Of a stretch of 64,000 bases of DNA, positions 1-64,000 are shown piece after piece. Source of the stretch: Bacteroidota bacterium (lineage in GTDB: Bacteria > Bacteroidota > Ignavibacteria > Ignavibacteriales > Ignavibacteriaceae); the NCBI GenBank assembly GCA_023475265.1, contig JAMCWE010000162.1:1-64000 (forward strand). The letters are read 5' to 3'. Position 1 is the stretch's first letter, and every line of letters begins with the position of its first letter. The notes below the pieces were generated by a model. It was not told the origin of the DNA. It made no database searches and saw only the letters and a program-made list of their open reading frames with translations. The position numbers and the translations under genes were made by a program.

Positions 1-400
1 TATAAAGATTCTGCATGAACCTTCCCATTTCAACCTGGTTATTCTTAATCTTTCTATAAACATTATCACCGAATTCATTTATTACAGGGGTATTGCCGGG
101 GAATGCCTTCTTTACAAATCGTATTGTTTCCGCAAACTTCTCCCTGCATTTTTCCATAACATTTTCTACGTTTACCGTCTTGCCGGTTTGTTCCGATCTT
201 ACTGATTCATCTATATTGCATGCAGCAGCTATATCAATAGCAGACAGCCATTTATCTGCAAATGAATCATCATAATCCGGATCAAGAATTATAAAATCGG
301 ATTTATACAACATGAAAGAGTTGCGCATTACTCTGGATTTTTGCAGCAACTTACTATAGGACATTGAGAACTTTTTGACTGGTTTTGCAATGTTTACCAT
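1..400 (-). CDS. Hypothetical protein, 3' end beyond window
   Basis: A leftward frame is open from an ATG at 398-400 to the left edge without a stop, giving about 133 residues. It is soluble-looking, mixed charged and hydrophobic, with KxFSMSYSKLLQKSRVMRN near the start and several predicted helices; no signal peptide or membrane segment is visible. I do not recognise the family. An earlier ATG at 412-414 is in another frame that stops at once. The 21-bp minisatellite lies just upstream, and the gene may depend on a promoter in the AT-rich stretch at 415-480. Function unknown. Confidence 0.55.
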   Translation of the reverse strand, partial: MVNIAKPVKKFSMSYSKLLQKSRVMRNSFMLYKSDFIILDPDYDDSFADKWLSAIDIAAACNIDESVRSEQTGKTVNVENVMEKCREKFAETIRFVKKAFPGNTPVINEFGDNVYRKIKNNQVEMGRFMQNLY

Positions 401-571
401 AACAGTTTTCCCATCTTTGTTTATAAAAAAAAATTATTTAATTAAACGAACATTTTTTTATTCCGCTTTTCTCCTTTCCCTTTTAAAGCGAGATTTTATT
501 TTGTTTATGTTTTGAGTTTAGTTGTGATCAAAAATCACATTATTAATCCTTTTCTAGCTATTATTGATGTT

Positions 572-781
572 TTTCCGGCTTCCTCTAATGTCTTACCAGC
601 TTTTGCGGACCTCTTTCCATGTTTCACAGATGTCTTTCCAAGTTTCGCTGAACCTTTCCCAACTTCCGCTGATCTCTTCCCGGCTTTCACAAATAGTTTT
701 CCAACTTCCACAGATGCTTCTCCAGCTTCCGCTGATCCCTTTCCAACTTTTTCCGTTATCTTCCCGCATAAAACATTCTTG
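572..781. repeat. Tandem 21-bp minisatellite, about ten degenerate units
   Basis: Ten consecutive 21-bp units start at 572, 593, 614 and so on. On the plus strand each begins TTTCC or a close variant, followed by a variable middle containing GCT/ACT-TCC-GC. Because 21 is a multiple of three, several frames stay open on both strands. The plus frame reads FPxSxDx heptads. The minus frame reads heptads with Trp at every seventh residue. The units are diverged rather than identical, so this is not a recent expansion. Confidence 0.85.
593..769 (-). CDS. Possible 58-residue heptad-repeat peptide encoded by the minisatellite
   Basis: A minus-strand frame starts at the ATG at 767-769 and stops with TAA at 593-595. 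Trp sits at residues 9, 16, 23, 37, 44, 51 and 58 (Arg at 30). A branched or aromatic hydrophobic residue (I, F or V) sits three residues after each of these positions except the last. That gives a regular W-x2-I-x3 heptad, as expected for an amphipathic helix or coiled coil. The stop comes directly after the last Trp. No Shine-Dalgarno sequence is visible before the start, and other frames through the repeat are also open, so this may simply be a property of a 21-bp repeat. I cannot assign a function. Confidence 0.3.
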   Translation of the reverse strand: MREDNGKSWKGISGSWRSICGSWKTICESREEISGSWERFSETWKDICETWKEVRKSW

Positions 782-830
782 CTTTTATAAGAAAAAGGGA
801 TGAAATTTTTGGAAAATGATCAGAGGAAGA

Positions 831-1378
831 CATTAAGCAAAACCCTAGTTTTTGTAAAGCTGTAAAAAAACTAAAATACAAATCTGCAATTCCCGGCTTA
901 ATTTTAATATCCAGTAAACTCCTTTATAAATATGTTGAAATTGATTTATAGGAAATAAAGAACCGGTTAAGATTATATGAATAAACTATCTACGGTTAAA
1001 AAAAATCAATTCCAAAACCAATATAAAAAAAATTTATTTAAAACAAATCAGTATAAGTACGTAGAGAAAAATTCAACACTATGAGAATTTGGCTCAAAAA
1101 CGAAGGTTTTTTCAGGAAAAGCTTTTAGAAAAAAAACGAATTTGATTTTGATTGAATTTTGATAAAAAAAGATCGAAGGCAAAAAGACAGAAAATTATAT
1201 AAGAAATCATCTTGCGAACATGTGAAAAACGAACAGCAGATATGTTCGCGGACTTTGCGTTTTTCTTTGCGCCTTTGCGAGAAAGTAATTCTCCACGCAA
1301 GGGCCGCAAAGATTTCGCAATGACCGCTAATTTAAAATGAAGATGTTTTTAATCTTTATAAATGAAAAATTAGTGTTG
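831..1378. other. Intergenic region, no convincing gene
   Basis: This 548-bp AT-rich gap holds poly-A/T runs and, at about 1214-1320, a distinct segment rich in CGCAAAG/CTTTGCG words with an inverted repeat (GCGAACAT at 1214-1221 and ATGTTCGC at 1242-1249). A 65-residue minus frame across it reads SRKGAKKNAK, which I take to be a chance reading of the CGCAAAG words rather than a gene. The segment looks like a dispersed non-coding repeat. Nothing else in the gap is recognisable. Confidence 0.6.
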
Positions 1379-2716
1379 TCATTTAACTAGAATCATCTTC
1401 TTAGTCGAAATATTTTCACCAGCTTTTAACTGATAGAAATATACTCCGCTTGGCAGAGACACTGCGCTCAACATCTCTACATGTCCACCTGCTGATTGCA
1501 CTTCATTCACAAGCGTTGCTACTTCTCTTCCGAGAACATCATAAACTTTCAGGCTGACTTTGCTGACCGCTGAAAGCTGATAGCTAATTGTTGTTGACGG
1601 GTTGAAGGGATTGGGATAGTTTTGGTAAAGAATAAATTCATTTGGAACTTTTGTTTCTTTATCATCAATTGCTGTGATGAGATGCTTTATTGATCTTATT
1701 TTAGTTGAACTTATCTCATATATATCATATTTGGTTGCAGCATAAAGCAAATCAGAATTTGGTTTCTTGTATATTCCTACAATTGTTGAATCCAATGTTT
1801 TGTAGACATTAAATGTATTTCCGTAATCTGTAGAAACTAGAATTTTATTTCCATCTGCTATATATATTGTTCCGGATACTGAATCATCAATTGATAGGTA
1901 AATATTGTTTGAACTTGTGTATATTTTTGACCAACTATTTATTTCACCGCTGTTGTTAGAAACAAAAATATAAGGTATATATTTTGTGCCATCATATTTA
2001 TAAGAAATTCGGTAGATATGAATAGAATCTTTATCATAAAATAATTGCGGAATGCCTAAGAATATGTAAGATTTAGAAGTGTCAATTATATAAAAAGTTT
2101 TACCGCCATCAATGGACTTGCTAATCCCTTGAATACTTAAGCTATAGATTTCATTATCATTAAAAGGCGATATCGATAATAATTCCATGAAATTTGTTGA
2201 ATTTAAAGTAGACCAATCTTTCCCTCCATTTGTACTCTTAATTATTTTATTTTCAGCAGAAGAAAATATAAGGCTATCATTTTGATTTGAAACTTAGAGC
2301 TTAATATTCCAGCCAAAGAAAAAAGGTGTATTATTAATTGGTTGTTCGTCATATCTTCCGACAAAACCTGCACAATCAATTTCACCACAACCTGAACCGC
2401 TATAAATATATTTCGATGGATCATTATGCCAAAATTTATAATCAAACACATATTTTGAACCAGTCATTAATCTACTGCTGAATCCACTCTCAATCAGGAA
2501 TAAACTATCGCTATCATTAGCAATGTTCATATGGAAAATACAATTTTCGAACGAAGAACTTATGCTGTCTTGTTGAGAAAAATACTTTCTATAAAACAAA
2601 TGCGTATTTCCGTTTTTATCTTCCATTCCTCTTAATTCAGAAAAGGTATAATTTTTATTTTGTGAAAATAATGGTATGCTAAAAATAATTACAAATAATA
2701 AAACTAATCTTTTCAT
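1379..2716 (-). pseudogene. T9SS-sorted BNR-type secreted protein, interrupted by one in-frame stop
   Basis: Two adjacent leftward frames (2716-2294 and 2188-1379) lie in the same reading frame and are separated only by a TAA at 2294-2296. Reading through it gives one 445-residue protein that matches the intact neighbour at 2744-4066 along its whole length: signal peptide ending in LFSQ, NYTFSELRGMED, Asp-box-like KSTNGGKDW and STDYGNTF, then the FlgD-like sorting domain with YQNYPNPFNPSTTI and a final MILVK. At the stop the paralogue has Glu (GAA), so one G-to-T change explains it. The downstream half has its own ATG (2188) but no signal peptide, so it could not be exported alone. It is probably a recent pseudogene; a sequencing error is possible. 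Confidence 0.8.
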
Positions 2717-2743
2717 AACTCACCCTTTAATCTTTTAATTGTT

Positions 2744-4066
2744 TCATTTTAAAATTATCATCTTCTTTGTTGAAACAAAATTGCCAGCAGTTAATTTATA
2801 GAGATAAATTCCGCTTGGTAAAGATGTTGCATGCAACGTCTTTACATATTCACCTGGCGATTGTACTTCATTTACAAGTGTTGCTACTTCTCTTCCGAGA
2901 ACATCATAAACTTTCAGGCTGACTTTGCTGACCGCTGAAAGCTGATAGCTAATTGTTGTTGATGGATTGAAGGGATTGGGATAATTCTGAAATAACACAA
3001 ATTCATTTGGAACTGTATTCCCTTTATCATCAATCGAAGTTACAAGATGTTTTATTGATTTTATTGACGAAGAACTGATTTCATATATATCATACTTGGT
3101 TGCAGCATAAAGCAAATCAGATGAAGGCTTTTTATAAATTCCTACAATTGTGGAATCCAAAGTTTTATAAACATTAAATGTATTTCCGTAATCTGTAGAA
3201 ACGAGAATCCTATTTCCGTCTGCTAAATATATTGTGCCGGAAACAGAATAATCAATAGATAGGTAAATATTATTTGTGCTTGAATATTTTATCGACCAGC
3301 TATTTGCTTCGCCTTTGTTGTTGGAAACTGATAAATAAGGGTTGCCGTATGCATAAGAAATTCTATAAATATGAACTGAATCTGAACCAAAGAAAAATGA
3401 AGGGACAACCTGATAAACAAATGATTTTGCAGTATCAACAACCACAAAATTTTTTGCACTATCTGAAGAAATTGCTAAATAGCCGTTTTTATCCACTGCA
3501 TAAATAATTTTATCATCAAAAGGATTCAGTGAAACTAAAAAATAGTTAGTTGTGGAATCGGCTAAATACCAATTACGACCGCCATCTGTGCTTTTAACTA
3601 ATTGTGGAATTGAAGCATAAAGTAAACTATCATTTTGTTTTGATATCTCCACATCTAAACCAGAAGAATACCAATCTACACCATGAATATTTGGGAACAC
3701 ATCAAACCTTTTAATAAATCCAAAAGTTTCAGTGCCCGGTATAGAGCCGTAATAAATATATTTAGCTGGATCGCTATTCCATATTTTATATCCATTTACA
3801 TATGAACCAAAGTCCATATTCTGGTTATGAGAATATGCCGCTAGTATGAATAAAGTGTCTAACTTCGAATATAAATTAAACCGGTAAATACTGTTCGATT
3901 CTGTGAAGTCATCATTATTACCAGAATAATAATACAGCCGGTAAAACAGATTAGTGTTCCCTTGTTGGTCTTCCATTCCCTTCAATTCAGAAATAGTGTA
4001 ATTTTTCGTTTGAGAATAAGAAATTGAAACAAATATTATTGAAAGAAATAGTAATAAATATTTCAT
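2744..4066 (-). CDS. Secreted BNR/Asp-box protein with T9SS type A sorting domain
   Basis: 440 residues. Residues 1-19 form a signal peptide (hydrophobic core LLLFLSIIFVSISYS, then Q). The middle carries Asp-box-like turns (KSTDGGRNW, SSDSAKNF, STDYGNTFNVY), typical of seven-bladed beta-propellers of the sialidase/BNR type, although I see no catalytic sialidase residues. The last 80 or so residues are the FlgD-like beta-sandwich (YQNYPNPFNPSTTI, LKVYDVLGREVATLVN, KKMIILK) used as a C-terminal secretion signal in Ignavibacteria and Bacteroidetes. It lies 27 bp upstream of its disrupted paralogue, so the pair arose by tandem duplication. It is probably a cell-surface or secreted protein; substrate unknown. 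Confidence 0.85.
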   Translation of the reverse strand: MKYLLLFLSIIFVSISYSQTKNYTISELKGMEDQQGNTNLFYRLYYYSGNNDDFTESNSIYRFNLYSKLDTLFILAAYSHNQNMDFGSYVNGYKIWNSDPAKYIYYGSIPGTETFGFIKRFDVFPNIHGVDWYSSGLDVEISKQNDSLLYASIPQLVKSTDGGRNWYLADSTTNYFLVSLNPFDDKIIYAVDKNGYLAISSDSAKNFVVVDTAKSFVYQVVPSFFFGSDSVHIYRISYAYGNPYLSVSNNKGEANSWSIKYSSTNNIYLSIDYSVSGTIYLADGNRILVSTDYGNTFNVYKTLDSTIVGIYKKPSSDLLYAATKYDIYEISSSSIKSIKHLVTSIDDKGNTVPNEFVLFQNYPNPFNPSTTISYQLSAVSKVSLKVYDVLGREVATLVNEVQSPGEYVKTLHATSLPSGIYLYKLTAGNFVSTKKMIILK

Positions 4067-4094
4067 ATCATTTGCCAGCTAGTAAAACATAAAA

Positions 4095-5237
4095 TCATTT
4101 GAGAAGAATCATCTTCTTTATCTGAATATAATTACCTGCACTTAATTTGTAAAAATAAACTCCGCTTGTCAATCCCTTATTTAAGTTGTTTCCAAATTGC
4201 ACACTGTAATTTCCTGGCGATTGCACTTCATTCACAAGTGTAGTTACTTCCCCACCGAGAATATCGTAAACCTTCAGGGTAACTAACCGACCCCCAGCCC
4301 CTCCATGGAGGGGAGAATTTGTCGAAAGTATTGTATATTTTATTGTTGTTGACGGGTTGAAGGGATTGGGATAGTTTTGATAAAGCTCGAATGTGTTTAT
4401 TGCATTCTTAATTTCTGTAACTTCCGTAGTGCTTGGCAGCGGACTTCCGGCATTTGTCCAAGCAGTATAAATTAAGCTTGCTAATCTGCCGGATGCACTG
4501 TCTAAAAGAGCAATTGTAAAATTACCGGTAAGATCCCAAAGCTTCTGGTAATAGGCAACGCTTTTTGTATCGCTGTTAACTGCCTTGGCAGCATTATCTG
4601 CAATAATTAAAGAATCAACATAACTGTAATTAAAGTAGATAAAATTAAAAACAAAATTGGATACGTTAGGAATATATTGAACTCCGCCGCCGCTGCAATG
4701 AACCTGGCTTTGATAAGTGTCGATCATGTTTGATTCGTATCTTGAATGAAGTCCGCCGGGATTATAGTTTTTAGTAATGTGCAGCGGCTGATGGGAATCT
4801 GCAACATAATGACCAAGATCGGCGGCAATTAAAACAGCTCTATTAAAATCTCTTCTTGCAAAACAATTTTTAAGAGTATCGTAAGCGGCTATTATTGCCC
4901 ACGGAAGAGTTCCTTCATTTGTTACAAAAGTTAAACCATGTGCAGCAACAACGGAATCATAACTTTGACTAATTCTACCGGTTGAAATAAATTCTGGATA
5001 ATAATCAATGTCTATAAAATGTTTTGGAGATTCAGTCGGATCGCTGTTCTTTCTATTATCTGCATCCGATGCATGCTGCGCCAGAGTACTTGACCAAACT
5101 AAGAATTCATTCATCTGAGGTGGAAAAAACAAAACAGCATTTTGGTTTACTATCTTATGTCCGGTTGATCCCCAACCTATAAATAGTAAAGAAATAAGAA
5201 TTAATGCTGATGTACGAAGCTTTGAAATTTTTTCCAT
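4095..5237 (-). CDS. S1/P1-type zinc nuclease or phospholipase C-like protein with T9SS sorting domain
   Basis: 380 residues. After an N-terminal hydrophobic signal (SALILISLLFIG) the mature protein begins WGSTGHKIV. This fits the S1/P1 nuclease/phospholipase C fold, in which the N-terminal Trp and nearby His bind zinc. Further ligands appear in HASDAD, HFIDID, DLGHYVADSHQPLH and GGLHSRYESNMID. The usual nuclease Trp-Asp after the last His is replaced by RYESNMID, so substrate choice (nucleic acid or phospholipid) is open. The FlgD-like sorting domain follows (YQNYPNPFNPSTTI to KKMILLK). It contains a short extra loop, SPLHGGAGG, created by an inserted palindrome. The protein is probably exported by T9SS and acts outside the cell. 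Confidence 0.8.
   Translation of the reverse strand: MEKISKLRTSALILISLLFIGWGSTGHKIVNQNAVLFFPPQMNEFLVWSSTLAQHASDADNRKNSDPTESPKHFIDIDYYPEFISTGRISQSYDSVVAAHGLTFVTNEGTLPWAIIAAYDTLKNCFARRDFNRAVLIAADLGHYVADSHQPLHITKNYNPGGLHSRYESNMIDTYQSQVHCSGGGVQYIPNVSNFVFNFIYFNYSYVDSLIIADNAAKAVNSDTKSVAYYQKLWDLTGNFTIALLDSASGRLASLIYTAWTNAGSPLPSTTEVTEIKNAINTFELYQNYPNPFNPSTTIKYTILSTNSPLHGGAGGRLVTLKVYDILGGEVTTLVNEVQSPGNYSVQFGNNLNKGLTSGVYFYKLSAGNYIQIKKMILLK
4298..4313. repeat. 16-bp perfect palindrome (REP-like) inside the nuclease gene
   Basis: CCCCTCCATGGAGGGG is a perfect inverted repeat, flanked by further C- and G-rich sequence over 4288-4316. It encodes SPLHGGAGG in the sorting domain between its first and second strands, where the paralogous domains in this window have no such loop. 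The high G+C and symmetry stand out sharply from the AT-rich host gene. It resembles the G-rich palindromes dispersed through many FCB-group genomes. Confidence 0.75.
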
Positions 5238-5379
5238 TTATTACCCTGTTAATCAAAGTGAACGGTTAAACAGAGCAAAGTTACAAAAGATTGGGTATTA
5301 GATGCAAAGGGATGTTTAAGTTCAAGGTTGAGGTTAAGTTTGAGGTTGAAAGAAAGTATAAGATAAAGAGAAAGATATG

Positions 5380-6129
5380 TTAGGATTTTCTTTGGCGGAG
5401 AACTTCGAATAACAGAATTCCCGTTGCGACGGAAACATTGAGCGATTGGATCTTCCCCTTCATCGGGATGTAAACTAAAAAATCGCAGCTATCGGCAGTT
5501 AATCTTCTAATTCCTTTTTCTTCATTACCTACAACCAAAGCTAAAGGTATTTTGTAATCAGCTTGAGTATATTCTTTACCCAAAGGATTTCCTTCGGAAG
5601 AATATTCAAGTGAAGAACCGACAATCCAAAATCCGTTGCCCTTTAATTCTTCTATCGATTGAGCAAGATTATTAACTGAACAAATTTTTACATGTTCAGT
5701 TGCGCCGGCAGATGTTTTAACTACGGTTGCATTAACCGGAGCGCTGTTATGCTTTGTTATAATTACTCCATCAACACCGCTGCAATCCGCTGTACGAATA
5801 ATTGCGCCAAGATTGTGTGTATCCTGGATTGAATCAAGAATTAAGATTAATGGAAATGCTGATTCTTTTGCAGAAGAAATAATTTCATCTAATTGGAAAT
5901 ATTTTTGATCAGTTTTAGTTGCGGCAACGCCTTGAGAATTCGGATGTGAAGTTAAAGCTTTAAACTTATCGGATGAGACTTCGCTGCACTTAATTCCCTT
6001 TTTCTTTGAAGCAATTCTTATCGCATCAATTATTCCGCCGCGCTGCCCATATAGAATAAATATTTGTTCAATTTCTTCTCCGGAATTTATAGCTTCAAGA
6101 ACGGGTTTACGACCGATGATGAGGTTCAT
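5380..6129 (-). CDS. rlmB: 23S rRNA (guanosine-2'-O)-methyltransferase, TrmH/SpoU family
   Basis: 249 residues, the usual length for RlmB, which methylates G2251 of 23S rRNA in the cytoplasm using SAM. The N-terminal substrate-binding domain begins IIGRKPVLEAI. The SPOUT domain has the three family motifs: DSIQDTHNLGAIIRTADCSG (motif 1, Asn and Arg), VVGNEEKGIRRL (motif 2) and IPMKGKIQSLNVSVATGILLFE (motif 3, Ser-Leu-Asn in the knot). Assignment to RlmB rather than another TrmH-family enzyme rests on the N-terminal domain. It appears monocistronic. A second, shorter TrmH-family gene lies at 55008. Confidence 0.9.
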   Translation of the reverse strand: MNLIIGRKPVLEAINSGEEIEQIFILYGQRGGIIDAIRIASKKKGIKCSEVSSDKFKALTSHPNSQGVAATKTDQKYFQLDEIISSAKESAFPLILILDSIQDTHNLGAIIRTADCSGVDGVIITKHNSAPVNATVVKTSAGATEHVKICSVNNLAQSIEELKGNGFWIVGSSLEYSSEGNPLGKEYTQADYKIPLALVVGNEEKGIRRLTADSCDFLVYIPMKGKIQSLNVSVATGILLFEVLRQRKS

Positions 6130-6191
6130 TTTGTTAAACTAAAATTTATTAAAGTTTTTTTTGATAAAATAAATTTCTTGAAGGGAATGTT

Positions 6192-6262
6192 GGAGTAATG
6201 GAATGATGGATTAAAAATTATTAAACAATTATTCATGCATTATTCCAATTTTCCAGTACTCC
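6192..6262. repeat. Inverted repeat between rlmB and lgt
   Basis: GGAGTAATGGAA at 6192-6203 is matched by TTCCAGTACTCC at 6251-6262 (11 of 12 positions complementary). The spacer is 47 bp and contains ATTCATGCATTATTCC. It lies downstream of the lgt stop and may fold in the 3' end of the lgt transcript. It has no T-run typical of a terminator, so it may be a dispersed palindromic repeat instead. Confidence 0.45.
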
Positions 6263-6267
6263 GAATT

Positions 6268-7206
6268 TCAGTGTTTCTTCTCGTCAACTTTTAAAGGCGG
6301 CGGAACAAATTTAGGAAGCTTGTCTTTATTCACCGCCAGATAGACAAAACCAATTACACCAACTATGATTAATACAATTGAAATTAGTTGAGCTTCCGAC
6401 AAGCCGAATAAAAGCAGCGGATTTAATCTTATAAATTCAATTGATAATCTTTCAACTCCGGCAAAAATTAAATACGCCATAAATAGCTGTCCATCAGCCC
6501 ACCCTGAACTTCGGTCAGCGGGATATTTTTTCCTTAAAGACCAAAGAATAAGAAAGATAATTCCGCATAAAATGAATTCATATATCGGCGCCGGATGAAG
6601 CCGGATAACTTCATCAAACTTTGTAACTGAGCCATAATTGTCGGTACGAACTATCTGGTCTTTAAGCTGGTAATAATTGTCTCTTAAAGCAAGTGCTGGA
6701 TGATCAGCGTAAAATTGACTTAATGCATAATGTGGTTTCACAGTTCCGTTTGCAAAATTAGTTCCCCAGGGAAGACTAGTTGGGATTCCATAGTCACCAT
6801 CGCCGGCAAGCTGGCAGCCGATTCTTCCAATGCCATAAGCCAAAATTAAAGATGGTGAAGTTGCATCGGCAACAACAAGAAACGGGATTTTCTTTTTTCT
6901 AATATAAATTGCAATTGCTATGATTGCTAAAATCAATCCGCCGTAAAAAGTTAATCCGCCGGGAGAAAAAGCAATCAAAGGATTTGCGATGAAAGAATCC
7001 CAATTTTCAATTAAATCCAAAGCTTTGCTGCCGATTATCCCAAAGATAATTGCAAGCAAAGTAATCTCAGTTGCGAGCGATGGATTTAATTTTCTTCTCT
7101 CGAATTCTTTAGTTAAAATGTAGCTGGCAATGATGAATGCAATACCCATCATTAAGCCGTAGCTGTAAACTGTAAAAGGTCCGACTTTGAAAAGTTCAGG
7201 ATACAT
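6268..7206 (-). CDS. lgt: Prolipoprotein diacylglyceryl transferase
   Basis: 312 residues with about seven membrane segments. Lgt transfers diacylglycerol from phosphatidylglycerol to the lipobox cysteine of prolipoproteins at the inner membrane. The signature region reads IGRIGCQLAGDGDYG. The essential Arg is present, but the more common GNFxNxE is replaced by the variant I know from the FCB group. Conserved YSYGLMMGIAF, FYGGLI and HPAPIYE are also seen. Only 18 bp separate it from hisS upstream, so the two are probably cotranscribed. Its product would serve lipoproteins such as the TPR lipoprotein at 57065. Confidence 0.93.
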   Translation of the reverse strand: MYPELFKVGPFTVYSYGLMMGIAFIIASYILTKEFERRKLNPSLATEITLLAIIFGIIGSKALDLIENWDSFIANPLIAFSPGGLTFYGGLILAIIAIAIYIRKKKIPFLVVADATSPSLILAYGIGRIGCQLAGDGDYGIPTSLPWGTNFANGTVKPHYALSQFYADHPALALRDNYYQLKDQIVRTDNYGSVTKFDEVIRLHPAPIYEFILCGIIFLILWSLRKKYPADRSSGWADGQLFMAYLIFAGVERLSIEFIRLNPLLLFGLSEAQLISIVLIIVGVIGFVYLAVNKDKLPKFVPPPLKVDEKKH

Positions 7207-7224
7207 TTTTAATCCTTCATAACT

Positions 7225-8484
7225 TTATTTTTTAATAATCTCAATTACACGATGATAATCATTCAACTCTATTAACTGCTGCTCTCCGGTCGACATATTT
7301 TTCAAATTTAATTTTTCGGATTTGTATTCATCGCCGCCGATGAAAAGAACAAATCTTGAATTAAGCTTGTTTGCTTCTCTCATTTGCGCTTTAACACTTC
7401 TATCAAGATAATCGAAATCAACAATTAAATTGTTCTTACGGAAGCTTAAAGACAATTCAAAAACTTTGGATGATAATTCTTTATCAAGTTTAATGATATA
7501 AAGATCGATTTCTTCTTTCGGAAGATTTAGAGAATTTTCATTCTCACATGCAAGCAAAATTCTTTCCATGCCGGCAGCAAAGCCAACCCCAGGAGTTGGA
7601 GCGCCGCCGAGCTGTTCAACTAAAAGATCATACCTGCCGCCGCCGCAAAGTGCGCTTTGCGAACCAACTTTTCCGCTGACAATTTCGAAAGTAGTTTTTG
7701 TGTAATAATCTAATCCGCGGACAAGCTTTGCATCAACTTCAAATGGAATTTTCGAATTTGTAAGAATAGTTTTTACAACACCAAAATCATTTTTGCTTTC
7801 ATCATCAATGTAATCAATCATTAAAGGAGAGTTCTTCAAAATTTCTTGATCGGATTCAACTTTGCTGTCGAAAACTCTTAAAATGTTTTGATCAAATCTT
7901 TTTCTGCTGTCTTCCGAAAGAAGATGTTTTGAATCTTTCAGATAATCTTTTAAAAGCTTTTTATAATTTTCTCTTGATGCTGGAATTCCAAGTGAATTAA
8001 TTTTTACAGTTAAATCTTTAAGTCCAAGAAGCTTTAAAATATCATACGCAATAATAATCAATTCAGCATCGAGCAGCGGCGAAGCACTGCCAATTGCTTC
8101 GCCACCAAATTGATGAAATTGTCTTTGCCTTCCGGCTTGCGGCCTTTCCTGTCGGAACATTGGAGAAATATAAAACAATTTATTCAGCGGCTGCTGTTTA
8201 CCGAGAGAATGTTCATTAAATGCGCGAACAACAGAAGCTGTCATCTCAGGTTTTAATGTTAGACTTGTTTGGCTTCTATCAATAAAAGTATACATTTCTT
8301 TGCCGACGATATCAGTCTCTTCTCCAATGCCGCGGGCAAACAAAGAAGTTTCTTCAAATATCGGCGTTCTTATTTCTTTATAATTAAAACCGGTAAAAAC
8401 GTCATTAACTATTGATTCCAAAATTTTCCATTTTGGCATTTCCGGTGGAAGAATATCTTTTGTTCCTGTTATAGCTTTGATCAT
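7225..8484 (-). CDS. hisS: Histidyl-tRNA synthetase
   Basis: 419 residues, standard bacterial HisRS length. This class II enzyme charges tRNA-His. Visible motifs: motif 1 region IKAITGTKDILPPEM and IRTPIFEETSLF; motif 2 MFRQERPQAGRQRQFHQFG; the histidine-specific LVRGLDYYTKTTFEI; and motif 3 GVGFAAGMERILLA. The C-terminal anticodon-binding domain begins near residue 325 (EIDLYIIKLD). It is first in a pair with lgt. The 186-bp upstream gap shows no T-box or other leader I can recognise. Confidence 0.96.
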   Translation of the reverse strand: MIKAITGTKDILPPEMPKWKILESIVNDVFTGFNYKEIRTPIFEETSLFARGIGEETDIVGKEMYTFIDRSQTSLTLKPEMTASVVRAFNEHSLGKQQPLNKLFYISPMFRQERPQAGRQRQFHQFGGEAIGSASPLLDAELIIIAYDILKLLGLKDLTVKINSLGIPASRENYKKLLKDYLKDSKHLLSEDSRKRFDQNILRVFDSKVESDQEILKNSPLMIDYIDDESKNDFGVVKTILTNSKIPFEVDAKLVRGLDYYTKTTFEIVSGKVGSQSALCGGGRYDLLVEQLGGAPTPGVGFAAGMERILLACENENSLNLPKEEIDLYIIKLDKELSSKVFELSLSFRKNNLIVDFDYLDRSVKAQMREANKLNSRFVLFIGGDEYKSEKLNLKNMSTGEQQLIELNDYHRVIEIIKK

Positions 8485-8670
8485 ATAAAATAATATTTAG
8501 AAAATTTTCATCGCAAAAGTTTTTGAAAAATTAGTTTTGGTAATACAAAATTTATCGAAGCATTTTTATACGGAATATTTTTTTTGAAACATGAAAAGTA
8601 AAAATCCGATAGGTTTAATATATATAATTTATCCGTGTTAGAACGGTTGTATGATTTATAATAGAAGTAA

Positions 8671-9141
8671 TTAAACTTCAAAATAATTTTCTTCTTCTTT
8701 TCTGAATATTTCTAAAATCTCTTCAGAAGTTTTTGCCTTCATAAGTTTTTCTCTAAATTCATCTTTGTTCATCATGCGAGAAATACGGCTTAATAGCTTA
8801 ATATGCTTGCTGACTAAATTATCTTTTCCGACAAGAAGAAAAACCAGATAAACTGGGTGGCCATCTAATGAATCATATTCGATTGGCAGGTTGGATTTTC
8901 CGAATGCAGCTAAAATATCATTAACTGCATTAGTCTTTCCGTGCGGAATTGCAAATCCCTTTCCAACTCCGGTGGACATTATTTTCTCTCTTTCTAAAAC
9001 TGCATCTCTAACTTTTTCGAGGTCAATTACTCTTTGATCATCTTTGAATAAATTGATTAGCTCGTTTATAACTTCTTCTTTGGATTGCGCATTAATTTCC
9101 GGAATAACATAATTGGAACTTAACAATTCTAATACTTTCAT
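8671..9141 (-). CDS. PTS IIA (fructose/PtsN-type) domain protein
   Basis: 156 residues forming one PTS EIIA type-2 domain. The phosphorylatable histidine lies in GVGKGFAIPHGKT (about residue 67), and VYLVFLLVGKDN and the C-terminal LLSRISRMMNKDEFREKL fit the family. In the nitrogen-type PTS this protein is a regulator that receives phosphate from HPr rather than a transporter part. No EIIB, EIIC, HPr or EI gene is nearby, which favours a regulatory role. PtsN is possible, but I do not assign the symbol because the family also includes IIA units of sugar transporters. It appears to be transcribed alone. Confidence 0.8.
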   Translation of the reverse strand: MKVLELLSSNYVIPEINAQSKEEVINELINLFKDDQRVIDLEKVRDAVLEREKIMSTGVGKGFAIPHGKTNAVNDILAAFGKSNLPIEYDSLDGHPVYLVFLLVGKDNLVSKHIKLLSRISRMMNKDEFREKLMKAKTSEEILEIFRKEEENYFEV

Positions 9142-9311
9142 TAATTATCACCGATTTTCTTTATAAGTAAATAAAATTCATTAAATGACATTGTAATTTA
9201 ATATTCAAATTTTAGTTAAGCAATCCAAGGATAAAACATGTGACTGAAATTTTTTTGTAAATTCGACATGCGAAAGTAAATCAATTTTTCAATTTAAAGT
9301 TCATTAAAAAA

Positions 9312-9845
9312 TTAATTCAACAAAGTAGATAATCTTATTATCTCATCTTGGGCAGGTTCATAGTCGGGATTACTCAGAATTGCATCATTAAAATAGCTTA
9401 AAGCCTTTAACCATTTACCTTTTTTTTCAAAAATTTTGCCAAGATTGAAATAGGATAAATGATTTACATTTTGATCTTTCAATTCTAATGCTTTTTCAAA
9501 CCACCTAATTGCTTCGTCATCTCTTCCGAGGTTTAGCAAGTATGTTCCAATGTCATTATAAGGATTGCTGTATTCAGGTTCTAGTTTAATTGCATTTTTG
9601 CATTCTTCAATAGCTAACTCAAAATAACCTTGAAGGCCGTATGCTGATCCTAAAAAAGTGTAAGCTTTTGCCGTAGGGAAAATATCAATGGAAGTTTGAT
9701 ATTCTTTTATAGCACTTTCAATATTACCTTTTAAATGCATTTGGTAAGCCCGATCAAAAGATTCAACTGCAAGCGAAATGCTATCTTTTTTGGTCATCAT
9801 GATTTGAACAAACCGTTTAATTTGAAAATTTTTTGTTTTAAGCAC
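9312..9845 (-). CDS. Tetratricopeptide repeat protein
   Basis: 177 residues, nearly all TPR: successive 34-residue helices such as AYQMHLKGNIESAIKEY, TFLGSAYGLQGYFELAIEEC, NDIGTYLLNLGRDDEAIRWF and FNLGKIFEKKGKWLKALSYF. It has no signal peptide or membrane segment, so it is probably a cytoplasmic scaffold. The start is uncertain: Met1, Met16 and Met17 all lie before the first repeat and none has a clear Shine-Dalgarno sequence; Met17 (MTKKD) would give 161 residues. It stands alone, with a non-coding gap on each side. Partner unknown. Confidence 0.75.
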   Translation of the reverse strand: MLKTKNFQIKRFVQIMMTKKDSISLAVESFDRAYQMHLKGNIESAIKEYQTSIDIFPTAKAYTFLGSAYGLQGYFELAIEECKNAIKLEPEYSNPYNDIGTYLLNLGRDDEAIRWFEKALELKDQNVNHLSYFNLGKIFEKKGKWLKALSYFNDAILSNPDYEPAQDEIIRLSTLLN

Positions 9846-9966
9846 TTACTAAATTATATTTTTTATAGCGCTTAACAATTAATGATCGATAAGAGGCAAT
9901 TTTTTACTGAGAAAAAGTAACATAAACCGATGAAAAACTTTAATTGCCTTCCGAATTAGTTTGATT

Positions 9967-9974
9967 TAATTTTG
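9967..9974 (+). promoter_or_regulatory. Candidate TAnnTTTG promoter element for the 10012 gene
   Basis: TAATTTTG fits the -7 consensus TAnnTTTG of Bacteroidota housekeeping promoters. It lies 37 bp before the start codon at 10012, which is itself preceded by a CAGGGAA ribosome-binding site. The upstream TTG element is not clear. Confidence 0.4.
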
Positions 9975-10011
9975 GGTACAAATATTTATTCATTCAACAG
10001 GGAATCTATAT

Positions 10012-11712
10012 ATGAACATTCAAAACAAAACTGTTCTCGTGCTCGGCGGCTGGGGATTAGTCGGAAACGCAGTTGCACGTAAGCTTGTTGATGATAATCC
10101 CAAAAGGATTATAATCACATCATTAAAATATTCCGAAGCTGAAGATGCAGTCTCCAAACTTGAAAAAGAATTTCCGCAAAAAGGCAGTAACTTTTTTATT
10201 CCTTGGGGCGGCGATTTATTTGTCCGAAACGAGTTCAAGGATGAAAACAGACTTCAAATTTTATCGGATAAAAATAAAAGACAACTCTTGATGAACGATA
10301 CTATGGAGGAACTTTCTCAAGACATCATAAAAAATTCATCGGTATATAATCTTTTAATGCAATATAAACCGGAAATCATAATTGATTGTATTAATACTGC
10401 AACGGCAATCGCATACCAGGATATTTATTTATCTTATAGAAGTGTAACCAGGGCAATAAAAAATAAAACCAGCTACGACTCTTTAGTTGATGAAATTGAA
10501 AAACTTTTATGCACTTTATACATTCCGCAGTTAATTAGACATGTTCAGTTATTATATTCTTGCATGAGCATAATCAAATCAGAAATTTATTTGAAAATAG
10601 GAACTAGCGGAACCGGCGGCATGGGATTGAATATTCCATATACCCACAGCGAAGAAAAACCATCACGCGTGCTGCTTAGTAAATCATCCATTGCAGGCGC
10701 ACACACACTTTTGCTTTTTTTAATGGCAAGAACTCCTGAAGGGCCAATAACAAAAGAAATAAAACCTACAGCAGCAATTGCCTGGAAGCGAATTGAATTC
10801 GGTGAGATAAAACGAAGAGGCCAGCCAATAGAATTGCTTAACGTTTCAATTGATGAAGCAGTACCATTAAAAGGTAAGTTCGAGATTTGTTCCGATAAAC
10901 AATATAGATCAAGCGGTGAAACTTTAAAATCAGTTTTTATAGACACAGGAGAAAATGGAATTTTTTCCCGTGGTGAATTCGAAACGATAACTGCACAAAA
11001 ACAAATGGAGTTTGTTACGCCTGAAGAAATTGCTGATGTTGTAATTTACGAAATAAAAGGAGGCAACACAGGCCATGACATTGTTAGTTCCTTAGACCAC
11101 GCAACAATGGAGCCAACATATCGCGCCGGATATTTGCAGCACATGGCAGTAAAAAAATTAGCACAACTTGAAAAAGAAAATAATGTAACCAGCGTTGCGT
11201 TCGAACTTTTAGGACCGCCGAGACTTTCAAAGCTGCTTTATGAAATTCATCTTATAGAATTGAGCGGCAAAACCATGAAAGATATTTTAACAGTCAAACC
11301 TGAAGAGCTTTCCAATCAATGCTTCGAAATTATTTTAAATAACTCAAAACTTAGAAGCGAAATAATCTCAATTGGAATTCCGATACTTCTTCCAAACGGT
11401 GAATCTTTACTTCGCGGTACCAACATAAAAATTCCGGCATTTCTTGGAGAAAATGTTCTTGAATTAAATACTGGAAATATTGATAAATGGTCTAATGAAG
11501 GCTGGGTAGATTTGCGCCCTTCTAATATGGTTAAATGGCAAAGTAGAATTCGTGAATTGATTGAAGAAGCAGAATCAATTCCATCAACAGACACAAGCTC
11601 ACATCATGTTAGAACAAAAGAATATTGGAATAATTTTGAAGAAATAAATATCGGAAAAATTTGCAGCTGGCTGTTTATTCATGAAGAGCACGGCACAAGA
11701 ATGAAAGCATAA
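10012..11712 (+). CDS. Large Rossmann-fold NAD(P)-dependent oxidoreductase-like protein, role unknown
   Basis: 566 residues. Residues 1-35 form a clear Rossmann nucleotide-binding motif (TVLVLGGWGLVGNAVARKL, GxxGxxG), as in extended SDR/epimerase proteins. An insert-rich middle follows (KIGTSGTGGMGLNIPYTHSEEKPSRVLLSKSSIAGAHT as separate short blocks near 195-235). The region beyond about residue 350 is not a family I recognise, although it is well ordered in sequence (ELLGPPRLSKLLYEIHLIELSG). At 566 residues it is about twice the usual SDR length, so a second domain is likely. A standalone gene on the plus strand with a good ribosome-binding site. Substrate cannot be inferred. Confidence 0.75.
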   Translation: MNIQNKTVLVLGGWGLVGNAVARKLVDDNPKRIIITSLKYSEAEDAVSKLEKEFPQKGSNFFIPWGGDLFVRNEFKDENRLQILSDKNKRQLLMNDTMEELSQDIIKNSSVYNLLMQYKPEIIIDCINTATAIAYQDIYLSYRSVTRAIKNKTSYDSLVDEIEKLLCTLYIPQLIRHVQLLYSCMSIIKSEIYLKIGTSGTGGMGLNIPYTHSEEKPSRVLLSKSSIAGAHTLLLFLMARTPEGPITKEIKPTAAIAWKRIEFGEIKRRGQPIELLNVSIDEAVPLKGKFEICSDKQYRSSGETLKSVFIDTGENGIFSRGEFETITAQKQMEFVTPEEIADVVIYEIKGGNTGHDIVSSLDHATMEPTYRAGYLQHMAVKKLAQLEKENNVTSVAFELLGPPRLSKLLYEIHLIELSGKTMKDILTVKPEELSNQCFEIILNNSKLRSEIISIGIPILLPNGESLLRGTNIKIPAFLGENVLELNTGNIDKWSNEGWVDLRPSNMVKWQSRIRELIEEAESIPSTDTSSHHVRTKEYWNNFEEINIGKICSWLFIHEEHGTRMKA

Positions 11713-11723
11713 AAAATGCATGG

Positions 11724-11776
11724 ATGCATGTTTGCATGAATGATACTCTTAGTCTAAAATTCATGCAATCATGCAT
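11724..11776. terminator. Long hairpin between convergent genes (GCATGA-type inverted repeat)
   Basis: ATGCATGTTTGCATGAAT at 11724-11741 pairs with ATTCATGCAATCATGCAT at 11759-11776 (17 of 18 positions), with a 17-nt loop. It sits 12 bp after the 10012 gene stop and before the convergent hemerythrin gene, so it could act as a bidirectional terminator. No strong T-run follows. It shares the TTGCATGA/TCATGCAA core with the hairpin at 19209-19243. Confidence 0.55.
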
Positions 11777-11826
11777 TCATATTTTCAAATAGGATTAATT
11801 TTTATCACCCAAATTTTCAATTGTAA

Positions 11827-12294
11827 TTAATATTTGAAGATATGTTCGTAACCATTTTTTTCTAAATTTTTACTAAGAGTTTCTAGTTCATCTTCAGACA
11901 AAGTTTCTTGGATCTTAGGAAAGAGCACTCTTTCTTCTTGATTTATATGGTTCTCCAATGCAGTTGAAATCTTATCCAATTTATTTTCTAAATCAGTTTT
12001 ATCATTTAAAGATTTTACAAGATCACCAATTAATTTATGCTCATTAATAAGGTTATCAAATAATCCATCGATCTCTTTAGAAATTCCTCTTACTAGCGGC
12101 TGAAGAATTTGTTCCTCAATATAAAAGTGGTTAACTAATTCCTGATCATAAAAATGAATTGTATAACGAACTTTATCATCAATATCATTAAGCAAATCTT
12201 TTGAAACAGAGCTTCCCTTTTTTATTATTTGTGCAACCATCAATCCATGAAAATGGTCATGTGAAATTGAGAATAAACTTTTGCGATTAGACAT
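11827..12294 (-). CDS. Hemerythrin-domain protein
   Basis: 155 residues, a four-helix hemerythrin HHE fold that binds a di-iron centre. Ligand motifs are spread through the helices: HDHFHGLM near residue 12, HFYIEEQIL near 55, NEHKLIGDL near 83 and HINQEERVLFPKI near 120. No signal peptide. Proteins of this family bind O2 or NO or repair iron centres. The nearby ric gene (12985) carries a related domain, and the nirK operon makes NO, so a role in NO handling is plausible. It is not contiguous with that operon: an amylase remnant on the opposite strand lies between. Exact function is not determined by sequence. Confidence 0.82.
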   Translation of the reverse strand: MSNRKSLFSISHDHFHGLMVAQIIKKGSSVSKDLLNDIDDKVRYTIHFYDQELVNHFYIEEQILQPLVRGISKEIDGLFDNLINEHKLIGDLVKSLNDKTDLENKLDKISTALENHINQEERVLFPKIQETLSEDELETLSKNLEKNGYEHIFKY

Positions 12295-12461
12295 GAAGCT
12301 TTTAAATTTTAGTTAAAAAAATAATACTTGTACAAACATAAAAAATTATAAAGTTATTATAGGTGATAAGCTTTAACTGATTTAATCATTTGTTCCATTT
12401 TCTTCTTGGAGGATTGTACTTGCCTCATCATACACAAATCTTGATTTCAACAATCAAATAA

Positions 12462-12782
12462 CATTTTGTAAAACACAGTTCAAACATTCAGTTATTAAAA
12501 ACTGATGACGGTGATTTATTAATTTACGGCAGTTATGAATATTCGACTACTTCACCTGGTTACATTGTTGCTTTAAATGACAATGCTTCCAATTGGCTTG
12601 GCGCTACTGTTACAACAGGTAATGGTTATTTGAAAAACCAAAATCTGAAATGTTATGCTTGGTATTCATCTGTTTCCGGACAAAATTATCAGCCGCAAAC
12701 AAAATGGTGCGATGGAAATGGTAACGTTCAAGTCTGGGCTCCGCCGCGCGGATATGCTGTTTATTCAGTTGACGGGATCTAA
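12462..12782 (+). pseudogene. 3' remnant of an alpha-amylase gene (C-terminal beta domain)
   Basis: An open plus-strand frame of 106 codons, with no start codon or signal, ends at TAA 12780-12782. It reads IYGSYEYSTTSPGYIVALND, NQNLKCYAWYSS and VQVWAPPRGYAVYSVDGI. These match the small C-terminal domain that follows the catalytic barrel of GH13 alpha-amylases (the VWxPPRGYxVY ending). The same frame has a TAA just upstream (12459-12461), and a short stretch before it (GGLYLPHHTQILISTIK) may be further decayed sequence. The catalytic domain is absent, so this is a deletion remnant. It retains a good terminator downstream. A-type start sites and a ribosome-binding site are lacking. Confidence 0.7.
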
Positions 12783-12821
12783 TTGTTGACGAAATATAAA
12801 TAACAAAGAATATAAAATTAT

Positions 12822-12845
12822 GGGGGCTAATTGCCCCCGTTTTTA
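12822..12845 (+). terminator. Rho-independent terminator after the amylase remnant
   Basis: GGGGGC, loop TAATT, GCCCCC at 12822-12838, followed by GTTTTTA. It lies 40 bp after the remnant's stop codon and is probably the original amylase terminator. It would also block plus-strand reading into ric. Confidence 0.85.
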
Positions 12846-12984
12846 TTTATTAAGTGAATTTCAAAATATTAAAAAAAATTTTTATTCAATTCTCTTAGTA
12901 GCTATTAGCCAGAATCAAAAATATTTTCCATTCTGCTAATTTCCGAATGAATAACAAGTTTGATTTTTTACTTATTCCCTGCTT

Positions 12985-13743
12985 TTAGCTATTAAATATT
13001 TTTTCTTCAAGCATAATTGCTTTTGGAAATAATATAGAATTTTCCAGGTAAACATGTTTATGCAAATCTTCTTCAAACTCTTTTAGCTCTTTATAATATG
13101 TTGTATAGGTTGTACAAGCATCAGCAGGTAAAGTATAATTATCAGTCAATTTCCTTATGCTAAATAAATTATCTCCTGCCGAAGTATGTTCCGATTCCAT
13201 CAGCTTAATTGGATTTGCAATCGTTCCAAAATATGGCCGCTCTGGATTTGAATTATTATTTTTAACTTTAACAAGATATTTTATATACGGAAAAAGAATT
13301 TCTTCTTCCTTCATAAGGTGTTGTTTTAAATCCTTATAGACAACCGTAAAAATTTTATTCAGTTCAATCGTTTCCGGATGATTTTTACCATGCACCGATG
13401 CAACTTTATTTGCGTGAGCGGAGACCACAGGTATTGAATCTTTAACATATTGATGATGATTGTTGATTATGTAATCAACTAAGAAGTCAAGTTCCCAATC
13501 ATTGAATCTCAAGTTATTTTCGTTCGGTACAATATTGACGCTTTGAAGCTCCGATAGAATTTCCTCTGCGTTCAATCCTTTTTCTTTGCAAGCTTCACCG
13601 AGAGATTTATTTCCTTTGCAGCAAAAGTCAAGGTTATATTTTTCAAATACGCCTGCCGCACGATGATCCTTTGTCACTATTTGCGAAAGAGTCAGGTGAT
13701 GATATACTTCCTGTTCAGTTAAAAAATTATTTTCGCTATTCAT
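12985..13743 (-). CDS. ric: Iron-sulfur cluster repair di-iron protein (RIC/ScdA/YtfE)
   Basis: 252 residues. The N-terminal ScdA domain (residues 18-60) contains DHRAAGVFEKYNLDFCCKGN with the conserved Cys-Cys at 41-42. The rest is a hemerythrin-like four-helix domain with di-iron ligands in NNHHQYVK, HGKNHPE, LMKEEEILFPYI, ESEHTSAGDNL and HVYLENSILFPKA. RIC proteins repair iron-sulfur clusters damaged by nitric oxide. It is last in the leftward operon that starts with an Rrf2 regulator and includes nirK, a context that fits NO protection. It lies 36 bp after the SCO gene. Strong family match. Confidence 0.9.
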   Translation of the reverse strand: MNSENNFLTEQEVYHHLTLSQIVTKDHRAAGVFEKYNLDFCCKGNKSLGEACKEKGLNAEEILSELQSVNIVPNENNLRFNDWELDFLVDYIINNHHQYVKDSIPVVSAHANKVASVHGKNHPETIELNKIFTVVYKDLKQHLMKEEEILFPYIKYLVKVKNNNSNPERPYFGTIANPIKLMESEHTSAGDNLFSIRKLTDNYTLPADACTTYTTYYKELKEFEEDLHKHVYLENSILFPKAIMLEEKIFNS

Positions 13744-13779
13744 GTTTTACTCCTTAAAATTTATTATAAAATTTCTACT

Positions 13780-14457
13780 TCATTTATTAAGTATTGCAAT
13801 AAGCTTTTCAGCGCTTTGATTTAATCCTTCACTTTGGTTTTCGATTATTCCATCTTTGTCTAAAATTGTAATTAAGCTGGAATGAGTAAAATTTCCGGAA
13901 GCATTCTTCTTGTATCTGAAGCCGATCATCTGAGCAAGCTCCGCTATATCCATTTGAGTTCCGGCAAGCAAAGTCCAATTTTGAAGGTCTAGCTTTTTCT
14001 CACCAGCAAATTTTTTCAACTGTGCCGGTGAATCTCTTTGCGGATCGATTGAAACAAGAACAAAATGATAACTGCTAAGCTCTTTTTCCGGAATTGATGA
14101 CTCAAGCTTTTGCATATCATTTACGATTACTGGACAAGCCGTAGGACAGCTTGTATAAATCATCGCAAGTACAACTTTTTTGCCCCCAAATTTTTTCAGC
14201 TTTATTGTATTTCCATCCTGATCTTTCCACATACTCTTAAGCTGATAAATTGAATTATCGGAATGCTCGCCAGCCATTTCTACTTTACAGCATGCATCTT
14301 GCTTTTTTTGAGTATTATTTTCTGATGCATTTTCAACTTGTACGAATTGTGTTTTATTTTTTTCATCGCCGAAGTTTCCATTGCCTTTGTCAACATAGGT
14401 AATAACCGCAATAGTCAGCAGCGTAACCGGAACGAAACCAATTAAATAATTTTTCAT
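13780..14457 (-). CDS. SCO1/SenC-family copper chaperone or thiol oxidoreductase
   Basis: 225 residues with an N-terminal membrane anchor or signal (residues 3-21) and a thioredoxin-like fold facing the periplasm. The copper motif CPTAC is at 104-108 and the third ligand His at 192 (FTHSSLITILDKDG). SCO proteins deliver copper to the CuA site of oxidases and have been linked to N2O reductase and nitrite reductase maturation. Sitting directly behind the copper enzyme gene nirK, it is probably a copper donor or thiol reductant for NirK. A Cys-Cys pair at 56-57 (DACCKVE) is an additional possible metal site. Fifth gene of the operon. Confidence 0.85.
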   Translation of the reverse strand: MKNYLIGFVPVTLLTIAVITYVDKGNGNFGDEKNKTQFVQVENASENNTQKKQDACCKVEMAGEHSDNSIYQLKSMWKDQDGNTIKLKKFGGKKVVLAMIYTSCPTACPVIVNDMQKLESSIPEKELSSYHFVLVSIDPQRDSPAQLKKFAGEKKLDLQNWTLLAGTQMDIAELAQMIGFRYKKNASGNFTHSSLITILDKDGIIENQSEGLNQSAEKLIAILNK

Positions 14458-14472
14458 AAGTACCTCACTAAA

Positions 14473-15174
14473 TCATTTTTCAGAAATAATTATTTCGGAA
14501 TTTTTTTTATTTGAATCCGAAACACATCTAAATCCCAAATCATCCAAACAATAATTTGCTTTCAGATTATCTCTAAAACTGAACCGTAAAAAAGCTTCAT
14601 AATTTTTTGGATCATTGGCGCTTGAGCCTGCGCCGCCGCAAACACTGCTTGCCTGGAAATTTGTTTCATTAAAATCGAAAGCCCATTCGTATAAATTTTG
14701 ATTTGGAGAAATATTTTTTTCATTAGGAATTAATTTTTTACTGAAAGCGTATTCCCATTCAGCCACGGTCGGCAAACGCTTACCAGCCCACCTGGAATAA
14801 GCGTTTGCTGCAAACCATGACACATTACAAACCGGATCGCTATCATTCACATCTTTTCCGTATTCTAAATCACTTTTCCATTTTTTTAAATAATTTTGAT
14901 CGGCAAAAATTCTTTTAGCATTTGATTTTCGCCATTGTGGATTAGCCTTTACAAATTTTAAATATTCACCATTGGTTACCATGTATAAATCTAAATAAAA
15001 AGATTTTACATATTCTTTTCCTGGTTCTCCATTGTCTTTAAATAATGGAAGATAATAGCCGCCGGATATTAGTATTTTTGTGGGATGGGATTTTGACGCG
15101 GATTTGGACTGGGCTAATGATCCGGCAATTAAAGCTATTATCAATATGGCAATATTTAAAGATCTTAATTTCAT
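14473..15174 (-). CDS. nirV: Formylglycine-generating-enzyme-like (SUMF1) protein, NirV-type
   Basis: 233 residues with an N-terminal signal segment (residues 6-21). The SUMF1/FGE fold is shown by FYLDLYMVTNGEYLKFV, VCNVSWFAANAYSRWAGKRLPTVAEWEYAFS, YEWAFDF and the terminal DLGFRCVSD. The catalytic cysteine pair of true FGE is not evident, so it need not make formylglycine. SUMF1-like genes next to nirK are named nirV, and its start overlaps the nirK stop by 4 bp. The role in NirK maturation is not established biochemically to my knowledge. The symbol is given by context plus family. Confidence 0.75.
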   Translation of the reverse strand: MKLRSLNIAILIIALIAGSLAQSKSASKSHPTKILISGGYYLPLFKDNGEPGKEYVKSFYLDLYMVTNGEYLKFVKANPQWRKSNAKRIFADQNYLKKWKSDLEYGKDVNDSDPVCNVSWFAANAYSRWAGKRLPTVAEWEYAFSKKLIPNEKNISPNQNLYEWAFDFNETNFQASSVCGGAGSSANDPKNYEAFLRFSFRDNLKANYCLDDLGFRCVSDSNKKNSEIIISEK

Positions 15175-16649
15175 TTTAAGCTTACTTGTTTCTCGCCGCG
15201 AACTTTTGTTACGTCATCTTTTGTTACAGTCTTCCCGGAGTTTCCAAATGAATGATAAACGTAAGTCAGAACCGCCGCAATTTGATCGTCTGTTAAAGAC
15301 TGGGGCGGCATTGTATTATTAAATTGCTTTCCATTGACAGTAACTGGGCCGGTTTTTCCATGTAGAACAATTCCGATTGCCCGCTCTTTATTTGCATTTA
15401 GAAAATCCGAACCGGCAAGCGGCGGAAATATATTAGGAACTCCTTTTCCATCAGGTTGATGACAAGCGAAGCAAGTTGTCGAAAAAACTTTTTTACCAGC
15501 TGCTACTATATCTTCAATATTGCTGTTGCTGCTTGCAGCCTGGTTAGCTGAAATATTTGGATTACTTCCGGATTGAACTTCCTTATCCAGATTAGAACCG
15601 TAAAATAAATTATCAGATTGCTTTCCGGAAAAAATATCTTTGTTCTCATCTCCTGTAACTACAAGCGATCCGGCTGCACCTTTATTAAATGCTCTGAAGA
15701 TCGAGTGATCGACAATTGCAAAAGTGCCGGGAACTTTAACTTTGAATTCTACAATTGCAGAGCCTCCTGCTGGAATATTAACTGTCTGAACATTAGTTTG
15801 GCTAACTTCCGTTCCGCCGAACAAATATACTTTATCAAAAACAACTCCTATAATGTGAAATGAAGAAGTTAAATTCGGCCCAATGTTGCCGACGAAAAGT
15901 CTAATCGTTTGTCCAACTTTCGCTTGAAGTGCGTTCTCTCCTGATAAAGCTCCTACTGAACCGTTGAATACAACGTAAGTTGGATTTTCCGCTAAAGCTT
16001 TATCCAAAGAAAAATCTTGCAGCCCTGGATCGCCATAATTTCCATTTGTGTAAAATTCACTTTGCATGACATAATATTCTTGGTCAACCGGATGCAATTC
16101 TTTTTTCGGTTGAACATAAATTAATCCGTACATTCCATTTGCAATATGAAGAGGTACCGGCTGCGTTGCGCAATGATAAACGTAAAGGCCGGCATGCTCA
16201 GCTTTAAAGGAAAAAACCGACGCATGTCCGGGAATAGTTTGAGAAGCTGACGCACCGCCGCCTGGTCCGCTTACTGCATGAAGATCGATGCTGTGCGGAA
16301 CATTGCAGAGCGGGCTGTTCTCCAAATGAAATTCAACTTCATCTCCTTCGCGAACGCGAATAAATTCTCCAGGAACTTTTCCGCCGAATGTCCAGAAATT
16401 ATATTGAACTCCATCAGCCAATCTTCCTGTTATTTGAATTGTTTCAAGCTTTACAATTACTTTGGTTGAATGATCTCTTGTAACCGGCTGAGGAACATTT
16501 GGTGCATAGGTAAGCTGTGCGTATTCTGTTCCATCAACCTTGTTTGAATCAATTCCATCGAAACCGAAAACTAAGAATACAACTGCAACAATTAGAATTA
16601 TTGCTGTCGAAATTCCGATCACTGTTTTTTTATTTTTTAATTTGTTCAT
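15171..16649 (-). CDS. nirK: Copper nitrite reductase fused to a C-terminal cytochrome c
   Basis: 492 residues from the ATG at 16647-16649, which has a good AAGGAG site; an upstream TTG would add six. NirK reduces nitrite to NO. After an N-terminal membrane or signal segment come two cupredoxin domains: copper ligands in VPHSIDLHAVSG (His, and the active-site Asp and His), VYHCATQPVPLHIANGM (type 2 His, type 1 Cys, His, Met), and FHIIG plus VDHSIFRAFNKGAAG in domain 2. From about residue 375 a class I cytochrome c follows (CFACH at 393-397; likely Met ligand in NNTMPP). The fused haem can feed electrons straight to the type 1 copper. Periplasmic. Third gene of the operon. Confidence 0.93.
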   Translation of the reverse strand: MNKLKNKKTVIGISTAIILIVAVVFLVFGFDGIDSNKVDGTEYAQLTYAPNVPQPVTRDHSTKVIVKLETIQITGRLADGVQYNFWTFGGKVPGEFIRVREGDEVEFHLENSPLCNVPHSIDLHAVSGPGGGASASQTIPGHASVFSFKAEHAGLYVYHCATQPVPLHIANGMYGLIYVQPKKELHPVDQEYYVMQSEFYTNGNYGDPGLQDFSLDKALAENPTYVVFNGSVGALSGENALQAKVGQTIRLFVGNIGPNLTSSFHIIGVVFDKVYLFGGTEVSQTNVQTVNIPAGGSAIVEFKVKVPGTFAIVDHSIFRAFNKGAAGSLVVTGDENKDIFSGKQSDNLFYGSNLDKEVQSGSNPNISANQAASSNSNIEDIVAAGKKVFSTTCFACHQPDGKGVPNIFPPLAGSDFLNANKERAIGIVLHGKTGPVTVNGKQFNNTMPPQSLTDDQIAAVLTYVYHSFGNSGKTVTKDDVTKVRGEKQVSLK

Positions 16650-16663
16650 TGTATCTCCTTCGC

Positions 16664-17875
16664 TCAATTGTTCCCTGTTGAATTTTTAATTTTTCCTTTA
16701 TCAGGACTTACTATATTTTTCTCAGTGTCTGTTCCATTTACTAATTTTTTCTCCGCTGCTTCTTTATCAAATTCTTTTACCGCTTCTGTACCGGTTGGAT
16801 GTCCGTACGTGTCCATCAATTTATAATGAACAAGATATTCATCTTTAGTAATGTTGTTATGCCAGTGCCCGGTTATCATTGCAAAACCGGTTACGGCCAT
16901 AAAAATTGAAACCACTCCGATTGCAACAAACTTTTTTGAAATTTTTTTCTTTGTAAAAACTGATTTCAAATCCAAGGTATCTTCAACGGGACATGCATCG
17001 ATACAGTTTAGGCAAGTGCTGCATTCATCAGAATAAACTGTTAATATTTTATCAACTTTAATTGATGAGGGACATGCCTTTGCACATAAACCGCAATCAA
17101 TACAACTGACTGGATTTCTTTTTATTTTATTCGGACTTAAGAATGAAAAGATTCCAAGCAGTGCGCCGTATGGACAGAGGAACCTGCACCAAAAATTCCT
17201 AACTATTATTGACAACAAAAACAAAGACCCGATTACTATTAAAGCGGTTTTTGAAATATCTACAAAGAAATAGTACATCTTCAGATCTGCAGCCTGATTG
17301 TATGGACTATCGAGGAATGCTTTAACTGCAACTAAGTTCATCAAAACAAAAACTGCGTAGAATAAAAACCCAAGTAAAAGATATTTAAGACTTCGGAGTG
17401 GTATGTCTATCCATTTCGGCAGTTTCAATTTTCTTTTGAAAATCTTCTCTCCAAAATCTCCAATCAATTCCGAAATGAATCCAACAGGACAGAGCCATGA
17501 ACAAAAAGATTTTCCAAATACAATCGACATTAAGATGATTGCTAGAAAAATAAACATCCCAGCCGGATGAACTGGATGAATAATTCCGGTTGAAATAAAA
17601 TAATAAAAACTCATCATAGAGCTGATTGGCAAAAACCCATCAACTCCAGGAGGTCGCTTAAAAAATTCAGCGCTTCCGTTTGATTCTAGGAAATGAGCGA
17701 ATCTATAAAAATCATATCCTATCCAGATGCACAAAAGAGCGAAACTAGATTGAATCAAGAACCTATATTTTTGAATTGGCCTTTCTAAGTTTCTTACTAT
17801 TTTTTTTTCTTTTCCCGCGTTACGGGATTTCACTTCGTTTGGCATATTTCGGATATTTTTATCTGATTTAATCAT
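16664..17875 (-). CDS. NapH/NosR-like membrane 4Fe-4S protein
   Basis: 403 residues. A hydrophilic N-terminus is followed by about five membrane helices with the paired cysteine motifs CSWLCPVG and CRFLCPYG, as in NapH, NosR and CcoG. A ferredoxin domain near residues 255-310 has two 4Fe-4S motifs (CIDCGLCAKACP and CSTCLNCIDACP). A last membrane helix and a short extracytoplasmic tail follow. Such proteins pass electrons from the quinol pool or move metal or redox equivalents across the membrane. Translational coupling to nirK (TGA overlapping the nirK leader) suggests it supplies electrons to, or assembles, NirK, a pairing I do not know as standard. Second gene of the operon. Confidence 0.8.
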   Translation of the reverse strand: MIKSDKNIRNMPNEVKSRNAGKEKKIVRNLERPIQKYRFLIQSSFALLCIWIGYDFYRFAHFLESNGSAEFFKRPPGVDGFLPISSMMSFYYFISTGIIHPVHPAGMFIFLAIILMSIVFGKSFCSWLCPVGFISELIGDFGEKIFKRKLKLPKWIDIPLRSLKYLLLGFLFYAVFVLMNLVAVKAFLDSPYNQAADLKMYYFFVDISKTALIVIGSLFLLSIIVRNFWCRFLCPYGALLGIFSFLSPNKIKRNPVSCIDCGLCAKACPSSIKVDKILTVYSDECSTCLNCIDACPVEDTLDLKSVFTKKKISKKFVAIGVVSIFMAVTGFAMITGHWHNNITKDEYLVHYKLMDTYGHPTGTEAVKEFDKEAAEKKLVNGTDTEKNIVSPDKGKIKNSTGNN

Positions 17876-17884
17876 AAAAAATTT

Positions 17885-18322
17885 TTATGCTTCTAAGTGA
17901 GCAATCTTGTGTAAAGTTTTTTCTTTAAGCTGATCAAGAGTTTGTTCGGTTAACATATTATAAGCGCTTGTTCTTAAGGCGCCCCACTTTTCATGAAGCG
18001 GACATGGATGATCAGGTGAACAATTTGGAAATCCAAGGACACAAGTACTAAAAATTCCCAATCCATCAATAGCTGCCACAACATCGATCAATCTTATATT
18101 AGCGGGATGTTTTGCAAGAGAAAATCCACCTGATTTACCTTTCTTAGAATTTATTATTCCGCTTTCTGTAAGGTTTTGTAAAATCTTCGAGACGAATTCT
18201 TTCGGGATATTTAGTTTTTTAGCAATTTCATCAGCCGATACAATTCCGCCTACTTCTTTTGCAGCCAAATATAAAACCGCTTGTAAACCATATTCGCATT
18301 TTTTTGAAAATATAACTGTCAT
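17885..18322 (-). CDS. Rrf2-family regulator, probably NO- or Fe-S-sensing (NsrR/IscR-like)
   Basis: 145 residues: N-terminal winged helix (residues 1-65; YGLQAVLYLA, SADEIAKKLNIPKEFVSKIL, KKGKSGGFSLAK) followed by a dimerisation helix. Three cysteines at 94, 101 and 107 (C-x6-C-x5-C) resemble the [2Fe-2S]/[4Fe-4S] ligands of IscR and NsrR, where the spacing is usually x5, x5. It is first in the operon ending with ric, so it probably represses its own operon and is released when NO damages its cluster. The promoter and a matching palindrome are directly upstream. NsrR function is inferred, so no symbol is given. Confidence 0.85.
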   Translation of the reverse strand: MTVIFSKKCEYGLQAVLYLAAKEVGGIVSADEIAKKLNIPKEFVSKILQNLTESGIINSKKGKSGGFSLAKHPANIRLIDVVAAIDGLGIFSTCVLGFPNCSPDHPCPLHEKWGALRTSAYNMLTEQTLDQLKEKTLHKIAHLEA

Positions 18323-18328
18323 TTTCTA

Positions 18329-18350
18329 AATCAGATTATTTTATCTGGTT
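18329..18350. promoter_or_regulatory. Candidate Rrf2 operator
   Basis: AATCAGAT (18329-18336), six-base spacer, ATCTGGTT (18343-18350): an imperfect 8-6-8 inverted repeat with 7 of 8 matching pairs. It lies between the -10 element and the start codon of the Rrf2 gene, where a bound repressor would block transcription. It is AT-rich and about 22 bp long, like known NsrR/IscR sites. Confidence 0.6.
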
Positions 18351-18351
18351 A

Positions 18352-18380
18352 AAGATATTTACAATTTTTCTTTTTGTCAA
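18352..18380 (-). promoter_or_regulatory. Promoter of the Rrf2-nirK-ric operon
   Basis: On the minus strand TTGACA (18380-18375) is followed after exactly 17 bp by TATCTT (18357-18352). This is a near-perfect sigma-70 promoter, and TATCTTTA also fits the Bacteroidota-type -7 element in 7 of 8 positions. The predicted start lies inside the operator at 18329-18350. No ribosome-binding site is obvious before the Rrf2 ATG. Confidence 0.7.
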
Positions 18381-18478
18381 GTTAATTTTGCAAGAATTTT
18401 ACAACACTAAAAAAATTTATTTATATTTTGAACCGTTTCTAAAATTAGGACATCTAACAAAACAATTTAGGAATATTA

Positions 18479-18916
18479 ATGGACGATATTTTTTATTACG
18501 AAACTAAAGTAACTTGGAAAGAAGGCAAGATAGGTGAGCTTTCCTCCGATGGAATGGATAATATTACAATTGCCACTCCCCCGGAATTTCCCGGAGGTGT
18601 TCCAAATGTTTGGTCGCCGGAACATTTATTTGCCGCTTCTGCAAACATATGTTTGATGACTACATTTCTTGCTATTGCTGAAAATTCAAAATTAAATTTT
18701 ATTTCCTTTTCTTCTAAAGGGAAAGGTAAAGTAGAAAAAGTTGACGGAAAATTATTTGTAACTCAAATTGAACTTTCGCCGAACATCATTGTTAATAACG
18801 AACACGAAAAAGAAAGAGCGTTACGGATTATTGAAAAATCTGAAAAGGCTTGTCTTATTTCCCGTTCTATGAAATCAGAAATTATTTTAAAACCAGAAAT
18901 CATTGTTCAAAACTAA
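18479..18916 (+). CDS. OsmC-family protein
   Basis: 145 residues matching OsmC/Ohr-like thiol proteins, which reduce organic hydroperoxides in the cytoplasm. The two redox cysteines are visible at 58 (SANICLMTTFL) and 125 (KACLISRSM), and the family turn WSPEHLFAAS lies just before the first. The long central helix and the EKSEKAC region are typical. It is divergent from the nirK operon and shares its intergenic region, so a joint stress response is possible. It is followed after 11 bp by the FmdB-like gene. Whether it is an Ohr or a generic OsmC-like enzyme is not clear. Confidence 0.83.
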   Translation: MDDIFYYETKVTWKEGKIGELSSDGMDNITIATPPEFPGGVPNVWSPEHLFAASANICLMTTFLAIAENSKLNFISFSSKGKGKVEKVDGKLFVTQIELSPNIIVNNEHEKERALRIIEKSEKACLISRSMKSEIILKPEIIVQN

Positions 18917-18927
18917 AGGAGATTTTT

Positions 18928-19173
18928 ATGCCGATCTTTGAATACCGCTGCAGCGAATGCAATAATAAATTTGAAGTGCTCCATAAATCAAGCGCGGCAA
19001 ATGAAGAAGTAATTTGTCCAAAATGCAGCTCGAAGAAAAACAAAAAATTGCTTTCAACTTTCAGCGCTTCATTCGCGGGTGGTTCTGATTTTTCGAGCAG
19101 CAGCTATAGCGACGATTCTTCATGCTCAACCGGCACTTGCGGTTGCGGCTCAGGCGCATGTGGAATAAACTAA
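18928..19173 (+). CDS. FmdB-family zinc-ribbon protein
   Basis: 81 residues from the ATG at 18928, chosen over an upstream in-frame start because AAAGGAG lies just before it and MPIFEYRCSECNNKFE is the standard family beginning. Two CxxC pairs (CSEC, CPKC) form a zinc ribbon in residues 8-40. A Ser/Gly-rich tail ends with a cysteine cluster (CSTGTCGCGSGACG). The name comes from an amidase regulator, but the function in most bacteria is unknown. It is probably cotranscribed with the OsmC gene. Confidence 0.85.
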   Translation: MPIFEYRCSECNNKFEVLHKSSAANEEVICPKCSSKKNKKLLSTFSASFAGGSDFSSSSYSDDSSCSTGTCGCGSGACGIN

Positions 19174-19208
19174 TTTAAATGTGTATCAAATTTTAATCAA
19201 GCGTGTAT

Positions 19209-19243
19209 GATTGCATGAACTAAAAATTTTAGGTCATGCAATC
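19209..19243. terminator. Bidirectional hairpin between FmdB and YihY genes
   Basis: GATTGCATGA (19209-19218) and TCATGCAATC (19234-19243) are exact inverted repeats. Inside them CTAAAA/TTTTAG extends the stem. It lies between convergent genes and probably ends both transcripts. It has the same TTGCATGA core as the hairpin at 11724-11776. Confidence 0.65.
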
Positions 19244-19251
19244 AATTTTAT

Positions 19252-20181
19252 TTAGAGAGGAATTATTTTCCGTTCCTTATATAGCCTTCCTATTTCCGCA
19301 CCAACTATAAAGACGATTGAAGAATAGTAAATCCAGAACGCGACAACAACAACCAAAGCATATGTCCCGTATATTTTTCCTAAAGTAGTAAAGTGATGAA
19401 TGTAAAATCCAAATCCTTGCTTCGCGGTTTCCCATAAAATTGCAGCCCAGACAGCGCTTATTAAAGTGGAGTTCTTACCTAATTTTCTAACAGGAACGGT
19501 AGAATATAAAATCAAGAACAAGATGAAAATTAAAACTAATGAAATGATCGAAAGCATAAAATGCTCGAAGATTGGGCTTCTGAAAAATCCCAATCCTTCC
19601 ATGTGTTGAGCAGCTTGAATAATTAAATCAAGAATTGGTGACAACATTGTTGTTACAAAGAAAATCAAAATAACCATCAGCACTAAGGCAAAGTCCCGAA
19701 GTTTTCCAAGTAGAAAGTGAACGTTGGTTTCAATCCCGAAAACTCTGTTTAAAATCGTTCTCATGCTGCTGAACAACCCGCTTGCCGCAATGAGCAAACC
19801 AAAGGCGCCGATAATTCCTGCAATGTTTTTATATTCAATTACTTCATTAATTCTTTTGAAAATAACTTCTTTAACGTAATCGGAATATTTTTCATAAGGT
19901 ATTATAGTGCTGATTGCAGCATTAACCTGGCTTTGCACACTTTGTGAATTAAGAATGTTGCCAAGAACATAAAATAAAATAAGAAGAAAAGGAATAATGC
20001 AAACGAATAAAGAAAATGCTAAGCCACCGGCAAGCAGAAATACATGGTGTTCATCCACCCGGCTAATTAAACCACCGATGTAATGTTTAATAAAATCTTT
20101 AGTCTTTTTGTAAGAAGGTTTGTATTTCGGTAATTGACTAATAGATCTAGAAATTGTTTTACGCTTTTTTGATCCCGTCAT
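19252..20181 (-). CDS. YihY/BrkB-family inner membrane protein
   Basis: 309 residues with about six membrane segments, preceded by a basic cytoplasmic N-terminus. Family marks include HHVFLLAGGLAFSLFVCIIPFLLILFYVLG as successive stretches, IAASGLFSSMRTILNRVFGIE and the C-terminal YGTYALVVVVAFWIYYSSIVFIVGAEIGRLY. The family was once annotated as ribonuclease BN, but it is a membrane protein of unknown function. Gene separated by 36 bp from purL upstream and probably read with it. No substrate can be inferred. Confidence 0.85.
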   Translation of the reverse strand: MTGSKKRKTISRSISQLPKYKPSYKKTKDFIKHYIGGLISRVDEHHVFLLAGGLAFSLFVCIIPFLLILFYVLGNILNSQSVQSQVNAAISTIIPYEKYSDYVKEVIFKRINEVIEYKNIAGIIGAFGLLIAASGLFSSMRTILNRVFGIETNVHFLLGKLRDFALVLMVILIFFVTTMLSPILDLIIQAAQHMEGLGFFRSPIFEHFMLSIISLVLIFILFLILYSTVPVRKLGKNSTLISAVWAAILWETAKQGFGFYIHHFTTLGKIYGTYALVVVVAFWIYYSSIVFIVGAEIGRLYKERKIIPL

Positions 20182-20217
20182 TTTTTTAATGATGTCACTC
20201 TTTTCTTTGGTCTCATA

Positions 20218-22440
20218 TTATGCATTCATTATTCTAGAAATGGAGTTATAAAAAATATCGGACAAAGTTTCCAGATTAAAGTCAAACTTGTTATTGACAA
20301 TAAGTTTTTTCCCTCCAGTAGTTCCAAGAAAATAAAATACTTGATTGTATTCGCCTAACAATTTTTCAACTTCAGATCTTTTATCCTTTGAAACTGAAAT
20401 AATTATTCTTGATTGACTTTCTGAGAAAAGAGAAAAGTCTTCTCGAGTTTTTACCGGAATGTTTACAGATGCGCCAATTAAATTCTCATCGTTCATTATG
20501 CAGCATTCTGCCAAAGCTGCAATAATTCCGCCTTCTGAAATATCGTGTGCTGATTTAATTAATTTTTTATTGATAAGCGTAAGAACTGTATCTTGTAATT
20601 TTTTTTCTGTATCCAAATTTATTCTAGGTGAATCGCCTGCAACTTTCCCATGAATGATTTTTAAATATTCACTGCCCCCTAATTCTTCAAAGTCTTCACC
20701 GAGAACAAAAATCAAATCATCTTCTTCTTTAAAAAAAGAAGTAGTTACATTTTCCAGCTTCTCCACCAATCCAACCATACCAATCGTTGGTGTTGGATAA
20801 ACCGCTGTGTTTGGTGATTCATTGTAGAAACTGACATTACCGCCGGTAACGGGTGTATCGAAAAATCTGCAAGCTTCTCCCATACCATCAATTGCTTCTT
20901 TGAACTGCCAGAACATTTCCGGTTTGTATGGGTTTCCAAAGTTCAAACAGTTTGTAATAGCTAACGGTACACCGCCAGAACAAACAATATTTCTTGCAGA
21001 TTCAGCTACCGCAATTTTAGTTCCTTCTTTGGGATTCAAATATACGTAGCGAGAATTGCAATCCGTCTTCATTGCGAGCGCTTTGTTAGTTCCTTTAATA
21101 TAAACTACTGCTGCATCGCATCCCGGTCCCACAATTGTATTGGTTCTTACCATCGAATCATACTGCTCATAAACCCATCGCTTGGATACAATGTTTGGAG
21201 AAGAAAAAACTTTTATGAAAGTTTCAGCTAAATTTTTCTGTTGAGGAAGAGAAGAGAAATCAAATTTTCTTACATCATCAATATATCCTGGTTTTTTTGT
21301 TTCTCGCATATAAACCGGGGCGCCGCCGCCTAAAACTAATTCGTACGCAGGAATAATTGCTTTCTTTCCTCCTTCATAATCAATATCAAGCATGCCGTCA
21401 TTCGTAACATAACCAATAATTTCACAATGAAGATCCCATTTTTCAAAAACTTTTTTCACTTCATTTTCAAAACCTTTTTTAACCACGCACAACATTCTCT
21501 CCTGACTTTCAGAAAGCATAATTTCATAAGCCGTCATTCCTTTTTCTCTCAAAGGAACTTTATTCAAGTCAATCTTCATCCCGGAATTTCCTTTCGCACT
21601 CATCTCGCTAGTAGAGCAAGAAATTCCTGCGGCTCCCATATCCTGAATTCCGATGAGCCAGCCGTTCTTGATAATTTCCAAAGATGCTTCAAGCAAAAGT
21701 TTTTCAGTAAATGGATCACCAACTTGAACTGATGGGCGTTTCGCTTCAGACTTTTCAGAAATTTCTTCTGACGCAAAAGTAGCGCCATGAATTCCATCTC
21801 TGCCTGTAGATGAACCAACAATCATAACAGAATTGCCTTCACCTTCTGCAATCGCACTAGCATATTGATTCTTCTTAACAATTCCAACTGCCATCGCATT
21901 TACTAAAGGATTGCCTTGATAGGATTCATCAAAATAAACTTCACCGGCAACTGTCGGAACGCCAAAGCTGTTTCCGTAATCGCCTATGCCGCGGACAACT
22001 CCGTCAAATAAAAATCTTGTACGGGCATCATCAAGAGTTCCAAAGCGAAGTGAGTTTAAAGAAGCAATCGGTCTGGCGCCCATGGTAAAAATATCTCTCA
22101 TAATTCCGCCAACACCGGTAGCGGCACCTTGATACGGTTCCACAGCTGATGGGTGATTATGGCTTTCAATTTTAAAAGCTACAGCTAGGTCATCACCGAT
22201 ATCAACAAGTCCGGCATTTTCTTCACCTGCGCCAACAAGCAGTCTGCCGCCGCTTCTCGGCAAAGTTTTAAGAAGTGCTATTGAATTTTTATAGCTGCAA
22301 TGCTCACTCCACATTACGCTGAAAATTCCAAGCTCGGTAAAAATTGGAACTCTTCCCAAAATTTTTTTTATTCTTTCAAATTCGTCTTCAGTTAATCCAT
22401 GTTCTAAAGCTAATTCCAAAGTTACTTCAGGTTCGATCAT
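20218..22440 (-). CDS. purL: Phosphoribosylformylglycinamidine synthase, PurL subunit
   Basis: 740 residues, the small PurL form that needs separate PurS and PurQ subunits, carrying out the fourth step of purine synthesis with ATP. Markers: [14 protein letters not shown] (substrate site), [43 protein letters not shown] (read as consecutive blocks), [28 protein letters not shown] and the second half [10 protein letters not shown]. Two ATPase-like AIRS domains are present, as expected. Neither PurQ nor PurS is in this window; the amidotransferase at 22611 is of another type. Promoter region 22441-22610 shows no recognisable purine riboswitch. Confidence 0.95.
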
Positions 22441-22610
22441 TACTACACATCCGCTTAATAATTAATATTGAATTGAATTTTCCTAACAAATATAAGATTT
22501 AAAAAATTGGTTGAAAAATAATCTCACCCTTCGCTGTCACGACACTTCTATGACTTTTTAATTAATTTCGATCTAATAATTTTATTAAAAAATCGGTTTA
22601 AGAAATATAA

Positions 22611-23306
22611 ATGAGAATACACATTCTTCAGCATGAAAGATTTGAAGGCCCCGGTTATATTGAAGTTTGGGCTAAAGAAAATAATCACGAAATCACATTT
22701 ACAAAATTCTATGAGCAAGTAAAACTTCCCGGGATCAATGATTTTGACATGCTGATAATAATGGGCGGGCCAATGGGCATTTATGATGAAGATAAATTTC
22801 CGTGGTTAACAAGCGAAAAAATTTTCATTAAAAATGTAATTGATTCAGGTAAATTGGTTTTAGGAATATGTCTTGGTTCCCAATTGATTGCTGCATCTTT
22901 AGGAGCGAAGGTTTATCCAAATAAATTTAAAGAAATTGGCTGGTTTGATATTAAGCTTACAGAAAATGCAAAAAATAATTTATTGTTTACTTCATTCCCT
23001 CAACAAACAAAAGTTTTTCAATGGCACGGCGATACTTTTGATCTGCCGGAAGGAGCTTTGCTTCTGGCAGAAAGTGAAGCTTGTAAAAATCAAGCTTTCG
23101 TGTATAAGGAGAAAGTGTTCGCTCTTCAGTTTCACTGTGAAGTTACTGAAAACTCTTTACAAGAAATGTTAGAAGAAGGTAAAAATGAATTAAAGAAAGA
23201 AAAGTATATTCAAACAGCAGAAGAAATTTTGTCTAAAAAATATTTAATATCCGACAATAACAAAATGATACAAAAATTGCTGGAAAAAATGGTGAATATC
23301 CGTTAG
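22611..23306 (+). CDS. Class I glutamine amidotransferase-like protein
   Basis: 231 residues with a GATase1 fold. The nucleophile Cys87 lies in GICLGSQLIA, with His175 and Glu177 in ALQFHCEV completing the triad, so glutamine hydrolysis is likely. MGGPMGIYDEDKFPWL and FQWHGDTFDLP are typical of the standalone GMP-synthase-like group (YfeJ type), not PurQ, GuaA or PabA. The ammonia acceptor is unknown. Divergent from purL, so sharing a 170-bp intergenic region, but the family difference argues against it being the PurL partner. Confidence 0.8.
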   Translation: MRIHILQHERFEGPGYIEVWAKENNHEITFTKFYEQVKLPGINDFDMLIIMGGPMGIYDEDKFPWLTSEKIFIKNVIDSGKLVLGICLGSQLIAASLGAKVYPNKFKEIGWFDIKLTENAKNNLLFTSFPQQTKVFQWHGDTFDLPEGALLLAESEACKNQAFVYKEKVFALQFHCEVTENSLQEMLEEGKNELKKEKYIQTAEEILSKKYLISDNNKMIQKLLEKMVNIR

Positions 23307-23307
23307 G

Positions 23308-23324
23308 AAGAATTTTTTATTCTT
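23308..23324. terminator. Weak hairpin between convergent genes
   Basis: AAGAAT, five T, ATTCTT at 23308-23324, followed by a TTTTAAAAATTTTT run. It lies between the amidotransferase stop and the convergent HipT-like gene. The stem is only 6 AT-rich pairs, so it may be a weak terminator or chance. Confidence 0.3.
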
Positions 23325-23335
23325 TTAAAAATTTT

Positions 23336-24265
23336 TCACCCAAATAAGATTTTATATCTTTCAGAAATAAGATTAACATATTTTTCTTTCATTTCTTCGG
23401 ATAAAAAACTTTTAGAGATTAACTCATGCCACATATTTATTGAGTCTTTAATTTCATCGCAAATTCTGAAGACTGTTTTTTCATTCATTCCGAGTCTTTC
23501 TTTGCCCCTATAATCGATTAAAATTTTTCTTGAAAGCTTTTTCTTTTTCCCCATTAATGGTAAGGCTATTTCTTCCTGTGGATTTGGTGCGGCAATAGTT
23601 GTATTTATTAAATCGTAAGTAGGAGAGAGTTCAACTTTATGATTCCGTGTTATTAAGGAAAAATTTTTTAAATGCTGGTCTTCATTTCCTATAAGAAAAT
23701 TAAACAGAGTAAGTCGAAATAATTTTACAAATTCAATCACCGGAAACGTACAGTATTGTTTTATTATATCAACTATTTTTTCCATGCTAAAATCATATTT
23801 AGTTTCTCTTGATTTGCCCGCAAGCTGTGCAAAATCTTCCAGAGAATATTTTTTATCTCTGCCATACCTATCAAAGCGTTTAATAAAATAAGTCAGCTTG
23901 CTGTCAATTGAATACACCATCCCGTGTAACGGAACATCAAGCCCAACTGTTTCAGCAAGTTTCATAGTAAGGTCTTCATTTTCCGGAAGCTGAGGATAAA
24001 AATTATTCTGCGGTTTAAGGATAAAGGTACCTCCATTATCGACTATAATGAATGAGCTCTCTTTGAGATTTAATCTTGCGCTCAATTTGGGCTGCACCCC
24101 CTGAATAGACATTTTAACCGCTCTGACAGCAGCTTCCTTTATTTGTTCTTCCTGAGTTAACGGAATATCTTTCAAGTCATTGAGGTTCCGTGATAAAAGC
24201 TTTAATCCTTCCAACGAGTATTTTCTATCACCGCACGGATTATAAGTAATAGGACAAATATTCAT
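23336..24265 (-). CDS. HipT-like serine/threonine kinase toxin (HipA C-terminal type)
   Basis: 309 residues, shorter than full HipA (about 440) because the N-terminal subdomain is on a separate gene. It starts with the MNICPITYNPCG segment seen in this class. The Gly-rich loop reads SIQGVQPKLS at 53-62, where HipT-type kinases carry autophosphorylated serines; only the first Ser of an S-x-S pattern is kept. The catalytic loop is LIGNEDQHLKN (Asp196) and the metal motif SPTYDL (Asp218). Such kinases phosphorylate aminoacyl-tRNA synthetases and stop growth. It overlaps the HipS-like gene by 4 bp. HipBST-type assignment is by gene order and domains. Confidence 0.85.
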   Translation of the reverse strand: MNICPITYNPCGDRKYSLEGLKLLSRNLNDLKDIPLTQEEQIKEAAVRAVKMSIQGVQPKLSARLNLKESSFIIVDNGGTFILKPQNNFYPQLPENEDLTMKLAETVGLDVPLHGMVYSIDSKLTYFIKRFDRYGRDKKYSLEDFAQLAGKSRETKYDFSMEKIVDIIKQYCTFPVIEFVKLFRLTLFNFLIGNEDQHLKNFSLITRNHKVELSPTYDLINTTIAAPNPQEEIALPLMGKKKKLSRKILIDYRGKERLGMNEKTVFRICDEIKDSINMWHELISKSFLSEEMKEKYVNLISERYKILFG

Positions 24266-24579
24266 TCTGCTTCTTCCACTGTTATTGAACCTACGAGATC
24301 CCTGCCTACTAAAATAAGCTGCCCGAATAAATCGTTCTTATCGGTTTTAGTTTGCCGTAATAAGGCTTCAAGCTGAATTCCCTCAGGCAGCAATCCTTCA
24401 AAGAATGGAGGAAAGCTGTTAAATTCATATTCCTTTTTTGATACTACAATTGTCAAAGAAACCGGCGCGTCTTCGTAATCATCTTTATAAATGAATTTAT
24501 AATTTTTAAATTTTTCTATTTCAATCAAGTCACCGGCATATTTACCAAAATTATATACTTTAGCTTTTCTCATTTTCAT
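24262..24579 (-). CDS. HipS-like protein (HipA N-terminal subdomain)
   Basis: 105 residues matching the HipA N-terminal domain alone: KVYNFGKYAGDLIE, then FNSFPPFFEGLLPEGIQLEALLR and LFGQLILVGRDLVGSITV. In the HipBST system the small protein inhibits the kinase, rather than the DNA-binding protein doing so. It overlaps the regulator gene upstream by 20 bp and the kinase gene downstream by 4 bp, so the three are translationally coupled. It is probably the antitoxin. A split of one ancestral hipA gene by frameshift is unlikely given the clean overlaps and the typical kinase start. Confidence 0.83.
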   Translation of the reverse strand: MKMRKAKVYNFGKYAGDLIEIEKFKNYKFIYKDDYEDAPVSLTIVVSKKEYEFNSFPPFFEGLLPEGIQLEALLRQTKTDKNDLFGQLILVGRDLVGSITVEEAE

Positions 24580-24814
24580 TTTCCATTAAATGCATTAACG
24601 GGCTTTCAAGTTTCATTTTTATATTGAGAGCTTTGAATACCTTCAACAAAGTATTTAAGCGGACTGATTCTTTTCCTTTTTCAATATCGAAGACTGCAGT
24701 TTTTCCAACGTCAGCTAAATCTGCTAATTGCTTTTGATTTAACCCGCTTTTAGTACGATGAAATTTCACTGCACGAGCAATTTCTTTAGTAAAATCTATA
24801 TTATTTCCCGCCAT
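24560..24814 (-). CDS. HipB-like XRE-family regulator
   Basis: 84 residues with a Cro/C1-type helix-turn-helix at about 12-70 (KFHRTKSGLNQKQLADLADVGKTAVFDIEKGK as successive blocks). This matches HipB-like and y4mF-type antitoxin regulators. First gene of the three-gene HipBST-like module. The start codon ATG at 24812-24814 sits inside a palindromic operator, so binding of its own product would block expression. Two more copies of the operator lie upstream. The HipB dimer probably also contacts the HipT/HipS complex. Confidence 0.85.
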   Translation of the reverse strand: MAGNNIDFTKEIARAVKFHRTKSGLNQKQLADLADVGKTAVFDIEKGKESVRLNTLLKVFKALNIKMKLESPLMHLMENENEKS

Positions 24815-24822
24815 GGCAGTAA
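24805..24822. promoter_or_regulatory. HipB-type operator O1, over the hipB-like start codon
   Basis: TTCCCGCCATGGCAGTAA matches the perfect palindrome at 24876 in 14 of 18 positions and is itself palindromic in 7 of 9 pairs. It spans the start codon of the XRE gene. Spacing to O2 is 71 bp. Confidence 0.6.
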
Positions 24823-24875
24823 TTTTTATTGTTTTAGAATAAACTTAAATGAAAAATTAGTAAATAGCAAGAATT

Positions 24876-24893
24876 TTACTGCTATAGCAGTAA
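24876..24893. promoter_or_regulatory. HipB-type operator O2, perfect palindrome
   Basis: TTACTGCTATAGCAGTAA is a perfect 18-bp palindrome, centred 71 bp upstream of O1. It is probably the strongest binding site of the XRE regulator and lies in the promoter region of the operon. Confidence 0.75.
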
Positions 24894-24946
24894 GATTTTT
24901 AATCAATGAGCAAAATTTTAAAATTATTAATGTTAATCACAAATAT

Positions 24947-24964
24947 TTACCGCTATTGCAGTAA
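24947..24964. promoter_or_regulatory. HipB-type operator O3
   Basis: TTACCGCTATTGCAGTAA matches O2 in 16 of 18 positions and starts exactly 71 bp from it. It lies just after the stop codon region of the exonuclease gene, the distal edge of the module. Confidence 0.65.
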
Positions 24965-24985
24965 ATATTTTCATCTTAAACTTAT

Positions 24986-25675
24986 TTAGAAATGCAGATA
25001 CTCTTCCCAAATCTTATAGAGTTTGCTGGTTGCTAGAATATCCTGACCGCAGTATACGGCAATGTCTTTTATTCTTCCAGCTTCATAAAGAGTCTTTACT
25101 TCCATACCGGAAATTCCTTTTGACTTGGGAGATTCAATTCCGAACGCATGGCAGTAAAAATCTAAATTGAATTTCCTGGTAATTCCATAAAATGTGAACT
25201 GTTCAAGTAAGTCAATATGAAGAGAAGTGTCGAAGCGGTTGGTCATTAAATTTTTCCTGGGTTTTATTTTATTAAGTGCAGAGCGCATCAATAGAAACGG
25301 CACATCAAAATTTCTTCCATTAAAAGAAATAAACTGATCGGTTTTCTCAGCAATTCGCCAGAAAGATTTGAGCATCTCTTCTTCAGAAAGACCTTTGTAC
25401 TGAACTTCCTTAGTTTCGGAAGTCCATTCTTCCTCATCTTTACTTTCGTAATAAACAAAAGATTTTTCTTTTTGAACATCATAAAATCCAATAGCTATAA
25501 CTTTTGCGGTAAAAGGGTAAAGACTAAGATATCGGATTGCTTCATCAACTTTTTGATCTTTTGTTATATCATCTTTTTCTTTTTCGGCATATCGCAGAAG
25601 GTACTCCTGCTGGCTTTCGGAGAGTGACTCTAATGGGAATGAACTTGTTTCAATATCAAAAACTATCTGGCGCAT
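24986..25675 (-). CDS. Predicted 3'-5' exonuclease, PolB-like (DnaQ superfamily)
   Basis: 229 residues with an RNase H-like exonuclease core: the first acidic motif VFDIETSSFPLE at residues 4-15, the second in FISFNGRNFDVPFLLMR and the third in VYCGQDILATSKLYKIW. These supply the DEDD-type metal ligands. It corresponds to the predicted PolB-like exonuclease family often encoded alone. Last gene in the leftward fatty-acid operon by spacing (22 bp), though its function is probably DNA or RNA processing unrelated to lipid metabolism. Confidence 0.8.
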   Translation of the reverse strand: MRQIVFDIETSSFPLESLSESQQEYLLRYAEKEKDDITKDQKVDEAIRYLSLYPFTAKVIAIGFYDVQKEKSFVYYESKDEEEWTSETKEVQYKGLSEEEMLKSFWRIAEKTDQFISFNGRNFDVPFLLMRSALNKIKPRKNLMTNRFDTSLHIDLLEQFTFYGITRKFNLDFYCHAFGIESPKSKGISGMEVKTLYEAGRIKDIAVYCGQDILATSKLYKIWEEYLHF

Positions 25676-25697
25676 ATATTACCCCTTAAATAAGTTT

Positions 25698-26150
25698 TTA
25701 AATTATTTGTACACTCTTTTCATATTTCAAAACTAATTTAACAAAATCATTAGGAAGAGGAATTGATTTTTTTGTTAAAGGATTAACATGAACAAGAACG
25801 CCCGAACCTTCAGCAATTATTTTTTTCGATGAAATATTTTGAATAATATGCTCAAATCCAAAACTGCTATGTTTAATATAAGGAACTCTGGTATATATTC
25901 GCAATTTATCTTCGAACTGAGCAACCTTTAAATAATTTATTTCATTACGCGCTATATAGAAGGCTGTTCCATTCAAGACTATTCCATCATTTGGAAGAAT
26001 GCCAAGATCTTTTGCGTATTTTATTCTAGCCTGTTCAAAGTAATTAAAGTATACTGCATTGTTAACAATATGCAGCATATCTACTTCATTAAATTTTACA
26101 ATAATATTATAAGCATGTTTAAATAATTTTTTATCTAAGGCAGGGTTCAA
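25698..26150 (-). CDS. Acyl-CoA thioesterase, 4-hydroxybenzoyl-CoA/YbgC hotdog type
   Basis: 150 residues, a single hotdog fold. VKFNEVDMLHIVNNAVYFNYFEQARIKYAKDLG (read in blocks) contains the catalytic region, where the usual DxDxxGHVNN is EVDMLHIVNN. Such enzymes hydrolyse acyl-CoA to free acid and CoA. It is the sixth gene of the beta-oxidation operon and probably drains or balances acyl-CoA pools. A paralogue with the more typical SDLDAMRHVNN lies at 36053. Confidence 0.85.
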   Translation of the reverse strand: MNPALDKKLFKHAYNIIVKFNEVDMLHIVNNAVYFNYFEQARIKYAKDLGILPNDGIVLNGTAFYIARNEINYLKVAQFEDKLRIYTRVPYIKHSSFGFEHIIQNISSKKIIAEGSGVLVHVNPLTKKSIPLPNDFVKLVLKYEKSVQII

Positions 26151-26155
26151 ACTTT

Positions 26156-27055
26156 TTAACTCCCTTTCACGTTCTTAACTGCTTTTTCAATCTCATCCCA
26201 CATCTGGCTTGGAATTTCTTCCAACATATTAAATTGTCCGGCGCCTTTTAACCATTCGCCGCCATCGATCGTTATCACTTCTCCATTTACAAATGATGAA
26301 AAATCGGAAACTAAATACGCTGCGAGGTTTGCAAGTTCTTGATGTTCGCCTGTTCTTCCAACAGGAATTTTTTTTGCAAGATTAAATTTTTCAAAAATAT
26401 TTCCCGGAAGTAATCTTTCCCAAGCCCCTTTGGTTGGGAATAGTCCAGGCGCAATTGCATTAAATCGAATTTTATACTTTGCCCATTCAACTGCAAGAGA
26501 TCTAGTAAGAGAAAGAACTCCAGCTTTTGCAACTGCAGATGGAACAACATATGCAGATCCGGTCCATGCATAAGTAGTAACAATATTTAATATTGAGGCA
26601 GGCTGTTTTTCTTTTATCCAATGTTTACCAAAAGCTAATGTTGAATAATATGTCCCTTTCAAAACGATGTTCACAATTATATCAAAAGCACGATGAGATA
26701 ATCTTTCGGTTGGGCTAATAAAATTACCGGCAGCATTGTTAACCAAAGTATCAACTTTGTTAAATTTTTCCAAAGATTGCTTCAATAAATTTTCTATTTG
26801 CTCGTAACTTGTTACATCGCATTTAACCGGTAGAACGGTTTTTCCGGTTTCCTTTTCTATTTCATTAGCGGTTTTTTCAAGCACATCGATTTTTCGGCTT
26901 GTTATAATTAGATTTGCGCCTAATTGTGCAAAATATTTTCCCATGGATTTCCCAAGACCAGTACCGCCTCCAGTAATTAAAATTACTTTTCCATCAAGTG
27001 CCCCTTCTTTCAGCATTGGCTGAGAAAAATTAGTACCAGGCATAAATTCTTTCAA
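26156..27055 (-). CDS. SDR oxidoreductase, 2,4-dienoyl-CoA reductase-like
   Basis: 299 residues. NADPH-binding GGGTGLGKSMGKYFAQLGA near residue 30, NNAAGNF near 108, and the catalytic TGSAYVVPSAVAKAG near 175. The last block and GLFPTKGAWERL closely follow the mitochondrial 2,4-dienoyl-CoA reductase rather than the usual YxxxK SDR site. That enzyme reduces 2,4-dienoyl-CoA so that unsaturated fatty acids can enter beta-oxidation. It is in the fatty-acid operon, 24 bp after the acyl-CoA dehydrogenase gene. Different from the flavin-dependent FadH of E. coli. Confidence 0.85.
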   Translation of the reverse strand: MKEFMPGTNFSQPMLKEGALDGKVILITGGGTGLGKSMGKYFAQLGANLIITSRKIDVLEKTANEIEKETGKTVLPVKCDVTSYEQIENLLKQSLEKFNKVDTLVNNAAGNFISPTERLSHRAFDIIVNIVLKGTYYSTLAFGKHWIKEKQPASILNIVTTYAWTGSAYVVPSAVAKAGVLSLTRSLAVEWAKYKIRFNAIAPGLFPTKGAWERLLPGNIFEKFNLAKKIPVGRTGEHQELANLAAYLVSDFSSFVNGEVITIDGGEWLKGAGQFNMLEEIPSQMWDEIEKAVKNVKGS

Positions 27056-27079
27056 TTAAAAATTACAGACAGTCAAAAC

Positions 27080-28873
27080 TTAAAAACAATATTTATTAGC
27101 TTCAATTAATCTTTCAGCAATATTTCTTCTTAACTTGGTTGTGTTTACCGGATCAAACTTTGTATATCGCTTCAATCCAAGTAATAGCATTTTCATCTCG
27201 TCGCCTTCTGCAAATGCAGCTATTGCATGCTTGCCGTAAAGACTAATTCTTTCTAAAGAATCACTAACATATACTTGCGTCATATCTACAAACGGTGAAA
27301 CAGATTTTTCATCTTTCATAGCTGATAGTTTTATGGTTCTCAATATTGCTGATTCTGAAGAATAAACTTCAATCAGCATGTCCGTAATATTCATTATAAT
27401 TTCTTGTTCATCTGCAAGCTTCATCATGAATTTTTGTACGGCAGAACCTGCAATCATCAAGATAGCTTTTTTAGCATTTCTAATTGCTTCCAATTCGTTT
27501 GCTAAAAGTCCATCGGATTTTTTTCCGAATGAAGGAACCGACATCAAATCTTTTTGAATTGCCATAGCCGGCCCCATTAAATCGAGCCGTCCTTTCATTG
27601 AACGTTTAACAATCATATCAACAGTCAAGAGGCGATTAATTTCATTTGTGCCTTCAAAGATTCTGTTTATTCTTGAATCACGGTAAGCTCTTGCTGCCGG
27701 ATATTCTTCCGAGAAACCGTAGCCACCAAAAACCTGAACGGTTTCATCAACAACATAATCAAGCATCTCCGATCCAAAAACTTTTAACATGGCAGATTCA
27801 ATTGCATACTCTTCAGCCGCAGAAATCATAGCTGAATTATATTCAGAACCATTCGACAACAATTCTTTTACCTTATCATTAATTAGCCCGCTTGTTCTTA
27901 AAGTTGCAGTCTCAGAAACAAAAATTCTAATTGCCATTTCAGCTAACTTATATTTAATTGCTCCAAAGCTGGCAATGGTTTTGCCGAATTGTTTTCTTTC
28001 ATTTGCATAATTAACAGCTACAGTCAAAAACTTTTTAGCACCGCCGGTTGTCATCGCACATAATTTAAATCTGCCGACGTTCAAAACATTGAATGCGATG
28101 TAATGACCCTTACCAATTTCACCAAGTATATTTTCTTTTGGAACTTTAACATTATCCAAAAATAAAGCGCGAGTAGAAGATCCTTTAATTCCCATTTTAT
28201 CTTCTTCTTTACCGCGCGTAAAACCTTCGGACTTTGTATCGACAATGAAGCAGGTAAATTTGTCTCCATCAACTTGTGCAAAAGTTATAAGAATATCTGC
28301 GAAACCGCCGTTGGTAATCCACATCTTTTGTCCGTTAAGAACATAATGATTTCCGTCTACAGATAATTTCGCTGTAGTTTTTGCCGAGAGTGCGTCAGAG
28401 CCTGATGTTGGCTCTGTTAAGCAATACGCCGCTTTCAATTCGCCGGAAGCAAGCTTAGGAAGATATTTTTCTTTCTGCGCATCGGTTCCATAGTAAAGAA
28501 TAGGCAATGTACCGATTCCTGTATGAGCAGCAAATGAAACACCAAAGGAATGGCTTGCACCTAATTCCATCGACAAAAAAGTATTCGTATTAAAATTTTC
28601 TCCAAGCCCGCCATATTGTTCTGGAATTGCTGCACCGAGAAGACCAAGCTCACCAGCTTTTTCTAAAAGTCTTACAGTCAATCCTTCCACTTGATGATCA
28701 ATATCATTAAGCTTTGGCCAAATTTCTTTTTCAACAAATTCTCTTGCTGAATCTGTCATTAATTTTTGTTCTTCTGTTATATCTTCAGGAATAAAAACAG
28801 ATTGCGGATCTGAATCTTTTATTAAAAACTCGCCGCCTTTTAATGCTGAAATATTTTTTGTTTCTATAGACAT
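27080..28873 (-). CDS. Acyl-CoA dehydrogenase, long-chain (VLCAD-like)
   Basis: 597 residues. This FAD enzyme performs the first step of beta-oxidation. The usual dehydrogenase core (about 380 residues) contains AAYCLTEPTSGSDA, KMWITNGGFAD, the RKQFGKTI FAD region and the catalytic Glu in RINRIFEGTNEINR. A C-terminal extension of about 180 residues resembles that of VLCAD/ACAD9, suggesting long-chain acyl-CoA substrate. It lies between thiolase and the DECR-like gene in the operon. A shorter dehydrogenase at 52508 probably handles shorter chains. Confidence 0.9.
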   Translation of the reverse strand: MSIETKNISALKGGEFLIKDSDPQSVFIPEDITEEQKLMTDSAREFVEKEIWPKLNDIDHQVEGLTVRLLEKAGELGLLGAAIPEQYGGLGENFNTNTFLSMELGASHSFGVSFAAHTGIGTLPILYYGTDAQKEKYLPKLASGELKAAYCLTEPTSGSDALSAKTTAKLSVDGNHYVLNGQKMWITNGGFADILITFAQVDGDKFTCFIVDTKSEGFTRGKEEDKMGIKGSSTRALFLDNVKVPKENILGEIGKGHYIAFNVLNVGRFKLCAMTTGGAKKFLTVAVNYANERKQFGKTIASFGAIKYKLAEMAIRIFVSETATLRTSGLINDKVKELLSNGSEYNSAMISAAEEYAIESAMLKVFGSEMLDYVVDETVQVFGGYGFSEEYPAARAYRDSRINRIFEGTNEINRLLTVDMIVKRSMKGRLDLMGPAMAIQKDLMSVPSFGKKSDGLLANELEAIRNAKKAILMIAGSAVQKFMMKLADEQEIIMNITDMLIEVYSSESAILRTIKLSAMKDEKSVSPFVDMTQVYVSDSLERISLYGKHAIAAFAEGDEMKMLLLGLKRYTKFDPVNTTKLRRNIAERLIEANKYCF

Positions 28874-28905
28874 TATCTTACCTTTTAATTTTCAATTTGA
28901 AATTT

Positions 28906-30081
28906 CTAATTAAGTAATTCATAAATTGCTGCTACACCTTGCCCGCCGCCAACGCATGCAGTTACTAATCCGTATTTCTTTTTTCTTCTTCTAAGTTCAT
29001 TTAAAATTTGCACAGTTAGTTTTGCGCCAGTGCAGCCAAGCGGATGTCCTAATGCAATAGCTCCGCCATTCACGTTTAGTATTTCTTTATTTATACCCAA
29101 CTCTCTTACCACGGCTAAGGACTGTGATGCAAAAGCTTCATTAAGCTCAATTAAATCTATATCATTTTTTTTCAGCCCTGCTTTCTTTAATGCTTTAGGC
29201 ACTGCTTCCACCGGCCCTATTCCCATTACACGAGGATCAACTCCTGCTAACGCATAAGAAACTAATCTTGCAATTGGTTTTAAATTTAATTCTTTCACCA
29301 TCTCTTCCGACATTACAACAACAAACGCAGCGCCATCTGAAGTTTGAGATGAATTTCCAGCCGTAACAGTTCCTTTTGCTGCAAACACTGGCTTCAACTT
29401 AGCCAGCGCTTCAAGTGAAGTATCTGCTCTCGGTCCTTCATCAGTATCAATAACAAATTTTCTTACTTTCTTTTTTCCATTTTCAAGATAAGTCTCATTA
29501 ACCTCGAATGGAACAATTTCATTTTTGAAGTAGCCTTTTTGAATTGCATTGATTGCCTTCATATGCGAATGATAAGAAAATTCATCCTGATCTTCTCTGG
29601 AAATTTTATAATCTCTAGCAACTTCTTCTGCTGTTAATCCCATGCTTAAATAATATTCGGGATGTTCGACAGCTATTTTATAATTTGGTGAAAGTTTCCA
29701 ACCGGTCACAGGAACCATCGACATTGATTCGGTTCCGCCAGCAATAATACAATCCATCATGCCTGTACGAATACGAGCAACAGCAGTTGCAATTGTATCC
29801 ACTCCCGATGCACAATATCTGTTAACAGTTTCCCCCGGAACTTCAACCGGTAAGCATTGAAGCGCAATCATTCTGCCCATCTGAAGCCCTTGTTCTGCTT
29901 CAGGAACGGCATTCCCAACAATTAGATCGTCAACTCGATGAGGATCAAGCTGCGGAATTGATTTCAATAAATATTTTATTACTTCTGCGGCTAAGTCATC
30001 AGGCCTAACAAATCGGAATCCTCCTTTTTTTGCTTTGCCGACCGCAGTTCTAAAACCTCCAACGATATATGCTTCTCTCAT
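28906..30081 (-). CDS. fadA: Acetyl-CoA C-acyltransferase (3-ketoacyl-CoA thiolase)
   Basis: 391 residues, a degradative thiolase. The acyl-accepting Cys lies in [14 protein letters not shown] near residue 88, the His in [11 protein letters not shown] and the second Cys in [10 protein letters not shown]. These, with LNEAFASQ, complete the active site. It cleaves 3-ketoacyl-CoA with CoA, the last step of each cycle. Located 56 bp after the bifunctional dehydrogenase/hydratase gene, and the two probably form the trifunctional complex. The symbol follows function; chain-length preference is unknown. Confidence 0.9.
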
Positions 30082-30137
30082 GATGATACTTTTTTTTGTT
30101 AAAAATCTGTTACTTAATTTTTATATCAGCTTGCTTC

Positions 30138-32543
30138 TTAATTACGAAGCGGTTTGCCGGTGTTTAATATATTTTGAATTCTTTCTAAAGTTTTCTTTTC
30201 ACCGATCAAACTTAAAAATGCTTCCCGCTCAAGGTCTAATAAGTATTGTTCACTAACTAAAGATCCTTGAGATAAATCTCCGCCGCACATTACGTACGCT
30301 AATTTTTCCGCAATTTTTCTATCATGATCGGAAATATAATTTGCCATTCTAAATGAATATGCACCAAGCAAAAGCGTAGCCAATCCTTCTCTACCTAAAA
30401 CTTTTATATCGTTTCTTGGAATTGGTTTCGAATAACCTTTTTCCGAAAGAGCGATTACAGACTTCTTTGCATCCATAATAACTTTGTTCGGATTGATTGT
30501 AATTTCATCGCGGCCTTTTTTAAATATATCCAAATCAAATGCTTCAACCGCTGAAGTAGAAACTTTAGCAGTAGCAATATTCATAAATCTTTTTTGAAGC
30601 TCAGGAAATTCTAAGGCTCCTTCCGCAAAATTATCAGATGCTCTAAGTGTCATTTCCTTTGAGCCGCCGCCTGCCGGGATTATTCCAACACCAACTTCAA
30701 CTAAGCCGATATAAGTTTCGGCAGACGCTTGAACTTTATCAGCGTGTAAACAAACTTCACAACCGCCGCCAAGAGCAAGCGCATGCGGTGCAGCTACAAC
30801 CGGTATACTTGAATACCTTACCCGCATCGTTGTATTCTGAAATGTTCTTACTGCTAAATCGATCTCATCGTATTCTTGTTCAGCAGCAAGCATAAACATC
30901 ATGGCTAAATTTGCACCGGCAGAAAAATTTTGTCCGTTGTTCCCGATTACAAGTCCGGTAAAATCTTTTTCTGCAATTTCAATCGACTTGTTTATTGCTT
31001 CAAGAATTTCACTGCCGATTGAATTCATCTTCGTTTGGAATTCAAGATTAAGAACGCCATCGCCAATATCGTGCAAAGTAGCTCCAACATTTTGCCAAAC
31101 TGGTTTGTTTGCGCGGTAGTTGTCAAGAATAATAAAATCATCTTTGCCGGAAATTTCTTTGTAAGAAAAAGAATTCTGATCAAAATATTTTCTTTTACCG
31201 TTTTCAATTTTGTAAAAAGTTTTAAATCCTTTAGCTAACATTTCTTTTACCCATGCCGCCGGCTGAAGATTCAATTCTTCCATTTGCTTTACAATTTTTT
31301 CTACGCCAAGAATATCCCAGGTTTCAAATGGGCCTAGCTCCCAGCCAAAGCCTGCACGCATTGCGTCATCAATTTTATAAATTTCATCTGCAATTTCCGG
31401 AATGCGATACGATGCATAGCTGAAAATATAAAATGACAGCTTTCGTAAAAACTCTCCTGCTTTGTCCTGCGCAGCATGAAGAACTTTCAATCGTTCGTTT
31501 AAATTCTCTATAGGCTTTGTAGCAGTAACAGAAGCAAATTTTGATTTGCCGCTTGGTTTATATTCAAATGAATTTACATCCAGCTCCAGAATTTCTGTTT
31601 CTCCTTTTTCATTCTTGCTCTTCTTATAAAATCCTTGACCGGATTTATCGCCCAGCCAATTCTTCACAACCATTTTATTTACATAACTTGGAATCTCAAA
31701 CAGTTGTCTCTTTTCATCTTCGGGGCAATCTTTATAAACATTATTTGCAACCTTTACCAAAGTATCGATTCCAACTACATCGCAAGTCCTGAAAGTTGCA
31801 GATTTAGGTTTCCCGGTTAACGGTCCGGTTAGAGTATCAATTTCTTTAATTGATAGATTCATTTCATTCATTAACTTGAAAACTGCCATCATGCTGAACA
31901 CGCCAATTCTATTGGCTATGAAAGCCGGAGTATCTTTGCAAAGCACAGTCGTCTTTCCCAAATACAAACTTCCGTAGTTCATTAAAAAGTTAACTACATC
32001 CAAACTAGTTTTTGGCGTAGGAATAATCTCTAGCAATTGCAAATATCTTGGAGGATTGAAAAAATGTGCACCGCAAAAATTCATTTGAAAGTCTTCACTT
32101 CTTCCTTCGAGCATTGAATGAATGGGAATTCCGGAAGTGTTTGTAGTTATCAATGTGCCTGGTTTTCTAAATTTTTCTACTTTTTCGAAAACTTCTTTTT
32201 TGATTTCCAAATTTTCAACAACTGCTTCAATTATCCAATCAATGTTTTGAAGAGATTTCATATCATCTTCAAAATTTCCGGTGCTAATTCTCGATGAAAA
32301 AGATGAATGATAAATTGGCGATGGCTTTGCGTTCAAAACATTTTTCAAATTTTCATTGACTATTCTATTTCGCACTTCTTTATCGTTTAGAGTTAGACCT
32401 TTCTTTTTTTCAGCATCCGTTAAATCTTTTGGTATAATATCTAGCAATAAAACTTTACAGCCAATGTTTGCAAAGTGAGCGGCAATTCTTGCGCCCATTA
32501 CACCCGATCCTAAAACAGCAACTTCTTTAATGATTCTTTTCAT
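30138..32543 (-). CDS. Bifunctional 3-hydroxyacyl-CoA dehydrogenase / enoyl-CoA hydratase
   Basis: 801 residues. The dehydrogenase is at the N-terminus (NAD motif AVLGSGVMGARIAAHFANIG; CGAHFFNPPRYLQLLEIIP; second helical domain to about residue 450). The crotonase-type hydratase follows near 490-720, with its two catalytic Glu in GGGCEVCLHAD and EVGVGIIPAGGG and its oxyanion loop in FSAGANL. The order is the reverse of E. coli FadB and like Bacillus FadN. It catalyses hydration and oxidation in beta-oxidation. Next to the thiolase; 34 bp after the acyl-CoA ligase gene. I leave the symbol open between fadB and fadN. Confidence 0.9.
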   Translation of the reverse strand: MKRIIKEVAVLGSGVMGARIAAHFANIGCKVLLLDIIPKDLTDAEKKKGLTLNDKEVRNRIVNENLKNVLNAKPSPIYHSSFSSRISTGNFEDDMKSLQNIDWIIEAVVENLEIKKEVFEKVEKFRKPGTLITTNTSGIPIHSMLEGRSEDFQMNFCGAHFFNPPRYLQLLEIIPTPKTSLDVVNFLMNYGSLYLGKTTVLCKDTPAFIANRIGVFSMMAVFKLMNEMNLSIKEIDTLTGPLTGKPKSATFRTCDVVGIDTLVKVANNVYKDCPEDEKRQLFEIPSYVNKMVVKNWLGDKSGQGFYKKSKNEKGETEILELDVNSFEYKPSGKSKFASVTATKPIENLNERLKVLHAAQDKAGEFLRKLSFYIFSYASYRIPEIADEIYKIDDAMRAGFGWELGPFETWDILGVEKIVKQMEELNLQPAAWVKEMLAKGFKTFYKIENGKRKYFDQNSFSYKEISGKDDFIILDNYRANKPVWQNVGATLHDIGDGVLNLEFQTKMNSIGSEILEAINKSIEIAEKDFTGLVIGNNGQNFSAGANLAMMFMLAAEQEYDEIDLAVRTFQNTTMRVRYSSIPVVAAPHALALGGGCEVCLHADKVQASAETYIGLVEVGVGIIPAGGGSKEMTLRASDNFAEGALEFPELQKRFMNIATAKVSTSAVEAFDLDIFKKGRDEITINPNKVIMDAKKSVIALSEKGYSKPIPRNDIKVLGREGLATLLLGAYSFRMANYISDHDRKIAEKLAYVMCGGDLSQGSLVSEQYLLDLEREAFLSLIGEKKTLERIQNILNTGKPLRN

Positions 32544-32577
32544 AATATTTAAAATTATTTTTTAGTAAGGTTAAAAA

Positions 32578-34347
32578 TTATTCCGAATAAATTTTTTCTA
32601 TTAGATCTTTATACTTTTCTAAAATTATTTTTCTCTTCAATTTTAAAGTTGGCGTAAGTTCGCCGGTTTCAACAGTCCAATCGCTTGGTGATATTTCTAT
32701 TTTTTTAATTTGTTCAATATGTGAAAATCTTTTATTGTACTTCTGAATATCCTTCCAAATTCTTTCCTTCACGAATTCTGACCTAAGCATTTCATCAAGA
32801 GTTAATTTATCCATTCCTTTTTTTCTACACCAGTTAAATACAAAAACAGGCTCCGGAACTATTAATGCTGAAGTAAATTTTCTGTTTTCTCCAACGACCA
32901 TTATATTTTTTATAAACCATGATTCCTTCATTTTGTTTTCAATTGGTAAAGGTGCAACAAATTTTCCCCCGGATGTTTTAAATACTTCTTTAAGTCGATC
33001 GGTTATTTTTAAAAATCTACCATCAATTATTTCTCCAATATCGCCGGTATGATACCAGCCGTCCTTATCAAATGCTTTTTCAGTCAATTCAGGTTTGTTG
33101 TAATAAGATTTAAAAACATTTTCTCCTTTCGTTAATATTTCTCCTGTCCCTTCTTCAATTTTAATTTGAACACCAGGAATTGTTAAGCCGACAGTGCCTA
33201 AATAAAATCCGCCTTTTTCAAAATGATTGCAAGTGATTACCGGTGAAGTTTCAGTTAAGCCGTAACCTTCGCAAATAGGAATGCCGGCTGCAGTAAAAAT
33301 TCTTGCTAATCTTGGCTGAAGAGCTGCCGCTCCGCAAATTATACCTTTTACTTCGTTACCAAGAGCCGCTTGCCATTTACTGAAAACAATTTTTTGAGCA
33401 GCCTTCAATCGAAGGTTATAGAAAAAATTATTTTTACCTTGAGGATCATAATGATTAGCAAGATTTACTGCCCATCCAAATATTGCCTTCTTTAAGCCTG
33501 AAAGATTTCTTCCTTTTTCCATTATTCTTTCATAAACTTTTTCCAAAAGCCTTGGGACAGTAGTAAAATAATTTGGTTTTACTTCTAAAAAATTTTCAAC
33601 TACTTTATCAATATTTTCAGCATAATAAACTGCGCCGCCAATTGTTAAATAATAATAGATTGCTGTCCTTTCGAAGATATGACAAATTGGAAGGAAACTA
33701 ATCATCCTATGTTCGTAATTGATTGGCATTATTTCTTTGATAGATAAAATATTGCTGATAATATTTTTATGAGAAAGCATTACACCTTTGGGAAGGCCGG
33801 TTGTTCCGGAAGTGTAAATGATAGTTGCAAGATCATCAGGTTTAATAGAATTGATAATTGAATTTAATTTTTCTTTTAACGCTTCATCAGCTTCAGATAA
33901 TATTTGAGACCAAAGTTTCACTTCATTTGAATTATCAAATATAAATATATCTTGAATGGATTTAACTTTTGGCAAAACCTTTTTTACTTTATCATAAAGT
34001 TCTTTGCTGGAAACGAAGACCAATTTTACTTGAGCATCATTAAAAATATATTCAAATTCACTCTCGGACATTGTAGGATAGATAGGAACAACGATTCCGC
34101 CAATTTGTTGTATACCAAGATCAACAAAATTCCATTCAGGCCGATTGTTGGAAATAATTGCAAATTTATCTCCCGGCTGAAAACCCAGCTTAAGAAGGCC
34201 AAAGCTAAAATTATCTACAATAGTTTTAACTTCTAATGAACTATATTTGCGCCACGTTCCATTCTCTTTACCGCAAATAGCATCCAGCCTCTGATGATAT
34301 TCTAATTGATAAGGTAAAACGTCAACAATTCTTTTTAGTTCTATCAA
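32578..34347 (-). CDS. Long-chain acyl-CoA synthetase (AMP-forming)
   Basis: 589 residues, ANL superfamily. P-loop IIYTSGTTGLPKGVMLSH near residue 178, GYGLTETSPVI near 358, GWYHTGDIGEI near 427 and the hinge and Lys region KEVFKTSGGKFV near 450. It activates fatty acids to acyl-CoA with ATP, at the membrane. First gene of the seven-gene beta-oxidation operon. The 188-bp upstream region is shared with the divergent regulator and contains a 14-bp palindrome. Confidence 0.9.
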   Translation of the reverse strand: MIELKRIVDVLPYQLEYHQRLDAICGKENGTWRKYSSLEVKTIVDNFSFGLLKLGFQPGDKFAIISNNRPEWNFVDLGIQQIGGIVVPIYPTMSESEFEYIFNDAQVKLVFVSSKELYDKVKKVLPKVKSIQDIFIFDNSNEVKLWSQILSEADEALKEKLNSIINSIKPDDLATIIYTSGTTGLPKGVMLSHKNIISNILSIKEIMPINYEHRMISFLPICHIFERTAIYYYLTIGGAVYYAENIDKVVENFLEVKPNYFTTVPRLLEKVYERIMEKGRNLSGLKKAIFGWAVNLANHYDPQGKNNFFYNLRLKAAQKIVFSKWQAALGNEVKGIICGAAALQPRLARIFTAAGIPICEGYGLTETSPVITCNHFEKGGFYLGTVGLTIPGVQIKIEEGTGEILTKGENVFKSYYNKPELTEKAFDKDGWYHTGDIGEIIDGRFLKITDRLKEVFKTSGGKFVAPLPIENKMKESWFIKNIMVVGENRKFTSALIVPEPVFVFNWCRKKGMDKLTLDEMLRSEFVKERIWKDIQKYNKRFSHIEQIKKIEISPSDWTVETGELTPTLKLKRKIILEKYKDLIEKIYSE

Positions 34348-34435
34348 ATATTTACCGAGGTTTTGTTTTTACAAGTGCTAATTATTTATTTTTTTAATCC
34401 TGGTTTTAATATATTAAGGCTGATAAAAAGAAACA

Positions 34436-34449
34436 AGCGAAATTTCGCT
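34436..34449. promoter_or_regulatory. Candidate operator between fatty-acid operon and its regulator
   Basis: AGCGAAATTTCGCT is a perfect 14-bp palindrome in the divergent intergenic region between the acyl-CoA ligase gene and the ScfR/RamB-like regulator. A TTTGCCAAA word lies 16 bp away, resembling RamB-type half-sites. It is probably the site where the regulator controls both directions. Confidence 0.55.
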
Positions 34450-34535
34450 AATGATGAATTTTTGCCAAATATTTATTTTTTATTTTGATATATTTCACCA
34501 ATTGAAATCAATTAACTTCTATAAATTCTATATCA

Positions 34536-36038
34536 ATGATTAAAAAGAATTATATTAAACTAATATTCGGGCTTAAGCTGAAACAATTGCGAATTGACAA
34601 AAAAATGTCATTAGCAGATTTAGCTGAAAAAAGTAATCTTTCTATTTCTTACCTAAATGAAATTGAGAGCGGAAAGAAGTACCCGAAGACAGATAAAATT
34701 GCAGCTCTAGCGGAAGCATTAAATACCACGTTTGATAAACTTGTGTCTTTAAAATTAGTTAGGAACCTATCTCCTATTGAAGATCTATTAGAATCCAATA
34801 TTCTTGAACAATTACCATTAGATCATTACGGAATTGACATCAATAAATTGATTTCATTAATGTCAACTTCGTCTATGCAATTAAGCGCTCTTATTGCTAC
34901 TTTTATTGAGACAGCTAAAAACTCTGAATTAAGCCAAAATAATTTCAGCCGAAATGCTTTAAGAATATTTAAGGAATTCAACGAAAATTATTTTGATGAT
35001 CTTGAAATTGCGGTAAAACAATTCTCTAAAGAAAATAAATTAAAGGAAGCATTTAAAGTCGAATTCAGTCAACTCAAATCAATATTAGAAAAAGAATATA
35101 ACTACAAATTAAATGAATCTGTATTAAAAGATTATCCGGAGCTGGATCACCTAAGGGCAATCGCAACAAAGGACAAAAAGAGTAGACTGCTGCTAAATAG
35201 TAAATTAACTGAAGCACAAAAAACTTTTGTTGTCGGGCGAGAGTTGGCTTATAATTATCTTGGAATGAAAGACAGAAGCTATATTCATTCGAATTTTAAA
35301 CTAAGCACATTTGACCAACTGTTAAACTATTTTAAAGCGTCATATTTTTCCACAGCTTTAATTATAAATTCAGATCTTCTAATTCCTGAAATAGAAAATC
35401 TTTTTAAATTGCCAAAATGGAATGATTCCAAATTTTTAGCAATTATGAATAAGTTTAATGCAACCACGGAAATGTTTTTTCAAAGAATTACAAATCTATC
35501 GGCAAAATATTTAGGCTTGAATAAATTTTTCTTTTTCAGAATTAATTATTCAACAGATTCCAACGAGTTTAGATTAGCTAACGAACTCAAATTAAATATT
35601 TCTCGAAACTTTGGAGAGTTTCAATTGAATGAACATATTTGCAGAAGATGGATTTCGATTGAATTGTTAAAAAAAATTGAAAAGATTATTAAGAAAGAAA
35701 AACAATTCACAGGAAGGATTCCAGGAATTTTGCATTCTAAATTTTATGAATCTGATGAAGAATATTTGTGTATATCGGCTTCACAAAGAGGAAATTTAGT
35801 TGGGAACCAATTATCAAGCATAACAATTGGATTTCTAATAGATGAAACGTTAAAAGGAAAAATTAAATTTCTGAATGATCAATCAATACCAGTTAAAGAA
35901 GTAAATGAAACTTGTGAAAGATGCACATTAAAAAACTGCATTGAACGAGCGGCTCCACCCTCTTCAGCTGAAAAAATGGAAAAATTCCATCAAGTTGAAA
36001 AAGCGTTACAAGAATTGTTTGAAATTAAAGAAACCTAA
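34536..36038 (+). CDS. XRE-family short-chain acyl-CoA-responsive regulator (ScfR/RamB-like)
   Basis: 500 residues. The N-terminal helix-turn-helix (about 10-65) contains LKQLRIDKKMSLADLAEKS and ISYLNEIESGKKYPK. The middle resembles the ImmA/IrrE region that accompanies this family, but where HExxH would stand the sequence is VVGRELAYNYLG, so no zinc protease site is present. A C-terminal ligand-sensing domain ends with a Cys cluster CERCTLKNCIERAAPPS (Cys 460, 463 and 468), typical of the acyl-CoA regulators that include RamB. Divergent from a complete beta-oxidation operon, so it probably represses or activates that operon in response to acyl-CoA. Confidence 0.82.
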   Translation: MIKKNYIKLIFGLKLKQLRIDKKMSLADLAEKSNLSISYLNEIESGKKYPKTDKIAALAEALNTTFDKLVSLKLVRNLSPIEDLLESNILEQLPLDHYGIDINKLISLMSTSSMQLSALIATFIETAKNSELSQNNFSRNALRIFKEFNENYFDDLEIAVKQFSKENKLKEAFKVEFSQLKSILEKEYNYKLNESVLKDYPELDHLRAIATKDKKSRLLLNSKLTEAQKTFVVGRELAYNYLGMKDRSYIHSNFKLSTFDQLLNYFKASYFSTALIINSDLLIPEIENLFKLPKWNDSKFLAIMNKFNATTEMFFQRITNLSAKYLGLNKFFFFRINYSTDSNEFRLANELKLNISRNFGEFQLNEHICRRWISIELLKKIEKIIKKEKQFTGRIPGILHSKFYESDEEYLCISASQRGNLVGNQLSSITIGFLIDETLKGKIKFLNDQSIPVKEVNETCERCTLKNCIERAAPPSSAEKMEKFHQVEKALQELFEIKET

Positions 36039-36052
36039 AATTTAAAAGTAAT

Positions 36053-36493
36053 TTAACTTTGTAAATTGTGCCCTTCAAATTCAATAATTTTTTTTCTGAT
36101 AACATCTGGTATCGGAATTGACACAGAGCTTTTATAATCATATGAAACTAATTTTGTAGAAGCTGAACATGCAATAATTTCTTCCCCGCTTCTATGAATT
36201 AAAATTAGATGATCAACGTCGCTGCTCTTATTCCCTAATTTAGAAACTCTTGTAAAAACTTCAACCTCATCACCAAGACTAATAGACTGAACATAATCGA
36301 TTTCAATTCTTGCAACAACCGCATAATAATTTAAGTTATTTTTCTCTCTATCTAAAACTTCATTAAAGTATGCAATTCTGGCTTCTTCCAAATAGGTTAA
36401 ATAAGTTGCATTATTAACGTGCCTCATTGCATCAAGATCGGAAAATCTAACAATAATTTTTACTTTGTGTTTGAAAATATTTATGTCATTCAT
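36053..36493 (-). CDS. Acyl-CoA thioesterase, YbgC-type hotdog
   Basis: 146 residues. RFSDLDAMRHVNNATYLTYLEEARIAYF (read in blocks) carries the catalytic Asp in SDLDAMRHVNN. Single hotdog domain with the usual EVEVFTRVSKLGNKS strand and ACSASTKLVSYD. The ending is not rich in other domains. It probably hydrolyses short or aromatic acyl-CoA. It is convergent with the ScfR-like gene and 16 bp downstream of ltaE, so it is probably part of that transcript. Confidence 0.85.
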   Translation of the reverse strand: MNDINIFKHKVKIIVRFSDLDAMRHVNNATYLTYLEEARIAYFNEVLDREKNNLNYYAVVARIEIDYVQSISLGDEVEVFTRVSKLGNKSSDVDHLILIHRSGEEIIACSASTKLVSYDYKSSVSIPIPDVIRKKIIEFEGHNLQS

Positions 36494-36509
36494 TTTAATA
36501 TATTTTTTT

Positions 36510-37538
36510 TCAAAATAATGATTTCAAAACTTTCTTTGCATTCTCAATATCATTAAAGCTTACATCAAGATGAGTTATTGCCCTTAAATAACCTGGCCTT
36601 CCTTCTGAAATCAAAAGTCCTTGTTCTTTACAATCTGAAATTACTTGTTCAACTGAAAGTAAATTAGATTTAAATATAACAATGTTAGTTTGTACAGCAT
36701 TCAAATCAATTTCAAAAGATGATATTTCGTTTATTGTTTCTGCTAGAGCTCTCGCTTTTTGATGATCTTCAGTTAAACGTTCGATATTATTTTTTAATGC
36801 ATATAATCCTGCTGCCGCTAAAATACCAACTTGCCGCATTCCTCCGCCCCAGGATTTGCGAACTCTAAATGCTTCTTTAATAAATTCTTTTGTTCCAGCT
36901 ATAATTGAACCAACCGGTGCGCCAAGTCCTTTGGATAAACAACATGAAATGGAATCAAAATGTGAAGCGTATTCTCTAACAGAAATTTTTGAAGCAACTG
37001 ATGCATTCCAAATTCTCGCACCATCTAAATGAAAATACAAATTATTTTTCTTTACTAATTCTTTTATATGCAGAATATTTTCAATTGGATGAATTGTACC
37101 GCCGGCTCTGTTATGAGTATTTTCGATAGTTACAACTTTTGTTCTCGGCATGTAGTATGCGCTTGCAGGCCTTATGCAAGGTTCAATTTGCTCAGATGTT
37201 ATTACTCCATATTTACCTTCAATTGGCGAGAGTTGAATTCCACTTAAAACTGCTGGCGAACCGGATTCATATTGAAATATGTGAGCATCTTTTTCGCAAA
37301 TTACTTCATCGCCAGGATTGGTAAGAACATTCAAACATAATTGATTTCCCATTACTCCGCTTGAAACAAATAGAGCAGCTTCTTTCCCAAGTAATTCTGC
37401 AGCAAATTCTTGTAAGTCATTAACAGTCGGGTCTTCTTGGAAAACATCATCACCAACTTCAGCCTCATACATTGCTTTTCGCATTTGTTGAGAGGGTCTT
37501 GTAACAGTATCGCTTCTTAGATCAATAAATTTATTCAT
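36510..37538 (-). CDS. ltaE: Low-specificity L-threonine aldolase
   Basis: 342 residues, a PLP fold type I enzyme that cleaves L-threonine or allo-threonine to glycine and acetaldehyde. DLRSDTVTRPSQQMRKAM at the start, GDDVFQEDPTVNDLQ, HLDGARIWNAS and the PLP lysine in CLSKGLGAPVGS are diagnostic. Good length for the family. Possibly cotranscribed with the thioesterase that follows. Cytoplasmic. Confidence 0.93.
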   Translation of the reverse strand: MNKFIDLRSDTVTRPSQQMRKAMYEAEVGDDVFQEDPTVNDLQEFAAELLGKEAALFVSSGVMGNQLCLNVLTNPGDEVICEKDAHIFQYESGSPAVLSGIQLSPIEGKYGVITSEQIEPCIRPASAYYMPRTKVVTIENTHNRAGGTIHPIENILHIKELVKKNNLYFHLDGARIWNASVASKISVREYASHFDSISCCLSKGLGAPVGSIIAGTKEFIKEAFRVRKSWGGGMRQVGILAAAGLYALKNNIERLTEDHQKARALAETINEISSFEIDLNAVQTNIVIFKSNLLSVEQVISDCKEQGLLISEGRPGYLRAITHLDVSFNDIENAKKVLKSLF

Positions 37539-37605
37539 GTTTCTATCTATAATTATAAACTAATAATAAAATTTATTTTAAAGATATTAAAAATCTCTTG
37601 TCGAT

Positions 37606-39279
37606 TCATAATTTTAATTTATCTTTTAATTTTTTTAGGATAAAAAATCCGAACACCCAAAGTGAAACGACAGATGAAATGATTGGTATTATCAATGAGT
37701 GTTTAGTAAAAAAAGTTTCACCAAATTCTAACGGAACATCACCAACTAGAAAAGTTTTTGTATACATTTCCGATTGTTCTTTTATTCTTCCCAACGGATC
37801 GATAATGCAGCTAATTCCACCGTTTGCAGCACGGATTACTGATCTTCTATTTTCAACCGCTCTAAGAACTGCAATATCCTCGTGCTGATAAGGTCCGCTC
37901 GAATTTCCATACCAGCTATCATTTGTAACAATTGCAATAATTTCTGCACCTCTCTTCACAAAATTATCAACAAAATATGGGAAGATTGATTCATAACAAA
38001 CAAGCCCATTTATATGGATTGAATCTTTGGATGAAAAATTTTCTTCAATATTATAAGGTAATTCAAAATTAATTGTATCTCTTCCAATGTTCCAACCTGA
38101 AATACCAACTCCCCATTTTATTAAGTCTCCGAGGAATGGAAATTTATCAACAAATGGAACTCTCTCTCCGAAAGGAACTAATTTCATCTTACCATAATGC
38201 TGAATTTTCCATGAATCTGGAGACAAAAGAATAATTCCGTTATATATTGAATAATAATTTCCTTGCTTGCTTTTAATTGCATCACTTGAAATTTTATCTC
38301 CCTTGAAATAAAATTTAAAATCAGGCATTCCAGTAAGAAGGTAAACATCATTTCTTTTAATAAAAGAATAAATCGAATCTAAAGTTCTACCATTTGATCC
38401 ATCCAATAAATATACAGGTAAAGCAGTTTCGGGCCAGATGATTAATTTTGCGCCATTGACTGCTGCTTTTTGAGAAAGACTCAAATAAGAATTTGTAAGA
38501 CTATCCAGCTTGGTGTTCCATTTATCCCATGGGTCAAGGTTTGGCTGAATTAATCCAACTCTAATTTTGTTATTTGTAATCTGGAATGACGATAGTTTAT
38601 ATAAGCCATAAGAAAGAACTAATATAAATATCAGTAAAGATGTTGAAAGATTTATCGCAAATTTTTTACGAGAATTTTTGTAATTAATAAATGCCTTATA
38701 AAGAAAAATATTTATATAAATAATTACAATTGATAGCCCGACTGCGCCAATTATATCTGCTATTTGAATAAAGGCTGTGAACTTTGCTAATCCGTTTCCA
38801 AGCGTAAGCCACGGAAAGCTGAGATCAGTAAGCATATACAAATATTCATACGTTACCCAAAAAAAAGGGAAAATAAAAATAACTTCTCTTTGTGGAAAAA
38901 TCTTTTTAACAAAGTATTGAAGCGTTGAAGGGATTAGAAAAAATAATGGATTAACAAAAAGTAAAGTGCCGCCGGCAATCATTAAAAAAGTATCGGCTTG
39001 CTTTTGCCAGCTTCCAACCCAATACAAAGTTATAACGCTGAAAACAAAAAAAGTTAGATAAGTCGCTCGATTTTTTTCACCTAACGTTTGTCTTTTTTCA
39101 ACAACATAAAAATAAGGAATCAATGCAAAGAAAATTAAAATTGTAAATGGAAACGGAAATGGCGGGAAGCTTATTCCAAGAAGAACACCGCTCAAAATTA
39201 AAAGAGTTCTTTCTGTTTTTAATCTTGATTTTTCTTCAGCAGAACGAACAAATTTATTTTTAAATAACTTTAATTTCAC
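37606..39279 (-). CDS. lnt: Apolipoprotein N-acyltransferase
   Basis: 557 residues. About six N-terminal membrane segments (FPPFPFPFTILIFFALIPYFY and others) precede a nitrilase-type domain facing the periplasm. The catalytic triad is visible: Glu in IIWPETALPVYLL, Lys in YGKMKLVPFGERVPF and Cys in GLVCYESIFP. It adds the third acyl chain to lipoproteins, after Lgt (6268) and signal peptidase II. Last gene of the era-to-lnt run; it overlaps the DedA gene by 4 bp. Confidence 0.93.
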   Translation of the reverse strand: MKLKLFKNKFVRSAEEKSRLKTERTLLILSGVLLGISFPPFPFPFTILIFFALIPYFYVVEKRQTLGEKNRATYLTFFVFSVITLYWVGSWQKQADTFLMIAGGTLLFVNPLFFLIPSTLQYFVKKIFPQREVIFIFPFFWVTYEYLYMLTDLSFPWLTLGNGLAKFTAFIQIADIIGAVGLSIVIIYINIFLYKAFINYKNSRKKFAINLSTSLLIFILVLSYGLYKLSSFQITNNKIRVGLIQPNLDPWDKWNTKLDSLTNSYLSLSQKAAVNGAKLIIWPETALPVYLLDGSNGRTLDSIYSFIKRNDVYLLTGMPDFKFYFKGDKISSDAIKSKQGNYYSIYNGIILLSPDSWKIQHYGKMKLVPFGERVPFVDKFPFLGDLIKWGVGISGWNIGRDTINFELPYNIEENFSSKDSIHINGLVCYESIFPYFVDNFVKRGAEIIAIVTNDSWYGNSSGPYQHEDIAVLRAVENRRSVIRAANGGISCIIDPLGRIKEQSEMYTKTFLVGDVPLEFGETFFTKHSLIIPIISSVVSLWVFGFFILKKLKDKLKL

Positions 39280-39890
39280 TTTTTATTTTTTTCCTTCATT
39301 TGGAAAATATATTTCAAAATATAGAATATTAGTATCAAAAGAATAATTACAATTACAGTTTTGCTGTAAGTTGATAACAGTTTGTCAACTTGATGGACAT
39401 TCTTTCCAAAAATAATTCCGAGATAAATAATGCCGGCATTCCAGGTAAATGAACTAATAAGAGCAAGGATTGTAGTTTTTTTAAAATCCAATTCGCTCAA
39501 GCCGGCGAAGAATGAAATTAAAGATCTAATGCCTGGTAAAAATCTATTTCCTAAAATTATAAAATATCCATATTTCAAAAACCAATGTTCTAATTTGTCA
39601 AGAGATTCAATGGAAATAAATTTTATTTTACCTGCGCGAACAACTTTCTTATCCAACTGTGAGCCAAAGTAAAATAGGCCCATAAATCCTATAACACTTC
39701 CGGCAGTAGTTAAAAACAATGTAGGGACAAAATGGATTGAGTGAGTTGCAATCAATGAACCACCAATAACAATAATCAAATCGCTTGGAGTCGGGGGAAA
39801 AATATTTTCAATAAACGAAAAGCCAAAAAGTGCAACGTAAATCCAGAAAGGACTTAAAGAAGAAATAAAATCAAGAGTATTTTCAATCAT
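39276..39890 (-). CDS. DedA-family membrane protein
   Basis: 204 residues with about five membrane segments. FIENIFPPTPSDLIIVIGG and GNRFLPGIRSLISFFAGLSELDF are the two re-entrant motifs of the DedA/SNARE-associated family, which flip or scramble phospholipids such as undecaprenyl phosphate. It overlaps lnt by 4 bp and is 1 bp from ispF, so the genes are coupled. Which lipid it moves is not known. Confidence 0.88.
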   Translation of the reverse strand: MIENTLDFISSLSPFWIYVALFGFSFIENIFPPTPSDLIIVIGGSLIATHSIHFVPTLFLTTAGSVIGFMGLFYFGSQLDKKVVRAGKIKFISIESLDKLEHWFLKYGYFIILGNRFLPGIRSLISFFAGLSELDFKKTTILALISSFTWNAGIIYLGIIFGKNVHQVDKLLSTYSKTVIVIILLILIFYILKYIFQMKEKNKK

Positions 39891-39891
39891 A

Positions 39892-40380
39892 TTATAATTT
39901 CTTAAAAATTAATACGGAGGCAAAGGCTGAAATCCCTTCTTCTCTTCCAACGAAACCAAGTTTTTCAGTAGTAGTAGCTTTGATTGAAATTTGATCAATG
40001 CTTGATTTTAGAATTTCCGCAATCTTCTCTTTCATTTTTAAAATATACGGTGAGATTTTTGGTCTTTGTAATGTTACAACAACATCAAGGTTTCCAAGCT
40101 CAAAACCTTTCTGTTCTACTAGTTCATAAACTTTCTTAAGAAGAATTGTGCTGTCTATATTTTTAAATTGCTTATCAGTATCCGGAAAGTGCTGGCCGAT
40201 ATCTCCAAGCGAAAGCGCACCAAGTAAAGCATCACAAACGGCATGCAAAAGAACGTCGGCATCTGAATGACCAAGCAATCCTTTTTCAAAAGGAATTTCT
40301 ATTCCTCCAATAATTAATTTCCGATTATCGGCAAAAGCATGAACATCAAAACCAATCCCGGCTCTAATATTTGGGATCAA
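39892..40380 (-). CDS. ispF: 2-C-methyl-D-erythritol 2,4-cyclodiphosphate synthase
   Basis: 162 residues. Zinc ligands in GIGFDVHAF (Asp and His near residues 9-11) and [19 protein letters not shown] (His near 44). [10 protein letters not shown] and [16 protein letters not shown] (Thr-Thr-Glu loop) complete the trimeric enzyme. It makes MEcPP in the non-mevalonate isoprenoid pathway. It overlaps the acylphosphatase gene by 4 bp. Strong match; no fused IspD. Confidence 0.95.
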
Positions 40381-40661
40381 TATCTTACCTCAAAATTTGT
40401 GAATTCATTTTTGTAATCTAACCATTTAATATTGCATTTATTAACCGAAGCGTGGGAAGGTCCGATTCGAATATCATTAAATAATTCTTCAATTAAAAAT
40501 ATTTCTCCCTCAACTACTGTCAATACTTCTCCGGAAAATAAATTTTGAACATAGCCATTAAGCTTCAGCTTTTGAGCTTTTCGAATAACAAAATATCTAA
40601 AGCCAACTCCTTGAACAACACCATCAACAATTATTTCGGCGCGTTTAAGATTTTCACTCAT
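40377..40661 (-). CDS. acyP: Acylphosphatase
   Basis: 94 residues, the full length of this small alpha/beta enzyme. Catalytic Arg22 in [10 protein letters not shown] and Asn40 in [13 protein letters not shown]. It hydrolyses acyl phosphates such as 1,3-bisphosphoglycerate in the cytoplasm. The start overlaps the end of the EamA transporter gene by 8 bp, and its stop overlaps ispF, so it is in the middle of a tightly packed operon. Confidence 0.93.
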
Positions 40662-41565
40662 TGTTTAATCTAAATTTGTCAAATAATTCTGTAACCAATA
40701 ACCCTGTAAATATAAACAACCCGCCTAAAAAGCTAAAGTGAGAAATTCTTTCGTTTAAAATTATAAATGCGGTTATGGCTGAAAATATTGGTTCGAAAGA
40801 TAAAATAATTCCAACTTTTGTAGGAGTTAAATATTTCTGAAATTTAGTTTGAAGAGTAGTTGATACTACTGTTGCCAAAATAGAAGTATAAAGCAAAGCA
40901 AAAATTAAATTCTTGCTGATTGATATTGTTATCGTTTCCACGCTGAATGCTGAAAGTCCTATTGAAAATATTATTCCTAATACCGCAGTTGAACCAACTT
41001 GCAGAATTACCAATGGAAAGAATTCAAATTTTTTTATTAATATATCCAAGTAAACCAAATACATTGCAAAAAAGATTGCACCAAGAAGTGTAAAGAAATC
41101 TCCGATATTAAAGCCCTCACCGATTTCATGAAAAATATCTAAAATTGAATTGCCTTTACTCGACAAAAAAATTAATCCCGCCAAAACTAAAACAACACCG
41201 AATAAATTTCCTTTGGATGGTCTTTTCTTTTCGAATAATAGCTGGAAGATTGGGGTAAAAATTACAAATGTTCCGGTGATGAATCCGGATTTTGTTGCTG
41301 AAGTATATTTTAGTCCAATCGTTTGAGTAGCGAAACCTAAGAAAAACATTGTGCCAAGTAAAATCCCGCTGAGTGTAATTGTTTTATTAAATCTTTTTCG
41401 AATCTTTAAATAAAATGGAAATAGAATTATTGAAGCAATTAAAAATCTCGTGGCGACAAAAGTCATTGGCGATATATCATTGAGCGCAACTTTTATAATA
41501 ACAAAAGTAGCTCCCCAAATTAGAGTGACCAAAATTAGTATAGCTTCGGCGGTATATTTTTTCAT
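40654..41565 (-). CDS. DMT-superfamily (EamA) transporter
   Basis: 303 residues with about ten membrane helices in two EamA repeats (AEAILILVTLIWGATFVIIK near the start, FALLYTSILATVVSTTLQTKFQ later, ending IFTGLLVTEL). The family exports metabolites or amino acids. A hydrophilic tail of a few residues follows. Its place between era and acyP gives no clue to substrate. Twenty bp separate it from era. Confidence 0.88.
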   Translation of the reverse strand: MKKYTAEAILILVTLIWGATFVIIKVALNDISPMTFVATRFLIASIILFPFYLKIRKRFNKTITLSGILLGTMFFLGFATQTIGLKYTSATKSGFITGTFVIFTPIFQLLFEKKRPSKGNLFGVVLVLAGLIFLSSKGNSILDIFHEIGEGFNIGDFFTLLGAIFFAMYLVYLDILIKKFEFFPLVILQVGSTAVLGIIFSIGLSAFSVETITISISKNLIFALLYTSILATVVSTTLQTKFQKYLTPTKVGIILSFEPIFSAITAFIILNERISHFSFLGGLFIFTGLLVTELFDKFRLNNE

Positions 41566-41585
41566 TTGAAAAGCAGCAGGTATTT

Positions 41586-42497
41586 TTATTCCTTGTTTTT
41601 TGTGTATCCAAATGATTTAAGCATCTTCTCATCCGATCTCCATTTATTCCTGACTTTTACTCGTAATTCTAAAAAAATCTCCTTCTGAAGAAATTCTTCG
41701 ATTGATTGCCGGGCTGATTCACCAATTTTTTTGATCGCTGCCCCCTGCTTGCCGATTATAATTCCTTTCTGACTTTCTTTTTCAACAATTATTTCTGCTT
41801 GAACAAAATCTTTTCCTTCTTTTCTTTCTTTGAAATCGGCAATAAGAACTTCGCAGCTATAAGGAATTTCTTCTTTAAAAAGCTCTAATATTTTTTCTCT
41901 GATTATCTCACTAACAAAAAATCTTTCATTTGCATCTGCTACAATATCATCAGGATAATATTTGGGATGTTCCGGCATATATTCAATAATTGTATTTAGC
42001 ACTGAACTAATATTATACGCCAGTGAAGCTGAAATTGGGATTACGCTTTTAAAATTCTTACTATCTTCAAATTTCTGAATTAGATTTTTAATATGATCTT
42101 GATTGGAAAGGTCAACTTTATTTAACAATAAAATTTTCGGCTTCTTACTTTTTGAAAGCAACTTTGATACAAATTGATCTTTAAAAGTATTTTCACCAGA
42201 TTTATCAACATCAACGTCAAGCATCAATATAATTAAATCTGCGTCATGAACTGATTCATCAACATTCTCCATCATTTTTTCTTGAAGTAAATATGATGGT
42301 TCAAGAATTCCTGGAGTGTCAAGAAAAATTATCTGATAATTTTCTTCAGAAAGTATTCCCAGAATTTTTTTCCGCGTTGTTTGCGGCTTGTTAGTTACAA
42401 TTGAAAGTTTCTGTCCAAGTAAAGTATTCATCAATGTTGATTTACCAACATTCGGTTTTCCAAGAATTGCCACATAACCACATTTTGTTTTTTCCAT
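41586..42497 (-). CDS. era: GTPase Era
   Basis: 303 residues from the ATG at 42495-42497; a TTG two codons upstream is possible. G1 ILGKPNVGKSTLMN, G2 around TTRKKI, G3 DTPG, G4 NKVD and G5 SAS lie within the first 155 residues. The C-terminal KH domain (about 200-300) has IIGKQGAAIKKIGESARQ and LRVKVRNKWR. It binds 16S rRNA and helps assemble the 30S subunit. First gene of the era-EamA-acyP-ispF-dedA-lnt run; a strong terminator separates it from the sigma/anti-sigma pair upstream. Confidence 0.96.
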   Translation of the reverse strand: MEKTKCGYVAILGKPNVGKSTLMNTLLGQKLSIVTNKPQTTRKKILGILSEENYQIIFLDTPGILEPSYLLQEKMMENVDESVHDADLIILMLDVDVDKSGENTFKDQFVSKLLSKSKKPKILLLNKVDLSNQDHIKNLIQKFEDSKNFKSVIPISASLAYNISSVLNTIIEYMPEHPKYYPDDIVADANERFFVSEIIREKILELFKEEIPYSCEVLIADFKERKEGKDFVQAEIIVEKESQKGIIIGKQGAAIKKIGESARQSIEEFLQKEIFLELRVKVRNKWRSDEKMLKSFGYTKNKE

Positions 42498-42552
42498 AAT
42501 CAACTCATAATTTAAAATTCCGACTAAATTTTACCAACGCAAATTTAAAACA

Positions 42553-42580
42553 AAAACGGTTATCAATTGATAACCGTTTT
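42553..42580 (-). terminator. Terminator of the sigma/anti-sigma operon
   Basis: A perfect 28-bp palindrome (AAAACGGTTATC, AATT loop, GATAACCGTTTT) at 42553-42580 is followed on the minus strand by TGTTTTAAATTT. It lies 27 bp after the anti-sigma stop. A strong rho-independent terminator that isolates era from the sigma genes. Confidence 0.85.
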
Positions 42581-42607
42581 ATATCAAAGATTTTCAGAAA
42601 TAAATGC

Positions 42608-43135
42608 TCAATGCAATTTACTTAGATTTCTTTTACTTTGTTTAATGCTTTCAAGAAATAAATATCCGCCGACAATAATACCAAAAGAAAATATAAAACC
42701 AATTATTGACATATTTTTTGCGGTAAGGAAATCTTTAATTGGTGAAATCGTATTTACAATGTAGTCAACATAATTATTTATATTCTGAGCTACTGAATTT
42801 ATACCTGAATCTTGAGTAGCAGTCCAGTCAATCAGATATGAAATAATTATTAAACTAATGATAACAAAAATTGAAAATACTGAAAGAATAAAATATCGAT
42901 CTTTCCTAACAACCTTTAGATTCTTTCTGACCTTAAGCATTATGCTTGAAGTGAAATCATCAGAGACTTGATATAATTTTAAATTAGCTAGTTCACGGTG
43001 AACCGTTTGTAGAATCGCCAATCGCCTTCTATCGAGCTCAGAATTTTTCAATTGTTTTTGAATTTCCCGAAGAACAGATCCTTCAAGTTCTCCATCGATA
43101 TATTTATTTAAAACTTCATCACTCAATTGAATCAT
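42608..43135 (-). CDS. Probable anti-sigma factor, membrane-bound
   Basis: 175 residues. The N-terminal 95 residues are cytoplasmic and resemble the sigma-binding part of anti-sigma factors (LSDEVLNKYIDGELEGSVLREI and LKNSELDRRRLAIL), but lack the HxxxCxxC zinc motif. Two hydrophobic segments follow (about 100-122 and 147-165), with a loop between. It overlaps the sigma gene by 4 bp, so stoichiometric production is likely. It probably holds the sigma factor at the membrane until a signal. The identification rests on this context plus the N-terminal sequence. Confidence 0.75.
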   Translation of the reverse strand: MIQLSDEVLNKYIDGELEGSVLREIQKQLKNSELDRRRLAILQTVHRELANLKLYQVSDDFTSSIMLKVRKNLKVVRKDRYFILSVFSIFVIISLIIISYLIDWTATQDSGINSVAQNINNYVDYIVNTISPIKDFLTAKNMSIIGFIFSFGIIVGGYLFLESIKQSKRNLSKLH

Positions 43136-43698
43136 AATAATTCCTCAGAGTATTTAAACTTTAATAAGAGATCTTTTAAAACATTTCTTGATCGGTAAAG
43201 CATTACTTTTACATTTGAAACTGATGTTTCCATTACTTCACTGATTTCTTCGCATGTCATATTATCTAGATAAAACATATTTATAACTGAAGCATAATTC
43301 ACAGGTAATTTTTCTATTTGGGATTGAATAAACTTTGAAAAATCTTTTTGCTCAGCAATTCTAAAATCATGCTCGCTTTTTATTTCCAGGTGATCATCAA
43401 TTGAAGACATTTCACTTTCAATTTTCCTTTTTTTGCCTGACAATTTAGTCAGGCCGGTATTGTAAACAATACGATAAAACCACGTAGAAAATTTTGCTTC
43501 TTGCCGAAAGCTTGCCAAAGAATTAAATGCTTTTAAAAAACAATCTTGAAGAACTTCTTCTGCTTCCATTTCATTCTTTAACATTCTAGTCAGCAAAGAA
43601 TAAGCTTTATTCTTGTATCTATCAACCAGCAAAGCATAATCCGAATGATTACCTTTTTTTACAGATTCAATAATTTCAAAATCAGTTAAGTTATTCAT
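43132..43698 (-). CDS. ECF-type RNA polymerase sigma factor
   Basis: 188 residues, region 2 and region 4 only. Region 2: VDRYKNKAYSLLTRMLKNEMEAEEVLQDCFLKAFNSL and FSTWFYRIVYNTGL (read in blocks); region 4: VNYASVINMFYLDNMTCEEISEVMETSVSNVKVMLYRSRNVLK. These are clear SigW/RpoE-like marks. The gene is followed by its anti-sigma and is preceded by a TGTAACC-N16-AGTC element likely to be its own promoter. Its stimulus is unknown. Divergent from a DUF6249-like membrane protein whose upstream region has two more such elements. Confidence 0.92.
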   Translation of the reverse strand: MNNLTDFEIIESVKKGNHSDYALLVDRYKNKAYSLLTRMLKNEMEAEEVLQDCFLKAFNSLASFRQEAKFSTWFYRIVYNTGLTKLSGKKRKIESEMSSIDDHLEIKSEHDFRIAEQKDFSKFIQSQIEKLPVNYASVINMFYLDNMTCEEISEVMETSVSNVKVMLYRSRNVLKDLLLKFKYSEELL

Positions 43699-43709
43699 CT
43701 TGATATTTT

Positions 43710-43736
43710 GACTCTCCCCTAAATAAAAAGGTTACA
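43710..43736 (-). promoter_or_regulatory. Candidate ECF promoter P1 for the sigma gene
   Basis: On the minus strand TGTAACC (43736-43730), 16 bp, AGTC (43713-43710). The pattern TGTAACC with a GTC 16 bp later resembles known ECF promoters (AAC-type -35, CGTC-type -10). It sits right before the sigma start codon, predicting a nearly leaderless mRNA. Confidence 0.55.
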
Positions 43737-43815
43737 TAAAAAACAGAAAATTCAGCGGCATTTATTTTGAACTTCTAATGGATAAAATATAGACAAGTTT
43801 AGCGAAAATCAATTT

Positions 43816-43842
43816 TGTAACCTTATTGACAATTATCTTGTC
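43816..43842 (+). promoter_or_regulatory. Candidate ECF promoter P2 toward the DUF6249-like gene
   Basis: TGTAACC (43816-43822), 16 bp, TGTC (43839-43842), on the plus strand. It also overlaps the 6-5-6 inverted repeat TGACAA/TTGTCA at 43827-43843, a possible repressor site. Confidence 0.5.
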
Positions 43843-43886
43843 ATAACAATTAGAACGAACAGAAAGTTAGAGTTAAATTAAATTTT

Positions 43887-43912
43887 TGTAACCAGAGAAA
43901 ATAATATTAGTC
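43887..43912 (+). promoter_or_regulatory. Candidate ECF promoter P3 toward the DUF6249-like gene
   Basis: TGTAACC (43887-43893), 15 bp, AGTC (43909-43912), on the plus strand, 35 bp before the DUF6249-like start codon. Third copy of the same pattern in a 249-bp gap. Confidence 0.5.
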
Positions 43913-43947
43913 AGAATTATTGAAGAAGAATCGAAAGGAGAAATAAA

Positions 43948-44295
43948 ATGAATCAAGGAGTAATTGCAGTTTTTATACCTATTATATCAGTATTGGTAAT
44001 AGGGATGATCTTTGTAACTTATTTTTATTTTCATTCAAGGGAAAAACAATTATTGATCGAAAAAGGGCTAGATGCAAATGCGGTCAAAGAATATTTTGAA
44101 GGTAAAAAAGATCCATACATATTAATGAAAATAGGAATAATTGCCATTGGCTTTGGTGTAGGATTAGGTCTTGGTTTAATTTTGCAAGATTATACAGATA
44201 AAGATTATTGGGTACCATTTTCGCTCTTTACTTTAACCGGAGTTGGATTTGTAGTTGCAAACCTTATTTCAAAAAAGTTAAACGCGAATAAATAA
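43948..44295 (+). CDS. Small membrane protein, DUF6249-like
   Basis: 115 residues. One N-terminal membrane helix (about 5-27), a basic and acidic cytoplasmic loop (SREKQLLIEKGLDANAVKEYF, residues 30-50), then two more hydrophobic segments (about 60-80 and 92-108), with a strong Gly-rich GFGVGLGLGLIL. The pattern matches the DUF6249 family of Bacteroidota membrane proteins of unknown function. A good AAAGGAG site precedes it. It is divergent from the ECF sigma gene with shared promoter-like elements, so it is probably in the sigma regulon. Confidence 0.75.
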   Translation: MNQGVIAVFIPIISVLVIGMIFVTYFYFHSREKQLLIEKGLDANAVKEYFEGKKDPYILMKIGIIAIGFGVGLGLGLILQDYTDKDYWVPFSLFTLTGVGFVVANLISKKLNANK

Positions 44296-44299
44296 AAAA

Positions 44300-44327
44300 A
44301 GCCGGTTAATAACCGGCTAATTTTTTT
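44300..44327. terminator. Bidirectional terminator
   Basis: AGCCGGTTA/TAACCGGCT stem at 44300-44318, with A-run on the left and T-run on the right (44321-44327). Between the convergent DUF6249-like and trxB genes; terminates both. Confidence 0.9.
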
Positions 44328-45273
44328 AATCTAAAGTTTCAAGCCATCTTTCAACGTCAATAGCCGCCATACAACCGGTACCAGCAGCCGTAATAGCCTG
44401 TCGATAAGTTTTATCGGCAACATCTCCAGCAGCAAACACACCGGGAATATTTGTATAAGTTGAACCTTGTTTAACTTTCAGATAGCCGGTTTCATCCATA
44501 TCTAAAATTCCTTTGAACAATTCTGTGTTTGGTTTGTGCCCAATAGCGATGAACAAACCGTCAGAGCTTAATGTTTGTGTTGAATGATCTTTTGTATCTT
44601 CAAGAATTACTCCGGTCATTGTTTTTCTACCATTCTCTTCCTTACCCAAAACTTCTTTTATAACTTTATTCATTGCAAATTTTATTTTAGGATTTTTCTT
44701 CGCTCGTTCGAGCATAATTCTAGAAGCTCTAAACTCATCTCTTCTATGAACAACTGTAACTTCCGATGCAAATTTGGTTAAGAAGTTAGCTTCTTCCATT
44801 GCAGTATCACCGCCGCCAACAACTAAAATTTTTTGATCTTTAAAGAAAAATCCATCGCAAGTTGCGCATGCTGAAACACCATATCCCATAAATTTGTTTT
44901 CAGATTCTATTCCTAAAAGTCTTGCCGATGCACCTGTTGAAACAATAACAGCATCAGCAGTATGAACATCGTCGTAGGTTTTGATTACAAACGGCCGTTT
45001 GGAAAAATCGACTTCGGTTACTTCTTTGTAAATCGATTTCGCTCCGAAGCGGTGAGCTTGTTTTCGCATAATATCCATTAGTTCAGGACCCATAATCCCA
45101 TTTTCAAATCCAGGATAGTTTTCTACTTCGGTGGTAATAGTTAATTGTCCGCCTGGCTGCATTCCTTCAAAAATAATTGGATTCAAATTTGCTCTTCCGG
45201 TATAAAGTGCTGCTGTAAATCCTGCCGGACCAGAACCTATGATTATAACTTTATGATGATTTACTGACGACAT
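44326..45273 (-). CDS. trxB: Thioredoxin-disulfide reductase
   Basis: 315 residues, standard length. FAD motif IIGSGPAGFTAALYTGR near residue 10, redox pair CATC at 136-139, NADPH motif VVGGGDTAMEEANFL near 152 and the C-terminal FAD motif GVFAAGDVADKTYRQ. It reduces thioredoxin with NADPH in the cytoplasm. No thioredoxin gene is beside it. Monocistronic, with its own terminator. Confidence 0.95.
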   Translation of the reverse strand: MSSVNHHKVIIIGSGPAGFTAALYTGRANLNPIIFEGMQPGGQLTITTEVENYPGFENGIMGPELMDIMRKQAHRFGAKSIYKEVTEVDFSKRPFVIKTYDDVHTADAVIVSTGASARLLGIESENKFMGYGVSACATCDGFFFKDQKILVVGGGDTAMEEANFLTKFASEVTVVHRRDEFRASRIMLERAKKNPKIKFAMNKVIKEVLGKEENGRKTMTGVILEDTKDHSTQTLSSDGLFIAIGHKPNTELFKGILDMDETGYLKVKQGSTYTNIPGVFAAGDVADKTYRQAITAAGTGCMAAIDVERWLETLD

Positions 45274-45403
45274 ATATTCTCCATTAATTCAGAAATATTT
45301 TAATCAATCTTTATAATATTTTAAAAATTTTTGTACTATCTATTTGATTCAATTCAAACAATATGGTTTCATTGAAATTCGAATTGTTAAAAACCACAGA
45401 AAA

Positions 45404-46324
45404 TTATGTGATAAATTCTGCATTTCGTTTTAATCCTTTTAACTTCGTTCTTTTAATAGGACTTCTTTCAAACCTAGATTTAAATTCTTCTTCGTTCATA
45501 TTTTTAACTTCAACTAAATTCAATTCATCATTACCATTAGAAGGTAAAAATTCTCCCACTTGAGTCGCAATTGAAAATTTTGAATTCCAAGGACAAACAT
45601 CCTGACAAATGTCGCAGCCAAATATCCAATTTTCAAATTTATTTTTGTATTCAATTGGAATCTCATTTTTATTTTCAATAGTTAGATAAGAAATACACTT
45701 ATTCGCATCTACAACATATTCTCGAACTATTGCATCCGTAGGACAAGCATCAATGCATGCCGTACAAGTTCCGCAATAATCGGGAATTTGAGTAGAATAT
45801 TCAAATTCATAATTTGTCAATATCGTTGATAAAAAAAACCAACTCCCGATATTTTTATTAATTACGTTTGTATGCTTGCCAAGCCAGCCCAAGCCTGCTT
45901 TCACAGCCCATGCTTTATCCATTACCGGACCAGTGTCTACATAAGATTTTGATTCAAACAATGGATCGATTTCTTTTAATTCTTTTTCCAGCAAAGATAA
46001 TTTCTCCCAAATAATTAAATGATAATCAACGCCCCAAGCATATCTTGAAACTTTTCCTTTTCCATTTTTATTTGAATGATTTTTTTTAGTATAATAATTC
46101 AAGCCAAGTGAAATAACACTTTTACAATTCGATAAAATATTTCTGACGTCTTTTCTCTTTTCAATATTTCTTTCCATATAAGACATTCCGGCTTGAAAGC
46201 CATTGGACAACCAGTCTCCAAGTTTTCCAATTTCATCTTTTAATTCATCGGCATTTGCAAAACCTACAAGATCAAAACCGATTTCTTTTGCTTTTTGAAT
46301 TAATATTTCATTTGTAATTATCAT
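45404..46324 (-). CDS. queG: Epoxyqueuosine reductase
   Basis: 306 residues. QueG performs the last step of queuosine synthesis on tRNA, with cobalamin and two 4Fe-4S clusters. Domain marks: GFDLVGFANADEL, VDTGPVMDKAWAVKAGLGWLGKHTN (read in blocks), and the cluster motifs CGTCTACIDACPTDAI and CDICQDVCPWN. C-terminus is a little shorter than in forms with a HEAT-repeat tail. It lies next to the Rieske and MBL genes, spaced by 30 bp. Confidence 0.93.
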   Translation of the reverse strand: MIITNEILIQKAKEIGFDLVGFANADELKDEIGKLGDWLSNGFQAGMSYMERNIEKRKDVRNILSNCKSVISLGLNYYTKKNHSNKNGKGKVSRYAWGVDYHLIIWEKLSLLEKELKEIDPLFESKSYVDTGPVMDKAWAVKAGLGWLGKHTNVINKNIGSWFFLSTILTNYEFEYSTQIPDYCGTCTACIDACPTDAIVREYVVDANKCISYLTIENKNEIPIEYKNKFENWIFGCDICQDVCPWNSKFSIATQVGEFLPSNGNDELNLVEVKNMNEEEFKSRFERSPIKRTKLKGLKRNAEFIT

Positions 46325-46354
46325 TTACCAAAACAAAGTGTAAAATTTTTTAAT

Positions 46355-46714
46355 TCACCATTTAAATTCTTTTTTATCTACTTTAATAAAAACTTGATTT
46401 TCCATAACCTTAACCGGATATGAATCAAGGCCTTTTCTGTCCGTAGGCATTCTACCGGTTTTTAAATTAAACATCCAACCGTGAGCAGGACAAACGATAC
46501 ATCCATCTTCAATAAAACCATCATAAATCATTGCCGTATGTTGGTGAGGACAAATATTATTCAGCGCATAAATTTCACCGTCAACTTTGAAGACTGCAAT
46601 TTCAGTTTCATTTACAAAAAATTTTTGACCTTGATGTTCTTTTAAATTATCAACTAAACAGACTTTTGTATATCCATCTAACTCTTTAATATCAGAAGGT
46701 TGAAAATTTTTCAT
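46355..46714 (-). CDS. Rieske 2Fe-2S protein, NirD/ferredoxin-subunit type
   Basis: 119 residues from the ATG at 46712-46714 (MKNFQPSDIKEL). This start is chosen because an upstream in-frame start would overlap the MBL gene by over 100 bp and because family members begin here. Cluster ligands CPHQH (Cys55, His57) and CPAHGW (Cys75, His78). A small soluble Rieske ferredoxin, probably an electron donor to an oxygenase or reductase. No partner enzyme is next to it. It overlaps the MBL gene by 23 bp. Confidence 0.88.
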   Translation of the reverse strand: MKNFQPSDIKELDGYTKVCLVDNLKEHQGQKFFVNETEIAVFKVDGEIYALNNICPHQHTAMIYDGFIEDGCIVCPAHGWMFNLKTGRMPTDRKGLDSYPVKVMENQVFIKVDKKEFKW

Positions 46715-47537
46715 TAACCTTAAATCCTTTTTCTGTTTTAACAACAGTTGCAAACGCTGTTTCCGGATCGTGTTCAAAAAATAATTTCCAATTTTCATCA
46801 ACAGCTTTGTTCAGTATTTTCTTTTTCTCTTCCACTGTTATTAGAGGCTGTAAATCATATCCCATAACATAAGGTAAAGGTATATGAGAAGCGGTTGGGA
46901 ATAAATCGCAACAGTAGAGAAATGTATTTGTAGAATCTGAAATTTTTATCAACTGCTGTGAAAAAGTATGGCCATTAATGATTAAGAATTGAATTTCATC
47001 ATCAAAGAATTTTTCTCCTTCAATAAGTTCTAAGATTCCTTCATCTTTCAAAGGAATAAAATTTTCCTTCAGATAACTTCCTTTGTCTCTTTCTGATGGA
47101 TTTATCGCCCATTCATAATTTTTTTTCTGAACGTAATATTTAGCATTGGGAAATGTTGGAATTAATTTTTCATTTTTAATTATTGTCGAGCCGCCGGTAT
47201 GATCAAAATGAAGATGCGTTAATATTACATCTGTTACTTCATCTGGCTTAACATTTAATTTCATTAAGCCGTCAATAATTGAAAAATTATTTTGTTGAAT
47301 ATCATAAATTGATTTTGACTTGTCATCCCATTTATTTCCCATTCCGGTATCAATTAAAATTTTTTTTCTCCCATCGACCAAAAGTAAATTTCTTGTAGCT
47401 AATTTTATCCTGTTTAAAGAGTCAGCCGGATTACTTCTTTCCCATAAAGGTTTCGGAATAATTCCAAACATAGCTCCGCCGTCTAAAGAAAAATATCCGG
47501 AATTAATTATATGTAAATCGTATTTACCTATTTTCAT
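46692..47537 (-). CDS. Metallo-beta-lactamase-fold hydrolase
   Basis: 281 residues from the ATG at 47535-47537 (MKIGKYDLHI), preferred over an upstream start because the added 14 residues do not match the family. Zinc ligands in ILTHLHFDHTGGS (HxHxDH) near residue 105, NGHTFSQQ near 193 and CCDLFPTASH near 214. It resembles N-acyl homoserine lactonase or related lactonase and hydrolase groups (VMGYDLQPLITVEEKKKIL), but the substrate cannot be chosen. First of the MBL-Rieske-queG run. Confidence 0.82.
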   Translation of the reverse strand: MKIGKYDLHIINSGYFSLDGGAMFGIIPKPLWERSNPADSLNRIKLATRNLLLVDGRKKILIDTGMGNKWDDKSKSIYDIQQNNFSIIDGLMKLNVKPDEVTDVILTHLHFDHTGGSTIIKNEKLIPTFPNAKYYVQKKNYEWAINPSERDKGSYLKENFIPLKDEGILELIEGEKFFDDEIQFLIINGHTFSQQLIKISDSTNTFLYCCDLFPTASHIPLPYVMGYDLQPLITVEEKKKILNKAVDENWKLFFEHDPETAFATVVKTEKGFKVNEKFSTF

Positions 47538-47669
47538 TTGATTATAAAAACTTTGATGAACCGCCAATAATAATAGCAAAATTAACGATATTACTCAGTA
47601 AGTAAAAATGAAAAAGATTTCCAATAATTATGTGTTGATTTTTATTTGAGGTTGGGTAAGAAATGAAAA

Positions 47670-47687
47670 GGGCATCTTACGATGCCC
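47670..47687 (-). terminator. Terminator after first ferredoxin gene
   Basis: GGGCATC, TTAC, GATGCCC stem-loop at 47670-47687, followed on the minus strand by CTTTTC. It is 20 bp after the ferredoxin stop. Confidence 0.85.
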
Positions 47688-47706
47688 AAATTAAAATGGA
47701 TTTTAT

Positions 47707-48039
47707 TTATCTGCCGATACCATCTAAATATTCTTTTTTCTGAAGTAGAGCAGCTTCATCCTCAGTATGATTTGGATCCGTGACACAGCAGTCAACTGGA
47801 CAAACTTCCTGACATTGTGGAGCGTCATGAAAACCTTTGCATTCGGTACATTTATCCGGCACTACATAAAAATAATCATTTGAAAAGAAACCAGCGGCTC
47901 CGGAAGGTGCAGCATCTCCTTCGCCATAAGTTTTACCTGCAAATTCCCAGCTTGTTCCACCTTCATAAATAGCATTATTTGGGCATTCTGGCTCACATGC
48001 CCCACAGTTAATACATTCTTCTGTTATTTTGATAGCCAT
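47707..48039 (-). CDS. 2[4Fe-4S] ferredoxin (YfhL type), copy 1
   Basis: 110 residues. Two cluster motifs: [16 protein letters not shown] at the start and [22 protein letters not shown] later, with an insertion of eight residues between the second and third Cys of the second motif, as in the Alvin-type ferredoxins. It is a low-potential electron carrier. The neighbour at 48357 is a close paralogue; both start MAI(K/M)[17 protein letters not shown]. Has its own terminator and AAGGAGAT site. Confidence 0.93.
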
Positions 48040-48356
48040 TTTTTACATCTCCTTAAATTTTTAATTATTTATAAATTTTAAAATGTTAATTTCGTTGTAA
48101 ATTTGTTGATGACATTCTAAATCTGTGCCAAGATTTCGTTTTTAAACTGATTTGGTTGAACTGAGATGTTTTTGAAAAATCAAGGATTGATGTTTAAGGC
48201 GATTAGATATGCATTTATAAATTTTTCACATTTGAGAATTCATTTATTTTGATTTCTCTATAATGGTCTGTCAAGCAAAAATAAAATGATAAGGTAACAA
48301 ATAAAAAAAGGACATCAAACGATGTCCCATTTTTTAACGAAAATTAAAATTTAAAA
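48040..48356. other. Intergenic region between tandem ferredoxin genes
   Basis: 317 bp with no gene. It holds the ribosome-binding site of copy 1 at its left, AT-rich sequence likely to contain copy 1's promoter, and the terminator of copy 2 at 48310-48327. Nothing else is recognised. Confidence 0.7.
48310..48327 (-). terminator. Terminator after second ferredoxin gene
   Basis: GGACATC, AAAC, GATGTCC stem-loop at 48310-48327, followed on the minus strand by TTTTTTTATTTG. It resembles the first ferredoxin's terminator in stem sequence, as expected after a duplication. Confidence 0.88.
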
Positions 48357-48689
48357 TTATCTGCCGATACCATCTAAATATTCTTTTCTTGCTAATAAAA
48401 CAGATTCATCTTCAACATGTTTTGGATCCGGAATACAACAATCAACAGGACAAACAGCGGCACATTGTGGTTCATCGTGGAAACCTTTGCATTCAGTACA
48501 TTTATCTGGAACAATATAAAAGAAATCAGAAGAATAAAATCCTGTGGCTCCAGTGGGTGCTGCATCATTAGAACCATAAGTTTTTCCAGCTAATTCCCAA
48601 TTTACTCCGCCTTCATAAATTGCTGTATTTGGACATTCTGGTTCACAAGCTCCGCAATTAATGCATTCTTCAGTTATCATTATTGCCAT
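48357..48689 (-). CDS. 2[4Fe-4S] ferredoxin (YfhL type), copy 2
   Basis: 110 residues, the same length as copy 1 and near-identical motifs: [16 protein letters not shown] and [22 protein letters not shown]. Differences are scattered, with both copies open and intact, so both appear selected. It has its own ribosome-binding site (AAAGGAGAAA) and terminator, so the two may differ in expression. It carries two low-potential clusters for reductive metabolism. Confidence 0.93.
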
Positions 48690-48860
48690 TTAGTATTTCT
48701 CCTTTTTACTGTTTATAGACTTTCCCTTAATTAGGGAAGAAAATTTTTATAAAGTTTTAATTAAGAATTTATTGCTCAAAGTTATTTTTATTTTCCGGGC
48801 AATTTTAACAAAACATTGATCAAACATCAATGTAATTGGTATAAAGTAAATATTAAATTT

Positions 48861-49562
48861 TCACCAGCCACCGCTCGAACCGCCGCCGCCAAAGCCGCCG
48901 CCGCCTCCAGAAAAACCGCCTCCTCCAAAACCGCCGCCGCTGGAAAAACCGCCGCCGCCAAAGCCGCCAAAGAAAAATGGTCCGCCAAAGCCTCTACGGC
49001 CGCGAATCAAAAATGTAATTATAAAAAATATAATTAAAAGAAAAGTTGTAATTCCAGAAAAAGAATCGTGCGAACGAACTTGCTTTTCTGCTTTATATTC
49101 TCCTTTAGTAGCAAGAATAATAGCATTCAGCCCAGCTGAAATACCATCATAAAAATCATCTTGCTTAAAGTAAGGAACGACAACATTTCGAATTATTGAA
49201 CTCGCTAAAGCATCAGGTAAAGCTCCTTCAAGTCCATAACCAACTTCAATTCGAAGTTTCTTATCGTTTTTAACAACTACAAATAAAATTCCATTGTCAT
49301 TCTTTTTAGTTCCAATTTTATTTTTTGTAGCTGTTTCATTTGCATATTCATCTAAAGGATAATCATTTAAGGTTGGTATCATTAAAAAAACAAGCTGGTT
49401 GGAAGTTGAATCATCAAAAGTTTTTAATTGATAATTCAAATCCGCTAATTGTTCCTGATTCAACGTGCCGGTAAAATCATTAGCATAATTTTTTAGAACC
49501 GGAAACTCTTGCTGAGCATATCCGACGGAAAATAAAAATAGGAATAGAAATAGTTTTTTCAT
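48861..49562 (-). CDS. TPM-domain membrane protein (YgcG type)
   Basis: 233 residues. Signal peptide (residues 1-16, LFLFLFSVGYAQ), then a TPM domain (about 25-150: LNEQL-like NQEQLADLNYQLKTFD, DNGILFVVVKNDKKLRIEVGYGLEGALPDAL in blocks), one membrane helix (about 170-187, FLLIIFFIITFLI) and a Gly-rich tail ending GGSSGGW. The tail DNA is a CCG-rich low-complexity run. TPM proteins are often next to LemA, as here, with a 1-bp overlap. Role unknown; extracytoplasmic, possibly in membrane or photosystem-like repair. Confidence 0.88.
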   Translation of the reverse strand: MKKLFLFLFLFSVGYAQQEFPVLKNYANDFTGTLNQEQLADLNYQLKTFDDSTSNQLVFLMIPTLNDYPLDEYANETATKNKIGTKKNDNGILFVVVKNDKKLRIEVGYGLEGALPDALASSIIRNVVVPYFKQDDFYDGISAGLNAIILATKGEYKAEKQVRSHDSFSGITTFLLIIFFIITFLIRGRRGFGGPFFFGGFGGGGFSSGGGFGGGGFSGGGGGFGGGGSSGGW

Positions 49563-50173
49563 TAATTTTGAAATTCAACTTTAGGTACGTTTTCGGCACC
49601 AGTAGCAGCTTTAAAATATTGTTTTTCTCTAAATCCTAATGAATTGGCAATGATAATTCCAGGAAACCTTTTTATCACTATATTATAACTTTGCACTTTT
49701 TCATTGAATCTTATTCTAGCAACATTAATTCTGTTTTCAGTTCCTTCTAACTGTGCTTGAAGTTCTAAGAAGTTTTCATTTGCTTTAAGATCTGGATAGT
49801 TTTCAACTGTAACTAGCAACCTTGAAAGTGCGCCGCTTAGTTGCCCTTGAACAGCTTGAAATTTCTGAAAAGCTTCCGGATCATCAAGAATTTCTTTTGT
49901 TACTTTAATACTACCAACACTTGCACGGGCTTCTGTTACTTGAGTTAAAACGCTTTTTTCAAAATTTGCATAACCTTTAACTGTATTTACCAAATTTGGA
50001 ATGAGATCAAATCTTCTTTGATATTGACTTTCAACATCACTCCAGCTTTTATCAACTTCTTGATTCCTATTAACTAAATTATTGTAAGTACTGATACCCC
50101 AAATAATAAAAATTGCTACAATCAATATAAAGCCCCCAGCAATGGAAGAACCGATTATCATTCCTTTCTTCAT
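49562..50173 (-). CDS. LemA-family membrane protein
   Basis: 203 residues. One N-terminal membrane helix (about 8-27), then the long helical LemA domain: YNNLVNRNQEVDKSWSDVESQYQRR, LIPNLVNTVKGYANFEKSVLTQVTEAR and VARIRFNEKVQSYNIVIKRFPGIIIANSLGF (in blocks). The family is widespread and its function unknown, although it is often paired with TPM proteins. The stop overlaps the TPM start by 1 bp (TAATG), so translation is coupled. Confidence 0.93.
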   Translation of the reverse strand: MKKGMIIGSSIAGGFILIVAIFIIWGISTYNNLVNRNQEVDKSWSDVESQYQRRFDLIPNLVNTVKGYANFEKSVLTQVTEARASVGSIKVTKEILDDPEAFQKFQAVQGQLSGALSRLLVTVENYPDLKANENFLELQAQLEGTENRINVARIRFNEKVQSYNIVIKRFPGIIIANSLGFREKQYFKAATGAENVPKVEFQN

Positions 50174-50336
50174 TAGACCTCCAAAATTGGTTGTATTCTA
50201 TGTTGGTAGAGAGCACTTATTTTATCTCTATTGATTTTTTAATACAAAAGGAAATTTTATTTTATTTAATATAATATAAAATATCATTTTATACTGCAAT
50301 CCTGGTAAACTTTTTATCCTTCTTACTAAGAAAAAT

Positions 50337-51182
50337 TCATGGTTTTGTACCATTATAGCCAAATTGCAAATAATTTAGAGCTTGATTTACAATCTTTAAA
50401 TTCTCTTCTTCAGCAAAATTTTTAGCATTCTGCAGATTTCCGTTATAAAATCTCAACCATAAAAAATTTCCTACAGCCAAGCCGTCAAAAACTCTGTTAG
50501 CAATAAACGCATTAATAGTTACATATCCCCATAATAAATTCCAGCTTAATGATAATAATCCGCTTAAATAATGACCAGTATAAATTTGTCCTGATCCCGG
50601 GATGAAAATCGACAATAATTCTGCTACTGAAGATGAATATTTGTTTTTGTCAACTTCTTTGCAAAATGTACTTAAGGTCTTATTCGAATCGGTTTGGCTA
50701 AAATAATTAGCGGCATCATCCCACTTGTCTGAAAATAAATATGCCCAACCTTTCCAATAATAAATTTCTTTGATCCTTTGAGAAAATCTTTTATCTGTTT
50801 CGAGTAAATCTAATAATTCAATTGCGTGAGACGTTGTTCGTCTTAAAATATTTGACCTTATTATATCCATTTTTGATTCAAACAGTTCATCATCGTTCTT
50901 CGCATTCATTTCTGCAAGAGTGAAATAAAAAATTGCATCAGAAAATTTGGCTCCTTCTTTATATGATAAGCCTATAAACCTGTTTGCCTCGAATTTGTAT
51001 GTACCTTCTTCATCAAAGAATAATAATCTTTTGAATTCAGTAATTGCATCAAAATACTGTTCGTTGTTGAATAGCTTTTTCGCATAATCAAATTGCTTCG
51101 TCAGATAATTTTGTGCATTTAAGTTTGCTTCTGTCAAAAAGAAAAGACAAAAAATAAAAATATTTACTTTCGCTTTAGTCAT
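50337..51182 (-). CDS. TPR-containing secreted or membrane protein with IPGSGQIYTG motif
   Basis: 281 residues. Signal segment (about 6-22, IFIFCLFFLTEANLNA), TPR-like helices (about 30-185) and then a hydrophobic C-terminal module beginning ELLSIFIPGSGQIYTGHYLSGLLS (in blocks). That module, PG-G-IY-G with following hydrophobic stretches, recurs in the neighbouring gene. It is the third gene of a YidD-TPR-TPR run. Probably envelope-associated; function unknown, but the tight linkage with YidD suggests membrane-protein insertion or assembly. Confidence 0.7.
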   Translation of the reverse strand: MTKAKVNIFIFCLFFLTEANLNAQNYLTKQFDYAKKLFNNEQYFDAITEFKRLLFFDEEGTYKFEANRFIGLSYKEGAKFSDAIFYFTLAEMNAKNDDELFESKMDIIRSNILRRTTSHAIELLDLLETDKRFSQRIKEIYYWKGWAYLFSDKWDDAANYFSQTDSNKTLSTFCKEVDKNKYSSSVAELLSIFIPGSGQIYTGHYLSGLLSLSWNLLWGYVTINAFIANRVFDGLAVGNFLWLRFYNGNLQNAKNFAEEENLKIVNQALNYLQFGYNGTKP

Positions 51183-52049
51183 CTATTTACAGAAATTAAT
51201 TACAGGAATAAAATAATTATGACTTTCTAAAAAATCTTTCAGATCATTCACGAAATCGAAGTGAATTTTAGCATTATAAATTTGTGCCGATGCAGCGGAA
51301 CCATAAACATTCCCGGCATAAAAACCAACTGCCAATCCGCCGAATAACCATCCTCGGAAATAATGACCAGCGTGAAAATTATCATAAGACAAATATGTAA
51401 ATCCAACCGAAGTAATAAATGCCCAAAGACCATCCCAGAATTGATTGGTATAAATTTTACCCGCACCTGGAATTATTGCAGATAAAATTCCAGCTGTTAA
51501 AGATTTTTTTTCAGGTGGATCTTTTTTCCAATTATAAAATTTTTTGATTTTGTTCAGATCATCAGAATGAAAAGCATTATAAAAATTATGTTCGGTAGGT
51601 AGCGAATCATTTGTAAAAAGAAAAGAAAAATTATAAAGCGACTTCGCTTCTTTTTTCTCATTAAAATTATTATTTGAAATTTTCAGATTGAAATAATTTC
51701 TAAGTTCATTAAAATTTCCGGATTGAAATAATGATTTCATAATTTCTAACTTTGCTAAAGGAGATAATTGTGATTTCTCCGGAACTTCCATGAACTCATC
51801 TATCGATTGTTTATAATCTCCCATTTTTGAATAGGCAATTGCAATTCTAAATTTTATTGAATCGCTTGAAGTGCCTAGAAGATATCGATTATATTCTTCA
51901 ATGGCTCTTAAATAATCGTGTTGACAAAAAAGATAATCTGCAAACTTTTTAGTGTTGATTGGTGAAAATAAATTAATAGCAGATGAATTATTTTCTTGGG
52001 GAAAAGAAATTGTACACAGAAAGATTATTGAGATAAAAATTTTCTTCAT
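51183..52049 (-). CDS. Paralogous TPR-like membrane protein with IPGAGKIYT motif
   Basis: 288 residues. Signal segment (about 3-15, ISIIFLCTISFP), TPR-like middle (YLFCQHDYLRAIEEYNRYLL, IAYSKMGDYKQSIDEFM) and the same C-terminal module as its neighbour (GILSAIIPGAGKIYTNQFWDG, then Gly-rich hydrophobic segments to GNVYGSAASAQIYN). Zero bp separate it from the next gene and it overlaps the YidD gene by 4 bp (ATGA). The paralogy and coupling suggest a heteromeric pair. Function unknown. Confidence 0.7.
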   Translation of the reverse strand: MKKIFISIIFLCTISFPQENNSSAINLFSPINTKKFADYLFCQHDYLRAIEEYNRYLLGTSSDSIKFRIAIAYSKMGDYKQSIDEFMEVPEKSQLSPLAKLEIMKSLFQSGNFNELRNYFNLKISNNNFNEKKEAKSLYNFSFLFTNDSLPTEHNFYNAFHSDDLNKIKKFYNWKKDPPEKKSLTAGILSAIIPGAGKIYTNQFWDGLWAFITSVGFTYLSYDNFHAGHYFRGWLFGGLAVGFYAGNVYGSAASAQIYNAKIHFDFVNDLKDFLESHNYFIPVINFCK

Positions 52050-52498
52050 TCATCTTTTAGGACAAAAGAATGAGGTAAATATTTTATACTATCTTGATTC
52101 ATTAAATAAAGCGAAGGAGGATCATAAAAATGCCCGTCTGAAACTCTAGGATAATGACCGACTTTTCCAAAAATATCCATGTCTCTTGTAAACCGATCAA
52201 AAAACATTAATGATCCTTGAACAATATTAGTCTTTTCAACAGATTGTAAAAAAAAATTTGAGCAAGTTGGATTAAATGAACAGTTGTCTCCATCCACGTC
52301 AGAAATCAGCAGCCAATAACCATCCGCAAATGATTTAAGTAAAAATCTTTCATAATTTTTTTTATTTAAAGAATAATCGCGGTGCTGAAAATTATTTTTT
52401 ATCTGATAAGAGTAATCCGCCTTGCCCCATTTAATCCAATCGCTTTGAGCAAAAATATTTATAACAGGTAAAAGAAGAATTATTATAAAAAGCTTCAT
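52046..52498 (-). CDS. YidD-like protein with signal peptide
   Basis: 150 residues. Signal peptide (about 1-17) followed by a YidD-like core: NCSFNPTCSNFFLQSVEKTNIVQGSLMFFDRF (in blocks) matches the YidD motif C-x-F-x-PTCS and the following helix and Arg. The last part SDGHFYDPPSLY resembles the GxxDPxP end. Canonical YidD is about 75 residues and cytoplasmic, sitting beside YidC; this one is longer and exported. It is translationally coupled to two TPR proteins and is probably a specialised derivative. First of the three-gene run. Confidence 0.75.
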   Translation of the reverse strand: MKLFIIILLLPVINIFAQSDWIKWGKADYSYQIKNNFQHRDYSLNKKNYERFLLKSFADGYWLLISDVDGDNCSFNPTCSNFFLQSVEKTNIVQGSLMFFDRFTRDMDIFGKVGHYPRVSDGHFYDPPSLYLMNQDSIKYLPHSFVLKDE

Positions 52499-52507
52499 AG
52501 ATATAGA

Positions 52508-53653
52508 TTAATTTTCATCAAGTAAAGCTCTGGCGATTACAATTTTTTGAATCTCGTTTGTGCCTTCATAAATTTCTGTAATTTTAGCATCGCGAAGATA
52601 ACGTTCAACTAAATATTCTCTAACATAACCATATCCGCCATGAATTTGAATTGCTTCAAGAGCACATTCAACTGCAATTTTTGATGAATAGAGTTTTGCC
52701 ATTGCGGCTTCTTTATAATATTTTTTGCCGGCGTCTTTAAGAGCAGCAGCACTTAATGTAAGAAGTTTTGCTGCCTCAACTTTTACAGCCATATCAGAGA
52801 GTTTAAATTGAATTGCTTGAAAGTCAGAAATGTGTTGACCAAATGCTTTTCTTTCTTTAGAATATTTTAGTGCGGCATCAAGACATGCTTCCGCAATTCC
52901 AATTGCTTGAGCAGCAATTCCAATTCTTCCGCCGTTCAAAGTATTCATCGCGAAGTTAAAACCTTTGCCTTCTTCCCAGACTAAATTTTCACCAGGGATT
53001 TTACAATTAGTAAAAGTAAGTGAAGAAGTATCGGAACTTCTAATTCCAAGTTTATCTTCTTTTTTTCCGTAACCAAAACCCGGAGTACCTCTTTCAACTA
53101 CTAAAGTGGAAATACCTTTGTGGCCTTTTGATTTATCAGTTGTTGCCATAACCAATACATAATCGGCACTTTGTCCATTGGTAATCCAATTTTTAATTCC
53201 GTTGAGAACAAAATAACCATCTTCTTTATCAGCAACAGTTTTTTGTTTTGTTGCATCGCTTCCAGCTTCCGGTTCTGAAAGAGCGAAAGCACCAAGCTTT
53301 TCGCCTTTGGCGAGCGGTATAAGATATTTTTCTTTAATGTAAGGTGAGCCATACTTCTCTAATCCATAACAGACTAAAGAATTATTAACGGACATAATCA
53401 CACCGACGCTTGCATCAACTTTAGAAACTTCAATCATTGCAAGAACGTAGCTGATTGTATCTAAACCAGCCCCGCCTAATTCAGGTGGAACCATCATTCC
53501 AAGAAAGCCAAGCTCGCCTAATTTTTTTACGATCCCGGCGGGAAATTCTCCTTTGATATCACGATCAACAGCAGACGGTGCAATTTCTGCTTGAGCAAAT
53601 TCACGCGCTGTATCGCGAATCATTTTCTGTTCTTCTGTAAAATCAAAATTCAT
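52508..53653 (-). CDS. Acyl-CoA dehydrogenase, short/medium-chain type
   Basis: 381 residues, the standard length. FAD core: LGAFALSEPEAGSDA, KNWITNGQSADYVLVMAT, RKAFGQHI, QIHGGYGYVREYLVERYLRDAKITEIYEGTNEIQ (in blocks) with catalytic Glu in IYEGTNEI. Resembles butyryl-CoA dehydrogenase. It is separate from the large beta-oxidation operon, so it has its own control; a 7-5-7 palindrome lies upstream. No ETF genes are next to it. Confidence 0.92.
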   Translation of the reverse strand: MNFDFTEEQKMIRDTAREFAQAEIAPSAVDRDIKGEFPAGIVKKLGELGFLGMMVPPELGGAGLDTISYVLAMIEVSKVDASVGVIMSVNNSLVCYGLEKYGSPYIKEKYLIPLAKGEKLGAFALSEPEAGSDATKQKTVADKEDGYFVLNGIKNWITNGQSADYVLVMATTDKSKGHKGISTLVVERGTPGFGYGKKEDKLGIRSSDTSSLTFTNCKIPGENLVWEEGKGFNFAMNTLNGGRIGIAAQAIGIAEACLDAALKYSKERKAFGQHISDFQAIQFKLSDMAVKVEAAKLLTLSAAALKDAGKKYYKEAAMAKLYSSKIAVECALEAIQIHGGYGYVREYLVERYLRDAKITEIYEGTNEIQKIVIARALLDEN

Positions 53654-53719
53654 ATTACTCCCTTTTAAATAAATTATTATTACTTTTGGTAAAACAATTA
53701 CCGGGAATTAAAAAACATT

Positions 53720-53738
53720 TGTAAACTTGTGGTTTACA
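53720..53738. promoter_or_regulatory. Candidate operator upstream of acyl-CoA dehydrogenase
   Basis: TGTAAAC (53720-53726), five-base spacer, GTTTACA (53732-53738): a perfect 7-5-7 inverted repeat, about 70 bp before the dehydrogenase start. Likely a repressor site; it does not match the palindrome upstream of the large operon. Confidence 0.5.
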
Positions 53739-53865
53739 GCACGAAATTATTACTAAATTTCATATTGAAAATAAGCTAATAATTTTTTTATATCAACAAT
53801 AATAAAAGAAAAATTATCTGCATCACTTTCTATAAAAATCAATTTTTTACAAACGAACTAATTCT

Positions 53866-53873
53866 TATATTTG
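53866..53873 (+). promoter_or_regulatory. Candidate TAnnTTTG promoter of rlmN
   Basis: TATATTTG matches the Bacteroidota -7 consensus, 19 bp before the rlmN start at 53893. The upstream TTTTTTAC may be the -33 part. The predicted leader is short. Confidence 0.5.
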
Positions 53874-53892
53874 CCAAGTAAAAAATCTAAGG

Positions 53893-54984
53893 ATGGAAAT
53901 GGGCGACGAATTAAACACAACAACACAAGAGAAAAAAAAGACTCAACTTAAAGGAATGACCTTAGATGAGTTGAAGAATTTTTTTGCCAGCGTTGGGAAA
54001 CCGCGTTTCAGAGGCGAACAAATTTTTAATTGGATGTACAATCACTTAGTTTCAGATTATGATGATATGTCCAATATTCCAAAAGTTCTTAGGAATGAGC
54101 TTAAGGAAATAACAGAATTAAAAGCATTGGAATATCATTCGTCCGAGGTTTCTCCAATAACCGGAACGAAGAAATATATTTTTGAAACCCCGGATAAATT
54201 AAAGATCGAATCTGTAGTTATCCCAGAAGATAAACGAACAACTCTTTGCATATCAACTCAAGTTGGATGCCCATTGGATTGCGCTTTCTGCGCTACCGGC
54301 GTTATGGGATACAAAAGAAATTTATCCGCCGGAGAAATTTTCGATCAGTATTTGCTGGCAGCAAAAGAGTATGGCAAAGATGTTATCAGCAACATCGTTT
54401 ATATGGGAATGGGCGAACCATTATTAAATTATAATAATACTATCAAATCAGTAAGAATTTTTTCCGAAGAATTAACAACCGGAATCAGCCAAAAAAAAGT
54501 TACGATTTCAACTGCAGGTATTGCACCTAAAATTAGAGAGTTGGCGGAATCTAATTTAAAAATTAAACTTGCTTTTTCGCTTCACTCATGCTTTGAAGAT
54601 ATTCGTTCTAAGATAATGCCGATAAATAATAAATATAGTTTGAAACAAAATATTGAAGCTGTAAAATATTATGCTAAACGTACCGGAATGCGAATTACTT
54701 TTGAATATGTTATGCTAAAAGGAATTAATGACAGAGATGAAGATGCAACAGCTCTTATCGGTCTTTGCAGCGAATTACCATCGAAGGTAAATATTATTCC
54801 TTTTAACTCTTTAAAACATATTCAGCCGACAGGGCTTGCAGCAGAGCTTGAACCGACTCCGATACAAAGAATTGATGAGTTTGTTGATATGCTTAGAGAA
54901 AAGAATATAACCGTAATGATTAGAGATACGCAAGGCGAAGATATAATTGCTGCATGCGGGCAATTAGCTTATAAGTTAAATTAA
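53893..54984 (+). CDS. rlmN: 23S rRNA (adenine2503-C2)-methyltransferase / tRNA methyltransferase
   Basis: 363 residues, a radical SAM enzyme that methylates C2 of A2503 in 23S rRNA and A37 in some tRNAs. N-terminal helical domain (FRGEQIFNWMYNH), cluster motif CPLDCAFCATG near residue 129, and the methyl-transfer Cys near the end (AACGQLAYKL). Start: ATG 53893 preceded by TCTAAGG; a second in-frame ATG is two codons later. Followed after 23 bp by a second RNA methylase gene, so the two form an rRNA/tRNA-modification pair. Confidence 0.94.
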   Translation: MEMGDELNTTTQEKKKTQLKGMTLDELKNFFASVGKPRFRGEQIFNWMYNHLVSDYDDMSNIPKVLRNELKEITELKALEYHSSEVSPITGTKKYIFETPDKLKIESVVIPEDKRTTLCISTQVGCPLDCAFCATGVMGYKRNLSAGEIFDQYLLAAKEYGKDVISNIVYMGMGEPLLNYNNTIKSVRIFSEELTTGISQKKVTISTAGIAPKIRELAESNLKIKLAFSLHSCFEDIRSKIMPINNKYSLKQNIEAVKYYAKRTGMRITFEYVMLKGINDRDEDATALIGLCSELPSKVNIIPFNSLKHIQPTGLAAELEPTPIQRIDEFVDMLREKNITVMIRDTQGEDIIAACGQLAYKLN

Positions 54985-55007
54985 TTTTTTATCTCTTCTT
55001 CTCTTTA

Positions 55008-55568
55008 ATGAAGAAGCTAACACACGATCAGATTGCCGAGAACAGAAGCACCTTAGAAACTATTCACAAAGTTTCTAAGTTACCTGTTTATGTTTTACTT
55101 GACAGCATTCGAAGCAGCTATAATGTTGGTTCAATATTCAGGACTTCTGACGGAGTAATGATTGAAAAACTTTTTCTCGGCGGTTACACACCTCATCCTC
55201 CGAAATCTTCATCATCTTCAGGCAGAAAAGAAATTCTCAAAACAGCACTTGGTTCTACAGAAAGTGTTAAATGGGAATATGTAAAAGATCCTGAAGATGT
55301 AATTCTGAAATTAAAAAAAGATGATGTGAAAATTTGCGCATTGGAGCTTACGAGCAAAAGCAAAAGATATTATGAAACCTGCTCAAAAGATTTTCCTTTG
55401 TGTTTAATTGTTGGGAATGAAATTTCCGGCGTATCTCAAAGTTTAATAGACCTTTGCGATTTTTCAATCGAGATTCCTCAGTTTGGTATCAAACAATCAC
55501 TGAATGTTGCCGTAGCTTATGGTATTGCAATATTTGAATTGAGAAAGATATTTGATCTGAATATTTAG
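55008..55568 (+). CDS. TrmH-family RNA 2'-O-methyltransferase
   Basis: 186 residues, a SPOUT methylase without an N-terminal RNA-binding domain. Motifs: VLLDSIRSSYNVGSIFRTSDG (motif 1), LIVGNEISGVSQ (motif 2) and IPQFGIKQSLNVAVAYGIAIFELRK (in blocks, motif 3). A length near 180 is like small TrmH/TrmL homologues, but the target (tRNA or rRNA) is unclear. Follows rlmN in the same direction. Confidence 0.88.
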   Translation: MKKLTHDQIAENRSTLETIHKVSKLPVYVLLDSIRSSYNVGSIFRTSDGVMIEKLFLGGYTPHPPKSSSSSGRKEILKTALGSTESVKWEYVKDPEDVILKLKKDDVKICALELTSKSKRYYETCSKDFPLCLIVGNEISGVSQSLIDLCDFSIEIPQFGIKQSLNVAVAYGIAIFELRKIFDLNI

Positions 55569-55586
55569 TTGAATGCTGTCATTCAA
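55569..55586. terminator. Hairpin at the junction of convergent genes
   Basis: TTGAATG (55569-55575), CTGT, CATTCAA (55580-55586): a 7-bp stem that overlaps the end of the convergent AlbA-domain gene and follows the TrmH stop directly. A bidirectional terminator candidate; the T-run is weak. Confidence 0.4.
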
Positions 55587-56235
55587 TATTTGTAAAATAT
55601 TCTTCCCCATTATCTTTAATATGAATCCTAAGTAAATTTGCGCGGACAAGTTTAACAAGCGTTCTTGAAGCACGTCTTTCTGAAATATTTACCAAATCGC
55701 TCAAAGCTTTCACCGTAATTATCTCATTCTTGCTGAGATAATCAAACACAGCTTTTTCGTTGGGTCCCACAGAATAATTTTTTAATTGCAGATTATTTGT
55801 CTGCGCTTTTAAGATTCTTATCATTTCCTTACTAGCTTGAACACTTTTATCCTTAACCCGTATAGTGACAATTGCTTTATTAATATCGAAATCATTTATA
55901 TAATCCTGCAGCCTGTGCGGTTTATTTTTTGATTCAGGAATTTCAACAATTACAACTTCCTTACCTTGCATATCCATATATTCAATTTTAATATCCAGCG
56001 GCGGTTCACAATAATTTTTTGCAGCATCCAATATCAATTCGGTTTCGGACTTTTCACTTTCTACTCCAACAATTTCTTTATTGTCATCAATTCCAAATAA
56101 CATAAAACCGCCTTTTGTATTTGCAAAGGCAATCATTTCTCTGGCAATTTTTTCCGGTGAAGAAAATTTTCTTTTAAACTCACAATAATAATTTTCCCCT
56201 CCTTCAATAAGTTCTTTTAACTCAATTCTTTTCAT
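55579..56235 (-). CDS. AlbA_2 (Schlafen-type) DNA-binding domain protein
   Basis: 218 residues from the ATG at 56233-56235, which fits the domain start; an upstream in-frame start adds ten residues. Residues 1-125 are an AlbA_2/divergent-AAA-type domain: YCEFKRKFSSPEKIAREMIAFANTKGGFMLFGIDD (in blocks), typically a nucleic-acid-binding regulator. The C-terminal part (about 165-218) is a winged helix (VFDYLSKNEIITVKALSDLVNISERRASRTLVKLVRANLL in blocks). A transcription regulator is likely; no target is known. Overlaps the GT51 gene by 14 bp. Confidence 0.82.
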   Translation of the reverse strand: MKRIELKELIEGGENYYCEFKRKFSSPEKIAREMIAFANTKGGFMLFGIDDNKEIVGVESEKSETELILDAAKNYCEPPLDIKIEYMDMQGKEVVIVEIPESKNKPHRLQDYINDFDINKAIVTIRVKDKSVQASKEMIRILKAQTNNLQLKNYSVGPNEKAVFDYLSKNEIITVKALSDLVNISERRASRTLVKLVRANLLRIHIKDNGEEYFTNIE

Positions 56236-56983
56236 GTTCTTGATTGGGGAACAAAATAACATCATTTAATCTTGCAAGAGCAATTCCCGCTCTTCGGAGA
56301 ACATATCTTGAGCTTGTATCGGGCTTATGTTCAAGCGGAGATGGAATAACCGCGGCCAGCCTTGCACACTCATTAATTGTAAGTTTTGACGGTAGTTTAT
56401 TAAAATATGTTTCGGAGGCTTCTTTGATACCAAAGATTCCGTCTCCCCATTCAATAATATTAACATAATTTTCGAGAATTGTTTTTTTGGGAATTTCTTT
56501 TTCCATCCTAAATGTAATTAACATTTCCTTAGCTTTTCTAAAAATACTTCGTTCAGTAGTAAGATAAAGATTTTTGGCAAGCTGCATCGTAATTGTACTT
56601 CCGCCGCGGATAATTCTTTTTTTTCGTTTATTTTCCATAAGCGAAGTATTTAATTGTTTCCAGTCAATACCTTTATGAATAAAAAATGCGTCATCCTCCA
56701 ACGAAATAATAGCTTTGAGAAGATTTGGATTTATTTCATTAATATTTATCCAAGATTCTTTCGGATAGAAAACCATATCATGTTCCAATGCCCTCTGTTC
56801 CATTAGAGAAGAAATCCTTTGATGATTATATTCTAATAAAGGGATCTCAAATGAAGGAATTGAAAAATAAAAAAGGAAAAGTAGGTAGAGAAAAAAACTT
56901 TGAAATTTTCTTCTTTTTACAAAAGGTAAAATTTTTTCTAAAAGATTTGCTATTTCACTTTCCGGTAATTGAACAGTAGCCAT
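56222..56983 (-). CDS. mtgA: Monofunctional peptidoglycan glycosyltransferase (GT51)
   Basis: 253 residues. One membrane anchor near residue 28-45 (FFLYLLFLFYFSIP), then the GT51 domain: ISLEDDAFFIHKGID (catalytic Glu), RGGSTITMQLAKNLYL, the second Glu and Lys region RKAKEMLITFRMEKEIPK, and LENYVNIIEWGDGIFGIKEASETYF. No transpeptidase domain follows, hence monofunctional. It polymerises lipid II in the periplasm. It ends with a stretch overlapping the AlbA-domain gene. Follows the TPR lipoprotein after 81 bp. Confidence 0.9.
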   Translation of the reverse strand: MATVQLPESEIANLLEKILPFVKRRKFQSFFLYLLFLFYFSIPSFEIPLLEYNHQRISSLMEQRALEHDMVFYPKESWININEINPNLLKAIISLEDDAFFIHKGIDWKQLNTSLMENKRKKRIIRGGSTITMQLAKNLYLTTERSIFRKAKEMLITFRMEKEIPKKTILENYVNIIEWGDGIFGIKEASETYFNKLPSKLTINECARLAAVIPSPLEHKPDTSSRYVLRRAGIALARLNDVILFPNQEHEKN

Positions 56984-57064
56984 TAATGTCTATAGAAAAT
57001 TTTTGCTGTGAATAAAAATATTTCAAAGTTAGATTGAATATTATAAAGCTAATTTTTTCGAATA

Positions 57065-59401
57065 TCACTCTCTTAATTTTCTTCGAAGACCTTTTCCTCT
57101 TATTCTTATTAATGTGTCAGGACTCGTTTGATTGTTTTTGGTTAGCAAAACATTTTCTTCAGTTTTCGCCTGCTTTGTTTCCTTTGGTAAAACATTTTTT
57201 CCGGGAATATTTGTATCCTTATTTTGATTCACTGAAGATTCATTTGTTAAAGCAGCCAATTTTTCTTTTTTAACAAGAGTAGAATCTGATTTTAATGAAT
57301 CAATCTTTGACTTAGACGCAAGCGCAAGTAATGAATCTTGGGCAGCTTTTTTAATCCTAGCAATTTCTTTTCTATAATAATTTAATTGAGGAAGAACATT
57401 TTGCGCATAAACGGTTTTGGGATACAAATTAGTTAGAGTATCATATACAACAACTGCTGAGTCGTTCTTATTTAATTTATTTGAAAGAATCCAACCGGTT
57501 GCATATAATGCTTGTGCCGCATAAGGCGATTTTGGATGCGTTAAATAAATTTTATAAAAATTTGCAGCTGAAGAATCATATTTCCCATTTAACATTTGGG
57601 CTTCGGCGCTAGAATATAATTTGCTTGCCGGATCGAAATTAAAATCAACAAAAGGTTTTTTTAATTTATCAGCTGCAGCATTTACAATACTTTCATTTTT
57701 AAAATTATCATACACATAATTGAAAATACTATCTGCCTTTACGGTATCGTTTATCGTTAAATAATAGCTGCCCAATGCATAAGTAATGCTGCCCTGGAAG
57801 GAAGTTCCGGCGTAGTTTGTTAAAATATCGGTATAATATTTATATGCCGAGTCAGGCAAATTAAATTCTGTAAATAATAAATTCCCCAAATCAAATTCGG
57901 ATTTGACAAGCTGATATTTTAAAGTATCGATTGGTTGTGTTGGCCTTACTGGCGGCTTTTTTTCTACTACTTGAGTTTGCGGCGCTAAATTTAATTTCAT
58001 ATTAACATCGCCAAGCTTTTCATTTCTTGTTAACAAAGAATCAGCTCTCCTATTGGCTATTGCTAAAGAATCGGCTTTCCTTTTGGCTATATCTAAAGAA
58101 TCAGTTTTACTTTGAGCTGTACCCATAGTATCAATATTGCCAAAAATGTATCCCAGAGAATCTGCTTTTTCTCTTTTCAGTTCCTCTATTTCATTAACAT
58201 AAGCGATAGAATCTTTAATAAAAAGACTAGGGTCTAACGCATAATTATATTCATGCAGGTCGTTATTGTAATTTGAGTAAAGCAGCTTATATTTTTTTAG
58301 AAGCTCGGAGTGTGTTCTTGCTATTGCAATTGAATCTTGAGGAGCAGTAGATATAATTGCCCGGTTAAAATAATAACCAGCGCTATCAAAATTTTTATAT
58401 TCATTTAAAAATATACGGCCAAGCTCCAGGCTTGCTAATCCGGCGCTTGAAGTTCTAGAGTAAGAAGTATCAACAATTATTAGCTGATCAACTGCTTCCT
58501 TCAGCCTATTCATTTTAAATAAAGTCATACCTCTTTGATAAAAAATTTCATCCATTACATCTGAATTTTTTTGTTGCTTGCTCATACTATCAAAAACTTT
58601 TAAAGCTTGATCATTTTGTGCGGTCTCACGAAGTGTTTTACCCAATGCAATTTGTGATTTGAATTCAACATCATAGGTTGGAGAATAAGTTGTAACTTTT
58701 TCAAAAGAATTTATTGCATTTTGCGGATCGTTAATCTTATTGTATAATTTACCTAATTCATATGCAACTTCGGCTTTGATTTTTTCATCATCAGAAACTT
58801 TTAAAAGCTGATTTGAAAAATCAATTGCCCTATTATAATCTTTTTGATAAATATAATATTTAGCTTGTTCAATAAGTGCATCTTGAGCAATTTTATTATC
58901 ATCATTTTTTTGTGCGGTAGCTTGAACACTTTTCAGCATTATCAGACCATTATCATAATCTTTCAATTTTATTTGAGTTTTACCGATCCACAATTGTGTC
59001 TCTAAAATCAAATTACTTTTAGGTTGAGTTGCTATAAGCTCTTCAAATTTTCTTAATGCTTTTTGATAGTTAGCCTGATAATAAAAACTTTTACCCAGCA
59101 TAATGAGCGCGTCATCTACATAACTGCTTTCGGCATGGAATTGAAGTATTTGAGAACACTTTTCAACTACTTTAGCTAATGATGCATTAGCGCTTTGGGG
59201 AAGTGCGATATCTTCGTTTGAGAATAAGTCCCTTTTCTGTTGTTTAATATCATTCTCTGCTTGTTCAAAAAGGCTGGAGGTATCGTAATAAAGATTGAAA
59301 TAAGTTGTGAAGTTTGTCCAAACGCCGCATCCGTAAAGGAAAAGCGTCGAAAGTATTACTATGGAAGTCTTCTTATATATTAAATTAAATTTAATTTGCA
59401 T
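57065..59401 (-). CDS. Large TPR lipoprotein, SprE/PorW-like
   Basis: 778 residues. Lipobox LYGC with Cys25 as the lipidated residue. From about residue 60 to 330 and again 490-640 are TPR-type repeats (e.g. YVDDALIMLGKSFYYQANYQKALRKFEELI in blocks, and AAQALYATGWILSNKLNKNDSAVVVYDTL). A middle linker repeats DSLxIAxRxAD. Charged tail. In size, lipidation and repeat layout it resembles SprE/PorW, an outer-membrane-associated T9SS component; the T9SS-sorted cargo in this window fits. The sequence is not conserved enough to be sure; it could be another TPR lipoprotein. It lies between mtgA and glnB-secA. Confidence 0.65.
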   Translation of the reverse strand: MQIKFNLIYKKTSIVILSTLFLYGCGVWTNFTTYFNLYYDTSSLFEQAENDIKQQKRDLFSNEDIALPQSANASLAKVVEKCSQILQFHAESSYVDDALIMLGKSFYYQANYQKALRKFEELIATQPKSNLILETQLWIGKTQIKLKDYDNGLIMLKSVQATAQKNDDNKIAQDALIEQAKYYIYQKDYNRAIDFSNQLLKVSDDEKIKAEVAYELGKLYNKINDPQNAINSFEKVTTYSPTYDVEFKSQIALGKTLRETAQNDQALKVFDSMSKQQKNSDVMDEIFYQRGMTLFKMNRLKEAVDQLIIVDTSYSRTSSAGLASLELGRIFLNEYKNFDSAGYYFNRAIISTAPQDSIAIARTHSELLKKYKLLYSNYNNDLHEYNYALDPSLFIKDSIAYVNEIEELKREKADSLGYIFGNIDTMGTAQSKTDSLDIAKRKADSLAIANRRADSLLTRNEKLGDVNMKLNLAPQTQVVEKKPPVRPTQPIDTLKYQLVKSEFDLGNLLFTEFNLPDSAYKYYTDILTNYAGTSFQGSITYALGSYYLTINDTVKADSIFNYVYDNFKNESIVNAAADKLKKPFVDFNFDPASKLYSSAEAQMLNGKYDSSAANFYKIYLTHPKSPYAAQALYATGWILSNKLNKNDSAVVVYDTLTNLYPKTVYAQNVLPQLNYYRKEIARIKKAAQDSLLALASKSKIDSLKSDSTLVKKEKLAALTNESSVNQNKDTNIPGKNVLPKETKQAKTEENVLLTKNNQTSPDTLIRIRGKGLRRKLRE

Positions 59402-59446
59402 AAAGGAAGCTATTAAAGATTGTGAATAATTTAAAGGTAAAATATT

Positions 59447-59794
<348 letters not shown>

Positions 59795-59799
59795 TCATT

Positions 59800-62700
59800 T
59801 TATTTGCCATGACAATGTTTATATTTTTTACCGCTTCCACAAGGACAAGGATCATTTCTTCCAACCTTTTCTTCAACTTGAACGGGCTGGACTTTAACAG
59901 CGGTTTCATCTCCTTCGCCAGCTCTTGCGGCTGAAGAAATTCCTATGTTACCAGCATTTTGTTTAACTTCTTTTAACCTTCCCATTGGCTGTCTTTTTCT
60001 CTTTGTTTGAACTTCATCCGGCGCCTGTGGAAAAAATTTGTAGCTGAATGAAACAACTTCATTTCTAATTTGAATGAGCAATTCAGTAAATAATTTGAAT
60101 GCTTCTACTTTATATTCAACAAGCGGATCTTTCTGCCCATAAGCTCTTAAACCGATTCCTTCTTTCAAGTCATCCATTTCACGAAGATGCTCTTTCCATT
60201 TATGATCAATAACGCTGAGCATTGCATACCGCTCTAACCTTGCCATCAATTCAGAACCGAGCATTTCTTCTTTCTTTTTATAAAATGCTTTTGCTGCATC
60301 CAATATTTTGTTAACGATTCCTTCTTTACCAAGAATTTCAAATTCAGTTGGTTCTAATTGAATTTCAACGAGAAGATTATGCATGACTTGTTCTTTGATA
60401 TTATCTACCAAAACATCGTCGAAGTTTGGTTCAACAATTTCATGAACAAAATCTTCCAGCAATTCAAATATTTCACCTTTTAATCGATCACCTTGCAATG
60501 CGCGTTGCCGTCTTGTATAAATAACTTCGCGCTGCTGATTCATTGTGTCGTCATATTCCAAAAGTCTTTTTCTGATCGAGAAATTATTTTCTTCAACTTT
60601 CTTTTGAGCTCTTTCTACCGATTTAGTAATTAAAGGATGTTGAATAACTTCTCCATCTTTAATTCCCATTCTCTGCATCACTGAAGATATTCTATCGCTG
60701 CCAAACAATCTCATTAAATCATCATCAAGAGAAAGGAAAAATTTAGATGTACCGGGATCTCCTTGTCGGCCAGAACGTCCTCTTAACTGCCTATCAATTC
60801 GTCTTGATTCATGACGCTCCGTACCCAAAATGAAAAGTCCGCCTCGGTCAACTACTCCGGCACCAAGTTTTATATCCGTACCACGTCCCGCCATATTGGT
60901 TGCAATTGTTACAGCTCCAACTTCGCCGGCGTGCTGCACAATTTCTGCTTCCCTTTGATGCTGCTTAGCATTTAGAACATTATGAGGAATACTTTTTCTC
61001 TTTAACATTCTGCTGATTGTTTCGGAAACATCAACCGAAGTTGTTCCTACAAGAACCGGGCGACCATCTTTTCGAAGCTGTTCAATTTGATCAATAACAG
61101 CGTTATACTTTTCGCGTTTGGTTTTAAAAATTGCGTCGTCGTCATCGTCCCTAACTATCTGCTTATTGGTTGGTACAACTACAACTTCAAGTTTATAAAT
61201 TTCATAAAACTCGCCTTCTTCAGTTTCAGCAGTACCAGTCATACCGGCAAGTTTTTTGTACATTCTAAAATAATTCTGAAGCGTAATGGTTGCCATTGTC
61301 TGGGTATCTTTTTCAACCTTAACATTTTCTTTGGCTTCAATTGCTTGATGCAAACCATCTGAATATCTTCTACCGGGAAGAACACGGCCTGTAAATTCAT
61401 CAACAATTGCAATTTTGCCGTCTTCCGTTATTACATATTCATCATCCTTTTCAAAAAGTGTATAAGCTTTTAAAAGCTGATGAATCGTGTGAATGCGGTC
61501 GCTGCTTTCGGAATATCTATTATAAAGAACATCTTTCTTTTTGATTTTTTGATCTTCAGTCAGAGTTTCATCGTGTTCAAGCTTGCTGATTTCAGTTCCA
61601 AGATCAGGCAGAACGAAAAAGTCTTTTTCCATTCCGCTTCCTTTAGCAAGTTCTTCACGTCCTTTTTCTGTAATATCTATAGTATTATTCTTTTCATCGA
61701 TTACAAAATAAAGCTCATCATCGATAACAAACATATTCTTAGCTTTTTCCCGAAGGAATTCCATTTCGGTGGACAGCATAAGTTTTTTGTAAGTAGGTTC
61801 GCTAAGAACTTTGGCAAGCTTATTATTTTTTGGCAAACCCCGGTAAGCTCTAAGCAGAAGTATTCCCGCTTGATTTTCATTTCCTTTGCCGTCTGTATTT
61901 AAAAGATCTTCAGCTTCCTGTACTATCTTAGCAACAAAATTTGATTGAAGCCTGTATAGCTTTTCAACCCGCGGTTTCATTTCATCAAATTTTTGATCGT
62001 CTGTTTCAACAGGACCAGAAATAATTAATGGAGTTCTTGCTTCATCGATTAATACTGAGTCAACTTCATCAACTATTGCATAATTATGTTTGCGCTGCAC
62101 CTGAAATTCTTTTTCCACAGCCATATTGTCGCGCAAATAATCAAATCCAAATTCATTATTAGTTCCGTAAGTGATATCACAGTTATAATACTTTTTCCTG
62201 TCTTCGGGATCCATAGTATTAAGAATTACGCCGACGGTTAATCCATGAAATTTATAAATTTCTCCCATCCACTCGCTGTCACGCAAAGCCAAATAATCGT
62301 TAACAGTTACAAGATGAACTCCTCTACCGGTTAAAGCATTTAAATAAATGGGAAGTGTTGCGACTAAAGTTTTTCCTTCACCGGTAGCCATTTCAGCAAT
62401 CTTACCTTGATGAAGTACAATTCCGCCCATTAGCTGAACATCGTAAGGAACCATATCCCAGGTAGTTTTATTCCCGGCAACAGTCCAGCTTTTTCCTACA
62501 AGTCTTTGGCACGTAGCTTTTACAACAGCGAATGCTTCCGGAAGAATCTCATCTAATATTTCTTCATATTTATCATCAAGTTCTTCTTCAAGCTGATCGA
62601 TCTCACCATAAATAATATGCATGTCAATTTCTTCATTCGATTGAAGCTTAGCGCGGGTTTCTTCGATTTTTTGTCTTAATTCGGCTGTATGATTTTGAAT

Positions 62701-62856
62701 TCGTTCTTTAAATTCTTGCGTCTTCCCTTTAAGTTCTTCATCTGTTAAATCTTTTATTTTTTCGTATTCTTCATTTATTTCTTCAACAATTGGCCATAGA
62801 TTCTTAAAATCTTTTGTATGCTTATCACCAAATATCGCTTTAATTAAACTTTTCAT
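59800..62856 (-). CDS. secA: Preprotein translocase ATPase SecA
   Basis: 1018 residues, long for SecA because of the preprotein and helical domain insertions typical of the FCB group. Walker A MATGEGKTLVATLP near residue 155, Walker B region IVDEVDSVLIDEARTPLIISG, GTNNEFGFDYLRDNM, TNMAGRGTDIKLG and the arginine-finger region RQLRGRSGRQGDPG. C-terminal zinc tail NDPCPCGSGKKYKHCHGK. It drives Sec export with SecYEG at the inner membrane, the first step for the T9SS cargo here. Followed by glnB and the TPR lipoprotein in the same direction. Confidence 0.97.
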   Translation of the reverse strand: MKSLIKAIFGDKHTKDFKNLWPIVEEINEEYEKIKDLTDEELKGKTQEFKERIQNHTAELRQKIEETRAKLQSNEEIDMHIIYGEIDQLEEELDDKYEEILDEILPEAFAVVKATCQRLVGKSWTVAGNKTTWDMVPYDVQLMGGIVLHQGKIAEMATGEGKTLVATLPIYLNALTGRGVHLVTVNDYLALRDSEWMGEIYKFHGLTVGVILNTMDPEDRKKYYNCDITYGTNNEFGFDYLRDNMAVEKEFQVQRKHNYAIVDEVDSVLIDEARTPLIISGPVETDDQKFDEMKPRVEKLYRLQSNFVAKIVQEAEDLLNTDGKGNENQAGILLLRAYRGLPKNNKLAKVLSEPTYKKLMLSTEMEFLREKAKNMFVIDDELYFVIDEKNNTIDITEKGREELAKGSGMEKDFFVLPDLGTEISKLEHDETLTEDQKIKKKDVLYNRYSESSDRIHTIHQLLKAYTLFEKDDEYVITEDGKIAIVDEFTGRVLPGRRYSDGLHQAIEAKENVKVEKDTQTMATITLQNYFRMYKKLAGMTGTAETEEGEFYEIYKLEVVVVPTNKQIVRDDDDDAIFKTKREKYNAVIDQIEQLRKDGRPVLVGTTSVDVSETISRMLKRKSIPHNVLNAKQHQREAEIVQHAGEVGAVTIATNMAGRGTDIKLGAGVVDRGGLFILGTERHESRRIDRQLRGRSGRQGDPGTSKFFLSLDDDLMRLFGSDRISSVMQRMGIKDGEVIQHPLITKSVERAQKKVEENNFSIRKRLLEYDDTMNQQREVIYTRRQRALQGDRLKGEIFELLEDFVHEIVEPNFDDVLVDNIKEQVMHNLLVEIQLEPTEFEILGKEGIVNKILDAAKAFYKKKEEMLGSELMARLERYAMLSVIDHKWKEHLREMDDLKEGIGLRAYGQKDPLVEYKVEAFKLFTELLIQIRNEVVSFSYKFFPQAPDEVQTKRKRQPMGRLKEVKQNAGNIGISSAARAGEGDETAVKVQPVQVEEKVGRNDPCPCGSGKKYKHCHGK

Positions 62857-62990
62857 TTAGACTGAATCTCCGTTGGATAAATTGATTTCAAAATTAACCA
62901 TTGATGCCCTGAAATGCAATTTAAGAAGATTGGGACAGTATTCTAATTTTTTATTAGTAAAACTCTAAAAAATGATTAGCTGTTCTGAGC

Positions 62991-64000
62991 TCACTTTAGC
63001 TTTAACATTTTATTAACTTGACTGAAATTGCTAGTTTCAAAGGAATAGAAATATACTCCGCTTGATACATCTTTCCCAAAATCATTTTTTCCATTCCATG
63101 TAACTGAATAGGTTCCGGCTGATTGAAAATTATTAGCAAGAGTAGTTACTTTTTTTCCTGAAATATCATAAATAATTAATTTAACTTCATCAGGTTTAGG
63201 AAGTTCATATTTAATAGTTGTGCTAGGATTAAATGGATTGGGATAATTTTGATACAGCTTAAATGTTTTGGGAATTTGTGTGCTTATTTCAATTGATGAA
63301 GTCACATTCTGTACAACTGCTCGCATGAAATATGTTTGACCCCATGAAGCCCAATTTGAACCATTAAAATTCCATGCTCTTCCATTTCCGCTTTTACTAT
63401 AACCAAACATTGGTTGATTTACGCCGTCAAATTTTATCCCTACAAAAAATTCATCGTTGGCTATTAGATTATAAGAACTTAAATCAGTTTCATCCCAACC
63501 AGGAATTGTGGAAATTGTTTTTGATGGAAGTGTAATATAATCATTACCAGGCTGGCCGTTAGCTGATTTTAAAATGATAGGTAAGTAAACAGCATTTCCT
63601 GATTGTACTCCGGTAAAGTAAATACTCATCTTAATTATCTTAACACCTTTAACGGGCGGAGTAATTTTATTTGCAGAAGCCATCCCGGCAACTGTCCATG
63701 CATAACCGCCGGCAGGAGTTCCACTATCATAACTTAAAAGAACTTGCCCCGAACCAATCGGAAGATTAGTTGAAAACAAGCCGCGGCCGTGAGTCGCTGC
63801 AAACATTGTATTATCAAAAGGGCGATAATCTAAATCAAGAGTAGCGACATTGGCAAAACCATTGTTATCCTGGATCCAATTAAGTCCGCCGTTTATTGTT
63901 GAAAATACTCCGAGATCGGTACCGATAAAAAGATTATCGTTTGCATACGGATTTATGATTAAACAATTAACCGGGATATTTGGTAAATCACCTGAAATGT
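62991..64000 (-). CDS. T9SS-sorted BNR-type protein, 5' end beyond window
   Basis: The leftward frame is open to the right edge, past an internal Met at 63806, so the visible 335 residues are the C-terminal part of a larger protein. Asp-box-like turns (GVFSTINGGLNW) and TMFAATHGRGLFST mark the end of a beta-propeller. A jelly-roll-like region follows (about 100-240), then the FlgD-like sorting domain (YQNYPNPFNPSTTI, LIIYDISGKKVTTLAN, KMLKLK). Probably exported by T9SS and surface bound. Function unknown. No overlap with secA, 134 bp away. Confidence 0.85.
   Translation of the reverse strand, partial: ISGDLPNIPVNCLIINPYANDNLFIGTDLGVFSTINGGLNWIQDNNGFANVATLDLDYRPFDNTMFAATHGRGLFSTNLPIGSGQVLLSYDSGTPAGGYAWTVAGMASANKITPPVKGVKIIKMSIYFTGVQSGNAVYLPIILKSANGQPGNDYITLPSKTISTIPGWDETDLSSYNLIANDEFFVGIKFDGVNQPMFGYSKSGNGRAWNFNGSNWASWGQTYFMRAVVQNVTSSIEISTQIPKTFKLYQNYPNPFNPSTTIKYELPKPDEVKLIIYDISGKKVTTLANNFQSAGTYSVTWNGKNDFGKDVSSGVYFYSFETSNFSQVNKMLKLK

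Follow-up and report, generated by a model that had tools for sequence, protein, structure and literature searches.

Evenly spaced putative HipB operators upstream of a hipBST operon in an Ignavibacteria-type genome and comparable operator rows in other hipBST families

The window analysed in this study is a stretch of 64,000 nucleotides from a member of the Ignavibacteriaceae (contig JAMCWE010000162.1, positions 1 to 64,000). On its minus strand, an operon of three overlapping frames in the order hipB-hipS-hipT lies 3' of three short inverted-repeat sites, named O1, O2 and O3. The coordinates of the genes, the sites and the DNA between them are listed in Table 1.

Table 1. Genes and upstream features of the hipBST locus in the window.
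Feature	Position	Strand	Description
hipT, predicted 309-aa HipA_C kinase toxin	23336..24265	-	PF07804, 4.8e-46
hipS, 105-aa HipA N-terminal-domain (Couple_hipA) protein	24262..24579	-	PF13657, 1.4e-18; HipS(Lp) 7vkb_B, 5.3e-33
hipB, predicted 84-aa XRE/HTH repressor	24560..24814	-	PF01381, 1.4e-9
Operator O1, 18 bp (putative)	24805..24822	.	TTCCCGCCATGGCAGTAA; 14/18 to the perfect palindrome; over the ATG of the hipB frame; position kept in relatives
Spacer O2-O1, 53 bp	24823..24875	-	Encloses a predicted Bacteroidota-type promoter
Predicted promoter	TTG 24870-24868; TAAGTTTA (TAnnTTTG-like) 24847-24840	-	Predicted from sequence
Operator O2, 18 bp (putative)	24876..24893	.	TTACTGCTATAGCAGTAA; perfect palindrome
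Spacer O3-O2, 53 bp	24894..24946	.	Dissimilar to spacer O2-O1
Operator O3 (putative)	24947..24964	.	TTACCGCTATTGCAGTAA; 16/18; 21 bp from the end of the upstream gene

The hipB product matches the TIGR03070 couple_hipB model at 9.9e-20 (70.3 bits, slightly below the cut-off of 71.65), and the profile of the window's HipB family matches HipB(Lp) (8ezt) at 1.4e-34. The hipT product matches HipT(Lp) (8ezr) at 2.3e-112, aligned over query residues 2-306, and E. coli HipT (7ab4) at 5e-26. HipS-type proteins act as antitoxins in characterised relatives. The gene order, the match of HipS to the HipA N-terminal domain and a HipT without that domain agree with the definition of hipBST. Judged by these similarities, the operon is a complete hipBST, near the Legionella type and far from E. 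coli HipT. The HipT proteins of two other families described below, A and B (L138, L027), carry N-terminal cysteine-rich stretches (CLYC...HDKC; CPGC...CNSC) that resemble small zinc-binding motifs, and the window's HipT reads CPITY..C at that place. A HipT relative with 57% identity to that of the window (NZ_LR134418.1, 258280-259206) is labelled as an lpg2370 family Dot/Icm T4SS effector, which sits badly with the relatives of this HipT in Ignavibacteria-type genomes. A search of phage records for HipT gave no match.

A first-pass annotation had described three 18-bp sites starting at 24805, 24876 and 24947, a perfect palindrome in the middle with the outer sites matching it at 14 and 16 of 18 positions, and the sequence agrees. 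The two start-to-start distances, O1-O2 and O2-O3, are 71 and 71 bp, also as described. The palindromic 18-mer occurs at ≤3 mismatches in two places in the window, O2 and O3 (shuffles, 0.01); O1 has 4 mismatches to the palindrome and falls outside this count. In the whole 4.77-Mb genome, O2 and O3 are the only places with ≤2 mismatches, and 3 mismatches are found at 8 places elsewhere (2 for a reversed control pattern). Of these other places with 3 mismatches, two were compared with reading frames, one (L004) being within a 195-aa frame and the other (L003) in no frame of at least 70 aa. The intervening DNA had been said not to be repeated, and this holds: across 86 arrays from the window and related loci, the two spacers of one array share an in-register identity of 0.373, compared with 0.332 after shuffling.

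The O2-O1 spacer contains a TTG and a TAnnTTTG-like element, which we take to follow the Bacteroidota-type promoter consensus. In 21 Ignavibacteria-type loci, the TT of the TTG and the TAnnTT are 60-80% majority letters in the same register, and the TTG / TAnnTT pair keeps a fixed register between O2 and O1 in the window's relatives. The O3-O2 spacer has no comparable conserved promoter-like pair. O1 spans the start ATG of the 84-aa hipB frame, in line with the first-pass annotation. In three loci of the same genus (L007, L008, L009), the ATG lies 15 nt downstream of that of the window, 4-5 nt past O1, at a position occupied by ATA in the window. Of the 109 loci, 4 (the window, L014, L095 and L147) have an in-frame ATG within O1; the overlap is uncommon, though not unique to the window. 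On the 5' side of O3, a predicted gene for a PolB-like 3'-5' exonuclease (24986-25675; PF10108) lies on the operon's strand and ends 21 bp from O3. In L008 and L009, the DNA before O3 resembles the end of this predicted gene.

Upstream DNA of related loci was scanned with a position matrix trained on 12 sites from six of the scanned loci. The first scan covered 85 loci, namely the best 80 of 190 relatives and 5 others. The widened set comprised 179 loci (not counting the four pattern-hit loci and E. coli), of which 175 had a HipB profile match and 148 were unique; 121 of these scored at least 70, and 109 were retained after dropping loci with more than 25% shared 12-mers or short upstream DNA. 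The matrix cut-off for a site was 6 in the first scan and in a looser scan, and 8 in the 109-locus scan. The first-pass annotation had named absence of the sites and spacing from close relatives with the same hip genes as grounds for rejecting its reading. Four same-genus and three same-family hipBST loci have a spacing of 70-71 bp (71/71, 70/71 or 71/70), as do most distant ones. A same-family hipB locus without hipS (L015) has 87/66. That check therefore came out in favour of the first-pass annotation, whose assignment of the sites as HipB-type operators before hipBST is supported.

Among the 109 loci, three sites were found in 88, two in 13, four in 3, five in 1, one in 2 and none in 2. These sites define 202 gaps, 148 of them at 70-73 bp (mean 71.14) and 37 at 60-62 bp (mean 61.08), the remaining ones being 31-32 (5), 38-41 (7), 66, 87, 114, 138 and 144 bp. 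A spacing of 70-73 or 60-62 bp is present in 96/109 non-redundant loci, consecutive gaps differ by ≤1 bp in 88/97 pairs, and no array mixes 61 and 71 steps. The length of O3-O2 is kept almost as tightly as that of O2-O1. In 1090 trials with shuffled upstream DNA, one site was found in 22 and two sites never. A motif-free count of lags between similar palindromes gave 178, compared with a shuffle mean of 4, with peaks at 70-72, 61-62 and the doubles of these. Between loci with 53-bp O2-O1 spacers, the median identity is 0.36 for the spacer and 0.78 for O2 (1176 pairs). The length of the spacing, rather than the spacer DNA, is conserved, and over great distances.

In a tree of HipB and HipS with 105 rows, built by a quick method and with many weak branches, 77 rows belong to the 71 class, 19 to the 61 class and 4 to a 31/41 class, with 5 unclassified, and two changes of spacing class suffice. 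The 31/41 arrays mix steps in one row (L164: 41, 41, 31, 41; L160: 41, 31, 38; L074: 31, 40). L164 has five operators 5' of hipB, one of which overlaps the 17-bp spacer between TTGACA and TATAAT. Among the loci listed, the labelled hosts are Ignavibacteriota, Bacteroidota, Pseudomonadota (including named Legionella strains), Thermodesulfobacteriota and Spirochaetota, and many are metagenome bins. The two Spirochaetota loci (L052, L061) come from one metagenome bin and L052 groups with Ignavibacteria-type rows, so binning error or transfer is possible. The distance from the end of O1 to the ATG is 22-25 nt in 13 Legionella loci and 1-8 nt in the 23 others listed, with like spacings in both. The row thus shifts against the start codon at constant spacing, which argues against promoter or start-codon geometry as the cause, and promoter geometry is unlikely to be what fixes the spacing.

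Families A and B repeat this layout, at 40-41 bp and 60-62 bp respectively, with unrelated operator sequences. Family A comprises 34 distinct loci, 30 with split hipS, and its operators resemble TATACCCGAAAAGGTATA. Three sites were found in 26 of these loci, four in 5 and two in 3; 68/70 gaps measure 39-42 bp and 33/36 consecutive gap pairs agree within 1 bp. In family B, whose operators are AGTGCA..TGCACT- or ATCACA..TGTGAT-like, lags of 60-62 bp occur in 17/22 loci, and 5/22 lack a classifiable spacing.

For an operator-blind sample, all PF13657 matches at E 1e-8 were collected from 61 genomes in the class, giving 16 loci with a short frame (split hipS) and 7 with fused hipA. All split-hipS loci (16/16) have pairs of palindromes separated by 38-41, 60-61 or 71-73 bp or by sums of these, although L238, L239 and L242 show sums only and several give a single pair and no full row; in shuffles of these loci, any pair appeared in 7/320. 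Ten of the 16 lie in genomes already matched by the earlier HipB search, and six (L233, L234, L235, L237, L238 and L241) are new. An even row occurs in 1/7 fused hipA loci, L236, with steps of 49 and 50 bp; the other fused loci gave 27 (L253), 54 (L246), 69/41 (L248) and 113 bp (L254), and none in L250 and L255. The row of L236 consists of three similar TGATACCGATCGGTATCA-type palindromes, and its step is absent from the gap lists of the window's family and family A. A set of 27 XRE loci scoring <70 (26 with enough upstream DNA) had been considered as negative controls and was set aside: 13/27 are hipBST loci of other HipB families, with spacings of their own (40 and 61). They are therefore an unclean control, and the fused hipA loci, seven in number, are the cleaner one. 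The HipB families covered are that of the window, A and B.

Split hipS is present in 105/109 loci of the window's HipB family; 96/105 have the 61 or 71 spacing and 5/105 are unclassifiable. The four loci without hipS are L015 (87/66), L167 and L172 (32 each) and L129, in which no site passed the cut-off. With the cut-off lowered to 6, L129 shows two weak sites 69 bp apart. L167 and L172 are close relatives, and their 32-bp pair is near the 31/41 class. The contrast in 61/71 spacing between loci with hipS (96/105) and without (0/4), which was noticed after the fact, has a hypergeometric probability of ~1e-4, or ~0.004 when the weak 69-bp pair of L129 is counted. In family A, the steps persist at hipB loci that lack a recognisable hipS (L199, 41/41/40; L200, 40/41; L202, a 41-bp pair), which indicates that an even row needs no adjacent hipS, unless the losses are recent. 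L199 may have lost hipS recently, because a locus from its own genus, L203, carries the gene along with the same row. In L202, a second XRE gene and a long frame follow downstream, and L204 has a short, odd hipS-like frame.

When each lineage contributed one spacing (41, 40.5, 61, 61 and 71 bp), the best helical repeat was 10.10 bp, with a vector strength of 0.995. In a Monte Carlo comparison with random spacings and a free repeat, p was 0.0002, and 0.003 with one 61-bp lineage omitted; because the lineages are few, the fit is good, not overwhelming. The gaps of E. coli K-12 hipBA (28/39/28) agree less well with the helical series. With 10.5 bp to the turn, 71 bp makes 6.76 turns and 61 bp makes 5.81, short of a whole number by about a quarter and a fifth of a turn, respectively. 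For the sites to share one face, the DNA in the complex would need a curved path or a repeat close to 10.1 bp per turn. The distance of 71 bp is by itself no ground for placing the sites on nearly the same face, as the first-pass annotation did; this placement becomes plausible only through the comparison of lineages.

The array is real and conserved and hence very probably functional. With modest confidence, we favour the reading that the three sites are operators of HipB, acting as autorepressor of its hipBST operon, and that complexes on neighbouring operators bridge at a fixed geometry. The spacing is probably under selection, the likely cause being that such complexes meet in a fixed geometry. 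HipB dimers carrying HipT-HipS would sit at a set distance and angle on successive operators. Neighbouring complexes would touch and lock a higher-order repressed promoter, with the DNA between them bending or looping, and in the window the predicted promoter core inside the O2-O1 interval would be trapped there. The HipT kinase would be kept in an inactive assembly on the DNA, and derepression would turn sharp once HipS or HipB falls.

HipT-HipS is our favoured candidate for the contact between operators, and the evidence for it is mixed. In E. coli O127, as described in the accessible part of the report, leaky hipBST or hipBT repressed the promoter, whereas hipB alone needed high-level expression (PMC10627512), which suggests that HipT strengthens repression. 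HipS corresponds to the HipA N-terminal subdomain, according to the available text of another study (PMC8262856). These two points, the pairing of HipA on neighbouring E. coli operators described below and the fact that 61/71 rows accompany hipS in the window's family support the contact; the weak 69-bp pair of L129 and the family A rows without hipS weaken it. In published relatives from Legionella, as far as the accessible account goes, the complex of HipB and DNA also takes up HipT, whether or not HipS is present. Gel shifts with Legionella HipB alone are compatible with a HipT-dependent bridge and do not demand one. The even row of the fused hipBA locus L236 (50/49) and the sites 69 and 41 bp apart in the fused locus L248 count against bridging, as do the fractional turns of 71 and 61 bp, the loci with unclassifiable spacing and the poorer helical fit of E. 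coli K-12 hipBA.

Other explanations were weighed against the bridged assembly. The three sites could be independent HipB operators giving graded, non-cooperative repression, with the spacing kept for some other reason such as avoiding factors or promoter layout. This has a real but minor share of our belief. The Legionella gel shifts, in the accessible portion of that paper, fit three sites filled separately and without visible difference in affinity, and were read by the authors as allowing intermediate occupancy, unlike the cooperative E. coli HipB (PMC10653801); both points agree with independent sites. On this reading, though, an exact spacing is unneeded, yet O3-O2 is nearly as conserved as O2-O1 and the row moves against the start codon between clades while the spacing stays. 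The same gel shifts bear on the first-pass annotation, whose view that the spacing matters functionally stands, while its suggestion of cooperative or looped repression is not borne out by them. It is unlikely that HipB alone sets the spacing, by DNA bending or direct contact of dimers, with HipS-HipT riding along. The three family A loci with even rows and no hipS would suit such a role, as would the tracking of spacing class with HipB family. However, HipB is small (84 aa in the window) and a gap of 53 bp seems long for direct contact, no 61/71 row passes the threshold at orphan hipB loci of the window's family, and Legionella HipB by itself is not reported as cooperative in the available sections of the study (PMC10653801).

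The remaining explanations concern how the row arose or what else could impose its step. If a 71-bp unit had been duplicated in tandem, with the operators retained and the spacers decaying, equal spacing would result, and the slightly raised in-register identity of the spacers (0.373, compared with 0.332 after shuffling) could be accounted for. Spacer identity is nevertheless near background while lengths stay within 1-2 bp across several phyla, and class changes arrive as whole arrays of 61 or stepped 31/41. Duplication is a possible origin that leaves the maintenance unexplained, and as the explanation of the row it is improbable. RNA polymerase might dictate the spacing if a 53-bp gap just fits a promoter, and a promoter-like pair does lie in the O2-O1 gap of the window and its relatives. 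We regard this as very improbable; the O3-O2 gap is equally long without a comparable conserved pair, O1 of Legionella lies over the predicted promoter (PMC10653801), and the 40-41-bp families leave gaps of 22-23 bp. A chance likeness of palindromes can hardly be credited, even though the intergenic DNA is AT-rich, in view of the shuffle controls, the motif-free lags, and the conservation in relatives and in family A rows.

The array of the window alone is ordinary, because its layout has already been published for Legionella; what appears new is the generality of evenly spaced, helically stepped rows across hipBST families. No report of evenly spaced HipB operators outside Legionella was found in the accessible open-licence literature, which does not prove that there is none. 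The array serves as an entry to a testable rule on hipBST operator rows, which we put forward tentatively, with belief and doubt nearly balanced. The rule states that hipBST operons in general would be controlled by a ruler in which operators, mostly three to a row, recur every 40-41, 60-62 or 70-73 bp (in rare cases in 31/41 steps), with one value per lineage and turns of ~10.1 bp. The repressor complex would read distance and phase and build a higher-order assembly for repression and kinase sequestration on the promoter. The conserved, helically stepped rows suggest a single assembly in which repressor, kinase toxin, antitoxin and DNA are held in a fixed geometry. Holding the toxin on promoter DNA might tune growth arrest.

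Among known systems, E. coli K-12 hipBA likewise has several palindromic HipB operators 5' of an autoregulated hip operon. It differs in having four TATCCN8GGATA sites (at -134, -106, -67 and -39, with gaps of 28/39/28 bp) and a fused HipA, and the sites of the window do not read TATCC..GGATA. HipA molecules on neighbouring E. coli operators reportedly pair through N-subdomain-1, in work attributed to Schumacher in 2015. Binding to the four operators is cooperative, according to the accessible part of the published account (PMC3376134). The picture of a two-operator E. coli hipBA is ruled out by the four sites in K-12 DNA. The first-pass annotation had placed the window beyond such a two-operator layout, a claim of novelty that fails, as three operators are also published for Legionella (PMC10653801). 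The HipBST system of E. coli O127 shares the gene order and the split HipA with the window, and its HipB represses its own promoter in the part of the report available (PMC10627512), but its HipT is distant from that of the window (5e-26). Operator motifs of the Legionella type are reported as absent from E. coli O127, as far as the accessible text of the Legionella study extends (PMC10653801).

The relation of spacing to helical phase recalls the lac operon. Lac loops are formed by bridging through the repressor tetramer. In the available portion of one study, repression by short lac loops depends on helical phase at spacings of 57.5-155.5 bp, with fitted in-vivo repeats of 10.95-11.60 bp (PMC1762422). 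For hipBST, a comparable phase dependence is suggested by the comparison of spacings; the fitted repeats of 10.95-11.60 bp differ from the 10.1 bp for hipBST spacings. No paper on a specific lac spacing optimum was found in the open-licence literature.

The closest counterpart is the HipBST system of Legionella, whose HipB, HipS and HipT are the nearest solved relatives of the window's proteins. In Legionella species, three 18-nt operators with 53-bp gaps are each bound by HipB (PMC10653801), which corresponds to 71 bp from start to start (18 + 53). In Legionella, O1 covers the predicted promoter and lies 24 nt 5' of the ATG (PMC10653801); in the window, the predicted promoter sits in the O2-O1 spacer and O1 overlaps the ATG. 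The host of the window belongs to a different phylum from Legionella; common to both is a row of three 18-nt inverted repeats, separated by 53 bp, ahead of hipBST.
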